Positions 1 through 64,000 of a stretch of DNA of 64,000 nucleotides are shown piece by piece. The stretch comes from Hyphomicrobiales bacterium (GTDB lineage: Bacteria > Pseudomonadota > Alphaproteobacteria > Rhizobiales > HXMU1428-3). Under the pieces are notes generated by a model, which saw nothing but the letters and a program-made list of their open reading frames with translations, had not been told where the DNA came from and ran no database searches. Position numbers and translations under genes: made by a program. Location of the stretch: NCBI GenBank assembly GCA_021775425.1, contig JAJFHX010000004.1, positions 1-64,000 on the forward strand. Direction: 5' to 3'. Every line of letters starts with the position of its first letter. The first letter of the stretch is position 1.

Positions 1-855
1 TAGATCTGCCAACATATGAACAGTCAGTGGAATTCTATGCTCACGTTTAGCTTTCATCCTATCAGCTGGAATTGTCCAGACAGCAGCGTCTAAATCAATT
101 TCTGACCATTGCGCTTTTAACAATTCGTTGGTGCGAACTGCAGTCATAATCAACAATCTAAGCGCTAGAGCAGACACACTTTTGTTTGCTGATAATTCAT
201 CCATAAAGGCTGGGACTTCATCATAGGGCATGGCAGGGTGATGACGGATTGTTTTCACCCGTGAAGGTTTAGGCAATAACATATCAAGATGGCCACGCCA
301 CCGAGCAGGATTTGACGTATCCCTGTATTTATGGGCTGCAGCGAAATCAAGAACATTTTCTATTCGCCCTTGCACACGTTTTGCGGTTTCTGTTTTTTCA
401 GTCCAAATAGGCGATAATATTTTCAAGATATCTTCAGTGGTGATCTTATCAACCAGCTTGATACCAATTACTGGCCTAGCATATGTTTTGAGAGTGCTTA
501 CCCACTGCCTGGCATGCTTGGCATTTTTCCACCCTTTGCGATGGGCTCTGATATAATTGGCAGCACAACTGGTAAAACATGGTATCTCCGCAACCTCAAT
601 CTTTCTGGTATCGATTGGATCAAAGCCATCACGCACTAGGTTTCGATATTCAGAAGCTTTTGCGCGAGCCTTTGATATTTCAATATCTGGATAACTACCT
701 AACCCCATTTCCCTCCGCTTGCCATTGAGAGTGAAGCGCAACACCCATTTTTTAGCCCCGGCTTCAGAGACAACCAGGCGGAGCCCAGCGCCATCTTCGT
801 ATTTACCAGCTTTTGCATTTTTAACTTGTCGAAATGATAATTTGTGAATGGCCAT
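1..855 (-). CDS. P4-type tyrosine recombinase/integrase (partial, runs off the left edge)
   Basis: My reverse-strand translation from ATG at 855 reads MAIHKLSFRQVKNAKAGKYEDGAGLRLVVSEAGAKKWVLRFTLNGKRREMGLGSYPDIEISKARAKA... and later ALRLLIMTAVRTNELLKAQWSEIDLDAAVWTIPADRMKAKREHRIPLT, typical of P4-like integrases (DUF4102 arm plus catalytic domain). It is absent from the ORF track, probably because its stop lies outside the window. Confidence 0.92.
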   Translation of the reverse strand, partial: MAIHKLSFRQVKNAKAGKYEDGAGLRLVVSEAGAKKWVLRFTLNGKRREMGLGSYPDIEISKARAKASEYRNLVRDGFDPIDTRKIEVAEIPCFTSCAANYIRAHRKGWKNAKHARQWVSTLKTYARPVIGIKLVDKITTEDILKILSPIWTEKTETAKRVQGRIENVLDFAAAHKYRDTSNPARWRGHLDMLLPKPSRVKTIRHHPAMPYDEVPAFMDELSANKSVSALALRLLIMTAVRTNELLKAQWSEIDLDAAVWTIPADRMKAKREHRIPLTVHMLADL

Positions 856-1011
856 ATAAGAACAATCCAGCAGTGAAGACTGATGGCTAGCCCCCCACTC
901 AGTCCCCCAATTATATTGGATTGAATGATATGACTACGGATGGTAATAATCAACAACTGTTTATTTTAAAAAGTATTTTCCAATAATATGGATGGCATAA
1001 ATAGTTATATT

Positions 1012-1040
1012 GGCGGACTTCCTCTCCGCCAGTTTTTTTA
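1012..1040 (+). terminator. Hairpin GGCGGA-CTTCCTC-TCCGCC followed by AGTTTTTTT; also resembles a tRNA-Ser 3' end (possible att core)
   Basis: Perfect 6-bp stem followed by a run of 7 T. TTCCTCTCCGCCA (1019-1031) matches the usual 3' acceptor end of tRNA-Ser. Confidence 0.55.
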
Positions 1041-1059
1041 TAGTGAAACCATTCCCCAG

Positions 1060-1821
1060 TCAGGTAACGAATTTTATCAGTCCGGCAAGGTCTTTGCTGG
1101 TTGCGTCTGGTTTTGTGCCAAGTCGTTCTGGTTTGGCATTTAGTCTGTTGATCCAGATTGTCGGGTAGCCGAACCATTTTGCACCTGATGCATCCCAGCT
1201 TGCAAAGGCTGCAAAAGCTATTTTTTGTTTGGGCAGATTAAAGGCATCCACACCCAGCTGATACGCTATTGGATCTGGTTTATATGTTTTTATTTCATCA
1301 GTGCTTAATACAAAATCAAACAGACCATCCAAACCTGAGTTCTCAATGCCAGCATTTAACATGTTCGTCGTCATGTTTGATAAAAAGGCCAGTTTTATAC
1401 CTCTCGCTTTCAAGGATTGCAGCGTTTCCTTAACATCAGGCCAGGCCCTGAGCTGTAGAAATGCAGACTGGAACTTATCTATTTTTTCATCTGATGTTTG
1501 CAGGCCCATCTGACTGACAGCGAACAAATGCGCATCATTTATTAGGGTGTAGAAATCCTGGTATTGACCACCCAGCGCGCGCAGCCACTGATATTGGAAT
1601 AATCGACTTCTAAACAACATAAAAAATGCTTTTCCATTCGGCCCGTATAATTCACTTGCCAATTCGACAACTGGCCTTGGATCTAGTATTGGAAAGCCAT
1701 CAAATGCGATGGCCTCTATGTCGTTTTTTGCTGCCGCCTCAACTGTGGAAAATTCCGCAACTGTAGTGGCAGCGATACCTGCCGCTGTTAGTCCAATAAA
1801 CCGTCTTCGATGAAAATCCAT
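1060..1821 (-). CDS. Haloacid dehalogenase type II (HAD superfamily) with Tat-like signal
   Basis: HAD motifs (AFDGFPILDPRPV, LAFLSNMT, STDEIKTYKPDPIAYQLG); N-terminus MDFHRRRFIGLTAAGIAATTVAEFSTVEAAA resembles a twin-arginine signal. Confidence 0.85.
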   Translation of the reverse strand: MDFHRRRFIGLTAAGIAATTVAEFSTVEAAAKNDIEAIAFDGFPILDPRPVVELASELYGPNGKAFFMLFRSRLFQYQWLRALGGQYQDFYTLINDAHLFAVSQMGLQTSDEKIDKFQSAFLQLRAWPDVKETLQSLKARGIKLAFLSNMTTNMLNAGIENSGLDGLFDFVLSTDEIKTYKPDPIAYQLGVDAFNLPKQKIAFAAFASWDASGAKWFGYPTIWINRLNAKPERLGTKPDATSKDLAGLIKFVT

Positions 1822-1982
1822 AGCTGCTCCAGTCAGGCAAAATAAGTTTACTTATCCTAATTTGAAAAAACAGTCTTTTATACAACCCACTGCGATTATT
1901 GACCTAACAATGAATTAACATGGCTAACAAACGAGTATAAATTGACCTATGGTTTAGTTATTCTAATCTGTAGGAGAAGGTT

Positions 1983-2891
1983 ATGCGGCCAACATTACCA
2001 CCACTGAAGGCTTTGCGATCTTTCGAGGCTGCTGCGCGCTTGCAAAGTTTCAAGCGAGCCGCAGAAGAGTTGAACGTGACACCTGCGGCCATTAGCCAGC
2101 AAATCAAAATATTAGAAGAGACTATCGGGCTGCGCCTTTTTCACCGGGAATATCAGGCGGTGAAGCTGACAGCAGCCGCGCGATTGATTTACCCTGATAT
2201 ACATGATGGTTTTGAGACTATGTTTCAGGCCATGAAGAAGCTCCGCAAGCAGCAGGAAAGGTCCGTTCTTAAAGTTGCCTCAGCTCCTGCTTTTGCTACG
2301 CAGTTACTGATCCCGGAATTGCATCATTTCAGAGTGGCTTCAGCAAGTGCAGAGACTGATGTTTATGTGATTGCGGCTCATGAAACTATAGATTATGACG
2401 CGCATCAAATTGACATTGGCATTCGCTATGGACGAGGAAACTATGCCGGGCTGACAAGTGAAAAGTTCCTTTCGGATAGTCTTTGCCCAGTTTGCTCACC
2501 TGAACTGGGGATGCTTTCTGATCAGACGGGGCAATTAAAACAATGGCCTAATTATCCATTATTGCATAATGACAGCCTTGATTTTGATCATACATTCCCT
2601 GGATGGCCTGAATGGTTAAGGCATTTCGGTTTTGCTGAAATTGATGGCACATTGGGATTGCGCTTTAATATTGCGTCTGATGCCATCACCGCGGCTGTGA
2701 AGGGGGCTGGCATATTACTGGCGCGGCAGTCTCTGATACGATCAGAATTGGCAGAGGGGAAACTCATGCGCCTTTTTGATTTAGACTTTCCACTTGAACA
2801 TGGTTTTCACCTTGTCTATCCAAAAGAAAATCTTGAAAGGGATGATGTCCTCTCATTTCGCAACTGGGTTATGGAGCGATTTGCAGGCTAG
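1983..2891 (+). CDS. LysR family transcriptional regulator, GcvA-like
   Basis: N-terminal HTH LPPLKALRSFEAAARLQSFKRAAEELNVTPAAISQQIKILEETIGLRLFHR. Confidence 0.92.
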   Translation: MRPTLPPLKALRSFEAAARLQSFKRAAEELNVTPAAISQQIKILEETIGLRLFHREYQAVKLTAAARLIYPDIHDGFETMFQAMKKLRKQQERSVLKVASAPAFATQLLIPELHHFRVASASAETDVYVIAAHETIDYDAHQIDIGIRYGRGNYAGLTSEKFLSDSLCPVCSPELGMLSDQTGQLKQWPNYPLLHNDSLDFDHTFPGWPEWLRHFGFAEIDGTLGLRFNIASDAITAAVKGAGILLARQSLIRSELAEGKLMRLFDLDFPLEHGFHLVYPKENLERDDVLSFRNWVMERFAG

Positions 2892-2998
2892 TGGAAATCT
2901 GATGAGAATTATTGCGGGGTGTTCATGGCCGTGGTATCTGGAGCGAAACTCATCAACAGTTTAAGTTCCATGACTAAATTTACAGAAAGACCTCTTTT

Positions 2999-3427
2999 AT
3001 GAACGACAATGAAAGCCAATCTCGTATAGATGCCGCGAAGCTTATTCGTAGCTATTATGATGCGTTTAATGCTGGTGATACGGATGCCATGCTTGACCAC
3101 CTGACTGAGGATGTCATTCATGATGTGAACCAGGGCGAGCGGCGTTTGGGCAAAGAAAGTTTTCGTGCGTTTAACGCATCTATGACCCACAATTACAAAG
3201 AAACGCTGACAGAAATTACGGTGATGGTTTCTAAAGATGGCAGCCGGGCTGCTGCTGAATTTGTTGTTAATGGATCTTATATGAATACTGACAGTGGCTT
3301 ACCGCCGGCAACGGGACAGAAATATGTGTTGCCAGCGGGCACTTTTTTTGAACTGCGTGATGGAAAGATTTCCCGGGTTACGACTTATTACAATCTTGTC
3401 GACTGGACCAATCAGGTAACCGGCTAA
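2999..3427 (+). CDS. SnoaL-like/NTF2-fold ketosteroid isomerase-related protein
   Basis: SYYDAFNAGDTDAMLDHLTEDVIHDVNQG ... GTFFELRDGKISRVTTYYNL is typical of SnoaL-like proteins. Confidence 0.82.
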   Translation: MNDNESQSRIDAAKLIRSYYDAFNAGDTDAMLDHLTEDVIHDVNQGERRLGKESFRAFNASMTHNYKETLTEITVMVSKDGSRAAAEFVVNGSYMNTDSGLPPATGQKYVLPAGTFFELRDGKISRVTTYYNLVDWTNQVTG

Positions 3428-3433
3428 CCATTA

Positions 3434-4159
3434 TCAGTTGTTGAACATTTCACTCGCCATATTTTCCAGCTTTCTATAGTCATCTCTCCAAAGTGCGAAC
3501 ATTTCAGCGCCGGTTGGGTCGGGGAAGATATCGGCAACATCGCGCTCCAGCTCATCAAAGATGATTTTGGCCGTCGCTTCAGGGCTGGCTTTATCCATAG
3601 CGATGTCTTTCGTCATGTCTGTGTCGATTGGGCCGGGGTTGATACTGTGGACGTTTATGCCTTTTTTCTGCAACTCAATGCGGGCGCACTGGGTGATCGA
3701 AAATGCCGCCGCTTTTGAGGCACCATAACCGCCATGGAAAGGAAAATTCACGAATGAGGCGATTGATGCCACGTTGATTATTGCTGGCTCTGTTTTTGTC
3801 TCAAGCACGGGCACGAAGGCTCGCATCATTTTAAGAAGGCCGAAATAATTAACTTCCATATCATGCCTGATATCCGCCATCGGGCCGGTAAGTGCGCTGA
3901 CGAATGACAGGGTGCCCGCATTATTGACCAGCATATCAATGTCGTTTGCTGATATAGCTGCTTGTTCGATCTGGCTGTCATTTGTTATGTCCAGCTCAAG
4001 CGGTGTTATGCGACTGTCCGCATAATCTGGCAGGGAAGTTAAATCCCGGGCGGCTGCATATATTTTTTTCACACCACGATTTAATAGATCCGTCACCAGG
4101 GCTTTGCCTATGCCTCGGTTGCTGCCGGTGACGAGGACGATTTTGTTTTCAAAGTTCAT
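3434..4159 (-). CDS. SDR family oxidoreductase
   Basis: TGSNRGIGKAL cofactor motif, NNAG, and YGASKAA catalytic motif. Confidence 0.93.
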   Translation of the reverse strand: MNFENKIVLVTGSNRGIGKALVTDLLNRGVKKIYAAARDLTSLPDYADSRITPLELDITNDSQIEQAAISANDIDMLVNNAGTLSFVSALTGPMADIRHDMEVNYFGLLKMMRAFVPVLETKTEPAIINVASIASFVNFPFHGGYGASKAAAFSITQCARIELQKKGINVHSINPGPIDTDMTKDIAMDKASPEATAKIIFDELERDVADIFPDPTGAEMFALWRDDYRKLENMASEMFNN

Positions 4160-4238
4160 TTACTGTGCTCCTGAATTAATTTTCAGGAACATTAAGCTCG
4201 CCACAGGCTGCACGCTGCCTCATTTTGTACATTGAATT

Positions 4239-4811
4239 TTATTTGATCAGTTTCACCAGTTCGCGAAAGTCTGGATGATCTGAATTTTTCAGCCATTCAA
4301 ATAGCACCATTTCTGTCGTGACCATTTCCGCGCCGTGTTTTTTCATGCGATCAACGGCGGCTTTTTTGCTGGCTTCTTTGCGCGATCCAATCGCATCCAG
4401 AACAACATAGACATTATGGCCTTTTTCCTTCAGACCCAGCACCGTTTGCAGCACGCAAATATGGGCTTCGCAGCCGGTCACGATGATGTCTCTCTGCCTG
4501 CCTCTAAAGTGATTTGCTATCTGTTCGGTTTGCAATGCATCAAAGTTTGTTTTGTTAAACAGAGTTGCTTCATCGCGCCTCAGTTCAGGCAATGTCTCAC
4601 CAATACCCTCTGGGTTTTGTTCGGTATAAACTAATGGAACATTTAACTTTACCGCCGCTTCAAGCAGGATGCCGGTGTTTTTAATCAGGTTTTCTGCGCC
4701 GCTGAGTGCCGGAACAAGACGTGATTGCATATCTATAATCAGCAATTGGGAATTACTGACTTCCAAAGTGGGCATGAAATATTCTCCGTTGTTCTTTGTA
4801 TTGTTTTTCAC
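4239..4811 (-). CDS. Isochorismatase family cysteine hydrolase (start may be 4775)
   Basis: QLLIIDMQSRLVPAL, YTEQNPEGIGETLPEL and VTGCEAHICVLQTVLGL (catalytic Cys region). Confidence 0.9.
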   Translation of the reverse strand: MKNNTKNNGEYFMPTLEVSNSQLLIIDMQSRLVPALSGAENLIKNTGILLEAAVKLNVPLVYTEQNPEGIGETLPELRRDEATLFNKTNFDALQTEQIANHFRGRQRDIIVTGCEAHICVLQTVLGLKEKGHNVYVVLDAIGSRKEASKKAAVDRMKKHGAEMVTTEMVLFEWLKNSDHPDFRELVKLIK

Positions 4812-5116
4812 TCACTGTGAATTGTCTTTTTGTCTGGGGAACGCAGAACTTGCCAAATTTAACTAAGATTATTGGCTTTGATTGGTGTGAAATGCAAGGG
4901 CGGCTCGGGTTAATTGCGCTGATTTTATATAGCATGTTTGTTCGGCTTCAGGTTCTGAAAGCTTTTCTTTAATGCTGCGTAAGTTATTGTGATGCCCCAT
5001 AATTTTCTAATTTTTTGGTGTTTTTGATCTGGTCACTTGCACCTTCGCAGTGTATTTAGGGGCGTGTCTTTTTAAATTTTTCATTTTCATTTCCATATTC
5101 AACAGGGTTTGCTCCA

Positions 5117-5989
5117 TTGCAGGGTACGAATAAATTACTTGGCCTGATCAGTGCCGTTCTGGTCATTTTTATCTGGTCGGGGTTCATAGTATTTTCTCGT
5201 GCTGGTGTGACAACCAACCTGACGGCTTATGATGTCGCGGCGCTCAGATTTATGGTGGCCGGGGCTGCCGTGCTGCCGTTTGTGTATCGCTGGTGGCCGC
5301 GGCAATTGCCGTTAAATGGCCAAGTGATCATTATGATTTTTGGTCCGGGCGTACTTTATTCTATCTTGATGTATCTCGGGCTTACCAATGCCTCAGCTGC
5401 CTATGGCGGGGTTTTTGCCAATGGCTCTATGCCGATTTTCACGGTATTGCTTGGTTTGCTGATCGCTCATGACCGGCCCAGCAAAATACAGGTGATAGCT
5501 ATTCTGGTGATTGTGTTTGGTGGGTTGCTGGTTGGAGTGAAGGGGATGATGGCTGGCGGGCCGCACATTGTTTCCGGCATCATACTGTTTCTTTCCGCTT
5601 CAATGGTGTTGTCGATTTATCTTTTCAGTGTGCAAAGATACAATGTGAAACCAACACAGGCACTGGTGCTTGTGAACCTGCCGAATGCACTGTTTTTTAT
5701 TCCGCTCTGGTATTTTTTCCTCCCCTCCGGCATTCATGATGTGGGTTGGTCGACCATATTGTTTCAGGCGTTTTTTCAGGGGCTTGGTCCGGGCTTTTTT
5801 GCCATTATTTTTATTGCGCTAACAGCCATTCACTTAGGCTCAACGACCACGGCTGCGGTTTCAGCTTCTGTTCCGGCATTTGCCAGTATGCTGGCTGTGC
5901 CGGTGCTTGGGGAAGTGCCCTCGCTTATAGAGTGGTTTGGCATCGGGATTGTGTCTGCCGGGCTATTGCTGATGTTTACCAACCGTTAG
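5117..5989 (+). CDS. DMT family (EamA) transporter
   Basis: About ten hydrophobic helices in two EamA-like halves (FIWSGFIVFSRAG ... LTNASAAYGGVFANGSMPIFTVLLGLLIAHDRP). Confidence 0.88.
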   Translation: MQGTNKLLGLISAVLVIFIWSGFIVFSRAGVTTNLTAYDVAALRFMVAGAAVLPFVYRWWPRQLPLNGQVIIMIFGPGVLYSILMYLGLTNASAAYGGVFANGSMPIFTVLLGLLIAHDRPSKIQVIAILVIVFGGLLVGVKGMMAGGPHIVSGIILFLSASMVLSIYLFSVQRYNVKPTQALVLVNLPNALFFIPLWYFFLPSGIHDVGWSTILFQAFFQGLGPGFFAIIFIALTAIHLGSTTTAAVSASVPAFASMLAVPVLGEVPSLIEWFGIGIVSAGLLLMFTNR

Positions 5990-6024
5990 TTGGGTCGCTT
6001 TCAGAAAATTTTTCCGATACGCCC

Positions 6025-6072
6025 TTATAATTCCTGAGCTCTTATAATTCCTGAAATTTTTATAATTCCTGA
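6025..6072. repeat. Three copies of TTATAATTCCTGA at the 3' end of the TPR gene
   Basis: Identical 13-mers at 6025-6037, 6042-6054 and 6060-6072. Confidence 0.9.
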
Positions 6073-6692
6073 CCAGGGATCTCTATCAGCATGGAACGTT
6101 CGCGCAGGAAGGGGTGGATTTTAACCGCATCGCGCAGCACTTTCTGGCCAATGCGAGCGCGGCCCTGCCCCATTAATATCCGTGCTTTGCCAGCAAGAGC
6201 GCCAAAATGTTTCGGCTCTAAGGCGATGGCCTTATCCGTATCTGCAAGGGATTTATCATATTCTTCGCGCAGAAAATAAACAAAGGCGCGCTGGTTCCAG
6301 ACCTCGGCCCAGTCAGGGGCGTCTTTAGCAACCTGGTTGAGTATTTCGAGCGCGCCGGCATAATCATAGGTGCGGCGACGCTCCATGGCTTTGGCTAACC
6401 GGCTTGAGACATCTTCATTTGGGCCCTGCATCCAGAAACGCCAGATTTTTTCTTCTGCCGCTCGGGCTTCCCCTTCAGATTTGGCTGCCAGCAGATCAGA
6501 AAATAATAATTTGCGTTGCTCAGGGTCTTGATAATCAGCTGATTTAAGGGTTTTTTCTTCTTTTTTGATCAGCTGTAAGTTATTTGTATCAGCATTTGCT
6601 GGCGGCGAAAGCATGAGATGAGAGACGCTGAAAAAAAGGACCGTAAAAAAACTGAAGACCAGAGAGGATGGCAGGCGGAAAATCGTGGTCAT
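6060..6692 (-). CDS. Exported TPR-containing protein
   Basis: N-terminal hydrophobic signal; TPR-like helices (AKDAPDWAEVWNQRAFVYFLREEYDKSLADTDKAIALEPKHFGALAGKARI). Confidence 0.8.
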   Translation of the reverse strand: MTTIFRLPSSLVFSFFTVLFFSVSHLMLSPPANADTNNLQLIKKEEKTLKSADYQDPEQRKLLFSDLLAAKSEGEARAAEEKIWRFWMQGPNEDVSSRLAKAMERRRTYDYAGALEILNQVAKDAPDWAEVWNQRAFVYFLREEYDKSLADTDKAIALEPKHFGALAGKARILMGQGRARIGQKVLRDAVKIHPFLRERSMLIEIPGQEL

Positions 6693-7010
6693 GGTATAAG
6701 TCCCTAGTTTGTTTCTATCGTTTCTCACTATTTTGATGGTCTGGTGCGTTTGTTAGTATAGTCACGCTTATAATTTCTGAATTCTCCCCACATCATAACA
6801 AAACCCGTTTACCACTCAAGATATTGCTCATAAACTTGCTGTGATGAGGCTGTGAGCGATGTGAAGGTTCGGTTTCTGATGCTATACTTTCACTGAACTG
6901 AAGGATTTGTGAAGCATCTGAACTATATAAATTTGGGGCCTTGCACATGGCTGATATGCCCTATAGATTGCCGCAACACCTGAAGCTTATTGTTGAGAGA
7001 ATTACTGACT

Positions 7011-7271
7011 ATGAAAGATTTTGAGGGCAGCTCGAAAGAGCATTTACGAGCCATTATTGAACGTGTTGAGCGCTTAGAAGAAGAGAAAAAAGCCATTGCA
7101 GATGATATTCGCGAAGTGTTTGCCGAAGCGAAAACAATGGGGTTTGATGTGAAAGCCGTTCGTTCTATTGTTCGCATGAGAAAACAGGAACCGCATGTGA
7201 GAGAAGAAGAAGAGGCCGTGCTTTCAACTTATATGGCGGCGCTTGGCATGTTGCCGCAGGAAGACGAATAA
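7011..7271 (+). CDS. gapR: DUF2312/GapR family DNA-binding protein
   Basis: [49 protein letters not shown] is characteristic of DUF2312/GapR. Confidence 0.9.
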
Positions 7272-7291
7272 TGCGGAAGACATACAGTTAA

Positions 7292-8644
7292 GTGGCGGGC
7301 CCTTCAAAACAGTCACTGCAACAAATAGCCGGATTGGCGCCGCGTAAGATCGTGGTTGACTGGCTTTTTGAAGTTTTTCACCGACAAAAACCCCTTGATG
7401 AGTTGTTTAGCAACAGTGAGGCCAGCCCGCTCTGGCAGGAGCTATCAGCGCGTGACAGGGGGTTTGCCCGCTCGATTGTAATGACGGTGCTGCGGCATAA
7501 GGGTGAACTAGACTGGATTGTTGCGCAATTTCTAAAAAAGAAACCGCAGGCGAAATCCAGAGTTTATGAAATTCTGCTTAGTGGTGCGGCACAGCTGTTG
7601 TTTATGGATGTTGAGCCGCATGCGGCCATTGACATGAGTGTCCGGCTTGCCAAAACTTCTGACAAATCCCGCCATCTGGCAAAACTTGTGAATGCGATTT
7701 TGCGTCAGATCAGCCGCGAAGGGGCATCACGACTTCAAACCCAAAATGGCGATGAACTGAATGTGCCCGCATTTTGGCGCAAGCGGTGGCGCGGGCAATA
7801 TGGTGAAGACTGTGCGGCGCGGATTTTAAAGGCGGTGCTGCAACCGGCGGCGCTTGATATCGCTGTGAAACAGGATGCTGCTGGATATGCTGAGAAACTT
7901 GACGGGGTTCAGTTGCCATTTGATATGGTGCGACGGGACCACCGCGGGCTGATCACGGAGCTTGAAGGTTTTGCAACCGGGGACTGGTGGGTACAGGATT
8001 TCGCTGCACATTTACCAACGCGTTTTTTCGGTGATGTCAAAGGATTGAGAGTTGCCGACCTTTGCGCGGCGCCCGGGGGGAAAACGGCTTCCCTTATTAA
8101 TCAGGGTGCTGACGTGGTCGCGGTTGATATTGCCAAAAACCGTCTCAAGCGTAGTGAAGAAAATCTGGTGCGTTTGCAGATGACGGCAGAAATCAAAACG
8201 GTGGATGTTCTTGAGTTTGAACCTGAGCAGCCTTTTGATGCCGTTCTGCTTGATGCGCCTTGCTCTGCCACCGGTACGATCAGGCGGCATCCGGATATAT
8301 TATATTTAAAAGATGAAAAGCAGATTTTTGAACTTGCCAGATTGCAACGCCAGATGCTGCAAAAATCGATTGAATTTATCAAACCTGGTGGCATCCTGAT
8401 TTATTGCACCTGCTCGCTTGAAAAAGAAGAAGGCGAGTTGCAGGTTGAGCGTTTTTTAAATGAAAACCCGACCGTTAAGCGTTTTCCTATTCAGGCTGAT
8501 GAGATTTTTGACCAGGCTGACTGGCTGACTGAACAAGGTGATTTAAGGCTTTTGCCGCATTTTACACCACCTTCTGTTGTGGAAAGTGATACCATTTCCG
8601 CTGGCATGGATGGGTTCTTTATCAGTAGATTGAGAGTTGGATGA
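7292..8644 (+). CDS. rsmB: 16S rRNA (cytosine-C5)-methyltransferase RsmB/NOL1/NOP2/Sun family
   Basis: NusB-like N-terminus; VADLCAAPGGKTASL SAM motif; LLDAPCSATGTIRRHPDI and YCTCSLEKEEGE catalytic Cys motifs. GTG start. Confidence 0.92.
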   Translation: MAGPSKQSLQQIAGLAPRKIVVDWLFEVFHRQKPLDELFSNSEASPLWQELSARDRGFARSIVMTVLRHKGELDWIVAQFLKKKPQAKSRVYEILLSGAAQLLFMDVEPHAAIDMSVRLAKTSDKSRHLAKLVNAILRQISREGASRLQTQNGDELNVPAFWRKRWRGQYGEDCAARILKAVLQPAALDIAVKQDAAGYAEKLDGVQLPFDMVRRDHRGLITELEGFATGDWWVQDFAAHLPTRFFGDVKGLRVADLCAAPGGKTASLINQGADVVAVDIAKNRLKRSEENLVRLQMTAEIKTVDVLEFEPEQPFDAVLLDAPCSATGTIRRHPDILYLKDEKQIFELARLQRQMLQKSIEFIKPGGILIYCTCSLEKEEGELQVERFLNENPTVKRFPIQADEIFDQADWLTEQGDLRLLPHFTPPSVVESDTISAGMDGFFISRLRVG

Positions 8645-8791
8645 TGTTGCGCCCTAAAATCTACATGATATCATCCTAGTTGAAATTGAATTGTTGAGTA
8701 TGAGCGCCCTTTTCGTATCTCTTCTGCGTAATGCAAGTGAGTATCACAGGGACGGGTTTCGTTTGTTGTAGCCGGGTAAATCAGTGCTTTC

Positions 8792-11509
8792 ATGGGTAAT
8801 ATTTTTAACCAGACACCAGCTTCACTTTCTACCTTGTCGAAAGCCAAGCGCGACCTTGCACTTGGTTTAAAGCGTTCTCCTTTGTTTAGCTGGCGATATG
8901 GCAGCCATAATGTACAGCAGCTTATGCTGGTACCGCGTGATTTGCGCACGGCTGACCCAAGCCTTTCAATCGAACTTGATATGGGCCAGTTTGGACTTGC
9001 GGGTGCAACTGTATTTCTCAATGGCGGGTCGCCGTTTCAGGCAGAGCCGCCCAACACAGCATGGCTGAAAGAATTACACGGGTTTAGCTGGGTGCGGAAT
9101 TTACGGGCGGCGCGAACTGACCGGGCGCAAGAGCAGGCGATGGAGCTGACCCGGGAATGGCTGACTGATTATAAAACCCAGAAAGGTATTGCCTGGGAGC
9201 CGGAAGTGGCGGCACGCAGGCTGATCAGCTGGTTGTCTCACTCGAATTTTCTGCTCTATGAAGCTGATGAAAAAGCCTATATCAACCTGATGGCGTCAAT
9301 TGAGGAGCATATGCGTTTTCTCTCAATGACCGGGATGCATGCCGCCAAAGGTATGCCGCGTTTGCTTTCACTTATTTCTCTGATGTTTGCCGGGCTTTGT
9401 GTGAAAGAACAGGAGAAATTTGCTGAGCAGCACCTAAAACTGATGTGCAACGAACTGGACAATCAGATCTTGCCGGATGGGGGGCATATCTCACGGGATA
9501 ATTCTGTGCTGGCGAGTATTCTACTTGATCTGCTGCCGTTAAAACAGTGCTTCGTCACCCGTAATATGACACCGCCCCAGCCTTTGCAGGATGCGATTAA
9601 CCGGATGCTGCCGATGATCCATTACATGCGGCTGGGTGACGGGTTGATGAGCCGGTTTAATGGCGCGGGGACAACACTGCCTGATACATTAAGCACGGCG
9701 ATGGCTTATGATGATGTATCGAACGCCCCCTTAAAAGAAGCGCCCTATTCGCGCTATTTCCGAATGCAGAAAGGCAATGTGGTGGTGCTAATGGATGGCG
9801 GGCCACCTGCGTCTCTTGAATTGTCGGCAAAAGCTCACGCGGGCTGTTTGTCTTTTGAACTTTCATCAGGCACCTGCCCGGTGATTGTGAATTGCGGTGC
9901 AGCGCCACCTGCATTTCAGACCATGTCAAGCAATGCACGGGCCACCGTTTCTCATTCAACGCTGACTGTCAACAATCGCTCTTCTGCTCAGTTTCATCAT
10001 GATCATAAGGTTAAGAACAGCCATATTCCAAGCCTGTTGAGCGGGCCGCCAACTGTCAAAGCCTGGTATGAAAAGGAAGCCGAAAAAGTCAAAATTATTG
10101 GCTCACATGATGGCTATCTGGATAATTTTGGTCTGATACATCATCGGTTGCTTTCGCTTTCTAATGATGGCTATACATTTATTGGTGAGGACTGGATTGA
10201 GGCGCTTGGCGGGAGTAACCCGGAGCAGAAACTTGGCTGGCCTTATGCGGTTCATTTTCATATACACCCAGATGTGGAGACCACGCGCAGCAGTGATGGC
10301 AAATCAATTACGTTAAAATTACCCGATAGCCAGGAATGGAAGCTTTCAGCGCAAGGGGCGATTATCTCGCTTGAAGAAAGCATTTTTTACGCTGATTTTG
10401 CCGGGCCCTGTCAATCTGTTCAGGCGGTGCTGCGGGGCAATTGTGTTGGCAATACCAGCATTTCATGGATGCTGGCCAAAGTGGTGCAAAGCCACTCAGA
10501 CAAACCGCCTAAAGTTCCTGAATGGATGGCTGAGAATGTTATTCCACTGGAAAAAGCCGCCGCGATTGCTGAAAAAGATGATGCGCCAGAAAAGAAAGAG
10601 AAAGAACCAGTTGAAGCTTCGGATGTGCCGCCACCGCCACCCGCGCGCAAAGTTGCTAAGGTCACTGAACTTGTTGAAGACATTGATGACGAAACAGGTG
10701 GGGGTGAGGATAAATCTGCAGGCGATGGACAGGCTGCACTTGATAAAGAAGATGTGCCGGCACTAGAAGCGCCACGATATGAGGACAGCAAGGCTGGTTC
10801 TGATAAGGATGGCACAGAAAAGAATGGCAATCGTGGCGATTTAAAAACTAAGCGGCCTGCTCGCAAAGATATTTTTGCCAAAGAAACAGACGAACGAAAA
10901 GATTTTAAAACGCCTGATGGCAAAGGCCCTCCTTCGCCGCCCCCGTCCCGAAAAACGCCTGCGCAAACTGACAAGAAACAGACTGATGCTGAGGATGAAG
11001 AAGGTAAAGATAATGACCGCTCAACTTCAGGTAAATCATCCTTAGAAAAACGTGCCACTCAGCCGCCTGCTTTACCTGCCAAAGGTGCACGTACAGCACG
11101 CACAGAGCCAGATTCTGAATTTTCTTCGGAAGCTGACATACCTTCCAGCAAGCCGAAATACCGTTCGCTTGAAGAGGCTTTATCGAGTGCGAAAGCGAAG
11201 GGTGGATATGATGATGATACACCGGCAGAGCAATCTGATAAGCCAGCCAAAAATGAAACGCCACCAATAGACGAACGCGCTGATGCTGTTCGGGCGAAGG
11301 CGGAGAAAATTCGCCAGCAGCACACTCGCTCAAAAAGTCAGAAACAAGGTTCACGAAAACCCGGGACTTCTGAAACAACTGATGAGAAGTCATTAGATAC
11401 GAAGTCTTTAGATACCAAGACAGTGGATGTGAATACTTCTCAGAAAAGCCGTGGTGAAAAAGATAAACCCCGGAAAGGTCCATGGAGTAAACCTGGTGAT
11501 GAGGAATAA
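8792..11509 (+). CDS. Heparinase II/III family protein with long low-complexity C-terminal extension
   Basis: N-terminal ~580 aa resemble alphaproteobacterial heparinase II/III proteins (ELHGFSWVRNLRAARTDRAQEQAMELTREWL; LPDGGHISRDNSVL) between rsmB and purH; the C-terminal ~320 aa are rich in K/E/D/P/S. Confidence 0.88.
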   Translation: MGNIFNQTPASLSTLSKAKRDLALGLKRSPLFSWRYGSHNVQQLMLVPRDLRTADPSLSIELDMGQFGLAGATVFLNGGSPFQAEPPNTAWLKELHGFSWVRNLRAARTDRAQEQAMELTREWLTDYKTQKGIAWEPEVAARRLISWLSHSNFLLYEADEKAYINLMASIEEHMRFLSMTGMHAAKGMPRLLSLISLMFAGLCVKEQEKFAEQHLKLMCNELDNQILPDGGHISRDNSVLASILLDLLPLKQCFVTRNMTPPQPLQDAINRMLPMIHYMRLGDGLMSRFNGAGTTLPDTLSTAMAYDDVSNAPLKEAPYSRYFRMQKGNVVVLMDGGPPASLELSAKAHAGCLSFELSSGTCPVIVNCGAAPPAFQTMSSNARATVSHSTLTVNNRSSAQFHHDHKVKNSHIPSLLSGPPTVKAWYEKEAEKVKIIGSHDGYLDNFGLIHHRLLSLSNDGYTFIGEDWIEALGGSNPEQKLGWPYAVHFHIHPDVETTRSSDGKSITLKLPDSQEWKLSAQGAIISLEESIFYADFAGPCQSVQAVLRGNCVGNTSISWMLAKVVQSHSDKPPKVPEWMAENVIPLEKAAAIAEKDDAPEKKEKEPVEASDVPPPPPARKVAKVTELVEDIDDETGGGEDKSAGDGQAALDKEDVPALEAPRYEDSKAGSDKDGTEKNGNRGDLKTKRPARKDIFAKETDERKDFKTPDGKGPPSPPPSRKTPAQTDKKQTDAEDEEGKDNDRSTSGKSSLEKRATQPPALPAKGARTARTEPDSEFSSEADIPSSKPKYRSLEEALSSAKAKGGYDDDTPAEQSDKPAKNETPPIDERADAVRAKAEKIRQQHTRSKSQKQGSRKPGTSETTDEKSLDTKSLDTKTVDVNTSQKSRGEKDKPRKGPWSKPGDEE

Positions 11510-11760
11510 CGGGATGAACATCTGACTTTAATTCTGGTCTCTGAAGTTTGACAGACGGCAGTTTTGAGGATAGGCATTGGCCAAAGTTGAACAAAAGACG
11601 ATATAGCTGTGCGATTTGTTCAATAAACTGAAGAAAATGCCAAATTTTTCTTTGAATTTATTCGCCATTTATTGAATAAACCCAGCAAGCTACTCAACTT
11701 ACTGACCCTTATATTGCGATTGTCATTCCCTTTAGCTGACTTGAAAGGCTGTAATTTTCT

Positions 11761-13344
11761 ATGAACCGTCCTATTGAACGCGCACTCATTTCTGTTTCTG
11801 ATAAAGAAGGCATTGTTGAATTTGCCAAAGCTCTTTCTGACAAGGGCATTGAACTGATTTCAACCGGGGGAACATCTGCTCTTTTAAAAGATGCTGGTTT
11901 GCCGGTGAAAGATGTGAGTGACATCACTAATTTTCCGGAAATGATGGATGGACGGATTAAAACGCTGCACCCTTCCGTTCATGGTGGCTTGCTTGCGATG
12001 CGGGACAACCCGGCGCATAAAAAAGCACAAGATGAGCATGGCATTCAGAATATTGATCTGCTGGTTGTTAATCTTTATCCGTTTGAAGAAACGATTGCCA
12101 AGGGGGCAGACTTTGAAACGGCGATCGAAAATATTGACATTGGTGGCCCGGCGATGATCAGAGCGGCGGCGAAAAATCATGATGGGGTTACTGTTCTTGT
12201 TGACCGTGATGATTACCAGCCGCTACTTGACGAGCTTTCTAATAATGACGGAATGGTGAGCGCTTCTTTTCGCAAATTTGCGGCGCAAAAAGCCTATGCC
12301 CGCACAGCGAATTATGATGCGGCGATTTCAAACTGGTTTGCGGGTGCGCTTGAGATTGAAGCACCAAAATGGGTCAGCATTTCAGGTGAGTTGTCTCAAA
12401 CAATGCGTTATGGTGAAAACCCGCACCAAAAGGCCGCTTTTTATACAACTGGTGACAAACGCCCGGGTGTTGCTACGGCTGAACAGGTGCAGGGCAAAGA
12501 GCTTAGCTATAACAACCTTAATGACACAGATGCAGCGATTGAACTTGTCGCTGAATTTGACCCGGCTATTTCGCCAGCGGTGGCGATTATCAAGCACGCC
12601 AACCCGTGCGGTGTTGCACTTGGAGAGAGCATTGAAGACGCTTATAAAAAAGCGCTTCGGTGTGACCCGGTTAGCGCGTTTGGCGGCATTGTTGCCCTGA
12701 ACCAGCCCCTGACCGAAGACGCGGCCCAGCTCATCACTGAGACATTTACTGAAGTTGTGGTGGCACCCGATGCGACAGATGGCGCGAAGGCGGTGCTTTC
12801 TTCTAAAAAGAATGTACGTTTATTGCTCACCCACAGCTTGCCATCACCTGCAGCACCGGGACATATGGCGAAAATTCTTTCTGGCGGGTTTTTGTTGCAA
12901 GGGCGTGATAATGGGATTGTCGAACAGCTAGACCTGAAAGTTGTGACCGAGCGCCAGCCAAGTGAACAGGAAATGGCTGACCTTAAAATTGCATTTAAAA
13001 TCTGCAAGCATGTGAAATCCAATGCAATTATTTATGTGAAGGACGGGGCGAGTGTGGGCATAGGTGCCGGGCAGATGAGCCGGGTTGACAGTTCACGCAT
13101 TGCCGCATGGAAAGCGGACGAAGCGGCGAAAACTGCCGGATTGTCGCAATCTTTGGCGATTGGTAGTGTTGTGGCTTCTGACGCATTTTTCCCGTTTGCT
13201 GATGGGTTGCTCACCGCAGCTGAAGCTGGGGCGACGGCCATTATTCAACCGGGTGGTTCGATGCGGGATGATGAAGTGATTGAGGCGGCGAACAAGGCCG
13301 GGCTTGCCATGGTGATGACTGGCATGCGGCACTTCAGGCACTGA
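11761..13344 (+). CDS. purH: Bifunctional AICAR formyltransferase/IMP cyclohydrolase
   Basis: [19 protein letters not shown] ... [16 protein letters not shown] ... [11 protein letters not shown] ... [11 protein letters not shown] ... [16 protein letters not shown] ... TGMRHFRH. Confidence 0.98.
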
Positions 13345-13389
13345 TTTTTGAAGACCTTTGTTTCGCAAAACTTCGTTTTCTCAGCTCCA

Positions 13390-14253
13390 TTAAATTGAAG
13401 CTTTGATGCCTTCTCTGTAGGTTGGATATTTTAGCTTCACGCCAAGCTCTTCTTTCATGCGCTTGTTTGAAACGCGTTTGTTGTCATTGTAAAAACTTTT
13501 GGCCATTGGTGAAAAGTCAGCGTCTTCAAATTCGATTAAGGGCGGGGTTTCAACGCCGATCAGTTCGGCTGCGTAAGCAAGGACATCCTGAGGCGGGGCG
13601 GGTTCATCATCCGCGATATTGTAAACCCGGCCCGGATTCGGGTTTTGGCACGAGGCTTCCAGAGCGGCCGCGATATCTTCCACATGAGCGCGGTTAAATA
13701 CCTGACCTTCTTTATGTATGCGCCTTGCTGTGCCTGATTTTATTTTAGAGACCGGGCCGCGACCCTTGCCATAAATGCCCGGCAGGCGAAATATATGTAC
13801 CGGGAGGGATCTGGTTTCATATAGCTCAAGCCACTGGTCTTCGGCTTTTTTTCGCCACGACGATCGCTCAGAGCCGGGGTTGGTTTCTGATGTTTCATCT
13901 ACCCAGGCGCCATCATGATTGCCATAAACACCGACAGTTGAGAGATAACCAAGCCATCGCAGATTCTCATTTTCGACGAGGTCTTCTTTATGATGAGCGA
14001 GGATGCGGTCACCATTTTCATCGGGGCTGATTGAGATGAGAATGTTTTCAGCTTTCCTGAGTAATTCTTTTAATTCTGCCGCCGGTTCGTGGCCATTAAA
14101 GATAATGACTTCTTCAGCGCCTGCCTCAAGGATCTCAGATTTTTTTTCTTCTTCTCTGGTGGTGCCCCACATATGTTCTGCCGGGTAATTCCGCATCATT
14201 GTTTTGGCTGTGTATCCGGCACCTAGCAATAACAGATTGTTTTTCTTATTCAT
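13390..14253 (-). CDS. NAD-dependent epimerase/dehydratase-like (extended SDR) protein
   Basis: [13 protein letters not shown] nucleotide-binding motif; [47 protein letters not shown]. Confidence 0.88.
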
Positions 14254-15397
14254 TTTCAACTCCATTTGCTGGTTGCGCCGGTGTATCGTGCCATTCTTTT
14301 ATGATGGCGGGGTCTTGTTCGGTTTTCAAGTATTGAATTTTTTTTGCCTGATAAGTTTCCTTATTTGCAAGACGGCCAAAGGCCCATATTGCTGAGGCAC
14401 GCACCATTGGCTCCGTTGCATTAAGGTGGGGTTCGACATTTTCCAATAGCTCAGCATCGTTAGAATTACCGGCTGCTATGAGGCAATTGCGCAGAAACCG
14501 GTTCAGGCCTGAGCGTTTAATCGGTGTGCCGGCAAATTTAGTCCTGAATGTGGTGTCGTTTAACTTCAGTAATTGTTTTAGCGCGGGCGTGTCAGTTTCT
14601 TCTCGTGCCAGAAATCTGGTCTCGTTCGCAGTTCTTGCAAATTTATTCCAGGGGCAAATGGCGAGGCAATCATCGCAGCCATAGATCCTGTTGCCAATTT
14701 TGGGTCTCAGCTCTTTTGGAATCGGGCCATTATGTTCGATTGTCAGGTAGCTGATACATCGTCTTGCATCAAGTTTATAGGGGGCCGGGAATGCGTTGGT
14801 TGGGCAGATTGTCAGACAGGCCTGGCAATTACCGCAATGGTCAATTTCAGCTGCATCCGGAACTAACGAGTGGGTTGTGAATATGGCACCAAGAAAGGTC
14901 CATGAGCCAAGGTCGCGGCTGACAAGATTGGTGTGTTTGCCCTGCCAGCCAATGCCCGCCAGCTGGGCGAGCGGTTTTTCCATCACCGGGGCGGTATCGA
15001 CAAAGACTTTAACCTCGGCGCTTGTTTCAGCAACAAACCAGCGGGCCAGTGCTTTCAGTTTTTTTTTGACGATATCGTGATAATCCTTGCCGCCCGCATA
15101 GACGGAGATAACGCCTTTTGAGGTTTGCTCAAGTTTGGGGAGAGGGTTTTCTTCTGGCCCGTAATTCATGGCCAGCATGATGATGGATTGTGTTTCCGGC
15201 CAGAGATTTTGAGGTGTCAGGCGCCGTGTTTTTTTGGCCTCCATCCAGCCCATGTCGCCATGCCAGCCGGCTTCCAGAAAAGATGTGAAGGCCTGTTGAT
15301 TGCGCAAGGGTAGTTCTTTCCCGGTGATGCCAACCAGGTCAAAGCCAAGTTCGATGGCTTTTAATTTTAACTCGGATTTCAGGGATGTATTGGTCAT
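14246..15397 (-). CDS. queG: Epoxyqueuosine reductase
   Basis: CGNCQACLTICPTNAFPAPYKLDARRCISYLTIEHNGPIP and GCDDCLAICPWNKFA Fe-S signature; C-terminal HEAT-like segment. Confidence 0.96.
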   Translation of the reverse strand: MTNTSLKSELKLKAIELGFDLVGITGKELPLRNQQAFTSFLEAGWHGDMGWMEAKKTRRLTPQNLWPETQSIIMLAMNYGPEENPLPKLEQTSKGVISVYAGGKDYHDIVKKKLKALARWFVAETSAEVKVFVDTAPVMEKPLAQLAGIGWQGKHTNLVSRDLGSWTFLGAIFTTHSLVPDAAEIDHCGNCQACLTICPTNAFPAPYKLDARRCISYLTIEHNGPIPKELRPKIGNRIYGCDDCLAICPWNKFARTANETRFLAREETDTPALKQLLKLNDTTFRTKFAGTPIKRSGLNRFLRNCLIAAGNSNDAELLENVEPHLNATEPMVRASAIWAFGRLANKETYQAKKIQYLKTEQDPAIIKEWHDTPAQPANGVENE

Positions 15398-15478
15398 CTG
15401 GTGCGAGCGTTAATCCTGAGAAATGTCCTTTAATTGTTATTCAGCATTATAGCATGTTGTAGGGGGTGAGCCTGCAAT

Positions 15479-16162
15479 TTAAAAATCAAGATTGGTATAG
15501 TGGGCGGGGGGAACGATGCCGGGGAAGCTGTCTTTTAATATGGGGCGGAAGCTTGGACGCGATTTAATTCGTGCGTACCAGTTTTTGACAAGTGGTGCCT
15601 TTTCCCAGGTGATGTCTCCTAAAAAATCAAGACATGAAAGATGAGCGGCTGCTGCCAGGTCTGCCATGCTCATATAGTCTCCGCCGATCCAGTAGCGTTC
15701 TTCAAGCAGGCGGCTGAGATAGGCCATGTGATTGTGCATGTTCGCCATGGCAGCGCGAATGGCCTCAGGGTTTGGCGGGTGACGGTGGACAAAAGGATTT
15801 TCAATACGTTCATAGGCCAGATATGACCAGACTTCGGCATGGAATTTCTGGTGGAACCAGTCTGACATGCGTCTGGTTTCGGCTTTGGCGAGAGGTTCTT
15901 CGGGGTATAGCTCGGGGACGACGTTGTCTGCTGCGAAAGGATTTGTTTCAAACAGATATTCGGTTATTGGTGTGATGCCGCATATGGCGGCATTGTCCAA
16001 TAGTAAAACCGGTAAGTTGCCGCCCGGATTGACAGCCAGAAACGGGGCGCGCCATTCCCATGGCTTTTCTTCTGCCAGTGACGCATCTATGCCATACTCA
16101 GCCAATAACAATCTGGCTGTCCTAGAGAAGGGACAGATTGAAAAATGTATGAGTTGACCCAT
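15479..16162 (-). CDS. fzlA: Glutathione S-transferase family protein, FzlA-like
   Basis: GST fold (FSICPFSRTARLLLAEYGI ... NPGGNLPVLLLDNAAICGITPITEYLFE; WIGGDYMSMADLAAAAHLSCLDFLGDI); sequence and neighbourhood fit alphaproteobacterial FzlA. Confidence 0.75.
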   Translation of the reverse strand: MGQLIHFSICPFSRTARLLLAEYGIDASLAEEKPWEWRAPFLAVNPGGNLPVLLLDNAAICGITPITEYLFETNPFAADNVVPELYPEEPLAKAETRRMSDWFHQKFHAEVWSYLAYERIENPFVHRHPPNPEAIRAAMANMHNHMAYLSRLLEERYWIGGDYMSMADLAAAAHLSCLDFLGDITWEKAPLVKNWYARIKSRPSFRPILKDSFPGIVPPAHYTNLDF

Positions 16163-16494
16163 ATAGTTTGCTCCTTAAGGTATCTGGCATCAGGACAAAA
16201 TATAGATATTATCAAGACTTAACAAGCAGGGCTCGATTTTGTCACTTGGGAATCAAGGGATAGAGACAACAAATGTTGTTCGAAATCCGACCCTTTATGC
16301 TTTTTGGGGTTGATAATTAATGGCTTGCTTAACGCGTTCAGATGGAATACTCAAAATTCATGTCGAAAAACAGACATTATATATTTTTACCCGCCCTTTT
16401 TCAGGCTGTTATTCTGGCTCCTCTTCGGACTTTTAAGCAGGTTTTTTTTTGGGTAGCACGGCCTTTATAACGAAAAGTGTGAATGGAGTTTTTT

Positions 16495-17298
16495 ATGCCA
16501 ATTGAACAATTGCTGATTTTGTCGATCATTCAGGGTTTAACTGAGTTCTGGCCGGTCAGTTCTTCAGGGCACCTTAATCTGGTCCACTTGCTGACTAACT
16601 GGCAGGATCAGGGGCCGTTGATTGATGTGGCAGTGCATTTTGGCAGCCTGTTTGCCGTGCTTATCTATTTCTGGCGTGACATTGTGATGCTGCTGAAAGC
16701 TTCGGTTGATCTGTTATGTTTCAGGATGAACAGGGAAGTGAAGCTTCTGTTGTTTCTTGTGGTTGCGAGCATTCCGCTGATGATCATCGGGTTTATCATG
16801 CTGAAGTCCGGTGTTTACAAGCAATTGCGCACTCTTGAAGTGATTGCTTTTGCTAATATTATTTTTGCACTTGTACTTTGGTGGTGTGATGTGCACCCGC
16901 CGTTAAAGCGTAAACTTGAAGATGTGACCATCAAGGATGCTTTGTTTGTCGGTATGATGCAGGTGATTGCGCTCATTCCGGGGGCATCGCGTTCCGGTGT
17001 GACGATGTCTGCTGCGAGATATCTCGAATTTGAACGGGTTGAGGCGGCACGGTTTTCAATGCTGCTGGCGATCCCTTCTATCTTAGGGCTTGGGCTTGGA
17101 ACGATTTATGAGCTTTATAAATCCGGTGATGCTTCCTTGCAGAGTGATGCGATTTTTGTTGGTGTGCTTTCTTTTCTTACCGCGCTGTTTTCAATCTGGT
17201 TCATGATGGCGTTGCTGCGGCGGATGACGATGCTGCCATTTGTGATTTATCGTCTGCTGCTTGGGGCCGTATTGCTTGGGTATATTTTTATAGCCTGA
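16495..17298 (+). CDS. uppP: Undecaprenyl-diphosphatase
   Basis: IIQGLTEFWPVSSSGHLNLVH and IPGASRSGVTMSAARYL motifs; polytopic membrane protein. Confidence 0.97.
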   Translation: MPIEQLLILSIIQGLTEFWPVSSSGHLNLVHLLTNWQDQGPLIDVAVHFGSLFAVLIYFWRDIVMLLKASVDLLCFRMNREVKLLLFLVVASIPLMIIGFIMLKSGVYKQLRTLEVIAFANIIFALVLWWCDVHPPLKRKLEDVTIKDALFVGMMQVIALIPGASRSGVTMSAARYLEFERVEAARFSMLLAIPSILGLGLGTIYELYKSGDASLQSDAIFVGVLSFLTALFSIWFMMALLRRMTMLPFVIYRLLLGAVLLGYIFIA

Positions 17299-17321
17299 GC
17301 CAGCGTGGGATAATTGAAAAT

Positions 17322-17360
17322 AAAAACCGCCCTTCGCTAATTCTGCAAAGGGCGGTTTTT
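17322..17360. terminator. Bidirectional rho-independent terminator between uppP and msrB
   Basis: AAAAACCGCCCTT ... AAAGGGCGGTTTTT inverted repeat between convergent genes. Confidence 0.93.
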
Positions 17361-17381
17361 ATTTATAGCATAAAGTTACAT

Positions 17382-17888
17382 TCAAGATGCTTCGGCTGGT
17401 TTAAACTTCAGGGCGATGCCATTGTTGCAATAGCGAAGGCCTGTTGGTTCGGGCCCATCTTTAAACACATGGCCCTGGTGACCGCCACAACGGGCACAGT
17501 GGTATTCCGTGCGCGGGTAGCCAACCCAGAAATCGGTTTTTGTGCCGATAGCATCTGGCAAATGGTCATAAAAACTTGGCCAGCCGGTGCCACTTTCAAA
17601 TTTTGTTTTGGCATCAAACAGCGGCAAAGCGCAGCCGGCGCAATGATAAGTCCCATCGCGTTTTTCATTATTGAAAGGGCTTGAGCCGGGGCGTTCTGTG
17701 CCTTCTTTGCGCAGCACATAATATTGCTCAGTTGAAAGGAGCTTGCGCCATTCTGCATCTGTTTTGGTAATGGGGGTTATTTTTGTGTCTGCTTTAGCGT
17801 CATTTTCCATAAAACGAATGCCTCCCAATGCGGAGCCCATCAGGGTGGTTAAGCTTGCTGTTAAGAATAGCCTTCTTGATAGTCTCAT
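17382..17888 (-). CDS. msrB: Peptide-methionine (R)-S-oxide reductase with N-terminal export signal
   Basis: YHCAGCALPLFDAKTKFESGTGWPSFYDHL ... YHCARCGGHQGHVFKDGPEPTGLRYCNNGIAL; N-terminus MRLSRRLFLTASLTTLMGSALGG. Confidence 0.96.
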   Translation of the reverse strand: MRLSRRLFLTASLTTLMGSALGGIRFMENDAKADTKITPITKTDAEWRKLLSTEQYYVLRKEGTERPGSSPFNNEKRDGTYHCAGCALPLFDAKTKFESGTGWPSFYDHLPDAIGTKTDFWVGYPRTEYHCARCGGHQGHVFKDGPEPTGLRYCNNGIALKFKPAEAS

Positions 17889-18070
17889 AAGTTATTACCT
17901 TTAACGTCTTTAATCTCTTAGACGTAATATAGGCATGAAACTCATTATATGCATATCAGATGTTTTCACAAATCTGTGAGGGGGAGGTTATCGCAGATCT
18001 GAGAAATCTACGCTATTTCAACTGGTTGGCAACAATTCGAAGGCATTCATTAATGGCTAAATAATTTTAT

Positions 18071-18778
18071 TTAGCGCATTTGCATCGCTTCGCTATGTTC
18101 TGATATGGAATAGCCGGCGCCTCTTACTGTGCGGATCGGGTCTTGTTCCTTGCCGCGATTAAGGGCTTTTCTAAGCCGGCCGATATGGACATCAACTGTG
18201 CGTTCATCAACATAGACATTCTGGCCCCAGACGCTATCGAGCAACTGGCTGCGGCTATAAACCCGGCCCGGGCTTTCCATCAGGAATTCCAGCAATCTGA
18301 ACTCAGTTGGGCCAAGGCGCACATCTCTTGGGCCGCGGCGCACTTTATAGGCGCTTCTGTCCAGTTCAACATCACCAACCGTTAACACATCAGCGATGCT
18401 TTCAGGGTTGGCGCGGCGCAGAACCGCCTTTACTCTTGCTATCAGCTCGGGGACAGAAAATGGTTTGGTGACATAATCATCCGCGCCGGTACTCAAGCCT
18501 CTGATGCGATCAGTTTCTTCGCCGCGGGCTGTGAGCAGGATGATGGGGATGTTGCAGCTTTTGTTATTTGTTCTGACGCGGCGGCAAAGCTCAAGCCCTG
18601 AAACACCAGGCAACATCCAATCCATCAGGATAAGATTTGGCTGGCTTTCCAGAACGGCCAGTTCGACATCATCACCATGTGAAATGATGTCGACACTGAA
18701 ACCTTCTGATTCAAGATTATACTGCAGGAGAAGGGCCAGCGGCTCTTCATCCTCTACCACTAAGATTTTGGCATTCAT
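18071..18778 (-). CDS. phoB: Phosphate regulon response regulator PhoB
   Basis: Receiver VVEDEEPLALLLQYNLESEGF, LMDWMLPGVSGLELCR; winged helix VDERTVDVHIGRLRKALNRG; next to phoU/pst. Confidence 0.96.
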   Translation of the reverse strand: MNAKILVVEDEEPLALLLQYNLESEGFSVDIISHGDDVELAVLESQPNLILMDWMLPGVSGLELCRRVRTNNKSCNIPIILLTARGEETDRIRGLSTGADDYVTKPFSVPELIARVKAVLRRANPESIADVLTVGDVELDRSAYKVRRGPRDVRLGPTEFRLLEFLMESPGRVYSRSQLLDSVWGQNVYVDERTVDVHIGRLRKALNRGKEQDPIRTVRGAGYSISEHSEAMQMR

Positions 18779-18833
18779 TTGTGGTTCCTGTTAGTTCTTT
18801 GCAACAGTTTAGCAGATTTATCCTTGTTTTGCT

Positions 18834-19556
18834 TTAATCCTGATCATCGTGATTAACCAGCATTTGTGATGTTTTGTCACCTTTCGGGCGCTCTTCCTGT
18901 ATCGGATTGCCGAGCACCAGATAGTGAACATTTTCAGCTATGTTGGTTGTATGGTCACCGATGCGCTCAAGATTTTTGGCGCAAAATAACAAATGCGTGC
19001 AAAGACCGATATTGCGTGGATCTTCCATCATATAGGTGAGCAATTCACGGAACAGAGAGTTGTAAATTGCGTCAATCTCTTCATCGCCGCGCCATACAGC
19101 CAGGGCTTTGTTGGTGTTACGCTCGGCGTATGAATCCAGCACATCTTTCAGCTGACCAAGGGCAAGCTCCTGCATGCTTCTCATGCCGTGCATAAGCTGG
19201 GCGGGGTGGCGTTCTGAGTGGATGCTCAACACGCGTTTGGCCATGTTTTTACCAAGGTCACCGATGCGCTCAAGATCAGAAGTGATTTTGATGGCAACCA
19301 TGATCTGGCGCAAATCTAATGCCATTGGCTGACGACGGGCTATCATGGCGATGGCCTGTTCTTCAATATCAAGTTCGAACTGGTCGATTTTATCATCATC
19401 TGAAATGACCTTTACGGCCAGTTCTGCATCTCTCTTGCTGAGGGCGTCAAATGCATCAGCGATGAGGTGTTCTGTCAGGCCACCCATCTGGGCGATTTTA
19501 TTATCCAGGCTGGCCAGTTCATCTTCATAAGACGTTACAATATGCTCGGTGCTCAT
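18834..19556 (-). CDS. phoU: Phosphate signalling complex protein PhoU
   Basis: LRQIMVAIKITSDLERIGDLGKNMAKR and NLERIGDHTTNIAENVHYL PhoU repeats. Confidence 0.97.
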   Translation of the reverse strand: MSTEHIVTSYEDELASLDNKIAQMGGLTEHLIADAFDALSKRDAELAVKVISDDDKIDQFELDIEEQAIAMIARRQPMALDLRQIMVAIKITSDLERIGDLGKNMAKRVLSIHSERHPAQLMHGMRSMQELALGQLKDVLDSYAERNTNKALAVWRGDEEIDAIYNSLFRELLTYMMEDPRNIGLCTHLLFCAKNLERIGDHTTNIAENVHYLVLGNPIQEERPKGDKTSQMLVNHDDQD

Positions 19557-19572
19557 TCAATCTGTCCTAATC

Positions 19573-20427
19573 TTAGCCAAAGCGGCCGGTTATATAATCC
19601 TGAGTTTTTTCATCTTGTGGGTTGGTGAATATTTGAGTTGTTTCACCTTCCTCGATAATTTTTCCTAAGTGGAAAAACGCGGTGCGTTGAGAAACCCGCG
19701 CTGCCTGTTGCATTGAGTGTGTGACGATGACGATCGTGTAATTGGCACGAAGCTCGTCAATCAGTTCTTCAATGGTGGCGGTTGCGATCGGGTCAAGGGC
19801 CGAACAGGGTTCATCCATCAGGATGACATCGGGTTTGGTAGCAATTGCGCGGGCAATACAAAGCCTTTGTTGCTGACCACCTGAAAGGCCGGTGCCAGAT
19901 TCTGCAACACGATCTTTAACTTCGTTCCAAAGACCAGCTTTCTGAAGGCTACTTTCAACCAGTTCATCCAGCTCAGTACGGTCAGCAGTTATACCGTGAA
20001 TTCGAGGGCCATATGCGACGTTATCGTAAATACTTTTTGGGAAAGGGTTTGGTTTTTGAAAAACCATACCCACGCGGGCACGAAGTTCAACCACATCAAG
20101 GCTCGGATCGTAAATATCATCACCTTCAAGTGTAATCTCGCCTGTCACCCGGCAGATATCAATGACGTCGTTCATACGATTGAGACAGCGAAGAAAAGTC
20201 GACTTGCCGCAACCAGAAGGGCCGATCAGGGAGGTCACACTGTTTTCAAGGATGTCGAGGTTTACATCAAACAATGCCTGTTTTTCACCGTAGTAAACAC
20301 AGACATCTTTGCCTGACATTTTAACAGTCTTTGCTGCTGTATTTGCAGCAGTTTTAGCCGTTTCTTCCTTTAATGCCATTGCTTTATCTTGCTCTACTTT
20401 ATCTTTCACTGCTGACTGTACTTCCAT
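19573..20427 (-). CDS. pstB: Phosphate ABC transporter ATP-binding protein
   Basis: Walker [52 protein letters not shown]. Confidence 0.98.
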
Positions 20428-20491
20428 TATATCACCTGGAAACCTTTCTTGAAAATCTGTTGTGAGACTTTCCCGCTATACTTTGTTTCTT

Positions 20492-22351
20492 CTACCATCT
20501 GCGCTCGAATTTCTTTCTGAGGAAAATTGCAATCGCATTCATAGCGACAAGGAACATCAGAAGAACTACAATGGCCGCGGCTGTTTTTTGCTGGAATAAT
20601 TTCTCAGGGAAATCAGCCCACATATAAATCTGCACAGGTAAAACAGTTGCAGGATCAGTAAAGCCTTGCGCGAAACCTGTAGCGCCAGGAATGTCTACAA
20701 TAAATGCAACCATGCCAATCATCAATAGCGGCGCGGTTTCACCCAGTGCCTGGGCCATGCCAATGATTGAACCTGTTAGAATTCCGGGCATTGCCAGAGG
20801 CAGATTATGATGAAACACGGCTTGCATATGAGATGCACCAATACCGAGCGCTGCTTCTTTGATTGAGGGGGGGACGGCTTTTAGGGCGGCGCGGCTAGCG
20901 ATGATGATGGTTGGTAAGGTCATCAATGCCAGCACCATACCACCGACTAACGGGGCTGAGCGGGGCATACCGAAGATATTAAGGAACATGGCCAGACCCA
21001 GCAGACCAAACACAATGGATGGCACAGCAGCCAGGTTGTTGATGTTGACTTCAATTAAATCTGTAATTCTATTTTTTGGTGCAAACTCTTCAAGGTAAAT
21101 GGCTGCTCCCACTCCTATTGGAAAAGATAGCGCCATTGTGATGAGCATTGTGTAGAAGGTACCAACTACGGCGCCCCAGATACCGGCAACCTCGGCCTCG
21201 CGGCTAGCGCCAGCTGTAAAGAACTGTGTGTTGAAATGATTTTTGACCAGGCCTTCGGCTTGTAGTTGATCAAGCCAGATAATTTCCTTATCTGAAATCT
21301 GACGCTCGCTTTCAGGAGGTGAGATTTTGGTAATCTCCCACTGGCCGTTTTGGCTATCCTGCTCTGAAGATAGCGGCAATATAGCTTCACCGATAATCTC
21401 TGTATTCGAGACCTGCTTCACTTTGACCTTACCGCCATTAATGGAGATAATGTAACTGGATATATCGCGATCAACTGCAAGTGAGTTCCCAGCTGTTGAA
21501 ATCCGCGATTTGAGGTCAGCAGCTTTGTCGTTGTTCTGCCCTATAAGATTTTCAGCAGCAGCCTTGTCTTTCTCAATCTGATCAAGGCGTTTCTGCAATT
21601 CTGCTTTTTCGGTTTCACTTGCGGAAGTCAAACTTTGTTCGATTGCGGTTTTACGCTGCTGCAAACGAGTTAGAACACGATTTTGACCTGCAATGTTGCG
21701 CTCAATTTCTTTTAATTGAACTGTCAGGCCCTGCTTAACTTCGGTTAGCAATTTGCCGAAATCATTCGAAGTTGAAAGAATTTTTACTTCGCCTTCAGTT
21801 CCGACCGGGCTGGCGATGCCTGCTGTTTCAATCTTTGATTTATCTGAGACAGAACCTTTGAAATAAAGATCTGCATAATCTGAGAGCAGAACTTCACTTT
21901 GCAAGGGCTTGCCCACCAATTGGGGGTTCGCCATCACCTGTTCTTGAATGGTGAGGTTGGCGCTGGAGCTGATGATACCATAAAGCGCTTTTTTCTCACG
22001 GCGCGAGGTTACATTCGGGTATTTTTCCCGCAAGAAATCCTTGATGAGACCGCCATAATTAGCGCCGCTCACAGATGCAGCTGTCCGCTTGCCTTCAGGG
22101 TCAATTTCCTCAGCGTTAAGCGGGACCGTTACAGTCACAGAATGTTGACGAAGAACCGGTATGGCATCAACGATAATTGTTGCTAACAACACTGCCAAAA
22201 ACAAGCCGGCAACCAACACAGCACCAAGGCCAATTAATCTGAAGCGTTTTTCTTTTGCATACCGTTTCTGCAAACGTTTTTTTGCTTGCTGGCTGGTATG
22301 GATTTTTGCTTTAGATGTTGGGTCGTTTTCTTCTAGAATATTTCTACTCAT
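20492..22351 (-). CDS. pstA: Phosphate ABC transporter permease PstA, long form (DUF3333-type N-terminus plus coiled coil)
   Basis: C-terminal permease domain (GVGAAIYLEEFAPKNRITDLIEVNINNLAAVPSIVFGLLGLAMF; EAALGIGASHMQAVFHHNLPLAMPGILTG) following a ~370-aa N-terminal portion. Confidence 0.95.
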   Translation of the reverse strand: MSRNILEENDPTSKAKIHTSQQAKKRLQKRYAKEKRFRLIGLGAVLVAGLFLAVLLATIIVDAIPVLRQHSVTVTVPLNAEEIDPEGKRTAASVSGANYGGLIKDFLREKYPNVTSRREKKALYGIISSSANLTIQEQVMANPQLVGKPLQSEVLLSDYADLYFKGSVSDKSKIETAGIASPVGTEGEVKILSTSNDFGKLLTEVKQGLTVQLKEIERNIAGQNRVLTRLQQRKTAIEQSLTSASETEKAELQKRLDQIEKDKAAAENLIGQNNDKAADLKSRISTAGNSLAVDRDISSYIISINGGKVKVKQVSNTEIIGEAILPLSSEQDSQNGQWEITKISPPESERQISDKEIIWLDQLQAEGLVKNHFNTQFFTAGASREAEVAGIWGAVVGTFYTMLITMALSFPIGVGAAIYLEEFAPKNRITDLIEVNINNLAAVPSIVFGLLGLAMFLNIFGMPRSAPLVGGMVLALMTLPTIIIASRAALKAVPPSIKEAALGIGASHMQAVFHHNLPLAMPGILTGSIIGMAQALGETAPLLMIGMVAFIVDIPGATGFAQGFTDPATVLPVQIYMWADFPEKLFQQKTAAAIVVLLMFLVAMNAIAIFLRKKFERRW

Positions 22352-23759
22352 ATTGCTCTCTATATTTTTGAACCACTCTTAGTGCGATCACATTGAGGGT
22401 TAGTGTTATGACGAAGAGCAGCAATCCCAAAGCAAAAGCTGCAAGAGTTTTGGCCGAGTCAAATTCCTGATCGCCCACCAGCAGTGTGACAATCTGAACT
22501 GTTACAGTCGTGACCGCTTCAAGCGGATTGATCGTTAAATTAGCGGCCAGACCGGCAGCCATAACAACGATCATTGTTTCGCCGATTGCGCGGCTGACTG
22601 CCAAAAGCATTGCAGAAACAATGCCTGGCAGAGCGGCTGGCAGAACAACTTGTCTGATTGTTTCAGATTTTGTTGCACCCAATCCGTATGATCCGTCGCG
22701 CATGGCTTGGGGGACTGAGTTGATCACATCATCCGAAAGCGATGAAACCAGCGGGATAATCATGATGCCCATGACGAGACCGGCAGCGAGAGCGCTTTCA
22801 GAAGAAACGCTTAAACCTATACTTTCGCCCCAGCCTCTAATGAGTGGTGCGACAGTAAGGGCGGCGAAAAAGCCGTATACCACGGTTGGGATACCTGCCA
22901 GAATTTCAAGAACTGGCTTGGCAATTGAGCGGAATTTAGGGCTTGCATAATCTGACAGATAAATGGCTGACATCAATCCGATTGGTCCTGCCACCAACAT
23001 GGCAATAAAAGTAATCAGCATGGTGCCGGCAATCAGAGGGAGGGCAGCGAATGAACCTTCAGCACTAACCTGGCCTGGTCTGATTGAAGTTTGAGGGCTC
23101 CAATGCATGCCGAATAAAAATTCTGTAATCGGAACTTTTTGAAAAAAGCGGAGGCTTTCAAACACGAGAGAAAGGACAATGCCGATTGTGGTCAGAATGG
23201 CGATAATTGAACAGATGATAAGTAGAGTTTTGATGATAATCTCCACCCGATTTCGCGCCCTCAGGCGCGGGTTTACTGCCCTATATGCAAGAAAACCGAA
23301 GATCGCAGCAAAACCGATGGTACCGAACCAGCGGACATACTGTCCTACATTCATTAATGAGGTGAGATACTGACTGGCTTCAGTGATCATCTCTGAAGAT
23401 TTTGAGGTGATATTTCCTGTAGTCAGTGCGAAAACATTATTGATAAAATTTGATTGCTGAAAATCTGTAAGTGATTGCAGATGGTTTTGATAGGTGGTTT
23501 CCACCATGCTCTGATAAACCATCGGCGCCACAATGCTAAATATCAGTAGAAAGACTGCGGCAGGCAAGAAAATGGAAAGGGCCACATAAGACGCATTATA
23601 AAAGGGAAGGGAATGAACTTCCCTGCCATGTTCTGCATAAAACCCTGAAGATTTTTTCAGTGCGAAATAATACGCCAAAGCTGAAAGAAGCAAAATTACT
23701 CCTAGTGGAGATATGATCAGGCCAAGGAGCCCTGAGAAAAAATCGGTTAGCAACTGCAT
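22344..23759 (-). CDS. pstC: Phosphate ABC transporter permease PstC, long form
   Basis: Permease domain GPIGLMSAIYLSDYASPKFRSIAKPVLEILAGIPTVVYGFFAALTVAP; YGLGATKSETIRQVVLPAALPGIV; overlaps pstA by 8 bp. Confidence 0.95.
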   Translation of the reverse strand: MQLLTDFFSGLLGLIISPLGVILLLSALAYYFALKKSSGFYAEHGREVHSLPFYNASYVALSIFLPAAVFLLIFSIVAPMVYQSMVETTYQNHLQSLTDFQQSNFINNVFALTTGNITSKSSEMITEASQYLTSLMNVGQYVRWFGTIGFAAIFGFLAYRAVNPRLRARNRVEIIIKTLLIICSIIAILTTIGIVLSLVFESLRFFQKVPITEFLFGMHWSPQTSIRPGQVSAEGSFAALPLIAGTMLITFIAMLVAGPIGLMSAIYLSDYASPKFRSIAKPVLEILAGIPTVVYGFFAALTVAPLIRGWGESIGLSVSSESALAAGLVMGIMIIPLVSSLSDDVINSVPQAMRDGSYGLGATKSETIRQVVLPAALPGIVSAMLLAVSRAIGETMIVVMAAGLAANLTINPLEAVTTVTVQIVTLLVGDQEFDSAKTLAAFALGLLLFVITLTLNVIALRVVQKYREQYE

Positions 23760-23884
23760 AAGATAACCACCTACACCAAGATTGTTTTTTCAGCATATTA
23801 AGTTGCTGATTTTCATTAATTATCTGGCGAACTTAACGCCTTCACACTTTAGCAAATGTCTGATTTTTCTCAGGCATCAGATAA

Positions 23885-23920
23885 AGTGTGCGTGGCGACC
23901 CGCGGGCGGGCCGCCACACT
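23885..23920 (-). other. GC-rich hairpin between pstS and pstC
   Basis: AGTGTGCGTGGCGACCCGCGGGCGGGCCGCCACACT: imperfect inverted repeat in the pstS-pstC gap without an obvious T-run. Confidence 0.75.
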
Positions 23921-23935
23921 GAACTCAATGTTTAA

Positions 23936-25057
23936 TTACATTGTAAGTGGTGTTAGTGAAGATACGTCTTTTGCAAATTTAGCGCGATCAGCTTTTGGAA
24001 GCGGGATCAGGCCTTTGTCTACAAGATAGCCATCATCACCCCAGGTTTTGTCAGCTGTAAATTCAGCTGCATATTCTGCGATACCTGGAACTGTGCCGAT
24101 GTGCTCTTTCTTGATGTAGAAGAACAATGAGCGAGACACGCCGTATTTTCCGCTGGCGATATTTTCAAATGTTGGGGTTGCACCATCAACAGTTGCGCCT
24201 TGAACTTTGTCAGCGTTTTGATCAAGGAATGAGAAACCAAAGATACCAACTGCATTTGCGTTAGCTTCAAGCTTCTGAATGATCAGGTTGTCATTTTCAC
24301 CGGCTTCGATGAAGTGACCATCTTCACGCATTGAGTGAGCGATCTTTTTGAATACGCTCTTACCTTTAACTTCTTTACCGTCTTTCATGTAAAGAGCTTT
24401 ATCAAGATTTTTTACAGAAGCTTTATACTCGTCTGAGCCAGCTTTTGCACCGCGAAGAGTTTTTAACCAACCGACTTTCTTAGCTCCACCTTCCATGGCA
24501 AGCTCAACGAAAGCGTCACGTGTGCCAGAGGTTGGGGGAGGGCCAAGAACTTCGATTTTTGTGTTTGGCAAAGACGCATCGATATCTGACCATTTTTTAT
24601 ATGGGTTTTCGATCAGCTTGCCTTCATTCTTTGGATCTGGAACATATTTAGCCAGAGCAAGGAAGACAGTCTTCTTTGTCAACGTCATTTTTGAAGTTTT
24701 CTTTGAATTCGCAAGAACGATGCCGTCAAAGCCGATTTTAACTTCAACTGGTGTCACACCGTTTTTAATGCAACCTTCAAATTCTTTTTTCTTAATACGG
24801 CGAGATGCATTTGTTACATCAGGATGGTCAACACCAACACCAGCACAGAAAAGCTTCATGCCGCCACCTGAGCCAGTTGATTCAACCACTGGAGTTTTAA
24901 AATTCGGGTTTTTACCGAATTGCTCGGCTACTGCAGTCGCAAATGGGAATACAGTAGAAGATCCGACGATGCGGATCTGATCACGCGCAACAGCTGCGCC
25001 TGAGAATAACGATACAGCCAAAACTGTAGTCGCTGTAAGTGTCATAACTTGTTTCAC
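23936..25057 (-). CDS. pstS: Phosphate ABC transporter substrate-binding protein
   Basis: Signal peptide, then DQIRIVGSSTVFPFATAVAEQFGKN ... VVESTGSGGGMKLFCAG; adjacent to pstCAB. Confidence 0.97.
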   Translation of the reverse strand: MKQVMTLTATTVLAVSLFSGAAVARDQIRIVGSSTVFPFATAVAEQFGKNPNFKTPVVESTGSGGGMKLFCAGVGVDHPDVTNASRRIKKKEFEGCIKNGVTPVEVKIGFDGIVLANSKKTSKMTLTKKTVFLALAKYVPDPKNEGKLIENPYKKWSDIDASLPNTKIEVLGPPPTSGTRDAFVELAMEGGAKKVGWLKTLRGAKAGSDEYKASVKNLDKALYMKDGKEVKGKSVFKKIAHSMREDGHFIEAGENDNLIIQKLEANANAVGIFGFSFLDQNADKVQGATVDGATPTFENIASGKYGVSRSLFFYIKKEHIGTVPGIAEYAAEFTADKTWGDDGYLVDKGLIPLPKADRAKFAKDVSSLTPLTM

Positions 25058-25158
25058 GGGGGAACTCCCTGATATTGATCTGATTCATTTTCTAGCGCTG
25101 GCCCGGCAACTGTGTTCGTTAACTAACCGAGTTCACGCCCCAAACCTATTGGCTATGG

Positions 25159-25198
25159 TTTGCTGTTTTATGACACTAGTGCTAACGTTTTATGACAG
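25159..25198 (-). promoter_or_regulatory. Tandem Pho boxes upstream of pstS
   Basis: Minus strand: CTGTCATAAAACGTTAGC (25198-25181) and GTGTCATAAAACAGCAAA (25176-25159), starts exactly 22 bp apart, matching the CTGTCAT-N4-CTGTCAT architecture. Confidence 0.85.
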
Positions 25199-25288
25199 AC
25201 TATCTTATTGTTTTTATTTAATTATTTATCCACAGTGGCTTGATTGTAAAATTAAACAGCGGTTAATTGGCCATGTTCACCTAGTGTT

Positions 25289-26665
25289 CTAGGCTTTGGG
25301 CAATAATACTGAAAATGTGGAGCCACTGCCGTGGTCTGAGGTGATTTTCAGCTCGCCCCTGTGGTGGGTGATGATATGTTTTACAATCGCTAATCCAAGA
25401 CCGGTGCCGCCTTTTTCGCGGCTTTCTTCAACGTCGACACGGTAAAAGCGTTCTGTCAGGCGGGGTATGTGGTGGGCCTCTATGCCAAGGCCGTTATCTT
25501 TTATTTCAACACAGACTTTTTGCTGGCGGTTTTTGTCAAACTCAGCATTTTTAAAAGAGATGCGGACGTAACCATCTTCACGGCCATATTTTATCGCGTT
25601 GTGGACCAGGTTTTGAAACACCTGTGCCAACTCGTTTCTCTCTCCGTAGGCCACAAAGGGGTCTTCCGGCTGGATTAATTCGAGACGAATGTTCTGCTCT
25701 TTTGCCAGAGGGGAGAGGACATCTACTGTGCTGCGCAGCAATGAGACGAGGTCGATTTCATCATTGGGGATTTTATGAGCGTTCATTTCAACACGGCTTA
25801 ACGACAGCAAATCATCAACCAGGCTTGTCATGCGTTTGCCTTGTGAGGCCATAATGGCCAGAAAACGATCTCTTGCGACTTCATCATTGCGGGCCGGGCC
25901 CTGGAGCGTTTCAATGAATCCCATGAGTGAGGCGATCGGTGTTCTTAACTCATGACTGGCATTGGCGATAAAATCTGCCCGCATGCGATTGAGGCGCTCC
26001 TGCTCTGTCAGGTCTCTGAAATGGGCGAGAATTGTCGGCCCTCTGTCTCCTGTTTCTTTTGGCAGCCATGCAAGGTTGACTGAAAATTGACGCTCTATCG
26101 GGGTTCGTTCTGTATGCTGGATGTATTTCTGTCCCTTTGTTTCGGCAACTGAATTGATGGCCTCAAGCAAATAAGGATTGCGGATAATGGCTGAGATATC
26201 CTGATCAAACTTATTTATGGAGAAGATGGATTGCGCCTGTTTGTTTGCATACAGCAATTTATTTTGTGGCCCGTTATTATGCGAGCCAAGGATAATGATC
26301 GGATCTGGAATCGATTCTATCAATTTGGCCCAGATTGCCATTTCTTCTCTGGTTTTTAGTTTTTTTCGGGTTTTTTTCTTGTTTCTTATGCTGCCTGTTG
26401 CCGGCTCTGTGGCTGTGTACCAGAAAAGAAAAATAGTAAAACAGACAAATGAGCCTGTGACCATCGACCAGGACCAGCCAGCATATTGCTTCAACAGACC
26501 AAAGATAATGGCGACTGCTGCTAATAGCATCCAGGTGAGAGGGGATCTGTTCAATAGATTTTGTATCAGTGTTCTCATTACCGTTGTGGTTTCAACATTA
26601 CCGGTTGAGCCTGACTGGTTTTCAGCGCGGCTTTGAAGTGGCTTTTGATCGGTTGTTTTAAGCAT
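25289..26665 (-). CDS. phoR: Phosphate regulon sensor histidine kinase PhoR
   Basis: Two N-terminal TM helices, PAS-like region, FIANASHELRTPIASLMGFIETLQGPA, NLVHNAIKYG, GTGLGLAIVKHI; next to pst-pho genes. Confidence 0.94.
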   Translation of the reverse strand: MLKTTDQKPLQSRAENQSGSTGNVETTTVMRTLIQNLLNRSPLTWMLLAAVAIIFGLLKQYAGWSWSMVTGSFVCFTIFLFWYTATEPATGSIRNKKKTRKKLKTREEMAIWAKLIESIPDPIIILGSHNNGPQNKLLYANKQAQSIFSINKFDQDISAIIRNPYLLEAINSVAETKGQKYIQHTERTPIERQFSVNLAWLPKETGDRGPTILAHFRDLTEQERLNRMRADFIANASHELRTPIASLMGFIETLQGPARNDEVARDRFLAIMASQGKRMTSLVDDLLSLSRVEMNAHKIPNDEIDLVSLLRSTVDVLSPLAKEQNIRLELIQPEDPFVAYGERNELAQVFQNLVHNAIKYGREDGYVRISFKNAEFDKNRQQKVCVEIKDNGLGIEAHHIPRLTERFYRVDVEESREKGGTGLGLAIVKHIITHHRGELKITSDHGSGSTFSVLLPKA

Positions 26666-26979
26666 AGGGGGGTTATCCCATCTTAACTTATAGCAAAGTT
26701 CAGATCGCCAGGTCAGCTCTATTCAAAGTGGCTTTGCCTGAAGTGTCAGTTACGCCCGCTGTTTACTGGCTTGCCTGAGCTTTGACAGCGCCCATCTGAA
26801 ACTATTCTGTCTGGTGATATATATTGTAGTTGAACGCAACTTTATAGTCTGAAACTATTTCATTTATATGTTAACGGCGAGATCAAAATTGTGTTTTATC
26901 CGTGTTTTCGCGTGCGCTGTTCTGGCAACTGATAGTATGATGTTTTAACATAGTTAAATGTGTTAACCGGGGGATTGTT

Positions 26980-27849
26980 ATGAGCGATAAAAAACGGCGC
27001 GACGCGATAAATAATTTTAATCTGGATGATCCTGTTCTTGACCCTCTGATAGATGAACATGCATTTACTAGTGGGGCTTACCCTTATGTCAAGAAAATGA
27101 AGCGGCGCAAATATGAGGCTGAGCTGTATCATCTACAGATAGAGCTTTTAAAGCTGCAGCGCTCGATTGCTGCCACCGGTGAGCGAATTGTCATAATTTT
27201 TGAAGGGCGGGATACGGCCGGAAAAGGCGGGACCATTCAGAGGTTTCAACAATATTTAAACCCGCGTCATGCGCATGTGATTGCGCTACCGAAACCAACC
27301 GAGGCTGAGCGGGGGCAATGGTATTTTCAGCGCTATATCAGCCATTTGCCAACTGCTGGTGATATTTCGATGTTTGATCGCTCTTGGTACAACCGGGCGG
27401 GAGTTGAGCCGGTTATGGGGTTTTGCACTGATGAGCAGCATGATCTTTTTTTAAAAGAGGTGCCGCATTTTGAAGAACGGCTGGTCAATGACGGGATTCA
27501 TTTTTTCAAGATCTGGCTGACGATTGGCCAGGAGATGCAATTGCGCCGGTTATATAAAAGGCGTCATGACCCGTTAAAGCACTGGAAAATATCGCCGATT
27601 GACCTTGAAGCCGTTCACAAATGGGATGACTACACACGGGTGAAAGAGCAGATGTTTCAAGCAACTCATAGACCCGATACGCCGTGGAATGTGATCTTTT
27701 CTAATGACAAACGTCGTGCCAGGCTGAATGCCATCAAGCTGGTTTTAAGTCAGATGGATTATGAGGAAAAAGATCCTCAGATAGCTGAAGCGCCTGACCC
27801 GCTGATCGTCGGATCAGGCGATGATTTTTTCTATAATATTGAAAATTAA
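26980..27849 (+). CDS. ppk2: Polyphosphate kinase 2
   Basis: VIIFEGRDTAGKGGTIQRFQQYLNPRHAHVIALPKPTEAERGQWYFQRYISHLPTAGDISMFDRSWYNRAGVEPVMGFC. Confidence 0.97.
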   Translation: MSDKKRRDAINNFNLDDPVLDPLIDEHAFTSGAYPYVKKMKRRKYEAELYHLQIELLKLQRSIAATGERIVIIFEGRDTAGKGGTIQRFQQYLNPRHAHVIALPKPTEAERGQWYFQRYISHLPTAGDISMFDRSWYNRAGVEPVMGFCTDEQHDLFLKEVPHFEERLVNDGIHFFKIWLTIGQEMQLRRLYKRRHDPLKHWKISPIDLEAVHKWDDYTRVKEQMFQATHRPDTPWNVIFSNDKRRARLNAIKLVLSQMDYEEKDPQIAEAPDPLIVGSGDDFFYNIEN

Positions 27850-27927
27850 AAAGGGGCGGGCAGAATTAGATTGCCCACCCACCTTATCGTTTTTCTTCTG
27901 AAGATCATCGTCGATCAGGTAATCAGA

Positions 27928-28590
27928 TCAGTTACAGACTTGATAGGTGCCTTCAACATATTGGCCAACTGAGCAGACAATGCCGCCCCAATGATAACCA
28001 ATGCGGCCGCGGTATTTAATTTTAAACCATGGGCGATCCTGGAACATTTCGCCGGTTGGGCCAAGCAGGGTGATGCGCTCGCCTTCTCTTAATGATGCTT
28101 TTTTTCTGTAATGCTGTCCGGGCCCGGCGCGCACAATACCGCCCCATGATTTGGCAATTCTTGGATAGGTAATCGCCTGCTGGTGATGCTGTTGTTGTTG
28201 ATTATTTGCGACCCGTCGGCAATGATCATCTGTTTGCCCTTGTGTGCCAACCAAAGCTGTATCGCCTTTGACATGCAAGACCCAGTTGCCATCAGTGTAT
28301 CTTACGCCTGAACCAGAGCGGACATTTTCAAGCACGATTTTTGGTGAGCTGTCATGTGAGATAATGGCGATTGAGGTGGTGTTTGTATTGATAAATTCAA
28401 CAATCAGCGGGATGCCTTCATTGCAGCTATATTCCACCCGGGTTGTATCCGCCGCCATTGCTGCGCTGTTCGTTAACAGTGAAATCGCAAACAGTGTGCT
28501 GAAAAATTTCAGGGAAAATGCCAACAGAGGCGTTAAAACCCATGCGGCGATGTTTTTAAAAATACGCCCTATTAGAAATTGAATTTGCAT
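27928..28590 (-). CDS. Exported SH3-like domain protein
   Basis: Hydrophobic N-terminus; C-terminal SH3b-like SWGGIVRAGPGQHYRKKASLREGERITLLGPTGEMFQDRPWFKIKYRGRIGYHWGGIVC. Confidence 0.72.
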   Translation of the reverse strand: MQIQFLIGRIFKNIAAWVLTPLLAFSLKFFSTLFAISLLTNSAAMAADTTRVEYSCNEGIPLIVEFINTNTTSIAIISHDSSPKIVLENVRSGSGVRYTDGNWVLHVKGDTALVGTQGQTDDHCRRVANNQQQQHHQQAITYPRIAKSWGGIVRAGPGQHYRKKASLREGERITLLGPTGEMFQDRPWFKIKYRGRIGYHWGGIVCSVGQYVEGTYQVCN

Positions 28591-28743
28591 GGTTTTTCCT
28601 TCTCATTGAGGTTGGCTGGCAGCCTTTATTTTTGTGAATTTGCCGTTTTCATCACGATAAACAAGCTTATGGTTAATATACAGCGAGAAATCTCGATTTA
28701 CATTAAATCTTTGTAAGGTATGCGACAAATGGTTCCATTTCGG

Positions 28744-28779
28744 TTTGTGGACCTATAAAGTGGTTGGAAAGTGGTCTTA
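28744..28779 (+). promoter_or_regulatory. Candidate MocR/PdxR-type operator (direct AAAGTGGT repeats)
   Basis: TTTGTGGACCTATAAAGTGGTTGGAAAGTGGTCTTA: AAAGTGGT at 28757 and 28768 (11-bp offset), plus TTTGTGGACCTA at 28744. Confidence 0.5.
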
Positions 28780-29038
28780 TTTTTAGTATAAATCTGTTGA
28801 ATTCTATGGGTCCACGTTTTATGTCGTTATTTAGCGCTCATGTGCATACAGATTTCGTGCAGATTCCTGGGCTTTTGTCCGGCTATTTCTGGCATCACGA
28901 CACTGAAAACCTGGCTCATAAGACCGAATTAAAAATTATTTGAAATTATAAAATCAAAGACCGGAACGTACCGGCTGATCAGTTTGCTGCACCGGATGGA
29001 AATTAACTTTCCGGCTATTTTAAGGGTTTAATCATCTC

Positions 29039-30610
29039 ATGTATAAGGCTGCCGACAATGTGGCTTTGACGCTGGATACCAATGCAGGGCGCCCCTTGCA
29101 GGCGCAACTGTTTGAGCAGGTGCGGGCGATGATTATTGAAGGCAAACTAACTTCTGGTGCGGCCTTGCCTGCAACACGTGCTTTAAGCGAGCAACTTGGT
29201 GTTTCACGCAATACTGTTGTACTTGCTTATGACCGGTTACTTTCAGAAGGCTATATTGAGAGCAAGCGCTCGATTGGCACGTTTGTTAGTGACGCCATTC
29301 CATCAGGGGTTGATGCTGATAATGCAGAGCTGCCTCGCAATGACAACAAACAAATGATGGCAGAGATTGTCAGCCTGAAAACGCCTGAAGCTGATGTTCT
29401 TCCTGACGCTTGTTTGCCTTTCAGTTCTGATATCACAACTGAACAGAGCGCTTCCCATTCTGATGTTCGTGAAAACCATGCGCTAGATGCTGACATTGAT
29501 TTCAGGCCTGATTTACCGGATGGTGGGGCTTTTCCGCTGCGCAGCTGGCGGCGTATTGTGAACCGGTTATTGTCACTGCCTGAAGCCATTTATGGTCCGG
29601 CTCCTGATTTGCAGGGCATGTTTGAGCTAAGGCGGTCAATTGCTGAATATCTTGGGCCGGCGCGCGGTATTCTGACAAATCCTGATGAGGTGATTATTGT
29701 CTCCAATGCGCAAGAGGGGCGGAGTTTGTTGTGCCAGTTGCTGCTGGCCCAAAAAGGAACCTCCGCACTGATGGAACTGCCCGGCCCGGCGGGGCTTCAT
29801 GATTTATACAGCCATTATGACGCCGAGATATTTGAAATCGGTGTTGATGATGAGGGCATTCTAACCGAACAATTGCCGACCGATCGCCAAATTGGCGGCA
29901 TGGCTTATGTGACGCCTTCACATCATTTCCCGCTTGGGGTTGGCATGTCGCTGGCCCGGCGGGTGCAGCTTCTGGAATGGGCTTTGAAAGCTCAGACAAT
30001 TGTTATTGAAGATGAATCAACCAGTGAGTTTCGCTATGTTGGTTCGCCCCTGACGGCCCTAAAAGGGTTAGACACGCAGGGGAATGTGGTTTATCTCGGC
30101 AGTTTTGCGAAAACACTTGGTGTGCAAATCGGCTATCTGGTGGTGCCCCAGGGGTTGGTCAGGCCGCTTATGAAACTGAAAATCCTATCAAATTCAGGTG
30201 TTTCCTGGCTTGAGCAAGGGGCAATGGCTGAGTTTATGGATAATGGTGCTTATGAACGTCATTTGCGTAAACTGCGTAAAAAATGTATGGCAAAACGCGA
30301 TCTGATTGTCTCTTTACTAAAAAAACATTTTGGCTCTATCGCACTTGATGGGCTTGATGGTGGCTTGCATCTTATCTGGCATCTGCCGCCAGAGTATGGC
30401 ACGGCTAAATCGGTTGCCAAACACATGCGGGTAAAGCATAACATCGGGTTTTATACCACCTCGACGGGTGGGGCTTATTCTGGCCAGACTGACAAGCCAT
30501 ATGAACAGGCACTGATTTTGGGATATTCATCCCTGACGTTAGATGAAATTGAAGACGGCATAGAAAAACTGGCCGCTGAATTAAAGCAATTAACAGGAGC
30601 AAACGCATGA
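29039..30610 (+). CDS. MocR-family (GntR HTH plus class I aminotransferase-like) PLP-dependent regulator
   Basis: wHTH PLQAQLFEQVRAMIIEGKLTSGAALPATRALSEQLGVSRNTVVLAYDRLLSEGYIESKRSIGTFV; aminotransferase domain with GSFAKTLGVQIGYLVVP (PLP-Lys motif). Confidence 0.94.
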   Translation: MYKAADNVALTLDTNAGRPLQAQLFEQVRAMIIEGKLTSGAALPATRALSEQLGVSRNTVVLAYDRLLSEGYIESKRSIGTFVSDAIPSGVDADNAELPRNDNKQMMAEIVSLKTPEADVLPDACLPFSSDITTEQSASHSDVRENHALDADIDFRPDLPDGGAFPLRSWRRIVNRLLSLPEAIYGPAPDLQGMFELRRSIAEYLGPARGILTNPDEVIIVSNAQEGRSLLCQLLLAQKGTSALMELPGPAGLHDLYSHYDAEIFEIGVDDEGILTEQLPTDRQIGGMAYVTPSHHFPLGVGMSLARRVQLLEWALKAQTIVIEDESTSEFRYVGSPLTALKGLDTQGNVVYLGSFAKTLGVQIGYLVVPQGLVRPLMKLKILSNSGVSWLEQGAMAEFMDNGAYERHLRKLRKKCMAKRDLIVSLLKKHFGSIALDGLDGGLHLIWHLPPEYGTAKSVAKHMRVKHNIGFYTTSTGGAYSGQTDKPYEQALILGYSSLTLDEIEDGIEKLAAELKQLTGANA

Positions 30611-32589
30611 ATGGAAGCCTTATAGAGATCGGGCTTGGCGCGACAAGCATAGCGCTTGTGCTTTCTGTTGCCGCCGTGGTGCTTTCGTTTCTTTCACTGC
30701 AGCGCGGTGCGCCGGCGTTTTTGCACTCAGCCCGCCATGCGATGATTTTAAATGCCCTTCTTATTACGCTTGGCTGTTTTACGATTGTCTGGTCTTTTGT
30801 GATTAAAGACTTTTCCGTTCTTTATGTGGCGCAGAATTCCAACAGCCAGTTGCCTTTGCTGTACCGGCTAACGGCATTGTGGGGCGCGCATGAAGGGTCA
30901 TTGATGTTGTGGCTCTGGTTTCTGGCCAGTTTTACAGCGATTGCCGTTTTAGTGCACTGGAAGAGCCATCCGCTTTCCATGCCCTATGTGATCATGACGC
31001 TGGCTGGGCTGCAATTTGGTTTTCTTGTGTTTATTCTGTTTCTCTCTAACCCGTTTATTGAGGTGCATCCTGCGATGCCTGACGGGCGCGACCTTAACCC
31101 GTTGCTACAAGACCCGGGCCTCGCGTTTCACCCGCCGACGCTTTATATGGGCTATGTTGCGTTTTCAGTGCCGTTTGCGTTTGCCATTGCCGCGCTGGCG
31201 CGGGGGCAATCTGGCCGGGAATGGGTGGTGACTACAAGACGCTGGACATTGTTCGCATGGGTTGCCTTAACCAGCGGGATTTTGCTTGGCGGGTACTGGG
31301 CTTATTATGAGCTTGGCTGGGGTGGATACTGGGCGTGGGACCCGGTTGAAAACGCGTCGCTGATGCCATGGCTAACCGGTACCGCTTTTCTTCATTCGAT
31401 TATGGCGCAAGATCAGCGCAACCTGTTTCAGACATGGAATGTGTTTTTGATCATCACGACCTTTGGTCTTTCCCTGCTTGGTACATTTCTTGTGCGCTCG
31501 GGTGTGCTGACCTCTGTTCATTCATTCGCCGCTGACCCGGGACGGGGTGCTTATATTCTCGGATTTTTGATCGTTGTTTCTGTTATCAGTTATGGTCTGC
31601 TGATCTGGCGGGGCAACCGGCTGGTTGGGCCGCACAAGGTTTCCAATCTTGTATCGCGTGAATCTGCACTTTTATATAATAACCTGATGTTTGTTGCGGC
31701 AGCTGTTATTGTGCTGACTGGCACGCTTTATCCTCTGGCAATTGAAATATTAACCGGTGAGCGAGTATCAGTTGCAGCTCCTTATTTTAATAAGGTGATG
31801 GCACCTTTGATGCTTGGCATTGTTTTGCTAATGGGGCTTGGGCCGCTTATTCCGTGGCGCAAATCTAATTTTGCGAAACTTCGCAAACAGTTTGCGCTGC
31901 CTGCCGGGCTGGCGGTTGCGATTGCCATTATTGCTTATTTCCTAGGGGCGACTGACATCATCGCGATGCTGGCAATAGGTTTAATTGGCTTTGTGTTTGC
32001 TGCGACGATGATGGATATCATTGCTGCCGTTAAGGCCAATATGCGGGTGACTGAGCGCAGTTGGAGCCGCAGCCTTTCTAGCCTAGCGATGAACAATCAG
32101 CGGCGTTATGGCGGGTTTATTGTGCATCTTGGTACGTTGGTGCTGATTATTGGTGTGGTTGGTTCTGCCTTTTTCAAAGAGGAGGCGACTGTGACACTTA
32201 AACCCGGTGACCAGGTCATCAGCGGGCCTTATGTTCTCACCTACAAAGCGATTACGCCGCAAAAGGGGCCGAATTATACTGAGCGGATGGCCTTTTTTGA
32301 GTGGAAAAAAGATGATGGGACAACCGGCACGCTCACCCCTTCAAAACGGCACTATCCTGTGACCAGTACTGTGACAACAGAAGCTTCCATTCTTTCGACG
32401 ATGCTGGGTGATCTTTATGTGGTGCTTGGGAACGAACATGGCAAGGAAGAAGTGACCACAAGGGTGTTCTGGAATCCGCTTGTTAACTGGATCTGGATTG
32501 GCTGGCTGATTGTTTTACTCGGCGTGTTTTTTGCCATGACCAAAAAAGCGCCGAAGATTGTAACGCAACCAAAAGAGGCGCTGGCATAG
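30607..32589 (+). CDS. ccmF: Heme lyase CcmF/NrfE family
   Basis: WGAHEGSLMLWLWFLA; LGGYWAYYELGWGGYWAWDPVENASLMPWLTGTAFLHS (WWD domain). Confidence 0.97.
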   Translation: MNGSLIEIGLGATSIALVLSVAAVVLSFLSLQRGAPAFLHSARHAMILNALLITLGCFTIVWSFVIKDFSVLYVAQNSNSQLPLLYRLTALWGAHEGSLMLWLWFLASFTAIAVLVHWKSHPLSMPYVIMTLAGLQFGFLVFILFLSNPFIEVHPAMPDGRDLNPLLQDPGLAFHPPTLYMGYVAFSVPFAFAIAALARGQSGREWVVTTRRWTLFAWVALTSGILLGGYWAYYELGWGGYWAWDPVENASLMPWLTGTAFLHSIMAQDQRNLFQTWNVFLIITTFGLSLLGTFLVRSGVLTSVHSFAADPGRGAYILGFLIVVSVISYGLLIWRGNRLVGPHKVSNLVSRESALLYNNLMFVAAAVIVLTGTLYPLAIEILTGERVSVAAPYFNKVMAPLMLGIVLLMGLGPLIPWRKSNFAKLRKQFALPAGLAVAIAIIAYFLGATDIIAMLAIGLIGFVFAATMMDIIAAVKANMRVTERSWSRSLSSLAMNNQRRYGGFIVHLGTLVLIIGVVGSAFFKEEATVTLKPGDQVISGPYVLTYKAITPQKGPNYTERMAFFEWKKDDGTTGTLTPSKRHYPVTSTVTTEASILSTMLGDLYVVLGNEHGKEEVTTRVFWNPLVNWIWIGWLIVLLGVFFAMTKKAPKIVTQPKEALA

Positions 32590-33195
32590 ATGGCTGAGCA
32601 GACACAAATAGTTATACGCTGGTGGCACTTTGCCCTGATTGGGGTGATGATCCTGATGTTTGTGATGTTTGCGGCTGGCCTTGGGCGGGATACCCGCTTT
32701 ATTCCTTCGCCGTTAATTGGCAAGCCGGCCTATGATTTTAAACTGAAGCAATTGCGGGCGGATAAAGAAATCAGTCTGTCTGATTTTAAAGGCACGGCGG
32801 TTGTTTTAAATTTCTGGGCTTCGTGGTGTGTGGCCTGCCGTGATGAGCATCATGTGCTGCTGGAAAGCGCGAAAAAATATACTGGTAAGCCGGTTCAGTT
32901 CCTTGGTGTGAACAGCAAGGACACGAAAAAGGCGGCGATCGGTTTTATGGAGCAGCGCGGCTTTTTCCCCTACCCCTCTGTGGTTGATGGGCAGGGGCGG
33001 CTTGGTCTTGAATATGGTGTTTATGGTATGCCGGAGACATTCTTTATCAATGAAAAGGGAATTATTGTTGCCAAGCATATTGGTGCGTTAACTCCTGAAA
33101 TTGTTGAAAAGAACATTGGCCTGACGGGCGCACTCGAACAAAGGGCTGTATCTATTTCTGATGATGCCTCTTCTAAGAAAGAGGTGCGCCAATGA
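32590..33195 (+). CDS. ccmG: DsbE/CcmG family thiol:disulfide interchange protein
   Basis: NFWASWCVACRDEHHVLLE thioredoxin-like CxxC; N-terminal TM anchor; abuts ccmF. Confidence 0.95.
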   Translation: MAEQTQIVIRWWHFALIGVMILMFVMFAAGLGRDTRFIPSPLIGKPAYDFKLKQLRADKEISLSDFKGTAVVLNFWASWCVACRDEHHVLLESAKKYTGKPVQFLGVNSKDTKKAAIGFMEQRGFFPYPSVVDGQGRLGLEYGVYGMPETFFINEKGIIVAKHIGALTPEIVEKNIGLTGALEQRAVSISDDASSKKEVRQ

Positions 33196-33692
33196 GAGTG
33201 AGCATAAAAATCATAATCGCTGCTTTATTTGTGATGTCTGCCCCTATTGCCGGGCAGGCGCAAGATGCGAATCCAGCCAAAGCTGAGACTGCTGCACCCA
33301 AAGTGCAGGTTGAGAGCCGGCTTGAAAGACAAGTGCGGAATATTGCCAGCCTGCTTCGTTGCCCGGTTTGCCAGGGTGAAAGCGTTTATGACAGCCATGC
33401 GGATGTGGCGGTTGAAATGAAAACGCTGATTGCAGAAAAAATCACAGCCGGGGAAACGACCGAGCAGATTTTGACCTATTTCAAAGACAGGTATGGAAAT
33501 TACATTTTAATGGAGCCACCGGCTGAGGGATTGCACTGGGTGATCTGGATTTTTCCCGGGTTTATGGCATTGCTTGGGGCTATGTTTCTGGTTCAGCACT
33601 TACGGTCCAGCGCCAAAGCTGAGCAACAACGTTTTGAGGAACAGGCAAAAAGTAAAGAGGCGCCGGGTGAAATTGAGGAACTCAGCCTATGA
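33192..33692 (+). CDS. ccmH: Cytochrome c-type biogenesis protein CcmH
   Basis: IASLLRCPVCQGESVYDSHADVAVEMKTLIAEKITAGETTEQILTYFKDRYGNYILMEPP. Confidence 0.97.
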   Translation: MRVSIKIIIAALFVMSAPIAGQAQDANPAKAETAAPKVQVESRLERQVRNIASLLRCPVCQGESVYDSHADVAVEMKTLIAEKITAGETTEQILTYFKDRYGNYILMEPPAEGLHWVIWIFPGFMALLGAMFLVQHLRSSAKAEQQRFEEQAKSKEAPGEIEELSL

Positions 33693-34609
33693 GTAGTTTA
33701 ATTGGCATAATCGCGCTTGGGGCGTTGACGCTGTTTGTGATGCTTTTGCCGTTATGGCAGCGGCGTGCTGACCGCTCGCTTGGAACGGGGCTTGAGACCA
33801 ATGATCTTTCCACTCAATGGGAAAATGAGAAAGACCGGCTTGTCAAAGAACAGCATGATCTGGACCTTGCCTTAGCTGAGGGGAAAATTTCTGAAGAAAC
33901 GCATGCTGTTGAACGTGAGCAGGTAGTTTATGACGCCAAGCGGGCGCTTGAACGGTTGCGCTTTGCCCGCAGTGAAAGTGAAAAGCGGGCCTCTAAAGCG
34001 AAACATAAGCCAAAAGCCTACCCTTTATGGGGGATGGGGTTTGCCGCGTCGATTTTTGTTGCAACGATTGGTCTTGTGTTTCACCTCAACGGGCAGGACG
34101 TGCAACGACAACTGACACAGGCGGAAGCTCAAAAAGCACCAGGACAGCCGGACATTCAGAAAATGGTTGCTGCCTTAGAAGAGCGTGTTAAAGCAGGTGG
34201 CAGCAGTCTTAAAGAACAGTTGATGCTGGCGCGTTCGTTTCTGGTGCTTGGCAGGCGGGATGAATCGATCTCGCTTTATAAAGGCATCGCCAAGGCGAAT
34301 AGTGACAATGTGCCAGCTCTTATGGCGCTTGGTGAAATTCACTTTAACTCCAAGACACCTGAAGAACAGTCGCAAGCGTTACAATATTTTGAAAAAGCTC
34401 TGGTTGTTGAACCTGATAAACCAGAAGCTCTTTGGTACAAATCTCTTGCCTTACTTCGAGAAAAGAAATTTGACCAATCCAGAACAGTTTTGGTGAAACT
34501 GAAAGAGATTGCCAAAGATAACCCAAAGGCGATGGAAGCGGTTACGCAATTGCTGACTGAACTGGATAAGAACCGGGCGAAGACCCAGAAAAACAATCCC
34601 TCTCAATAA
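33689..34609 (+). CDS. ccmI: Cytochrome c biogenesis protein CcmI (TPR)
   Basis: N-terminal TM plus [16 protein letters not shown]..., then TPR-like C-terminus; ATGA overlap with ccmH. Confidence 0.9.
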
Positions 34610-34655
34610 AGGGCACTGCCGGTTTGAAAGCTGGTTACAAAATAAGGAAGTTATT

Positions 34656-35915
34656 ATGTTTGAATATGACCAATGCCTTGAAGACCATATTAAGTCACTG
34701 CATGATGAGGGGCGTTATCGTGTCTTTCTTGACCTTGAACGTGTGGCTGGTCAGTTTCCAAAAGCTTACAATTTTGGCAGCTATACCAGTGTTGATGGCA
34801 AGTGCCCGCGCAATACGCTTGAGCCATTAAGCGACATCACCGTCTGGTGCAGCAATGATTATCTTGGCATGGGGCAAAACAAGGATGTGATTGAAGCGAT
34901 GAAAGAAGCCATTGACCGGCTTGGGGCCGGCGCTGGTGGCACACGGAATATTTCCGGCAATCACCATCTTATCGTTTCGCTTGAGCGGGAACTGGCTGAT
35001 CTGCATCAGAAGGAAGCGGGGCTGGTGTTTTCTTCCGGTTATGTTGCGAATGAATCGACCCTTAGTACGCTTTCAAAATTGCTGCCTTCTGTTGTGATGA
35101 TTTCTGATGAGCTGAACCATGCGTCAATGATCCAGGGGATTTTGCATGGCAAGGCTGAAAAGAAAATATTCAGACATAATGATCTGGCGCATCTTGAAGA
35201 AATTCTGAAAAGCATTGACCCTTCGCGGCCAAAAATTCTGGCCTTTGAAAGTGTTTATTCCATGGATGGGGACATAAGCCCGATGGAAAAAATCCTTGAC
35301 CTGGCAGACAAATATAACTGCTTTACTTTTCTTGATGAAGTACATGCGGTTGGCATGTACGGGCCGCATGGCGGCGGCATTGCTGAGCGTGAAGGACTGA
35401 TGGATCGTATTGATATTATTCAGGGCACGCTTGCCAAGGCGTTTGGGGTCATTGGCGGTTATATTACAGGTAAAACTTCAACCATTGACGCCATCCGTTC
35501 TTATGCCAGTGGGTTTATTTTCACCACAACGCTGCCACCGGCTGTGGCCGCTGGTGCGCTGACCAGTGTGAGGCATCTGAAACAATCAAATAAAGAGCGT
35601 GACCTGCAGCAACAGAGAGCTGGTGAGTTAAAAGGATTACTAGCGCAGGCTGGCATTCCCTATATCCATTCTGAAACGCACATCGTGCCGGTTATGGTGG
35701 GTGATGCGGTGCTGTGTAAGGAAGTTTCTGACAGACTGCTTGGGCAATTTAACATGTATATTCAGCCAATTAATTTCCCGACTGTGCCGCGGGGCACGGA
35801 GCGGTTGCGCATCACGCCTGGGCCATTGCACACAAGTGAGATGCTTGCAGAACTGGTGAACTGCCTTTCTATCATCTGGGATGACATTAATTTACCGCGA
35901 TCAGTAGCGGCATAG
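34656..35915 (+). CDS. hemA: 5-aminolevulinate synthase
   Basis: [114 protein letters not shown]. Confidence 0.98.
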
Positions 35916-35924
35916 GAGCTTTTC

Positions 35925-36368
35925 ATGACAGCCAGAAAAAAACGTATGGTGGTGATTGTCAGTGCTTTGGCGCTGCTTTCGGTTAGTGTTGGGCTTGTGG
36001 CTTTTGCTTTCAGGGATAATCTGGTGTTTTTCCTCACGCCGACAGATGTGATGGCGGGCAAAGCCAAGGGGGCTAACAAGCTTCGTATTGGCGGTATGGT
36101 TGAAAACGGGTCTCTCAAGCGGCTTGAAGATGGATTGACCGTTTCTTTCATGGTCACTGATTTCAGTCACTCAATACCTGTCACTTATACGGGCTTGTTG
36201 CCAAACCTTTTCAAGGAAGGGCAAGGAGTGATCGCAGAAGGCGCTTTCATTGGCGACGGAAAATTTCAAGCCAAGACCATTCTTGCAAAGCATGATGAAA
36301 AATATGTGCCGCGTGAATTGCAGGAAACCATGAAGAAAAAACCGAAATCTGAGGCTCAATCTTATTAG
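35925..36368 (+). CDS. ccmE: Cytochrome c maturation heme chaperone CcmE
   Basis: LRIGGMVENGSLKR ... VTYTGLLPNLFKEGQGVIAEG ... AKTILAKHDEKYVPRE (heme-binding His region). Confidence 0.97.
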   Translation: MTARKKRMVVIVSALALLSVSVGLVAFAFRDNLVFFLTPTDVMAGKAKGANKLRIGGMVENGSLKRLEDGLTVSFMVTDFSHSIPVTYTGLLPNLFKEGQGVIAEGAFIGDGKFQAKTILAKHDEKYVPRELQETMKKKPKSEAQSY

Positions 36369-36458
36369 TTTTCATGCTTTACCCCCTATGATGAATTGAC
36401 ATAAATCGCTATATTTATAAAAACCGGTTTATTTTAAATTCAGACTTTTGGGAGCTTT

Positions 36459-37241
36459 ATGCAGAGCAATTCCGCACAACCGAAAATTTCTGGCCAGAAT
36501 TGTGAAAGCAAGGATGGTGACAATGTGTTGCATCCGACCTGTCTTGTTTGCGAGGTGAGAGCTTGTGGTCTTTGTTCTGAATTAAACAATGAGTCGCTCA
36601 TTAAACTGCAAAAAATCACTCGCACACGTGAATATAAAGCTGGTGAACAGATTTTTTGTGATGAAGAGCCTTTGCAGAATTATGCCACCATTAAGAACGG
36701 TATTGTTAAGCTGACCAAGATTTTGCCGGATGGGCGCCAGCAAACCATCGGGCTTGGGTTTCCCCCTGATTTTATTGGCAGAGCTTTCAAAGACACCAAT
36801 TCCTCATTTGCCATCGCGCTTACTGATGTGACCGTTTGCACCTTTCCCAAAGAGTTGTTTAACGGGTTTTTATCCAGCCTGCCGAAGCTTGAACACAAGT
36901 TGTTTGAGCTCACGCTAAATGAGCTTGATCAGGCAAGGGAATTGATGCTGATGCTCGGGCAGATGTCTGCGCTTGAAAAGGTGACAGGCTTATTGATTGG
37001 GTTTTCAAAACGACTGCATCATTCAAACCAGTTGCAGAATATTGAAAGCGATATAAACCGGTTTGAGCTGCAACTCTCAAGGGCTGAGATTTCTGATTTT
37101 CTTGGCCTGACGATTGAGACCGTTAGCCGGCAATTTTCGCTGCTTAAACAAAAGGGTCTGATTACGATTGAAAATCAGCGCCAGATTCATATTCTGGATC
37201 GCCCGGAGATGGAAGAGATTGCTGGTCATAGCCCGTTTTAG
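36459..37241 (+). CDS. fnr: Crp/Fnr family regulator, FNR type with N-terminal Cys cluster
   Basis: HPTCLVCEVRACGLCSELNNESL Cys cluster; cNMP-binding fold; HTH LSRAEISDFLGLTIETVSRQFSLLKQKGLITIE. Confidence 0.92.
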   Translation: MQSNSAQPKISGQNCESKDGDNVLHPTCLVCEVRACGLCSELNNESLIKLQKITRTREYKAGEQIFCDEEPLQNYATIKNGIVKLTKILPDGRQQTIGLGFPPDFIGRAFKDTNSSFAIALTDVTVCTFPKELFNGFLSSLPKLEHKLFELTLNELDQARELMLMLGQMSALEKVTGLLIGFSKRLHHSNQLQNIESDINRFELQLSRAEISDFLGLTIETVSRQFSLLKQKGLITIENQRQIHILDRPEMEEIAGHSPF

Positions 37242-37340
37242 CAGGGCACTAATTGATCATTCTTAACTGATTGTTTCGATACATCGTGCCGTGCTGTTCA
37301 GCACTGGTATTCCCCTTACTTTAAATTTTTTATCATGCAA

Positions 37341-37382
37341 TTGATATAGATCAATTCATAGCACCTCCCCCTCGCCTACTAT
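37341..37382 (+). promoter_or_regulatory. FNR-box promoter of ccoNOQP
   Basis: Perfect palindrome TTGATATAGATCAA (37341-37354); TACTAT -10-like hexamer at 37377-37382 at the spacing of a class II FNR promoter. Confidence 0.82.
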
Positions 37383-37530
37383 TTCATTACGACCATTACT
37401 CACTCATTTGCGTGCTCCTCTTAACTTCCGGGTTTCTTTGAACTGCGGATTTAATCGAAGCTGCTTGCGGGTTTTGCTGTTGTTTTTTATTTGACCGAAA
37501 TTGTTTGACCGAACTTATCGGAGGTATCAG

Positions 37531-39144
37531 ATGGACCCTCTCAGCACTATGTTTGCTCTGGCTGCGAGTTTGTTTTCAGTTATTCTGGCTTTATATGCGT
37601 CTTCACAGGCTGAGGATTTTATCTTCGGCTTTCACATGCTTGTTTTTGCCGCTGCCGGTGGATTGTTAATTCTCTATCTGGCGCGGACGGTTTCTTTTCA
37701 GCAAATGACTGAAAAAGGTGAGGCGACATATTCTGACGGGATCATTCGTTATGGTGTGATCGCGACGCTGTTCTGGGGCATCGTCGGATTTCTGGTTGGG
37801 GTGTTGATTGCCAGCCAACTGGCTTTTCCTTCTCTGAACCTTGACCTTGAATGGACCAGCTTTGGCCGATTGCGGCCGCTGCATACATCTGCTGTGATAT
37901 TTGCATTTGGCGGTAATGCGCTGATCGCCACCAGTTTTTATTGTGTGCAGCGTACATGCAGAACAAGGCTGGCGTTTGAGCCTCTTGCGTGGTTTGTGTT
38001 CTGGGGCTATCAGCTGTTTATTGTGCTGGCGGCAACGGGGTATGTGCTTGGTTCAACTCAGGCAAAAGAATATGCCGAGCCTGAATGGTATGTTGATATC
38101 TGGCTGACGATTGTCTGGGTTTCTTATTTGCTTGTGTTCTTCTTTACGCTTTTAAGACGCCGGGAACCGCATATTTATGTCGCGAACTGGTTTTATCTCG
38201 GGTTTATTGTCACGGTGGCCATGTTGCATGTGGTGAACGGTCTGGCGGTTCCGGTTTCTCCTTTCTCTTCTGTCAGCTATTCAGCTTTTTCAGGTGTGCA
38301 GAGCGCGCTTGTGCAGTGGTGGTATGGTCACAATGCGGTTGGCTTTTTTCTCACCGCCGGATTTTTGGGCATGATGTATTACTTTGTGCCCAAACAGGCC
38401 AACAGGCCGGTTTATTCCTACAGACTTTCCATCATCCATTTCTGGTCAGTTATTTTTCTATATATCTGGGCGGGGCCGCATCACCTGCATTATACAGCTC
38501 TGCCTGACTGGGCGCAGACTCTTGGCATGGTGTTTTCCATCATGTTGTGGATGCCGAGCTGGGGCGGGATGATCAATGGTCTGATGACGCTATCTGGTGC
38601 GTGGGACAAATTACGGACTGACCCTATTTTGCGGATGATGGTTGCGTCTATCGCTTTTTATGGCATGGCGACATTTGAAGGGCCTTTGATGTCTATTAAG
38701 TCTGTCAATGCGCTTAGCCATTATACTGACTGGACCATTGGTCATGTGCATTCTGGTGCGCTTGGTTGGAATGCACTGATCAGTTTCGGGGCGATTTACT
38801 ACCTGGTGCCGAAGCTCTGGGGTCGGCGCGAGCTTTACAGCCTACAGCTTGTGAACTGGCATTTCTGGATCGCGATGATGGGCATTGTGATTTACGCCTC
38901 TTCTATGTGGGTCTCAGGAATCATGCAGGGGCTGATGTGGCGCGAATATAACGCTGACGGGTTTCTGGTTTATTCCTTTGCTGAAACGGTAATGCAGATG
39001 CATCCGTTCTATGTCCTCAGGGCGATTGGAGGTTTGTTGTTCCTGATTGGTGGATTGATCATGGTTTACAACATCTGGCGGACGATCCGCGGGGAAGTCA
39101 AAGTTGATCAGCCGATTTCTCAGGTCATTACGGTAGGGGCATAG
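37531..39144 (+). CDS. ccoN: cbb3-type cytochrome c oxidase subunit I
   Basis: [19 protein letters not shown]...; [70 protein letters not shown]. Confidence 0.97.
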
Positions 39145-39155
39145 GAGCATTAGAC

Positions 39156-39875
39156 ATGAACCATTCTATCATTGAAAAAAACGGAACCCTGCTACTTGTA
39201 TTGAGCCTGATTGTGGTCTCTATCGGTGGGATTGTGGAAATTGCGCCAACGTTTTATCTCGAAAACACGATTGAGAAGGTGAAAGGCATGCGGCCATACT
39301 CACCACTCGAGCTGATGGGTGCGAATATTTATAAACGAGAGGGCTGCAACCTTTGCCATAGCCAGATGATCCGCCCGTTTCGGGATGAGGTAGAGCGCTA
39401 TGGTCACTATTCGCTCGCGGCTGAAAGTATGTATGATCACCCGTTTGTCTGGGGTTCAAAAAGGACGGGGCCGGACCTTGCCCGTGTTGGCGGGCGTTAT
39501 TCTGATGAATGGCACAGGGAACATCTGAAAGACCCACAAAGCGTTGTCCCCTCTTCTGTGATGCCTGGATATAAGCACCTGATGAGACCACTAAGTGTGC
39601 CGAATATTGCGTCGCATCTGAAGGCGAATGTGGTCGTCGGCGTGCCATATACTGATGAGCAGATTGAAAAAAGCGCTGAAGATCTTGTTGCGCAAGCGAA
39701 CCCCGATGCTGATGGCGCTGAGGATGTTTTGGCACGATACCCGAAAGCACAGGTCAGGGACTTTGATGGTGATCCGAAAACGCTGACAGAGATGGACGCG
39801 CTCATCGCTTATTTGCAGATGCTTGGCACGCTGGTTGATTTTTCAACCTATGACGCCAAAGCCAATTTCAGATAG
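39156..39875 (+). CDS. ccoO: cbb3-type cytochrome c oxidase subunit II
   Basis: [60 protein letters not shown]. Confidence 0.98.
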
Positions 39876-39885
39876 GAGGCAAGAG

Positions 39886-40056
39886 ATGGAGCTTTATACC
39901 TATTTACGTCAAATGGCAGATAGCTGGGGCCTTTTATATATGATGCTGGTTTTTATAGGAGTGGTGATTTTTGCGTTTCGCCCCGGTTCTAAAGAATTTT
40001 ATGAAACCCACGCCCGCATTCCCCTCGACGAGGAGTTAAAAGATCATGACAAATAG
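39886..40056 (+). CDS. ccoQ: cbb3-type cytochrome c oxidase subunit CcoQ
   Basis: MELYTYLRQMADSWGLLYMMLVFIGVVIFAFRPGSKEFYETHARIPLDEE; between ccoO and ccoP. The listed ORF begins upstream at 39823. Confidence 0.93.
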   Translation: MELYTYLRQMADSWGLLYMMLVFIGVVIFAFRPGSKEFYETHARIPLDEELKDHDK

Positions 40057-40951
40057 AAAAATAGATCAGGCCACAGGAACAGAGACGACCGGGCATGAGT
40101 GGGACGGTATCAGAGAGCTTGATACGCCGATGCCGCGCTGGTGGCTGATCTTGTTTTATATCACCATTATCTGGGCGATCGGATATATGATTTTTTATCC
40201 GGCTATTCCGCTGATCTCATCCAACACAAAAGGAACGCTTGGCTATTCTTCACGGGCTGAACTTGAGGATGCTCTCAAAAATGCACAATCAGCCAGGGCG
40301 CAGCAGATTGAAAACATCAGGACCAGCAGTTTAGCTGAAATAAAAGCTGACCAGAGCCTGCATGCCTTCGCGCTAGCGGGCGGCAAGGCAGCTTTTAAGG
40401 TGAATTGTGTGCAGTGCCATGGTTCTGGTGCGGAAGGTTCGAAAGGAAACCCCAATTTAAATGATGATGACTGGTTATGGGGTGGGAAATTAGAGGACAT
40501 TCACCAGACCATAAAACATGGTGTTCGTTTTGAGCTTGATGATGACACGCGCAGTTCTGAGATGCCAGCCTTTGGGCGGGATGAAATGCTTACTCAGGCT
40601 GAGATTGAAGCTGTTGCAGATTATGTTTTATCCCTTGCAACCAAACCCGCAGATAAGATGGGTGTGCATGAGAACTCCGGGGAGGAGACGGCAGGTGGCA
40701 CAGATAACGGCGCTCAGATTTTTGCCGATAATTGTGCTGCCTGTCACGGTACTGACGGGGGTGGGGATCGTTCTTTAGGGGCGCCGTCTCTTAATGACCA
40801 TATCTGGCTTTATGGTGGTGATAAAAGGACCGTTATCGAGAGTATTTTTAATTCAAGGAAAGCTGTGATGCCTGCCTGGACTCACCGGCTCGACGAAGTA
40901 ACCATCAAGCAACTTGCGCTTTACGTTCACTCTCTGGGCGGAGGTGAATAG
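40046..40951 (+). CDS. ccoP: cbb3-type cytochrome c oxidase subunit III (diheme)
   Basis: HEWDGIRELDTPMPRWWLILFYITIIWAIGYMI; two CxxCH sites (NCVQCHG, NCAACHG). Confidence 0.98.
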   Translation: MTNRKIDQATGTETTGHEWDGIRELDTPMPRWWLILFYITIIWAIGYMIFYPAIPLISSNTKGTLGYSSRAELEDALKNAQSARAQQIENIRTSSLAEIKADQSLHAFALAGGKAAFKVNCVQCHGSGAEGSKGNPNLNDDDWLWGGKLEDIHQTIKHGVRFELDDDTRSSEMPAFGRDEMLTQAEIEAVADYVLSLATKPADKMGVHENSGEETAGGTDNGAQIFADNCAACHGTDGGGDRSLGAPSLNDHIWLYGGDKRTVIESIFNSRKAVMPAWTHRLDEVTIKQLALYVHSLGGGE

Positions 40952-40968
40952 GCTTTGGAAAAAAGGCA

Positions 40969-42462
40969 ATGAACTTAAACTCAGATATAGAGCAATTTGA
41001 TGTTCAGGCTGTCAATAACAAGACAAAGCTGTTTGAGGCCACTGGAAAAATTTACCCCAAACGGGTTGAGGGTAAATTTCGCCAGTTAAAATGGCTGATC
41101 ATGTTTGTAACGCTCGGGATTTATTACATCACGCCATGGCTCAGGTGGGACAGGGGGGAGTTTGCCCCTGATCAGGCGGTTCTGGTCGATCTGGCTCACA
41201 GGCGGTTTTATTTCTTTTTTATCGAAATCTGGCCGCAGGAGTTTTTTTATGTTGCCGGATTGCTGATCATGGCAGGGCTGGGGTTGTTTCTTGTCACGTC
41301 TGTCTGGGGGCGGGCATGGTGTGGTTATGCCTGCCCGCAAACCGTTTGGGTTGATTTGTTTCTTGTTGTTGAAAGGGCGGTTGAGGGCGACCGCAATGCC
41401 CGCATCAAGCTTGATAAAGCGCCGCTTGATATTTCAAAATTTTTGAAAAAATCGATCAAACATCTGATCTGGTTGTTGATAGCTTTTTCAACCGGCGGGG
41501 CGTGGATATTTTATTTTGCTGACGCGCCAACTTTGCTAATTGATTTTTTCACGCTTCAGGCGTCTTCCATTGCTTATATGACGGTGTTGATTTTAACGGC
41601 GACAACTTACCTGCTTGGCGGGTTTATGCGTGAGCAGGTCTGCACGTATATGTGCCCCTGGCCAAGAATTCAGGCGGCGATGCTTGATGAAGACAGTCTT
41701 GTTGTGACCTATAATGATTATCGAGGCGAACCACGCGGCGGACATCAGAAAAAACTGGCAGATACCTCCTTGCCCGGGACCTTAGAGCTGGGAGATTGCA
41801 TTGACTGCAATAAGTGTGTTGCTGTGTGCCCAATGGGCATTGATATTCGCGATGGACAGCAGATGGAGTGCATCACCTGCGCGCTTTGTATTGATGCCTG
41901 TGACAGTGTAATGGAGAAAACAGGCAAGCCAACCGGGCTGATTTCTTATGCAACACTTCGGGATTATGATCTGGCTGCAGCGGGGAAGGCCCCCCCTCGC
42001 TCAGTGCCGATCCTGTTGCGACCACGAACCATCATCTATTCTTTTATATGGTGCGCAATTGGTTTGCTGATGCTTTTTGTTCTGGCAAACAGAAGCCGGC
42101 TGGATGTGAATGTTTTGCATGACAGAAACCCGATTGCAGTGCGACTGGCTGATGGGTCTGTTCGAAACGGTTATACCGTTAAGATCTTAAATATGGTGCC
42201 CCAAAAACTTATGGCGCGCTTTTCAATCGAAGGCCTGCCGGGTGGGCAGATGCGGACAAACCAGCAAGATGGTCTCGTGACCGGCAATGGAGAAACCATG
42301 AGTTTTGAACTTGCCCCGGACCAGCTTAAAGTTTTGAAAGTTTTTGTGACCATGCCCGCAAACTCATTACCTAAACAAACACAAACCTTTCAATTTGTTG
42401 CCAAGATTCCTTCGCGCGGGGAACGGCGTGTGACTGAAACCAACTTTATAACGAGAAAGTAA
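40969..42462 (+). CDS. ccoG: Cytochrome c oxidase accessory ferredoxin-like protein CcoG/FixG
   Basis: WGRAWCGYACPQTVWVDLFLVVER; CIDCNKCVAVCPMGIDIRDGQQMECITCALCIDACD. Confidence 0.97.
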   Translation: MNLNSDIEQFDVQAVNNKTKLFEATGKIYPKRVEGKFRQLKWLIMFVTLGIYYITPWLRWDRGEFAPDQAVLVDLAHRRFYFFFIEIWPQEFFYVAGLLIMAGLGLFLVTSVWGRAWCGYACPQTVWVDLFLVVERAVEGDRNARIKLDKAPLDISKFLKKSIKHLIWLLIAFSTGGAWIFYFADAPTLLIDFFTLQASSIAYMTVLILTATTYLLGGFMREQVCTYMCPWPRIQAAMLDEDSLVVTYNDYRGEPRGGHQKKLADTSLPGTLELGDCIDCNKCVAVCPMGIDIRDGQQMECITCALCIDACDSVMEKTGKPTGLISYATLRDYDLAAAGKAPPRSVPILLRPRTIIYSFIWCAIGLLMLFVLANRSRLDVNVLHDRNPIAVRLADGSVRNGYTVKILNMVPQKLMARFSIEGLPGGQMRTNQQDGLVTGNGETMSFELAPDQLKVLKVFVTMPANSLPKQTQTFQFVAKIPSRGERRVTETNFITRK

Positions 42463-42472
42463 CAGGTGCTAC

Positions 42473-43012
42473 ATGGCGACCATGAAAACTGATCAACATA
42501 GTGAACACAACCACTTTCAATTCACCGGACGGCATATGGCGCTTGTGATGGTCAGTTTTTTTGCTGTGATCATTCTTGTGAATCTAACCATGGCATATCT
42601 TGCCAGTCAGAGCTGGTCAGGTCTCGTGGTGAAAAATGGCTATATCGCCAGCCAGAGATTTAACAGTGAGCAAAACCGGCAAGAAGGTTTACTGGCAAGC
42701 GGGTGGCATAGCACGCTTGACTACAAAGAAGGTGAGTTTTTGTTTCAGCTCAGCCGTGAGGGTCGTGAAGCTCGCTCCCGATCTGGCAAATTTGCTGAGG
42801 GGTGTGCTGTGAACGGGTTACTCAGCCGGCCTGTTCATGAACGAAGTGATGTTGCGCTAAAATTTGTTGCCAGTGGCCATGGCACATATTCTGCCGTGCA
42901 TAATCTGACACCAGGGAACTGGGAGTTAAAACTGAAGGCCATTTGCCCGCAAATGGCTGATGAATTTATTCAGCATTTTCGTTTTGTAAAATCTGCGGCA
43001 ATTTTGAAATAA
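42473..43012 (+). CDS. ccoH: FixH family protein
   Basis: FTGRHMALVMVSFFAVIILVNLTMAYLASQSWSGLVVKNGYIASQRFN; between ccoG and ccoI. Confidence 0.93.
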   Translation: MATMKTDQHSEHNHFQFTGRHMALVMVSFFAVIILVNLTMAYLASQSWSGLVVKNGYIASQRFNSEQNRQEGLLASGWHSTLDYKEGEFLFQLSREGREARSRSGKFAEGCAVNGLLSRPVHERSDVALKFVASGHGTYSAVHNLTPGNWELKLKAICPQMADEFIQHFRFVKSAAILK

Positions 43013-43013
43013 G

Positions 43014-45320
43014 ATGGAGACGCAGATGCTGAAGACAAATGCTGATCATTTACTTCTCGGCCCGGGTGACACCACGGATACCAGCTTAGATAAATCTCTA
43101 ATTACAAAAGATGAATTTTCTGATCTCATCCACTATGACAATAACGGTGTGGCCAGCCTGGAATTTATTGTTGCCAATTTGAATTGCGCCGGTTGCATGA
43201 CAAAGATTGAGCACCACTTTGGCAAGTTTGATGGTTTGCGTTCTGTCAGGGTTAATCTGAGTGAACGGCTTGTGCGTTTTGTATGGCCAGAAGATGCGGG
43301 AATTTCAGGGCGTGAGCTATTTGAGCAGCTCGAACAACTGGGCTTTCAGGCGCGGCCGGTGCTGGTGGGTGAAACGACTGAAGATGCCAGCATAACCGAG
43401 CTTCACTCTTTATTATGGGCTCTCGGTGTGGCTGGGTTTGCGGCGGCGAATGTGATGCTGCTTTCAGTTTCCGTTTGGTCCGGGGCGGAAGGCACAACAA
43501 GGGAATTATTCCACTGGCTTTCAGCGCTGATAGCACTACCCGCCATCGCCTTTGCCGGGCGGCCATTTTTCCGCTCTGCTATTCAGGCGCTAAAGGCTGG
43601 GCAGTTGAACATGGATGTGCCGATTTCACTTGCGGTGATTCTGGCCGCTGGGCTTAGCCTTTATGAAACCATTCAACTTGGCGAACATGCTTTTTTTGAT
43701 GCGGCACTGACTTTGCTGTTCTTTCTGCTGATCGGCAGGACACTTGACCAGATGATGCGCAGGCGAGCTTTTGCCGGGGTGCGTTCTTTGCTGGCTTTTA
43801 AAACCGAGCAGGTGATGCTGATTGATGAACACAACAATAAGACACCTTTTCCATTAAAAGATGTGAAACCCGGGATGTCAGTTTTTATCCACCCCGGGGA
43901 AACCATCCCGGTCGATGGTACAATTTCAGATGGCTCAAGTGATGTGGACTGGTCGCTTTTAAATGGCGAATCTATTCCTCAGACAAAGTCTTCGGGTGAT
44001 GAGGTTTTTTCCGGGTTGATTAATCTTACCGGGCCACTATCCATCCGTGTCACGGCGGTTGGTGAGCAGACTTTGCTTTCTGACATTATCCGGCTGATGG
44101 AAAGCGCCAATGAAAGAGCGCCGCGTTACCGCCAGCTTGCAGATCGTGCTGCCGCTTTATATGCGCCGCTGGTGCATCTGGCGGCTTTGCTCACATTTTT
44201 GGGATGGATGTTTGCCGGGGCAAATTTTGAAAGTGCGCTTTATATTGCGATTTCCGTTCTGATCATCACCTGCCCTTGTGCGCTTGGGCTGGCGGTTCCG
44301 GTTGTGCAGGTGGTTGCCAGTTCTGTTGCACACAGTATGGGCATATTAATGAAGGATGGACAGGCACTGGAAAAGCTCAGTGAGGTTGACACTGTCGTGT
44401 TTGATAAGACAGGTACTTTAACAACTGGCTCTCCTTTGCTGAAAGAACAGAAATATGACGCCCATTTTCTTTTGCCTGTTGCCGCAGCCCTTGCTGAAAA
44501 TAGCCTGCATCCACTTTCAAAGGCGCTTTTCAAGTTTGCTAAGGAGGAGAACCAGTTGGCGTTACCGGCTGTTGCTGATGTAAAAGAATTCCCCGGTAGT
44601 GGATTAAGAGGAAAATGGGCAGGCTCTGAAGTTCGGCTCGGCTCTTTTGAATGGTGCGGCATTGAAAACCTACTGAAAAGAGAGCATAGCCAACAGACAG
44701 ATGAGCTTGAGCTTTGGGTTTCTTATCAACCTGAGGGTGGCTCAATGGTTTGCGCCCAGTTTATCTTTGAAGATGCGATAAGACCGGGCGTTGAAACTCT
44801 TTTGCAGGAATTGCGCAAACAAAAGCTTTGCTTGTATTTGCTTTCTGGTGACAGAAGCACTCCTGTTATGAGGATATCTGACAAGCTTGGTATTGAAAAT
44901 TATAGAGCTGAAATGAAGCCGGATCAGAAATGTCAGTTTATTGAGCGGTTAGAAGGAACTGGGCATAAAGTTCTGATGGTTGGGGATGGGATAAATGATG
45001 GCCCGAGCCTGAGTGCTGCTTATGTTTCGCTTTCGCTTTCATCAGCCAGTGATGTGGCGCAAGTGAGTGCAGACTTTGTCCTGATGCGGGAGAGCTTGCT
45101 GCCTTTAGCCAGACTTATAAAGCTAGCCAGAAGCGCAAGATTGCTGATATCTCAGAATTTTGGCATTGCGGTTGTTTATAACCTAATTGCCGTACCGGTC
45201 GCTGTGGCCGGGTTTGTAACGCCGATTGTCGCGGCCATTGCGATGTCACTTTCATCCATTCTGGTGACGCTGAACGCGCTTCGCTTACATCTGCTGAACC
45301 GGAACGACAAAATGAGATGA
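43014..45320 (+). CDS. ccoI: Heavy-metal (Cu) translocating P-type ATPase CcoI/FixI
   Basis: HMA motif NLNCAGCMTKIEHHF; TCPCALGLAVP; VFDKTGTLTTGSP; GDGINDGPSLSAA. Confidence 0.97.
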   Translation: METQMLKTNADHLLLGPGDTTDTSLDKSLITKDEFSDLIHYDNNGVASLEFIVANLNCAGCMTKIEHHFGKFDGLRSVRVNLSERLVRFVWPEDAGISGRELFEQLEQLGFQARPVLVGETTEDASITELHSLLWALGVAGFAAANVMLLSVSVWSGAEGTTRELFHWLSALIALPAIAFAGRPFFRSAIQALKAGQLNMDVPISLAVILAAGLSLYETIQLGEHAFFDAALTLLFFLLIGRTLDQMMRRRAFAGVRSLLAFKTEQVMLIDEHNNKTPFPLKDVKPGMSVFIHPGETIPVDGTISDGSSDVDWSLLNGESIPQTKSSGDEVFSGLINLTGPLSIRVTAVGEQTLLSDIIRLMESANERAPRYRQLADRAAALYAPLVHLAALLTFLGWMFAGANFESALYIAISVLIITCPCALGLAVPVVQVVASSVAHSMGILMKDGQALEKLSEVDTVVFDKTGTLTTGSPLLKEQKYDAHFLLPVAAALAENSLHPLSKALFKFAKEENQLALPAVADVKEFPGSGLRGKWAGSEVRLGSFEWCGIENLLKREHSQQTDELELWVSYQPEGGSMVCAQFIFEDAIRPGVETLLQELRKQKLCLYLLSGDRSTPVMRISDKLGIENYRAEMKPDQKCQFIERLEGTGHKVLMVGDGINDGPSLSAAYVSLSLSSASDVAQVSADFVLMRESLLPLARLIKLARSARLLISQNFGIAVVYNLIAVPVAVAGFVTPIVAAIAMSLSSILVTLNALRLHLLNRNDKMR

Positions 45321-45324
45321 ACCG

Positions 45325-45477
45325 ATGAGCCATTTATTGTTTTTAATCCCTGTTGCGCTGTTGCTTGGTGGGCTTGGCCTGCTCGGGTTTCTCTGGGCAT
45401 TGAAAAACAATCAGTTCGAAGACTTAGACGGGGCCGCAAACCGCATTCTTACCGACGACGAAGACCAGCCTTTATAA
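45325..45477 (+). CDS. ccoS: cbb3-type cytochrome oxidase assembly protein CcoS
   Basis: 50-aa ORF read directly (too short for the track): MSHLLFLIPVALLLGGLGLLGFLWALKNNQFEDLDGAANRILTDDEDQPL; follows ccoI. Confidence 0.93.
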   Translation: MSHLLFLIPVALLLGGLGLLGFLWALKNNQFEDLDGAANRILTDDEDQPL

Positions 45478-45498
45478 AGAGGTCAATAAATGGCTGGG

Positions 45499-48051
45499 TC
45501 AGTTTGCGCCGATGACCAGTTTTTCAGACTCAATGGCATGTTGCTGGCGTTTGCATTTTTCAAGGATTTCTTTCAACTGATCCTGTTCAAATGGTTTTGC
45601 AAGATGATCATCCATACCGGCTCTCAGGCATTGCTCTTTATCTTCAGCAAAGGCATTGGCTGTCAATGCTATGATCGGCAGGCAGGTTGATATAGAGCGG
45701 CTGTAACGCGCCAGATAGGAGCGTATTTTTTTGGTCGCTGTAAAGCCATCCATTTCCGGCATGTGAATATCCATCAGGATATAATCAAGTTTCTGGCCAA
45801 GCTTATTGAGATGTTTAACACGTTCATAAGCGGCTTCACCATTGGTAACATGATCGACCTTTGCGCCGAGTTTTTCCAGAATGGTGCGCGCCAGCAGGGC
45901 GTTAATCTCATTATCTTCAGCCAGCAGAATTGTTGGGGCTGTTTCATCAGAATATTCTTCATCGCCGTTACTTTGCGGCGCATCCGTTTGCTGCATATCT
46001 CTTGGAATGGTTGAGCTGTATTCTGTATTGATGCGGGCAAACAGAGAGATAGCCCTTACCGGACGAGTGAGGTAAGCGTCGACCCCATTTGCGTGAAGGC
46101 CTGGGAATTCACCTCGTTCTGAAGCTTCGATCAGAACGATTTTCCTTGGCAGCATCTTGCTATTATTTGCTTCAAGTTCAGTGCCCAGTTCTTTCATCAG
46201 TTTCTGTCCGCGGTTTTTGGCGGTGGCGGCATCCATAATCAGGACATCGTAGGGTTGTGCTGTTTTGCCGGCATGGGTCAGTTCTTTTAAAGCAGCCGCG
46301 CCATCCCGGTAATTACAGGTAATGCCAGAGGCGTTTAATGTGCGGGCAATTGTTCTCATTTCAAGCTCGATCGAGCCAACAATTAATACCCGGTGCGGCA
46401 GTTCCGGCAATTGATATGACTGATAGAGATGGCCGGTGTTTTTAGACCGATTTAGTTCGATTTCAACGATAAATTCGGCTCCTTCATCCTGCTCGGACCT
46501 GACTTCGATTGAGCCGTTCATTTTCTCGATGATTTTTTTGGTGATTGAAAGGCCAAGGCCTGTGCCGCCATAGCGGCGGGCATGTGAGCTGTCGCCTTGT
46601 TCAAATTCTGAAAAGATGGTTTTCTGGGCGGCTCTGGAAATTCCAACGCCAGTATCGCGGACTTTGATGCGAATTTTTTGTCTGCCTGCTGGTCTTGGTC
46701 TGGCAAAATATTCGGGCCCGTAATCTTTTTTCTCACTATCCAGAATATCTATCGTTACACCGCCACTGGCTGTGAATTTTATGGCATTGCCAATTAGATT
46801 GGTAAAAATCTGACGCAACCTGACTTCATCACCCTGCAGAGTTTGAGGCAGAGTTGGGTCAATGTACCAGCTGATTTGCAGGTTTTTGTCATGTGCACGA
46901 GGGGCAAGAAGTTCAATGACTGACTGGGCGATTTCTCTGATATCCAGCGACTGGTTTTCCAACTCTAGCTTGCCGGCTTCAATTTTTGAAAAATCAAGGA
47001 TCTGGTCAATTAATGAAAGCAGGCTTTTGGTTGATGAATTTATTGCCCGGCAATAGGTTTTTTGTTCTGCGGTGATTTCCGTGTCCATCATCAGACCGGT
47101 CATGCCCAGAATGCCGTTCATCGGGGTTCTGATTTCATGGCTCATTGTGGCCAGGAACTGACCCTTGGCACGGCTTGCAGAAAGGGCCTGATCACGTGCT
47201 TTTTGCAATTCATCTTCAACCTGGCGCTGTTCTGTTACATCGCGGCCAATTGACTGAATTTCGATGATGTTCAGATCACGATCACGGATAGCAAATTCTT
47301 CCCATGTGAACCACCTGACACCAAGCGGTGTTGCGAGGCGCTGCGTGTAGCGGCGACGGCCCTGGCCCTGCTCAAATTCAAGAGGTGGGGTCTCATTTCC
47401 GTCTAGAATTTTTGGTTTAAACTCTGAACCGATTTCAGAACCAAGTGCGTTGCCGAACTGTTTGGTGAAGGCGCTGTTTTTATAAGTCAGCGCGCCGTTT
47501 TTATCTCTGCGGATGATGATATCGTTCTGACAATCAAGCAGGTCACGATAACGGGATTCGCTGTCTCTTAATTCCCATTGCACATCACTGAAATGTTCAA
47601 CCTGCTGGTTTAGCTGCTCGACCAACTGGTTGTTTTCCAGATCTTTGTCTTCTCTTAAAATCAGCCGATAAAGGCTCCAGGCTGAAAGGCTGAGAACTGT
47701 GCCCGAAGCCAGCATGAGTGCGGCTGCTGTTAACTCTGGCGTTATAAAAAATAAAGAGATGGCGATGAACAGGGTGATGATGCTGGCAGCAAAGGTCAGG
47801 AACAGTGACGCGACCAGCCCCATGGCCAGCACCCTGGTCAGTTTGGCTGCACTTTGTTCTGATAAGCCGAGGCGTAACAGAGGAGAGATGTTTTTGCCTG
47901 CTATCAATCTTGAAAAATTAAATGGTTCAGCCATTTGACTGGCCCTGAATAAGTTTTCCCGCACCTCATGAATAAGTGAGGTATCACCTTTTTTGGTGTT
48001 TTCAGGCTGATCTGATTGTGCTGACTGAGATTGATTGTTTTGAATGGCCAC
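45499..48051 (-). CDS. Membrane hybrid histidine kinase (2 TM, PAS, HisKA, HATPase, two receiver-like domains)
   Basis: QFLATMSHEIRTPMNGILGMTGLMMD; NLIGNAIKFT; GTGLGLSITKKI; canonical receiver TILLAEDNEINALLARTILEKLG ... YILMDIHMPEMDG. Confidence 0.94.
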   Translation of the reverse strand: MAIQNNQSQSAQSDQPENTKKGDTSLIHEVRENLFRASQMAEPFNFSRLIAGKNISPLLRLGLSEQSAAKLTRVLAMGLVASLFLTFAASIITLFIAISLFFITPELTAAALMLASGTVLSLSAWSLYRLILREDKDLENNQLVEQLNQQVEHFSDVQWELRDSESRYRDLLDCQNDIIIRRDKNGALTYKNSAFTKQFGNALGSEIGSEFKPKILDGNETPPLEFEQGQGRRRYTQRLATPLGVRWFTWEEFAIRDRDLNIIEIQSIGRDVTEQRQVEDELQKARDQALSASRAKGQFLATMSHEIRTPMNGILGMTGLMMDTEITAEQKTYCRAINSSTKSLLSLIDQILDFSKIEAGKLELENQSLDIREIAQSVIELLAPRAHDKNLQISWYIDPTLPQTLQGDEVRLRQIFTNLIGNAIKFTASGGVTIDILDSEKKDYGPEYFARPRPAGRQKIRIKVRDTGVGISRAAQKTIFSEFEQGDSSHARRYGGTGLGLSITKKIIEKMNGSIEVRSEQDEGAEFIVEIELNRSKNTGHLYQSYQLPELPHRVLIVGSIELEMRTIARTLNASGITCNYRDGAAALKELTHAGKTAQPYDVLIMDAATAKNRGQKLMKELGTELEANNSKMLPRKIVLIEASERGEFPGLHANGVDAYLTRPVRAISLFARINTEYSSTIPRDMQQTDAPQSNGDEEYSDETAPTILLAEDNEINALLARTILEKLGAKVDHVTNGEAAYERVKHLNKLGQKLDYILMDIHMPEMDGFTATKKIRSYLARYSRSISTCLPIIALTANAFAEDKEQCLRAGMDDHLAKPFEQDQLKEILEKCKRQQHAIESEKLVIGAN

Positions 48052-48222
48052 TGTTCACTACTCGATACTATTGATTTTTGGACAGGTAAACTGAACCATA
48101 GTTAACCAGAGTAGTTTTGAGATTTAATTACTTTTATTGTATTTATTTTATATAGTTAGCATGTAATTTTTTAATTTATCAGTATAAGCCGCAATGAAAC
48201 TTCCGGTTAACCATATAACGAC

Positions 48223-49746
48223 TTAAAGTACTTGTTGAGAGCTTCTGTATGAGAGGGCTTCGGCGATGTGTGCATGAGAAACAGTTTCAGAAAATTCGAG
48301 GTCTGCCAGAGTGCGGGCCACTCTTAAAGCTTTGTGAAAGCCTCTTGCTGAGAGCCGCAATTTCGTGGCTGCTTTTTTCAGCAACTCTTTGCCGCTTTCA
48401 TCTGGCGTGGTGATCTGCTCAAGCATTGGCACTGAGCATGTGGCGTTCAGCATAGTCGGGTCATCGCATAATTTTTTGAAACGGTTGCTTTGTATTTCCC
48501 TTGCTGACTGAACGCGTGCTCTTACTGTAGCGCTTGTTTCTGTCTGGGTTTCATCCAGCAGATCAAGGGCTGTCACTGCCGGAACCTCGATTTGCAGATC
48601 GATACGATCCAGCAGTGGCCCGGAAATTCGGGACTGGTAACGCTCCGCACAGTTTGCTCCTTTTGAGCAGGCGTAACCTGGCTCAAAAGCTTTGCCGCAC
48701 CGGCACGGGTTCATGGCGGCAATAAGCTGAATTTTTGATGGATAAGTGATGCGATGGTTGGCCCTTGCAATCGCTGTTTCTCCTGTTTCAAGAGGTTGGC
48801 GCAAAGCGTCCAGCACCTGACCGGAAAATTCCGGCAGCTCATCCAGAAATAATACACCGTGATGCGCTAACGCAACTTCGCCGGGCCTTGGCTTTGAACC
48901 CCCGCCCACCAGCGCGGCCATGGTTGCTGAATGGTGAGGTGCGCGGAAGGGACGGCTCTGACTGAGCTTGCCGCCCATCAGTTCACCAGCAAGGCTCTGG
49001 ATCATTGAAACTTCCAGCATTTCTTTGGAAGAGAGTTTTGGGAGGATGGTGGGCAGTCTTGAAGCCAGCATTGATTTGCCAGCGCCTGGTGGCCCGGCCA
49101 TCAGCAGGTTATGGCCGCCGGCAGCGGCGATTTCAAGACTTCGTTTTGCTCCCTCCTGGCCTTTAATGTCGGCGATATCAGGTTGTCCTTCCTGAGATTG
49201 CTGGTGAATTTCTGGTTTTGGCCGGCTGAGTTGCTGGGTGCCTTTGAAATGGTTGACGAGGCTCAGCAGATGGGCGGGGGCGAGGATGTTCATATCTTCA
49301 CTGGCCCAGGCGGCTTCTGGCCCGCAACTGGCCGGACAAATTATTCCAAGACCCTGCTGGTTGGCACCGATTGAGGCTGGTAACGCGCCAACAACGGGGC
49401 TTATGGTTGCGTCAAGTGCAAGCTCGCCAATTACCACAAAGCCGCTCAACATCTCTTTGGGGATGGCATCTGTTGCAGCCATCAGACCAAGGGCAATTGG
49501 CAAGTCATAATGGCTGCCGACTTTTGGCAGATCTGCCGGGGCGAGATTAACGGTGATGCGTTTTGGTGGCAGTCCGAGGCCCAGCGCGTTTAATGCGGCG
49601 CGGACTCTTTCGCGGCTTTCAGCAACAGCTTTGTCAGCCAGGCCGACAATGTTAAAGGCGGGCAGACCAGACGCGACCTGTACCTGTACATCGACAGGTT
49701 TCGCTTCTATTCCTATGAATGCTACCGTTTTGACCTCAGCATACAT
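48223..49746 (-). CDS. comM: YifB/ComM family Mg-chelatase-like AAA ATPase
   Basis: VKTVAFIGIEAKPVDVQVQVASGLPAFNIVGLADKAVAESRERVRAAL; GPPGAGKSMLASRLPTILP; FRAPHHSATMAALVGGG. The listed ORF starts at 49818. Confidence 0.96.
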   Translation of the reverse strand: MYAEVKTVAFIGIEAKPVDVQVQVASGLPAFNIVGLADKAVAESRERVRAALNALGLGLPPKRITVNLAPADLPKVGSHYDLPIALGLMAATDAIPKEMLSGFVVIGELALDATISPVVGALPASIGANQQGLGIICPASCGPEAAWASEDMNILAPAHLLSLVNHFKGTQQLSRPKPEIHQQSQEGQPDIADIKGQEGAKRSLEIAAAGGHNLLMAGPPGAGKSMLASRLPTILPKLSSKEMLEVSMIQSLAGELMGGKLSQSRPFRAPHHSATMAALVGGGSKPRPGEVALAHHGVLFLDELPEFSGQVLDALRQPLETGETAIARANHRITYPSKIQLIAAMNPCRCGKAFEPGYACSKGANCAERYQSRISGPLLDRIDLQIEVPAVTALDLLDETQTETSATVRARVQSAREIQSNRFKKLCDDPTMLNATCSVPMLEQITTPDESGKELLKKAATKLRLSARGFHKALRVARTLADLEFSETVSHAHIAEALSYRSSQQVL

Positions 49747-49946
49747 AGTTTGCCCCCCTCTTCCACTTTCTATGCGAGTGGTCTTGGCTATTCGAATGCT
49801 CTGGCTCCGCACTAACACAACGTTGTTTTATAGTTAGTGCCAGAACTAGTTTCCGGAGGGTAACAATAAAGCTCTGCTACAGCAAGAACAAAAAGTGAAC
49901 TCTTGAACTGATTTGTTTGCTGATCAGTTCTCTCTTATCATTTCAC

Positions 49947-50630
49947 TCAGCCATTATAACGGTAGTGACCGGTGATTTTGAAGCTGAACAGGTCATCATC
50001 CAGTTTTGGTCCAAGGCCGATGTTGTGAATGATCATCGGTGCACCGGAGGTGCCGACCTTATCTGAGACAATGGCGATATGATCGCGGGAGGAAATGGCT
50101 TTATCGAGATAGTAGGTGACGATATCACCGGGTTTATAGTCAGCGGGGTTATCGGTGACAGGTAATTTCCGGCCATAGCGCGTGAAGAATTTTTCCAGCA
50201 CTTTGACACGGCGGTGAGCAATGTTTCTATCGCCGCCCATTTTCTGGTGAACATCTTTTTGCAAATCAATGCCAATGGCTCGATATGCTCGAATGATGAC
50301 GTCCGTGCAAACGCCAAAATGGGCCGGGACATCGCCATTGGGGTATGGAATTTTGAAATATTGCGGGTTATAGATGACGAGGTTCTTGGTTCGCTCTAAG
50401 GCGGCGTCAGCGAGGCGCTGTTGCACGGTTTTTTTTGACTGGGATTGTGTTAGTGCCGCGCTGTCGCCAAAAAGGCGGCTCGGCTCTTGTTCTGACTTTT
50501 CTTTTTGCTGGGTCTCAGTTTCCTCTTTCTGGCTTTTCGTTTTTTCTTGAGCTTCAGTTGCAAAAGCGATGACCGTTAATGGAAAAATCACCAGGCTGAC
50601 GAATAATGATAAAGTGGAAAAAATTTTCAT
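49947..50630 (-). CDS. DUF1287 domain-containing exported protein
   Basis: NLVIYNPQYFKIPYPNGDVPAHFGVCTDVIIRAYRAIGIDLQKDVHQKM ... YKPGDIVTYYLDKAISSRDHIAIVSDK. The listed ORF starts at 50702. Confidence 0.93.
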   Translation of the reverse strand: MKIFSTLSLFVSLVIFPLTVIAFATEAQEKTKSQKEETETQQKEKSEQEPSRLFGDSAALTQSQSKKTVQQRLADAALERTKNLVIYNPQYFKIPYPNGDVPAHFGVCTDVIIRAYRAIGIDLQKDVHQKMGGDRNIAHRRVKVLEKFFTRYGRKLPVTDNPADYKPGDIVTYYLDKAISSRDHIAIVSDKVGTSGAPMIIHNIGLGPKLDDDLFSFKITGHYRYNG

Positions 50631-50813
50631 GTTTAGACAGGCCTTCTGATTTGTCTTGAGACACAGCATGATGCCGCCAGATTGTGGCAGGCTTTCTAGC
50701 ATTCAATTCTAATGATTAGGTGTGTTTTCAGGGCGAAATGTCAAGTCTGATCAGGTTATACTTGTTTTTCTTAATGGCTTAGTAGCCGATAGTACTGCAA
50801 ACTACGCTACAGC

Positions 50814-52145
50814 TCAGGCTGACAAAACCTGATGCTGGTCGGTTTTGTTTTGATTATGAATCAGATGTTTTTCCAGTTCCTGAAACAGTTCTTCGCCGCG
50901 GAACGGTTTTGAGATATGGCCCTTCATACCGGCTTCGGCATATAGCTGGATCTGATCTTCCAGTACATTCGCGGTGAGTGCAAGGATGGGCGGCAAGGCT
51001 TTACCTTCTGAAAGTCTGATCAATTCTCTGGTTGCTGTGATGCCATCCATTTTTGGCATCATGATATCCATCAGGATAAGGTCGTAAGGTTTGGCTTCTT
51101 CACTCGGATCAGTCGGCTCGATTTGTTTTCCCATCAGCTCAAGTGCTTCTTCGCCATTGTTGGCGATATCAAAACTTAAACCAAATTTTTCAAGGTAGGT
51201 TTTGATCAGCATCTGATTAAGCTGGTTATCTTCAACAACCATGACATGGCCCTGAAGTGTTGTTTCCTGCTCTATCTTAGAGCTGGCATTGTTGGTCATT
51301 TCAGAGTGGTTTGTGGCTTTTTTCGCCCTGAAAGTGAACCAGAAACAGCTGCCAACATCACTGCGGCTGTTATATGCCATGGTCCCACCCATGCGCTCGG
51401 CCAGTTTTCGGGAAATGCAAAGGCCAAGACCACTGCCACCAAACTTAGTCTGAATGGAGTTGTTGGCCTGAGCAAAGGGGGTGAATATATTTTGCTGCTC
51501 GCTCTTGCTCATGCCGATGCCAGTATCCTGCATCTCAACGCGGATCAGATATTCATCAACCGCGTTTTCGATTTTAATGGCACTCAGTTTGAGGCTGATC
51601 CTGCCTTTTTCGGTAAATTTAAGAGCGTTGTTCGCAAGGTTGTTAATGATCTGAGACAACCTGCTCTGATCGCCGATGATGAATTCGGGGCACGACGTTT
51701 CTATTTCAAGGGTGAATGCCAATCCCTTTGCTTCTGCTCTTGGCTGAATAGAGGCGGTCGCGGTTTGCAGGAACTTTGCCAGTTCGATTTCGCCTTGCTC
51801 CAGTTTTACTTGACCTGATTCAAGACGAGCAAAATTGAGAATGTCATCCGTTAAGATTGCAAGGTTATTAGCGGCCAGTTGCAGGGTTTTGGCGTATTGC
51901 TGCTGGTTTTCATTCAGGCCGGTTAATTGCAACAGCTCAACCATGGACATGACGGCACCAATCGGCGTTCTGATTTCATGGCTGACTGTTGCCAATAGTT
52001 CTGAATTTGCCTGTTCGCGCTGTTTTAGCTCTGCGATCTGCTGATGTAATTCAGCATTCTCAGCTTCAAGCTTCTGAATTTCTGTCTCAGATGCAGTTTC
52101 AGTGGGGTTGGCACTGATGGGACTGCTGTCTTGCTCTGTCGTCAT
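50814..52145 (-). CDS. Soluble hybrid histidine kinase (coiled coil, HisKA, HATPase, receiver)
   Basis: ELLATVSHEIRTPIGAVMSMVELLQLTG; NLANNALKFTEKG; GSGLGLCISRKLAERMGG; receiver MVVEDNQLNQMLIKTYLEKFG ... LILMDIMMPKMDG; no obvious TM segment. Confidence 0.94.
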   Translation of the reverse strand: MTTEQDSSPISANPTETASETEIQKLEAENAELHQQIAELKQREQANSELLATVSHEIRTPIGAVMSMVELLQLTGLNENQQQYAKTLQLAANNLAILTDDILNFARLESGQVKLEQGEIELAKFLQTATASIQPRAEAKGLAFTLEIETSCPEFIIGDQSRLSQIINNLANNALKFTEKGRISLKLSAIKIENAVDEYLIRVEMQDTGIGMSKSEQQNIFTPFAQANNSIQTKFGGSGLGLCISRKLAERMGGTMAYNSRSDVGSCFWFTFRAKKATNHSEMTNNASSKIEQETTLQGHVMVVEDNQLNQMLIKTYLEKFGLSFDIANNGEEALELMGKQIEPTDPSEEAKPYDLILMDIMMPKMDGITATRELIRLSEGKALPPILALTANVLEDQIQLYAEAGMKGHISKPFRGEELFQELEKHLIHNQNKTDQHQVLSA

Positions 52146-52271
52146 TTTACGCCTTTACGCTCAATAGAGGCAAACAAAGTCTGCCTGTATTGAAATTGAG
52201 ACTAAGCAAAAGCAGTTAAATTCAGCTTTAATTTCGTGGTTTGCCAGTCGTAAAAGAGCCGTGAAAGCAAT

Positions 52272-53198
52272 TTATGGTAAATAAGTGCTTAAGGCGCTCG
52301 CCCCTTTTTCAGCGGCGTTTCTGATTTCACTGGCGGTCAGGCCTTCTGCTCTTAGCTCAAAAAGGCTTTTATGGGCTTTGGATTTGGAAAGTTTACCTTC
52401 TCTGCTCATGACCAGGTCATGATGATGATAGGAAGGGACTAAGTAACCCAGATTAATCTGCAAGATGCGGTGCACATCTGTTGCTGCTTCAAGATCCACC
52501 CCGCGGCAAATATGGGTGATGCCTTCAAGATGATCATCTACGACAACCGAGAGATGGTAGCTGGTTGGCACATCTTTTCTGGCGATGATGACATCACCCC
52601 AGCGCGACGGGTTGAGCATTTCATGGTGCCTGGCTTGCTGCTGCTCGTTTCCATTGATTTCAAAAGTCTCACAGCGGAGGTCGCCGCCAGTCAGATGCTG
52701 TGCGCGAGATAGAGCTTTATCCATATGCAGGCGCAGGGAGTAAGGCTCGCCAGCCATTATTCTTTGCTTTGCAGCTTCATCAGGGAGGTGTTTGCAGAGC
52801 CCGGGGTAAAGCAAGGCCCCATCCGGGTCTCTCTTGATCTCAGCCGGGTTTTGAGCTGACCAGTATGATTTGATATCGCCCCGGCTGGCAAAACAGGGAT
52901 ATAACAAACCAAGTTCATTCAATTGATCAATCGCCGATTTATAATCTGCCATATGCTTTGATTGTTGGCGAACCGGTTCAGGCCAGGAAAGTCCCAGCCA
53001 GTGCAGGTCGCGGTAAATCGCGGCGATGTATTTTTGCTGCGAGCGGGCTTTGTCAATATCTTCAATGCGCAATCGGCAAACCCCGTTCAGGTTTTTTGCG
53101 GCTTGTTGGTTCAGTAATGCGGAATAGGCATGGCCCAGGTGCAACAGGCCATTTGGGCTGGGAGCAAAGCGAAAAGTCGGTGTTTTAGCTGTTGACAC
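52272..53198 (-). CDS. gluQRS: Glutamyl-Q tRNA(Asp) synthetase
   Basis: FRFAPSPNGLLHLGHAYSALLN; RIEDID; MSREGKLSKSKAHKSL; short form without anticodon-binding domain. Confidence 0.94.
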   Translation of the reverse strand: MSTAKTPTFRFAPSPNGLLHLGHAYSALLNQQAAKNLNGVCRLRIEDIDKARSQQKYIAAIYRDLHWLGLSWPEPVRQQSKHMADYKSAIDQLNELGLLYPCFASRGDIKSYWSAQNPAEIKRDPDGALLYPGLCKHLPDEAAKQRIMAGEPYSLRLHMDKALSRAQHLTGGDLRCETFEINGNEQQQARHHEMLNPSRWGDVIIARKDVPTSYHLSVVVDDHLEGITHICRGVDLEAATDVHRILQINLGYLVPSYHHHDLVMSREGKLSKSKAHKSLFELRAEGLTASEIRNAAEKGASALSTYLP

Positions 53199-53395
53199 GG
53201 CTGTGTTGACCTTTATTGCTCTTGATGATACAAGCTTTTATGAGTTTTCGCCGCTCTTGCATTTTTATGCCGGGCGGCTTTGCTTTTAACGCGTATCACC
53301 TCTGCGCTATAGCTTCTTTTTGAGAGAAGCCTGTTAGATTGGGTAAATACAGCGGTATTTTCACTTAAAGATTGATATAACGAGGATTAGCCCTC

Positions 53396-53662
53396 ATGGC
53401 CAATACTAAATCGGCTAAAAAAGCCATTCGTAAAATTGCTCGTAAGACAGCAGTTAATAAAAATCGCCGGAGCCGTATGCGCACTTATATTCGCCAGGTT
53501 GAAGAAGCTATCACAGCTGGTGACCAATCCGTTGCTCAACAAGCTCTTGTGGCTGCACAACCAGAAATTATGCGGAGTGCTCAAAAAGGCATTTTACATA
53601 AGAACAGTGCTTCACGGAAAATTTCCCGGCTCTCTGCACGGATCAAAGCCCTTAGCGCGTAA
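53396..53662 (+). CDS. rpsT: 30S ribosomal protein S20
   Basis: [39 protein letters not shown] ... [23 protein letters not shown]. Confidence 0.98.
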
Positions 53663-53720
53663 GCTAATCGAAGGGATTTGCGGTCATTGTGCTGAGTCAC
53701 TGAACGTTGTTGCAAATTTG

Positions 53721-53752
53721 AAACACCCGGCCAAAGCCGGGTGTTTTTTTTT
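53721..53752 (+). terminator. Rho-independent terminator after rpsT
   Basis: AACACCCGGCCAAAGCCGGGTGTTTTTTTTT. Confidence 0.95.
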
Positions 53753-55801
53753 ATGCCTCGGAACCAGCTAATTCACCCTTGAATCAATGTATTATAAGTT
53801 AAGTGTGGAGATTCCCTGTTTTTGCCCATTTAGGGCTTTTTGATGAGGCAAAATTTATTTTGTGTTTAATAAAAAACTCTGCTTGACAGATTCTCAAATT
53901 AACTCCGATCACAGAATGGTTAAAAAATTATTGAATCACAAGAAGTTGGTTCAATGGGCCAAAAAATGATGCTCGTAAAAGGTTAATTTTCTGCGCGCAC
54001 TCAACCTCTCCAAAACGCCTTATCGGGTCGCTGGCGGTCTTGTCAGGGCAGAGGGGCGTGTGTATAGTTAATTTCATCCGAGGGGCAACTATCTTCTCAC
54101 CGAAAGTATCAAACATATAATTCTAGTAAACATGCGTATTCATCATCCTTTGCACAGCAGAGGGGTGAAAGCGATGCAGTATTGTCGTTATGCAGATCTA
54201 TCTGCTTAACATCTGTTTGCATTTCGAATACTTGAGTTATTTCTGTTGCTACTTTATTTGAACGTGCGATGGTCGATATTTTAGAGTATTTACTTAAGGA
54301 ATACTCTGGCGGGCTGGTTGTTGTTTTGCATTTCTGGTTGTTGGGAATTGAAAAATGAAAAAGTTAATATTCTGGCATGAAACTGCATAGTTGTTAACTT
54401 TTACGGTTATTGAGTGTGGTGAATATTTTTGTTTCAGTGGCCATAATTTTTGGCAAATGAGACCATAAATATGACGATTATTGAGGGTAATTTATTAAGA
54501 CTGATTCGTTTTGACAGCTAAAGACATGATCAAACACAAGCTTTGATCAGATTTGCTGACAGGTGTGAATTTGATGATCAAAATCTGATCTCTGGTCTAC
54601 ATTTTTGAAGGTTTTATGCCAGTTGACGAATTTATAAAAATGTTTGGGATTTTTAAGTGGTTTTGAATTGAGTTTACGGGTCTTTACGAGGTAACGGCTT
54701 TAAAAAAAGGATTGGCAGTCTTGAATAGCTTACCTTCCTTTTAAACTGAGGAACGTTTCTCATGTTTGTGACCGAATTCTTAGTGGCTTAGTTTTGTGAG
54801 TTGTACGACTTAAGCCTGAAATGACAGACGAGTTAACAAGAGGGAGGGAATTTTTAAACTTTTGGATCTTTTGAGGCAGCGTATGTTGCTTAACCAGGTT
54901 GAATTTTACAAACCGGTATTAATTTCACGCTTTTTCGTGAGTTAATTTTCATTTCGGGAGTTGGTTAAGCGCAATTGTCAAAGAGGCCCGGTGTGTTTTC
55001 ACAGCGATGACAATGTAAATTTATATGTATTGAAAATGGAACTGATGTCTTAAATTTTAAAACCAGCTCTGATCAAATGCTAAAGCCTGATAGTTTCAGG
55101 TCATTCTGATCAAATCTGCTGGTATCATAATAGACGGTGTTTCTTTCAATATGGCTGTATCAAGAACTTGTTTTTTCATTTTGGTTATTTCAAAAGACCA
55201 TTGGCATGGTTGGCTGGCATCTCCAGATAGTGAAAAAATAAACTGAATTTAACAGGATGAGGGGGCTTTCAGATTTTTTATTGATGGGTTTATTTTCAAA
55301 AGGATTAAAGCGTTGTGCTTTTAAAGCTTTTGGTTATTTGCTCTGAAAAATGAATTCTGTGAGTTGCTAATTCTGAGTTTTGAATTTTTGGTTTGCTGAA
55401 ACGATTGAAAGATTTTGAGCTTTGGGGCTCATAAGATATGCACAATTCTGGTGAGGGTAACTGAGCTTCCTCGCTCTGTGCTATCCAGCCAATCTCTCAA
55501 TTAATTCATTTAAAATAAAATAACAGCTAACCCGTTCAAAACTTCATTGATTTCAGTTCTGATACATCACCAGGATCATATTTATCAGCGTCTGAATTAC
55601 AGGCGCTCATGTTCATCTCTCTGATTTCACATTGAGGTATCTTCTTACAAAATCTAGTTGCAGCTCTTTTTTATGCTGGATGACTGCTGTCTGTGTCTGA
55701 TGTGTTGAGACCAGTTTTAGCAGGCGAAAGATTAAGTCCATTAGTTTTGTTTTTTAGCACCGAATTTTTGAATTCATTCGCTTCATGAGTTCTGTGTTTT
55801 T

Positions 55802-55882
55802 GCGTTTCGTAAATGTTGCGTTTTAGTGCATTTCGCGTTCCGTACATTTTGCGTTCCGTACATTTTGCGTTCCGTGCTGTGG
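55802..55882 (+). repeat. Five tandem ~16-bp GCGTTYCGTACATTTT-like units upstream of dnaA
   Basis: Units begin at 55802, 55818, 55835, 55851 and 55867; units 3 and 4 are identical (GCGTTCCGTACATTTT). Confidence 0.92.
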
Positions 55883-55938
55883 CCTCACTTTAAAAAGTGA
55901 TTGGACGGAATTGAGTGACAACGAGGGTAGGCCAATTC

Positions 55939-55976
55939 ATTGACCAGATAAAAGTCAATCAATTGACCAAATAAAA
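55939..55976 (+). repeat. ATTGACCARATAAAA direct repeats just upstream of dnaA
   Basis: ATTGACCAGATAAAA (55939-55953) and ATTGACCAAATAAAA (55962-55976); the interval also contains GTCAATCAATTGAC, a palindrome with a 2-nt centre. Confidence 0.9.
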
Positions 55977-55998
55977 ATAGCCGGAATGGCTACAACAA

Positions 55999-57459
55999 AT
56001 GGGGTATTTAATTTTGAATCAGGACAAAGGACAGGTATGGAGCCGGGTAGCTGCGCGTTTGCGCGCAGAACTTGGCGAAGAAGTGTTTATGAGCTGGTTT
56101 GGCAGAGTTGAATTCGAGAGCCTCGAGGGCGGGGTTCTGAAGCTTTCTGTGCCAACACGTTTTTTAAGAAAATGGCTCGTTTCACACTATTACGACCGTG
56201 TACACAACGCATCATCCGAAGAATTTAAAAAATCAGAAGACGTGGTTAGTTCTGTCGCGTTTAGCGTTCGTCAACCGATTGCAGTAAAAGACACCGGTGA
56301 AGTGGATGTGAGCACAAAGCCAATAGGGCCGAAAAAAGGCAATGTCGGTATCACCAATCAAAGCAGTGTATTTAATGACGGCAATCATGAAAACTACACT
56401 GAATATGAAGGGTTTCAGGGGTCTCCCCTTGATAAACGCTTTACATTTGAAGGGTTTGTGACAGGTGGATCTAACCGCCTGGCTTATGCGGCTGCAAAGC
56501 AGGTTGCTGAAAGCCTTGGTCAGAACTTGCGGTTTAATCCATTGTACATTCACTCTTCAGTCGGGCTTGGTAAAACCCACTTACTGCACGCCATTGCCTG
56601 GGATGTGACACGGCGCAATAGTGATGCAAGGGTGCTGTATCTTACGGCTGAGCGGTTCATGTACAGTTTTATTGATGCGTTAAAGACCAGAGACGCTATG
56701 GCGTTCAAAGACAAATTGCGCGGCATTGATATTCTGTTGATTGATGATATGGAGTTTTTGCAGGGCAGAGCCACTCAACAGGAATTCGGGCACACGCTCA
56801 ACTCGCTAATTGATGGCAACAAACAGGTTATAGTTGCTTCAGACAGAGCACCAACACAGCTGGAAAGTCTTGACGCACGGATGCGCTCAAGGCTGGGTGG
56901 CGGCCTGGTGGTTGAAATTGAACCACTTGACTTTGATCTACGTTCGCAAGTGCTGCGGCATCGGATCAATGAAAAAATCGCCGAAGACCCGAAATTTGTT
57001 GTCCATGAAGAGGTGATTAACTTTCTGGCTGACAGGCTGACTGAAAGCGGACGGGAACTTGATGGGGCGGTGAACCGGATCTATGCAAACTCTCAGTTTA
57101 CTTCTGAGCCGATTACCCTAACCGCAGTTGAACATATCATTCGTGACCTGATGTGCTCGAAAGAGCCGAGACGGATCAAGATTGATGATATTCTGCGGGT
57201 GATCTCGCGGCATTATGGCGTGAGCCGGGGTGATATACTATCTGAGCGCCGTAACCGGTCTATTGTTTTGCCGCGTCAGGTCGGGATGTACCTCGCCAAG
57301 CGGTTAACGGCCCGGTCACTGCCTGAAATCGGCAGGCGTTTTGGCGGGAGAGATCACACGACAGTGCTTCATGCCATTCGCAAGATTGAGAAAGAACTTT
57401 CTGGCAATCAGACTCTTCGAGAAGACCTTGGTGTGCTTGAAAGATTGCTGAAAGACTAG
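55999..57459 (+). CDS. dnaA: Chromosomal replication initiator DnaA
   Basis: VWSRVAARLRAELGEEVFMSWFGRVEFESLEGG; NPLYIHSSVGLGKTHLLHAIAWD; ILLIDDMEFLQGR; FGGRDHTTVLHAIRKIEKEL. Confidence 0.98.
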   Translation: MGYLILNQDKGQVWSRVAARLRAELGEEVFMSWFGRVEFESLEGGVLKLSVPTRFLRKWLVSHYYDRVHNASSEEFKKSEDVVSSVAFSVRQPIAVKDTGEVDVSTKPIGPKKGNVGITNQSSVFNDGNHENYTEYEGFQGSPLDKRFTFEGFVTGGSNRLAYAAAKQVAESLGQNLRFNPLYIHSSVGLGKTHLLHAIAWDVTRRNSDARVLYLTAERFMYSFIDALKTRDAMAFKDKLRGIDILLIDDMEFLQGRATQQEFGHTLNSLIDGNKQVIVASDRAPTQLESLDARMRSRLGGGLVVEIEPLDFDLRSQVLRHRINEKIAEDPKFVVHEEVINFLADRLTESGRELDGAVNRIYANSQFTSEPITLTAVEHIIRDLMCSKEPRRIKIDDILRVISRHYGVSRGDILSERRNRSIVLPRQVGMYLAKRLTARSLPEIGRRFGGRDHTTVLHAIRKIEKELSGNQTLREDLGVLERLLKD

Positions 57460-57501
57460 GTGTTACTCAGTTTCTCAACTGATGTTTTAAATTTAATCAT
57501 C

Positions 57502-57534
57502 AAAGCCGGCCCATAAATTTCTGGGCCGGCTTTT
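57502..57534 (+). terminator. Rho-independent terminator after dnaA
   Basis: AAAGCCGGCCCATAAATTTCTGGGCCGGCTTTT. Confidence 0.93.
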
Positions 57535-57780
57535 GTTGTGTTTTCAGGGCTGTTTCCTAAATTCATCAAGGCTTTGTCAGTGTGACCTTGAGCCTGATTT
57601 TGACTTATAATCAGGCAATTTGCTCTGTTTACAGTTTATTTTCCCTGTCGAATTGGCGCTGTTATTAGAAACGTGTATATATTCTTGGCGGGTTTGAGAA
57701 AAACTGTTGCAAATTGACCTTTAAACAGGTTCAATTGCGGACCCAAAGCGGATCAACTGATCACTCCTGAAGTCTCAAGT

Positions 57781-57810
57781 CCTCTGGACGAAAATCCTGT
57801 GGACGAAAAT
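57781..57810 (+). repeat. Tandem 15-bp repeat CCTSTGGACGAAAAT upstream of dnaN
   Basis: CCTCTGGACGAAAAT followed directly by CCTGTGGACGAAAAT. Confidence 0.9.
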
Positions 57811-57837
57811 CTTAAATAAATTAAGCGGAACAAACAG

Positions 57838-58953
57838 ATGCAACTTGTCATTGAAAAAAGCGCTCTTCTTAAAGCTCTTAGCCATGTTACGTCCATTGTC
57901 GAGCGGCGAAATACCATTCCGATTTTATCAAATGTGCTGTTGGTTGCTTCTGGTGACCATCTTTGCCTGACTGCGACTGATCTTGAGCGTGAAGTGATTG
58001 AGAAGGTTCCTGCCAAAATTTCCAGCGAAGGTGGCACGACCGTTCAGGCGCATGTGCTACATGATATTGTGCGCAAATTGCCCGACGGCGCCGAAGTTGA
58101 GCTGACACGCGGCGACGATGACCGGGTGATGCTGACAGCGGGCAAAGGGCGTTATGATTTGCAAGCTCTGCCATCTGATGACTTTCCTGAGCTTAGCACC
58201 GATGATCTCAGTCATAAGTTCACCTTGAAGGCAACTGACCTCAAGCACTTAATTGAAAAAACCAAATTTGCTATTTCAACTGAAGAGACCCGTTATTACC
58301 TCAATGGTATTTATCTGCATGAGGCTGAGAATGACGGGACAGCAATGCTGCGTGCCGTTGCAACAGACGGACACAGGCTGGCGCAGGTTGAAGTGGAACT
58401 GCCATCTGGGGCAGCCGGCCTGCCGGGCGTGATTATCCCCCGCAAAACGGTTGGTGAAGTGCAGCGCATGGTTGCTGACGCTGAAGGTGATGTCACGGTT
58501 GAGATGTCAGACGCGAAAATCAGATTTTCCGTCGGTGATCTGGTGATGACATCTAAACTGATTGACGGCACTTTCCCGGATTATAACCGGGTGATTCCAA
58601 CAGCCAATGACAAAGCGCTTTCCGTTTCACGGGAAGTTTTTGCCAAAGCAGTTGACCGGGTCTCGACCCTTTCTTCTGACCGGGGCCGGGCTGTTAAACT
58701 CAATCTGACGGATCAGCGGCTGGTGCTGACTGTTAACAACCCTGACAGTGGCAGTGCAACTGAAGAGATTACGGTTGAATATAATGATGAACCGCTTGAG
58801 ATCGGCTTTAATGCCCGTTACCTGATGGACATTACCACTCAACTTGAAAGCGACACTGCAAACCTTCTACTGGCAGACCCAGGTTCTCCGACTATGGTCA
58901 GGGATGGCAGTGAAATGTCTGCTCTTTATGTGCTTATGCCGATGCGTGTTTAG
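57838..58953 (+). CDS. dnaN: DNA polymerase III beta subunit (sliding clamp)
   Basis: MQLVIEKSALLKALSHVTSIVERRNTIPILSNVLL ... TDGHRLAQVEVELP ... MPMRV C-terminus. Confidence 0.98.
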   Translation: MQLVIEKSALLKALSHVTSIVERRNTIPILSNVLLVASGDHLCLTATDLEREVIEKVPAKISSEGGTTVQAHVLHDIVRKLPDGAEVELTRGDDDRVMLTAGKGRYDLQALPSDDFPELSTDDLSHKFTLKATDLKHLIEKTKFAISTEETRYYLNGIYLHEAENDGTAMLRAVATDGHRLAQVEVELPSGAAGLPGVIIPRKTVGEVQRMVADAEGDVTVEMSDAKIRFSVGDLVMTSKLIDGTFPDYNRVIPTANDKALSVSREVFAKAVDRVSTLSSDRGRAVKLNLTDQRLVLTVNNPDSGSATEEITVEYNDEPLEIGFNARYLMDITTQLESDTANLLLADPGSPTMVRDGSEMSALYVLMPMRV

Positions 58954-59012
58954 TTTCGTTATGTGCTTTAACTGCGCGAGAGATGTAATGCTTCAAGGAT
59001 CAACACCCCTTT

Positions 59013-60290
59013 ATGGTGGGAGCAATTATTTTCATGGGTGAATTTACCTCACACCAGAACAGCATAACCACAGACTTTTCCGGGCAGCGGCATGACAGAA
59101 ACTGGATTGAGCAAATCTCTCTGCATCAGTTTCGCAATTATAATTCTTTAAAAGTCGAATTGTCCCCTGCGCCGGTTGTGCTTGTCGGGGCGAATGGGGC
59201 GGGCAAAACCAATTTGCTGGAAGCGGTTTCACTTTTGAGCCCAGGGCAAGGATTACGCCGGGCACCAAGCAGCGAGCTGGCTCGTTTTCAACCCTCAATA
59301 ACTGGCTCTTCCCCTCTAGCTCAACAAGACCGTGATGATAACAGCGGGCATCCTCTGGCGCGTGAATGGGCTGTTTCTGCGCTGGTACACGGGGCGATGG
59401 GGGAAGCACGTATCGGCACCGGCGTTTCGGGGCGTTCAGCTTCAGACGCAGCGCGGCGAAAAGTGCGCATTGACGGGGCGACGCTCAACTCAACCACACC
59501 GCTTGGCGAATCCATTCAGATTTTATGGCTAACGCCTTCAATGGACGGCTTGTTTACAGGTGCCGCTTCTGAGCGACGGCGCTTTCTTGACCGACTGATG
59601 CTGGTGTTTAACCCACTGACACGCAAACAATGGAACCAGTTTGAGCGAGCGATGCGGCAGCGTAACAAGCTCTTAGAAGGGCCTGATAATTCTGATTATC
59701 TGTTTGATGGGCTTGAAATGCAGATGGCCGAATATGGCGTTGCACTGGCAGCCAGCAGGCTTGAAGCCATTGAGCGATTGCGCGGTGTTATTCGTGACAC
59801 CCGCTCAGACCTTAGTGCCTTTCCCTTTGCAACACTTGCGCTTGAGGGCACGCTTGAAACGGCCTTAGAGACAAAGGCGGCGATAGATGTTGAAGATGAT
59901 TACCGACTGATGCTGCGCCAGAATCGCAGCCAGGACCGAGCCGCCAGACGCACGCTGATTGGCCCGCACAGGACTGACCTGCTGGTTGGTCACGGGCCAA
60001 AATCAATGCCGGCGCGGTTTTGTTCTACAGGCGAGCAAAAAGCCCTGCTAACCGGGCTTATTCTCGCCCATGCGCGGCTGGTTTTTGACAAGGCTGGTGG
60101 TTACGCTCCGCTGCTGTTACTCGATGAAATTGCAGCCCATTTTGACGAAAAAAGACGCCATGCTCTTTATGAAGAAATTCTCAAACTGAACTGTCAGGCA
60201 TGGATGACCGGGACAGATGTTTCCAGCTTTGAATATTTTGGTAAAAATGCCCAGATTTTTACTGTTGATGGTGCTGAAATAGTCGCATAA
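59013..60290 (+). CDS. recF: DNA replication/repair protein RecF
   Basis: ISLHQFRNYNSLKVELSPAPVVLVGANGAGKTNLLEAVSLLSPGQGLR; FCSTGEQKALLTGLILAHARL; LLLLDEIAAHFDEKRR. Confidence 0.97.
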   Translation: MVGAIIFMGEFTSHQNSITTDFSGQRHDRNWIEQISLHQFRNYNSLKVELSPAPVVLVGANGAGKTNLLEAVSLLSPGQGLRRAPSSELARFQPSITGSSPLAQQDRDDNSGHPLAREWAVSALVHGAMGEARIGTGVSGRSASDAARRKVRIDGATLNSTTPLGESIQILWLTPSMDGLFTGAASERRRFLDRLMLVFNPLTRKQWNQFERAMRQRNKLLEGPDNSDYLFDGLEMQMAEYGVALAASRLEAIERLRGVIRDTRSDLSAFPFATLALEGTLETALETKAAIDVEDDYRLMLRQNRSQDRAARRTLIGPHRTDLLVGHGPKSMPARFCSTGEQKALLTGLILAHARLVFDKAGGYAPLLLLDEIAAHFDEKRRHALYEEILKLNCQAWMTGTDVSSFEYFGKNAQIFTVDGAEIVA

Positions 60291-60529
60291 TTATTCCATC
60301 TATGCTAATGTATTTCCAATATAAATAGCGGGTTTGATGCGTGTTATCCCTTTGTTTGATTTGAACTTTTTTATGGCCGTGTTTTTGGTACTCATTTCGC
60401 ACTCAGAGGGCCGGAAACTGCGGTTTTAAAAGTTTGGATCACTTCGGCACGAATTAACTCTATTTTGCACTTTTCGGTAAGGTATTTCGGTAAGCTAACC
60501 GGAACGCGCAGCACAGTTTACAGCCCTGA

Positions 60530-63022
<2,493 letters not shown>

Positions 63023-63063
63023 CAGTTTTGAACCTGAATGAAACGAAACGCATTGGCTTCATT

Positions 63064-63792
63064 TCAGACGTTGTAAATCAGCACGACCAGCTCTAGTGGC
63101 CCGTGGGCGCCGAGGGTTAGTGTTTGTTCGATGTCTGCTGTTCTTGAAGGGCCGCTGATGAGGTTTAGTGACCGTTTAGGAAACAGCGGTTCATTGCTAA
63201 CTCCTTGTTTTTCTACTGATATTTCCTCACCAAACTGATAGGCCTGTTCGTATGTCTGGTGAATGGTTTGAGCGTCCAGCAATGCGATGTGACAGGTCGG
63301 CAGATAATTTAACGGTGTCGGGTTTTCTGGTCCTGATGTGAAAAACAGAGTGCCTGTCTCAGCAGCCGCGGCAAAGGCATGGGTCATGGCGAGGTTGAGA
63401 TCGCTGACTTTCTGGCCATTGTTACTTACCAGCTTCAGCTCAGGTGCCAGCTGCCAGTTTAGTGACTGAATAAACGGATTTTCACCAATCATAATTTCTG
63501 TGCCGTAATTTTTTGTGGCCAGAACCTCTGAAAGCTTTTGCGGAATTAGCTCTGCATTCGCGAGATCATAAAGTTCGGTGTTTTGCGCTTTTAAGAATTC
63601 TCTTAGCCTTTCAAGGCACGCGTCTTTATCAAGCACGTCTGGCTGGTAAGGACTGATCTCGCGCACAGTTTCTAGCTGCTCAACAGAAGCTGCCCGTTTT
63701 CCGGTCGGGTCCGCTTGGCTAACGGCTTTTGATAGATTTTTCATGAAACGGTTGCGGCGTTCTTCAGACTTTTGCTGCTGTGACAGGCTCAT
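63064..63792 (-). CDS. lutC: LUD domain protein, LutC-like
   Basis: AAAAETGTLFFTSGPENPTPLNYLPTCHIALLDAQTI ... NLISGPSRTADIEQTLTLGAHGPLELVVLIYNV. Confidence 0.9.
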   Translation of the reverse strand: MSLSQQQKSEERRNRFMKNLSKAVSQADPTGKRAASVEQLETVREISPYQPDVLDKDACLERLREFLKAQNTELYDLANAELIPQKLSEVLATKNYGTEIMIGENPFIQSLNWQLAPELKLVSNNGQKVSDLNLAMTHAFAAAAETGTLFFTSGPENPTPLNYLPTCHIALLDAQTIHQTYEQAYQFGEEISVEKQGVSNEPLFPKRSLNLISGPSRTADIEQTLTLGAHGPLELVVLIYNV

Positions 63793-64000
63793 TGTTGTTG
63801 CTCATTTTTGTTTTTTGACATTTTTTCTCTCCATTCAGACTGGAAACTTCTGGTGGCTAATCTTGGGAGGGTTCTGTGTTTCAGCCAGGATTTTGCACCG
63901 GGTGCATATCGCATCAGTGCATTCTGCCTTCCGGCCCATGAGGCGATGGGAAGTGAAACCCTTAAAGCAAAGTTATATAATCTGGGTCGCTTGGCGAGAC
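63789..64000 (-). CDS. lutB: LutB-like iron-sulfur/LUD protein, C-terminal fragment (runs off the right edge)
   Basis: My reverse-frame translation: RLAKRPRLYNFALRVSLPIASWAGRQNALMRYAPGAKSWLKHRTLPRLATRSFQSEWREKMSKNKNEQQ*, resembling LutB C-termini; its TGA stop overlaps the lutC ATG. Confidence 0.72.
   Translation of the reverse strand, partial: LAKRPRLYNFALRVSLPIASWAGRQNALMRYAPGAKSWLKHRTLPRLATRSFQSEWREKMSKNKNEQQQ

Follow-up and report, generated by a model that had tools for sequence, protein, structure and literature searches.

The 69-bp element at positions 28747-28815 of the window (the whole stretch of 64,000 nt analysed here, positions 1 to 64,000 of the forward strand of contig JAJFHX010000004.1, assembly GCA_021775425.1, Hyphomicrobiales bacterium of HXMU1428-3) is, with a probability of about 0.7, an autoregulatory operator that governs the mocR-ccmFGHI-hemA-ccmE operon through a MocR regulator blind to PLP, and was inherited from a system linked to hydroxylamine. 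The position of the element, its exactly conserved spacing, its recurrence across the MocR clade, its uniqueness in the genome and the nesting of the regulator in a clade attached to haoAB, the hydroxylamine oxidoreductase genes, are established. The genome of the window (G000) was compared with 7 genomes sharing the region, which gives 8 same-genus mocR-ccmF loci, and with a wider set of 80 related loci, which supplied 74 mocR upstream regions outside the genus for a search with the half-site TGGNNYYA.

The candidate operator comprises three boxes placed around a -35/-10-like pair. Box 1 (GTGGACCTAT, 28747-28756, plus strand) reads GTGG(A/C)CCYAT in 8/8 same-genus orthologues, and box 2 (GTGGTCTTAT, 28771-28780, plus strand) is a direct repeat 24 bp downstream of it, with the form KTGGNCTTAT in the same eight. 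Box 3 (ATGGGTCCAC, 28806-28815, minus strand), also found in 8/8 loci, is an inverted copy of box 1 whose half-site starts at +35 from box 2. The putative promoter on the plus strand (28764-28792) consists of TTGGAA at 28764-28769, a 17-nt spacer and TATAAA at 28787-28792; the pair was read by eye, and the scan with the sigma-70 consensus called no matching plus-strand promoter. The TTGRAA element beside box 2 is kept in all eight loci and the -10 hexamer is less conserved. Box 2 sits within the 17-nt spacer of this putative promoter, and box 3 follows shortly after the expected start, an arrangement that would suit repression. The search of positions 28550-29100 for an RNA leader or riboswitch gave no Rfam match. 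The mocR leader, about 220 bp long in the window and far shorter in three of the relatives (G001, G005 and G006), carries TCCGGCTATTT twice (28878-28888 and 29010-29020). The 24-bp spacing corresponds to 2.3 helical turns, so the direct boxes of this element and of the related operators do not lie on one face of the helix.

The mocR upstream regions of the genus vary in length and sequence, and a single gap-free block is common to all eight: GTGGACCYATAAA, then TTGRAAATTGGACTTAT, then TRGGTCCAC, the box spacing being identical and without indels in 8/8 loci. The original prediction had described TTTGTGGACCTATAAAGTGGTTGGAAAGTGGTCTTA at 28744-28779, with AAAGTGGT repeated at an 11-bp distance (28757-28764 and 28768-28775), and both are present as quoted. 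The repeats are thus real, but the conserved spacing is 24 bp and not 11 bp, and the inverted third box had been missed. The first AAAGTGGT (plus strand) falls in the variable spacer, which is not conserved among the same-genus relatives, and box 2 overlaps the 3' part of the second copy; the relatives have AAAGTTGT...AAATTGGA, AAAAGTGA... or AAATCCCT... at those places. As an element of its own the 11-bp pair is at chance level, as at least one exact 8-mer pair at an offset of 9-25 appears in 18% of simulations of the 448-bp intergenic region under a Markov model of the same composition (the window average is about 0.6 pairs per 448 bp).

It is nevertheless very probable that, as had been proposed, the element is the operator of the adjacent MocR. 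The prediction was to be abandoned if the repeats were absent upstream of orthologous mocR-ccmF operons; the element is present above all eight same-genus operons examined, and its architecture recurs throughout the clade. The assignment is further supported by the uniqueness of the 28747-28815 element in the genome. The pattern TGGNNYYAT-N15-TGGNNYYAT-N26-TRRNNCCA has one match in the 64 kb, the operator itself; in the whole genome the perfect GTGGACCYATAAA of box 1 is the sole copy found by the single-box scan, and the two-box pattern has one site with zero mismatches, again that of the window, the next matches carrying 2-3 mismatches. When a wider regulon was sought with these single-box and two-box genome scans, no excess over the reversed-pattern control was seen, and no further copy that might sit near other pdx genes was found.

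Outside the genus, an offset of 24 between TGGNNYYA half-sites occurs in 30 of the 74 mocR upstream regions (0.02 expected; the next best offset has 10), a count that is partly non-independent as many of these loci are Methylocystis near-copies. The 30 loci include Sedimenticola, Rhodospirillales, beta- and gammaproteobacterial and Hyphomicrobiaceae representatives, 29 of them fall in hao-bearing genomes, and in 10 the inverted box is present at +35. The 24/35 spacing is found again ahead of MocR genes of alpha-, beta- and gammaproteobacteria. Judged by its sequence, the window element has the composition expected of a MocR-subfamily operator, i.e. two to four repeated boxes in direct and/or inverted orientation. 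The direct-direct-inverted structure is the most frequent one in the MocR survey of Suvorova and Rodionov (2016, PMC5320631), accounting for 32% of regulons, and the sites described there share with the window two direct boxes, one inverted repeat and an autoregulated transcription factor gene. The window operator differs from them in its 24/+35 spacing: other MocR sites are described as spaced by whole helical turns, which 24 bp does not make up. Neither ccm-hemA (window) nor haoA (relatives) is named as a target in the text consulted.

The presumed target operon lies entirely on the plus strand. It starts with mocR (29039-30610), encoding a GntR-type wHTH (PF00392) and an aminotransferase-like domain (Aminotran_1_2, PF00155), which overlaps by 4 bp with ccmF for the heme lyase subunit (30607-32589; TIGR00353 above cutoff, the only copy found in the genome). 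The following genes, near-contiguous through ccmE, are ccmG (DsbE-like, 32590-33195; TIGR00385 slightly under cutoff, assigned also by gene order), ccmH (NrfF/CcmH-like, 33192-33692; TIGR03147 below cutoff, conserved gene order), ccmI (a TPR protein, 33689-34609, named by position and weak TPR matches), hemA for 5-aminolevulinate synthase (34656-35915; TIGR01821, 630 bits, the only copy found in the genome) and ccmE for the heme chaperone (35925-36368; profile match). The gene order of the genus, shared in the eight loci as far as the contigs reach, is PPK2, usually a divergent SH3/MliC gene, mocR, ccmF, ccmG, ccmH, ccmI, hemA, ccmE and fnr; the short contig of G006 shows PPK2, mocR and the start of ccmF only. 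Further downstream, a perfect FNR/anaerobox TTGATATAGATCAA at 37341-37354, in the gap that separates the FnrL-like gene (36459-37241) from ccoN (37501 onwards), is a probable FNR control site of the cbb3 oxidase. The genome encodes two further distant MocR-type proteins, about 13 kb apart (G000:C15:53928-55358 and 68497-69660).

The window MocR has the architecture of its subfamily, with a GntR wHTH at the N-terminus followed by a fold-type-I aminotransferase-like domain. Its AlphaFold2 model (pLDDT 85.7) has GabR and PdxR as the nearest solved folds in Foldseek, the best match being GabR (PDB 4n0b/4mgr). The intact PLP site that is typical of the subfamily, albeit outside its Pfam architecture definition, is missing. 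With reference to the residue roles described for PLP contacts in GabR (PMC6917764), the window protein retains the lysine (Lys358), has Ser327 in place of Tyr281 and proline in place of the tyrosine of PxYxG, and lacks the equivalent of Arg319. Throughout the genus Tyr281 is replaced by Ser or Ala (EDES/EDEA) and the xPxYxG tyrosine by Pro, Ser or Arg, and Arg319 is gone; the Schiff-base Lys312 is lost in one member (L075/L029) and, since it is retained in most of the genus, loose PLP binding may persist. In the MocRs from outside the genus that were compared, the EDDY motif, the xPxYxG tyrosine and the arginine following the lysine are all retained. In some hao-linked beta- and gammaproteobacterial MocRs Lys312 itself is replaced (Arg in L079 and L110, Asn in L096), the remaining PLP pocket looking intact.

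The two halves of the protein have diverged unequally within the genus, with identities of 82-99% for the wHTH vs 44-87% for the effector domain, whereas in hao-linked pairs both domains are similarly conserved. In genus pairs the ratio of effector-domain dN to wHTH dN is about 5-6, as against about 0.5 to 1.6 in controls. The effector domain is still under purifying selection and is not a pseudogene, because its dN/dS in the genus is about 0.10-0.15. In the mocR of G006 (L030:1620-1847) a TAA interrupts the reading frame after codon 76, immediately past the DNA-binding helices; a MAG error may be the cause, or the protein may naturally exist as a wHTH alone. The pocket substitutions argue with moderate strength for PLP independence of the MocR in the window genus, and a PLP-, ALA-, GABA- or glycine-dependent effect in EMSA would be unexpected for the window protein because most of the PLP-holding residues have been lost.

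The original prediction had called the repeats PdxR-like, and a functional PdxR that binds PLP, with an operator reporting vitamin B6 status to the heme and cytochrome c operon, would make sense because ALA synthase (HemA) needs PLP. The half-site TGGNNCTA is compatible with the AAAGTGGW(-/T)CTA quoted for PdxR (PMC4494728), the PdxR proteins of C. glutamicum and B. clausii have the same domain architecture, the latter is among the Foldseek matches, and the NCBIfam PdxR equivalog NF052282 gives 383.8 bits against a cutoff of 320. However, nine MocRs of other loci and settings were put to the same model and all score above its cutoff, hao-linked ones included, so the name is uninformative here; the half-site is a generic MocR one, and AAAGTGGWCTA with up to 2 mismatches is not in excess in the window (19 seen vs 23 expected). 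PdxR regulates genes of PLP synthesis or salvage (pdxST, pdxK, pdxU), but pdxS (PF01680) was not found in the window genome or its relatives and the genome has no second operator copy. Together with the degenerate PLP site, which in L075/L029 is without the Schiff-base lysine, and with the ccm/hemA context, this makes a PdxR function very unlikely. Even less credence is given to the possibility that the conserved block is a promoter plus the site of a different regulator, or a part of the divergent gene at 27928-28590. The block does overlap the -35/-10-like hexamers, within an intergenic region flanked by divergent genes, but the same spaced boxes are present upstream of MocR genes in unrelated contexts. 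The divergent gene, formerly listed as SH3, does have a weak SH3_3 match, preceded, however, by an MliC-type lysozyme-inhibitor domain, and the block most likely belongs to mocR, as it is also present in G006/L030, whose stretch from PPK2 to mocR yielded no SH3 homologue.

An effector pocket re-purposed for a new ligand (e.g. ALA, heme or another tetrapyrrole intermediate), with feedback on the sole ALA synthase, is an unlikely reading that deserves more weight. It would account for the purifying selection on a confidently modelled effector domain, and the operon carries the only hemA and ccmF found. Dimerisation alone could explain that selection, however, and the pocket replacements differ among L069, L075 and the window, with no new invariant motif seen. 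We prefer decay of a PLP sensor in a regulator that keeps its DNA-binding domain and site.

In the MocR tree the window genus (support 100) branches on a long stem (0.83) within a 33-row clade in which 25 rows are hao-bearing, a clade defined in this analysis and with moderate node support (SH-aLRT 89). The window MocR shares with it both the nesting among haoAB-associated MocRs and the 24-bp direct half-sites. Outside the genus, mocR of this clade commonly adjoins genes for an octaheme cytochrome (8 CxxCH, PF13447) and HaoB (TIGR04392 above cutoff), as in haoA-haoB-mocR-ccmFGHI-hemA (L108), the same with ccmE at its end (L077), haoA-haoB-mocR-ccmFGHI (L072) and mocR-ccmFGHI-hemA with haoBA beyond (L098); haoA was found elsewhere in the genome in 14 of 43 further genomes checked. 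No haoA was found at E 1e-30 in the 94% complete assembly of the window genome, and among 61 genomes searched at this threshold (the window's own and 60 relatives) HAO was present in 2, G001 and G038, and these are the two that carry a canonical mocR-ccmF. Within the window genus haoA is absent save in one genome, with a second, canonical haoAB-mocR-ccm cluster; G001 carries both a degenerate mocR with ccm-hemA and a canonical haoA-haoB-mocR-ccmFGHI. As the loss of hao and the loss of the pocket map to one lineage, their correlation counts once.

A related 24-bp direct repeat, TGGNNCCA...TGGNNCTTT, is present in 14 of 28 dereplicated haoA upstream regions (0.12 expected; the largest count at any offset in 300 simulations was 3), found with a relaxed pattern that was chosen after inspection, so that the Markov control covers the offset and not the choice of pattern. 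The strict TGGNNYYA had mostly no matches upstream of haoA, where the boxes end in CTTT, and about half of the haoA promoters are without the repeat under the pattern used. It also occurs in genomes in which mocR is far from haoA.

From the sequence evidence, there is a strong case that the adjacent MocR would bind boxes 1-3, a direct pair of half-sites spaced by 24 bp plus an inverted third, across the promoter of the operon, and its binding would set, most likely repress, transcription of the operon. Autoregulation and repression are moderately supported by analogy with GabR and EnuR. GabR of Bacillus subtilis, an autorepressor, has likewise a wHTH, an aminotransferase fold and direct repeats, but it keeps Lys312, Tyr281, Tyr205 and Arg319 and responds to PLP plus GABA, whereas most of these contacts are gone from the window protein. 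The operators of EnuR of Ruegeria pomeroyi overlap the core promoter, and its PLP-blind Lys302His mutant represses constitutively, which makes it an engineered counterpart of the natural loss in the window genus; EnuR differs in serving ectoine catabolism and in a pocket that is intact in nature (PMC8739950). In the window genus regulation would proceed in the absence of a PLP-based signal, given a decayed sensor pocket next to a preserved DNA-binding domain and site.

The hao-linked form, taken as ancestral, presumably uses its intact PLP pocket to sense a signal connected with hao. Hydroxylamine itself, which forms an oxime with PLP, is a plausible one, and the regulator may also act on haoA through the related 24-bp repeat. 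Hydroxylamine as the ancestral signal is speculative and drawn from two parallels. MpaR of P. aeruginosa, a MocR encoded in a respiration-related locus (ccoN4), is a proposed sensor of another small toxic nucleophile, cyanide, via a PLP-cyanohydrin, and the Lys and Tyr of its PLP pocket matter; it differs in the ligand, in its palindromic ATCTGAT site and in the intact pocket (PMC10790758). DnfR of the Alcaligenes dirammox cluster, as cited in PMC12575085, is a MocR regulator of a hydroxylamine-related pathway whose hydroxylamine oxidase, DnfA, is of another kind. The case for a Schiff-base sensor across the clade is weakened by L079, L110 and L096, which are without the lysine despite hao.

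Our literature search found no link of MocR regulators to ccm (ccmF) or haoAB. We put forward, as a tentative proposal that has the odds somewhat against it, that this MocR clade is the dedicated control of haoAB across alpha-, beta- and gammaproteobacteria, with ccm and hemA supplying the eight hemes, and senses hydroxylamine by an oxime on PLP; the window genus would have lost hao, its PLP sensor would have decayed, and the DNA-binding half and the operator would persist, exerting fixed control over the sole ccmF and ALA synthase. If true, hydroxylamine detoxification would gain a candidate regulator and operator, also in methanotrophs (Methylocystis) and in Sedimenticola, and the chemistry, simple and testable, would parallel what has been proposed for cyanide and PLP in MpaR. 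The natural series, from an intact pocket with hao to a decayed pocket without it, asks what purpose the PLP cofactor serves in MocR proteins.
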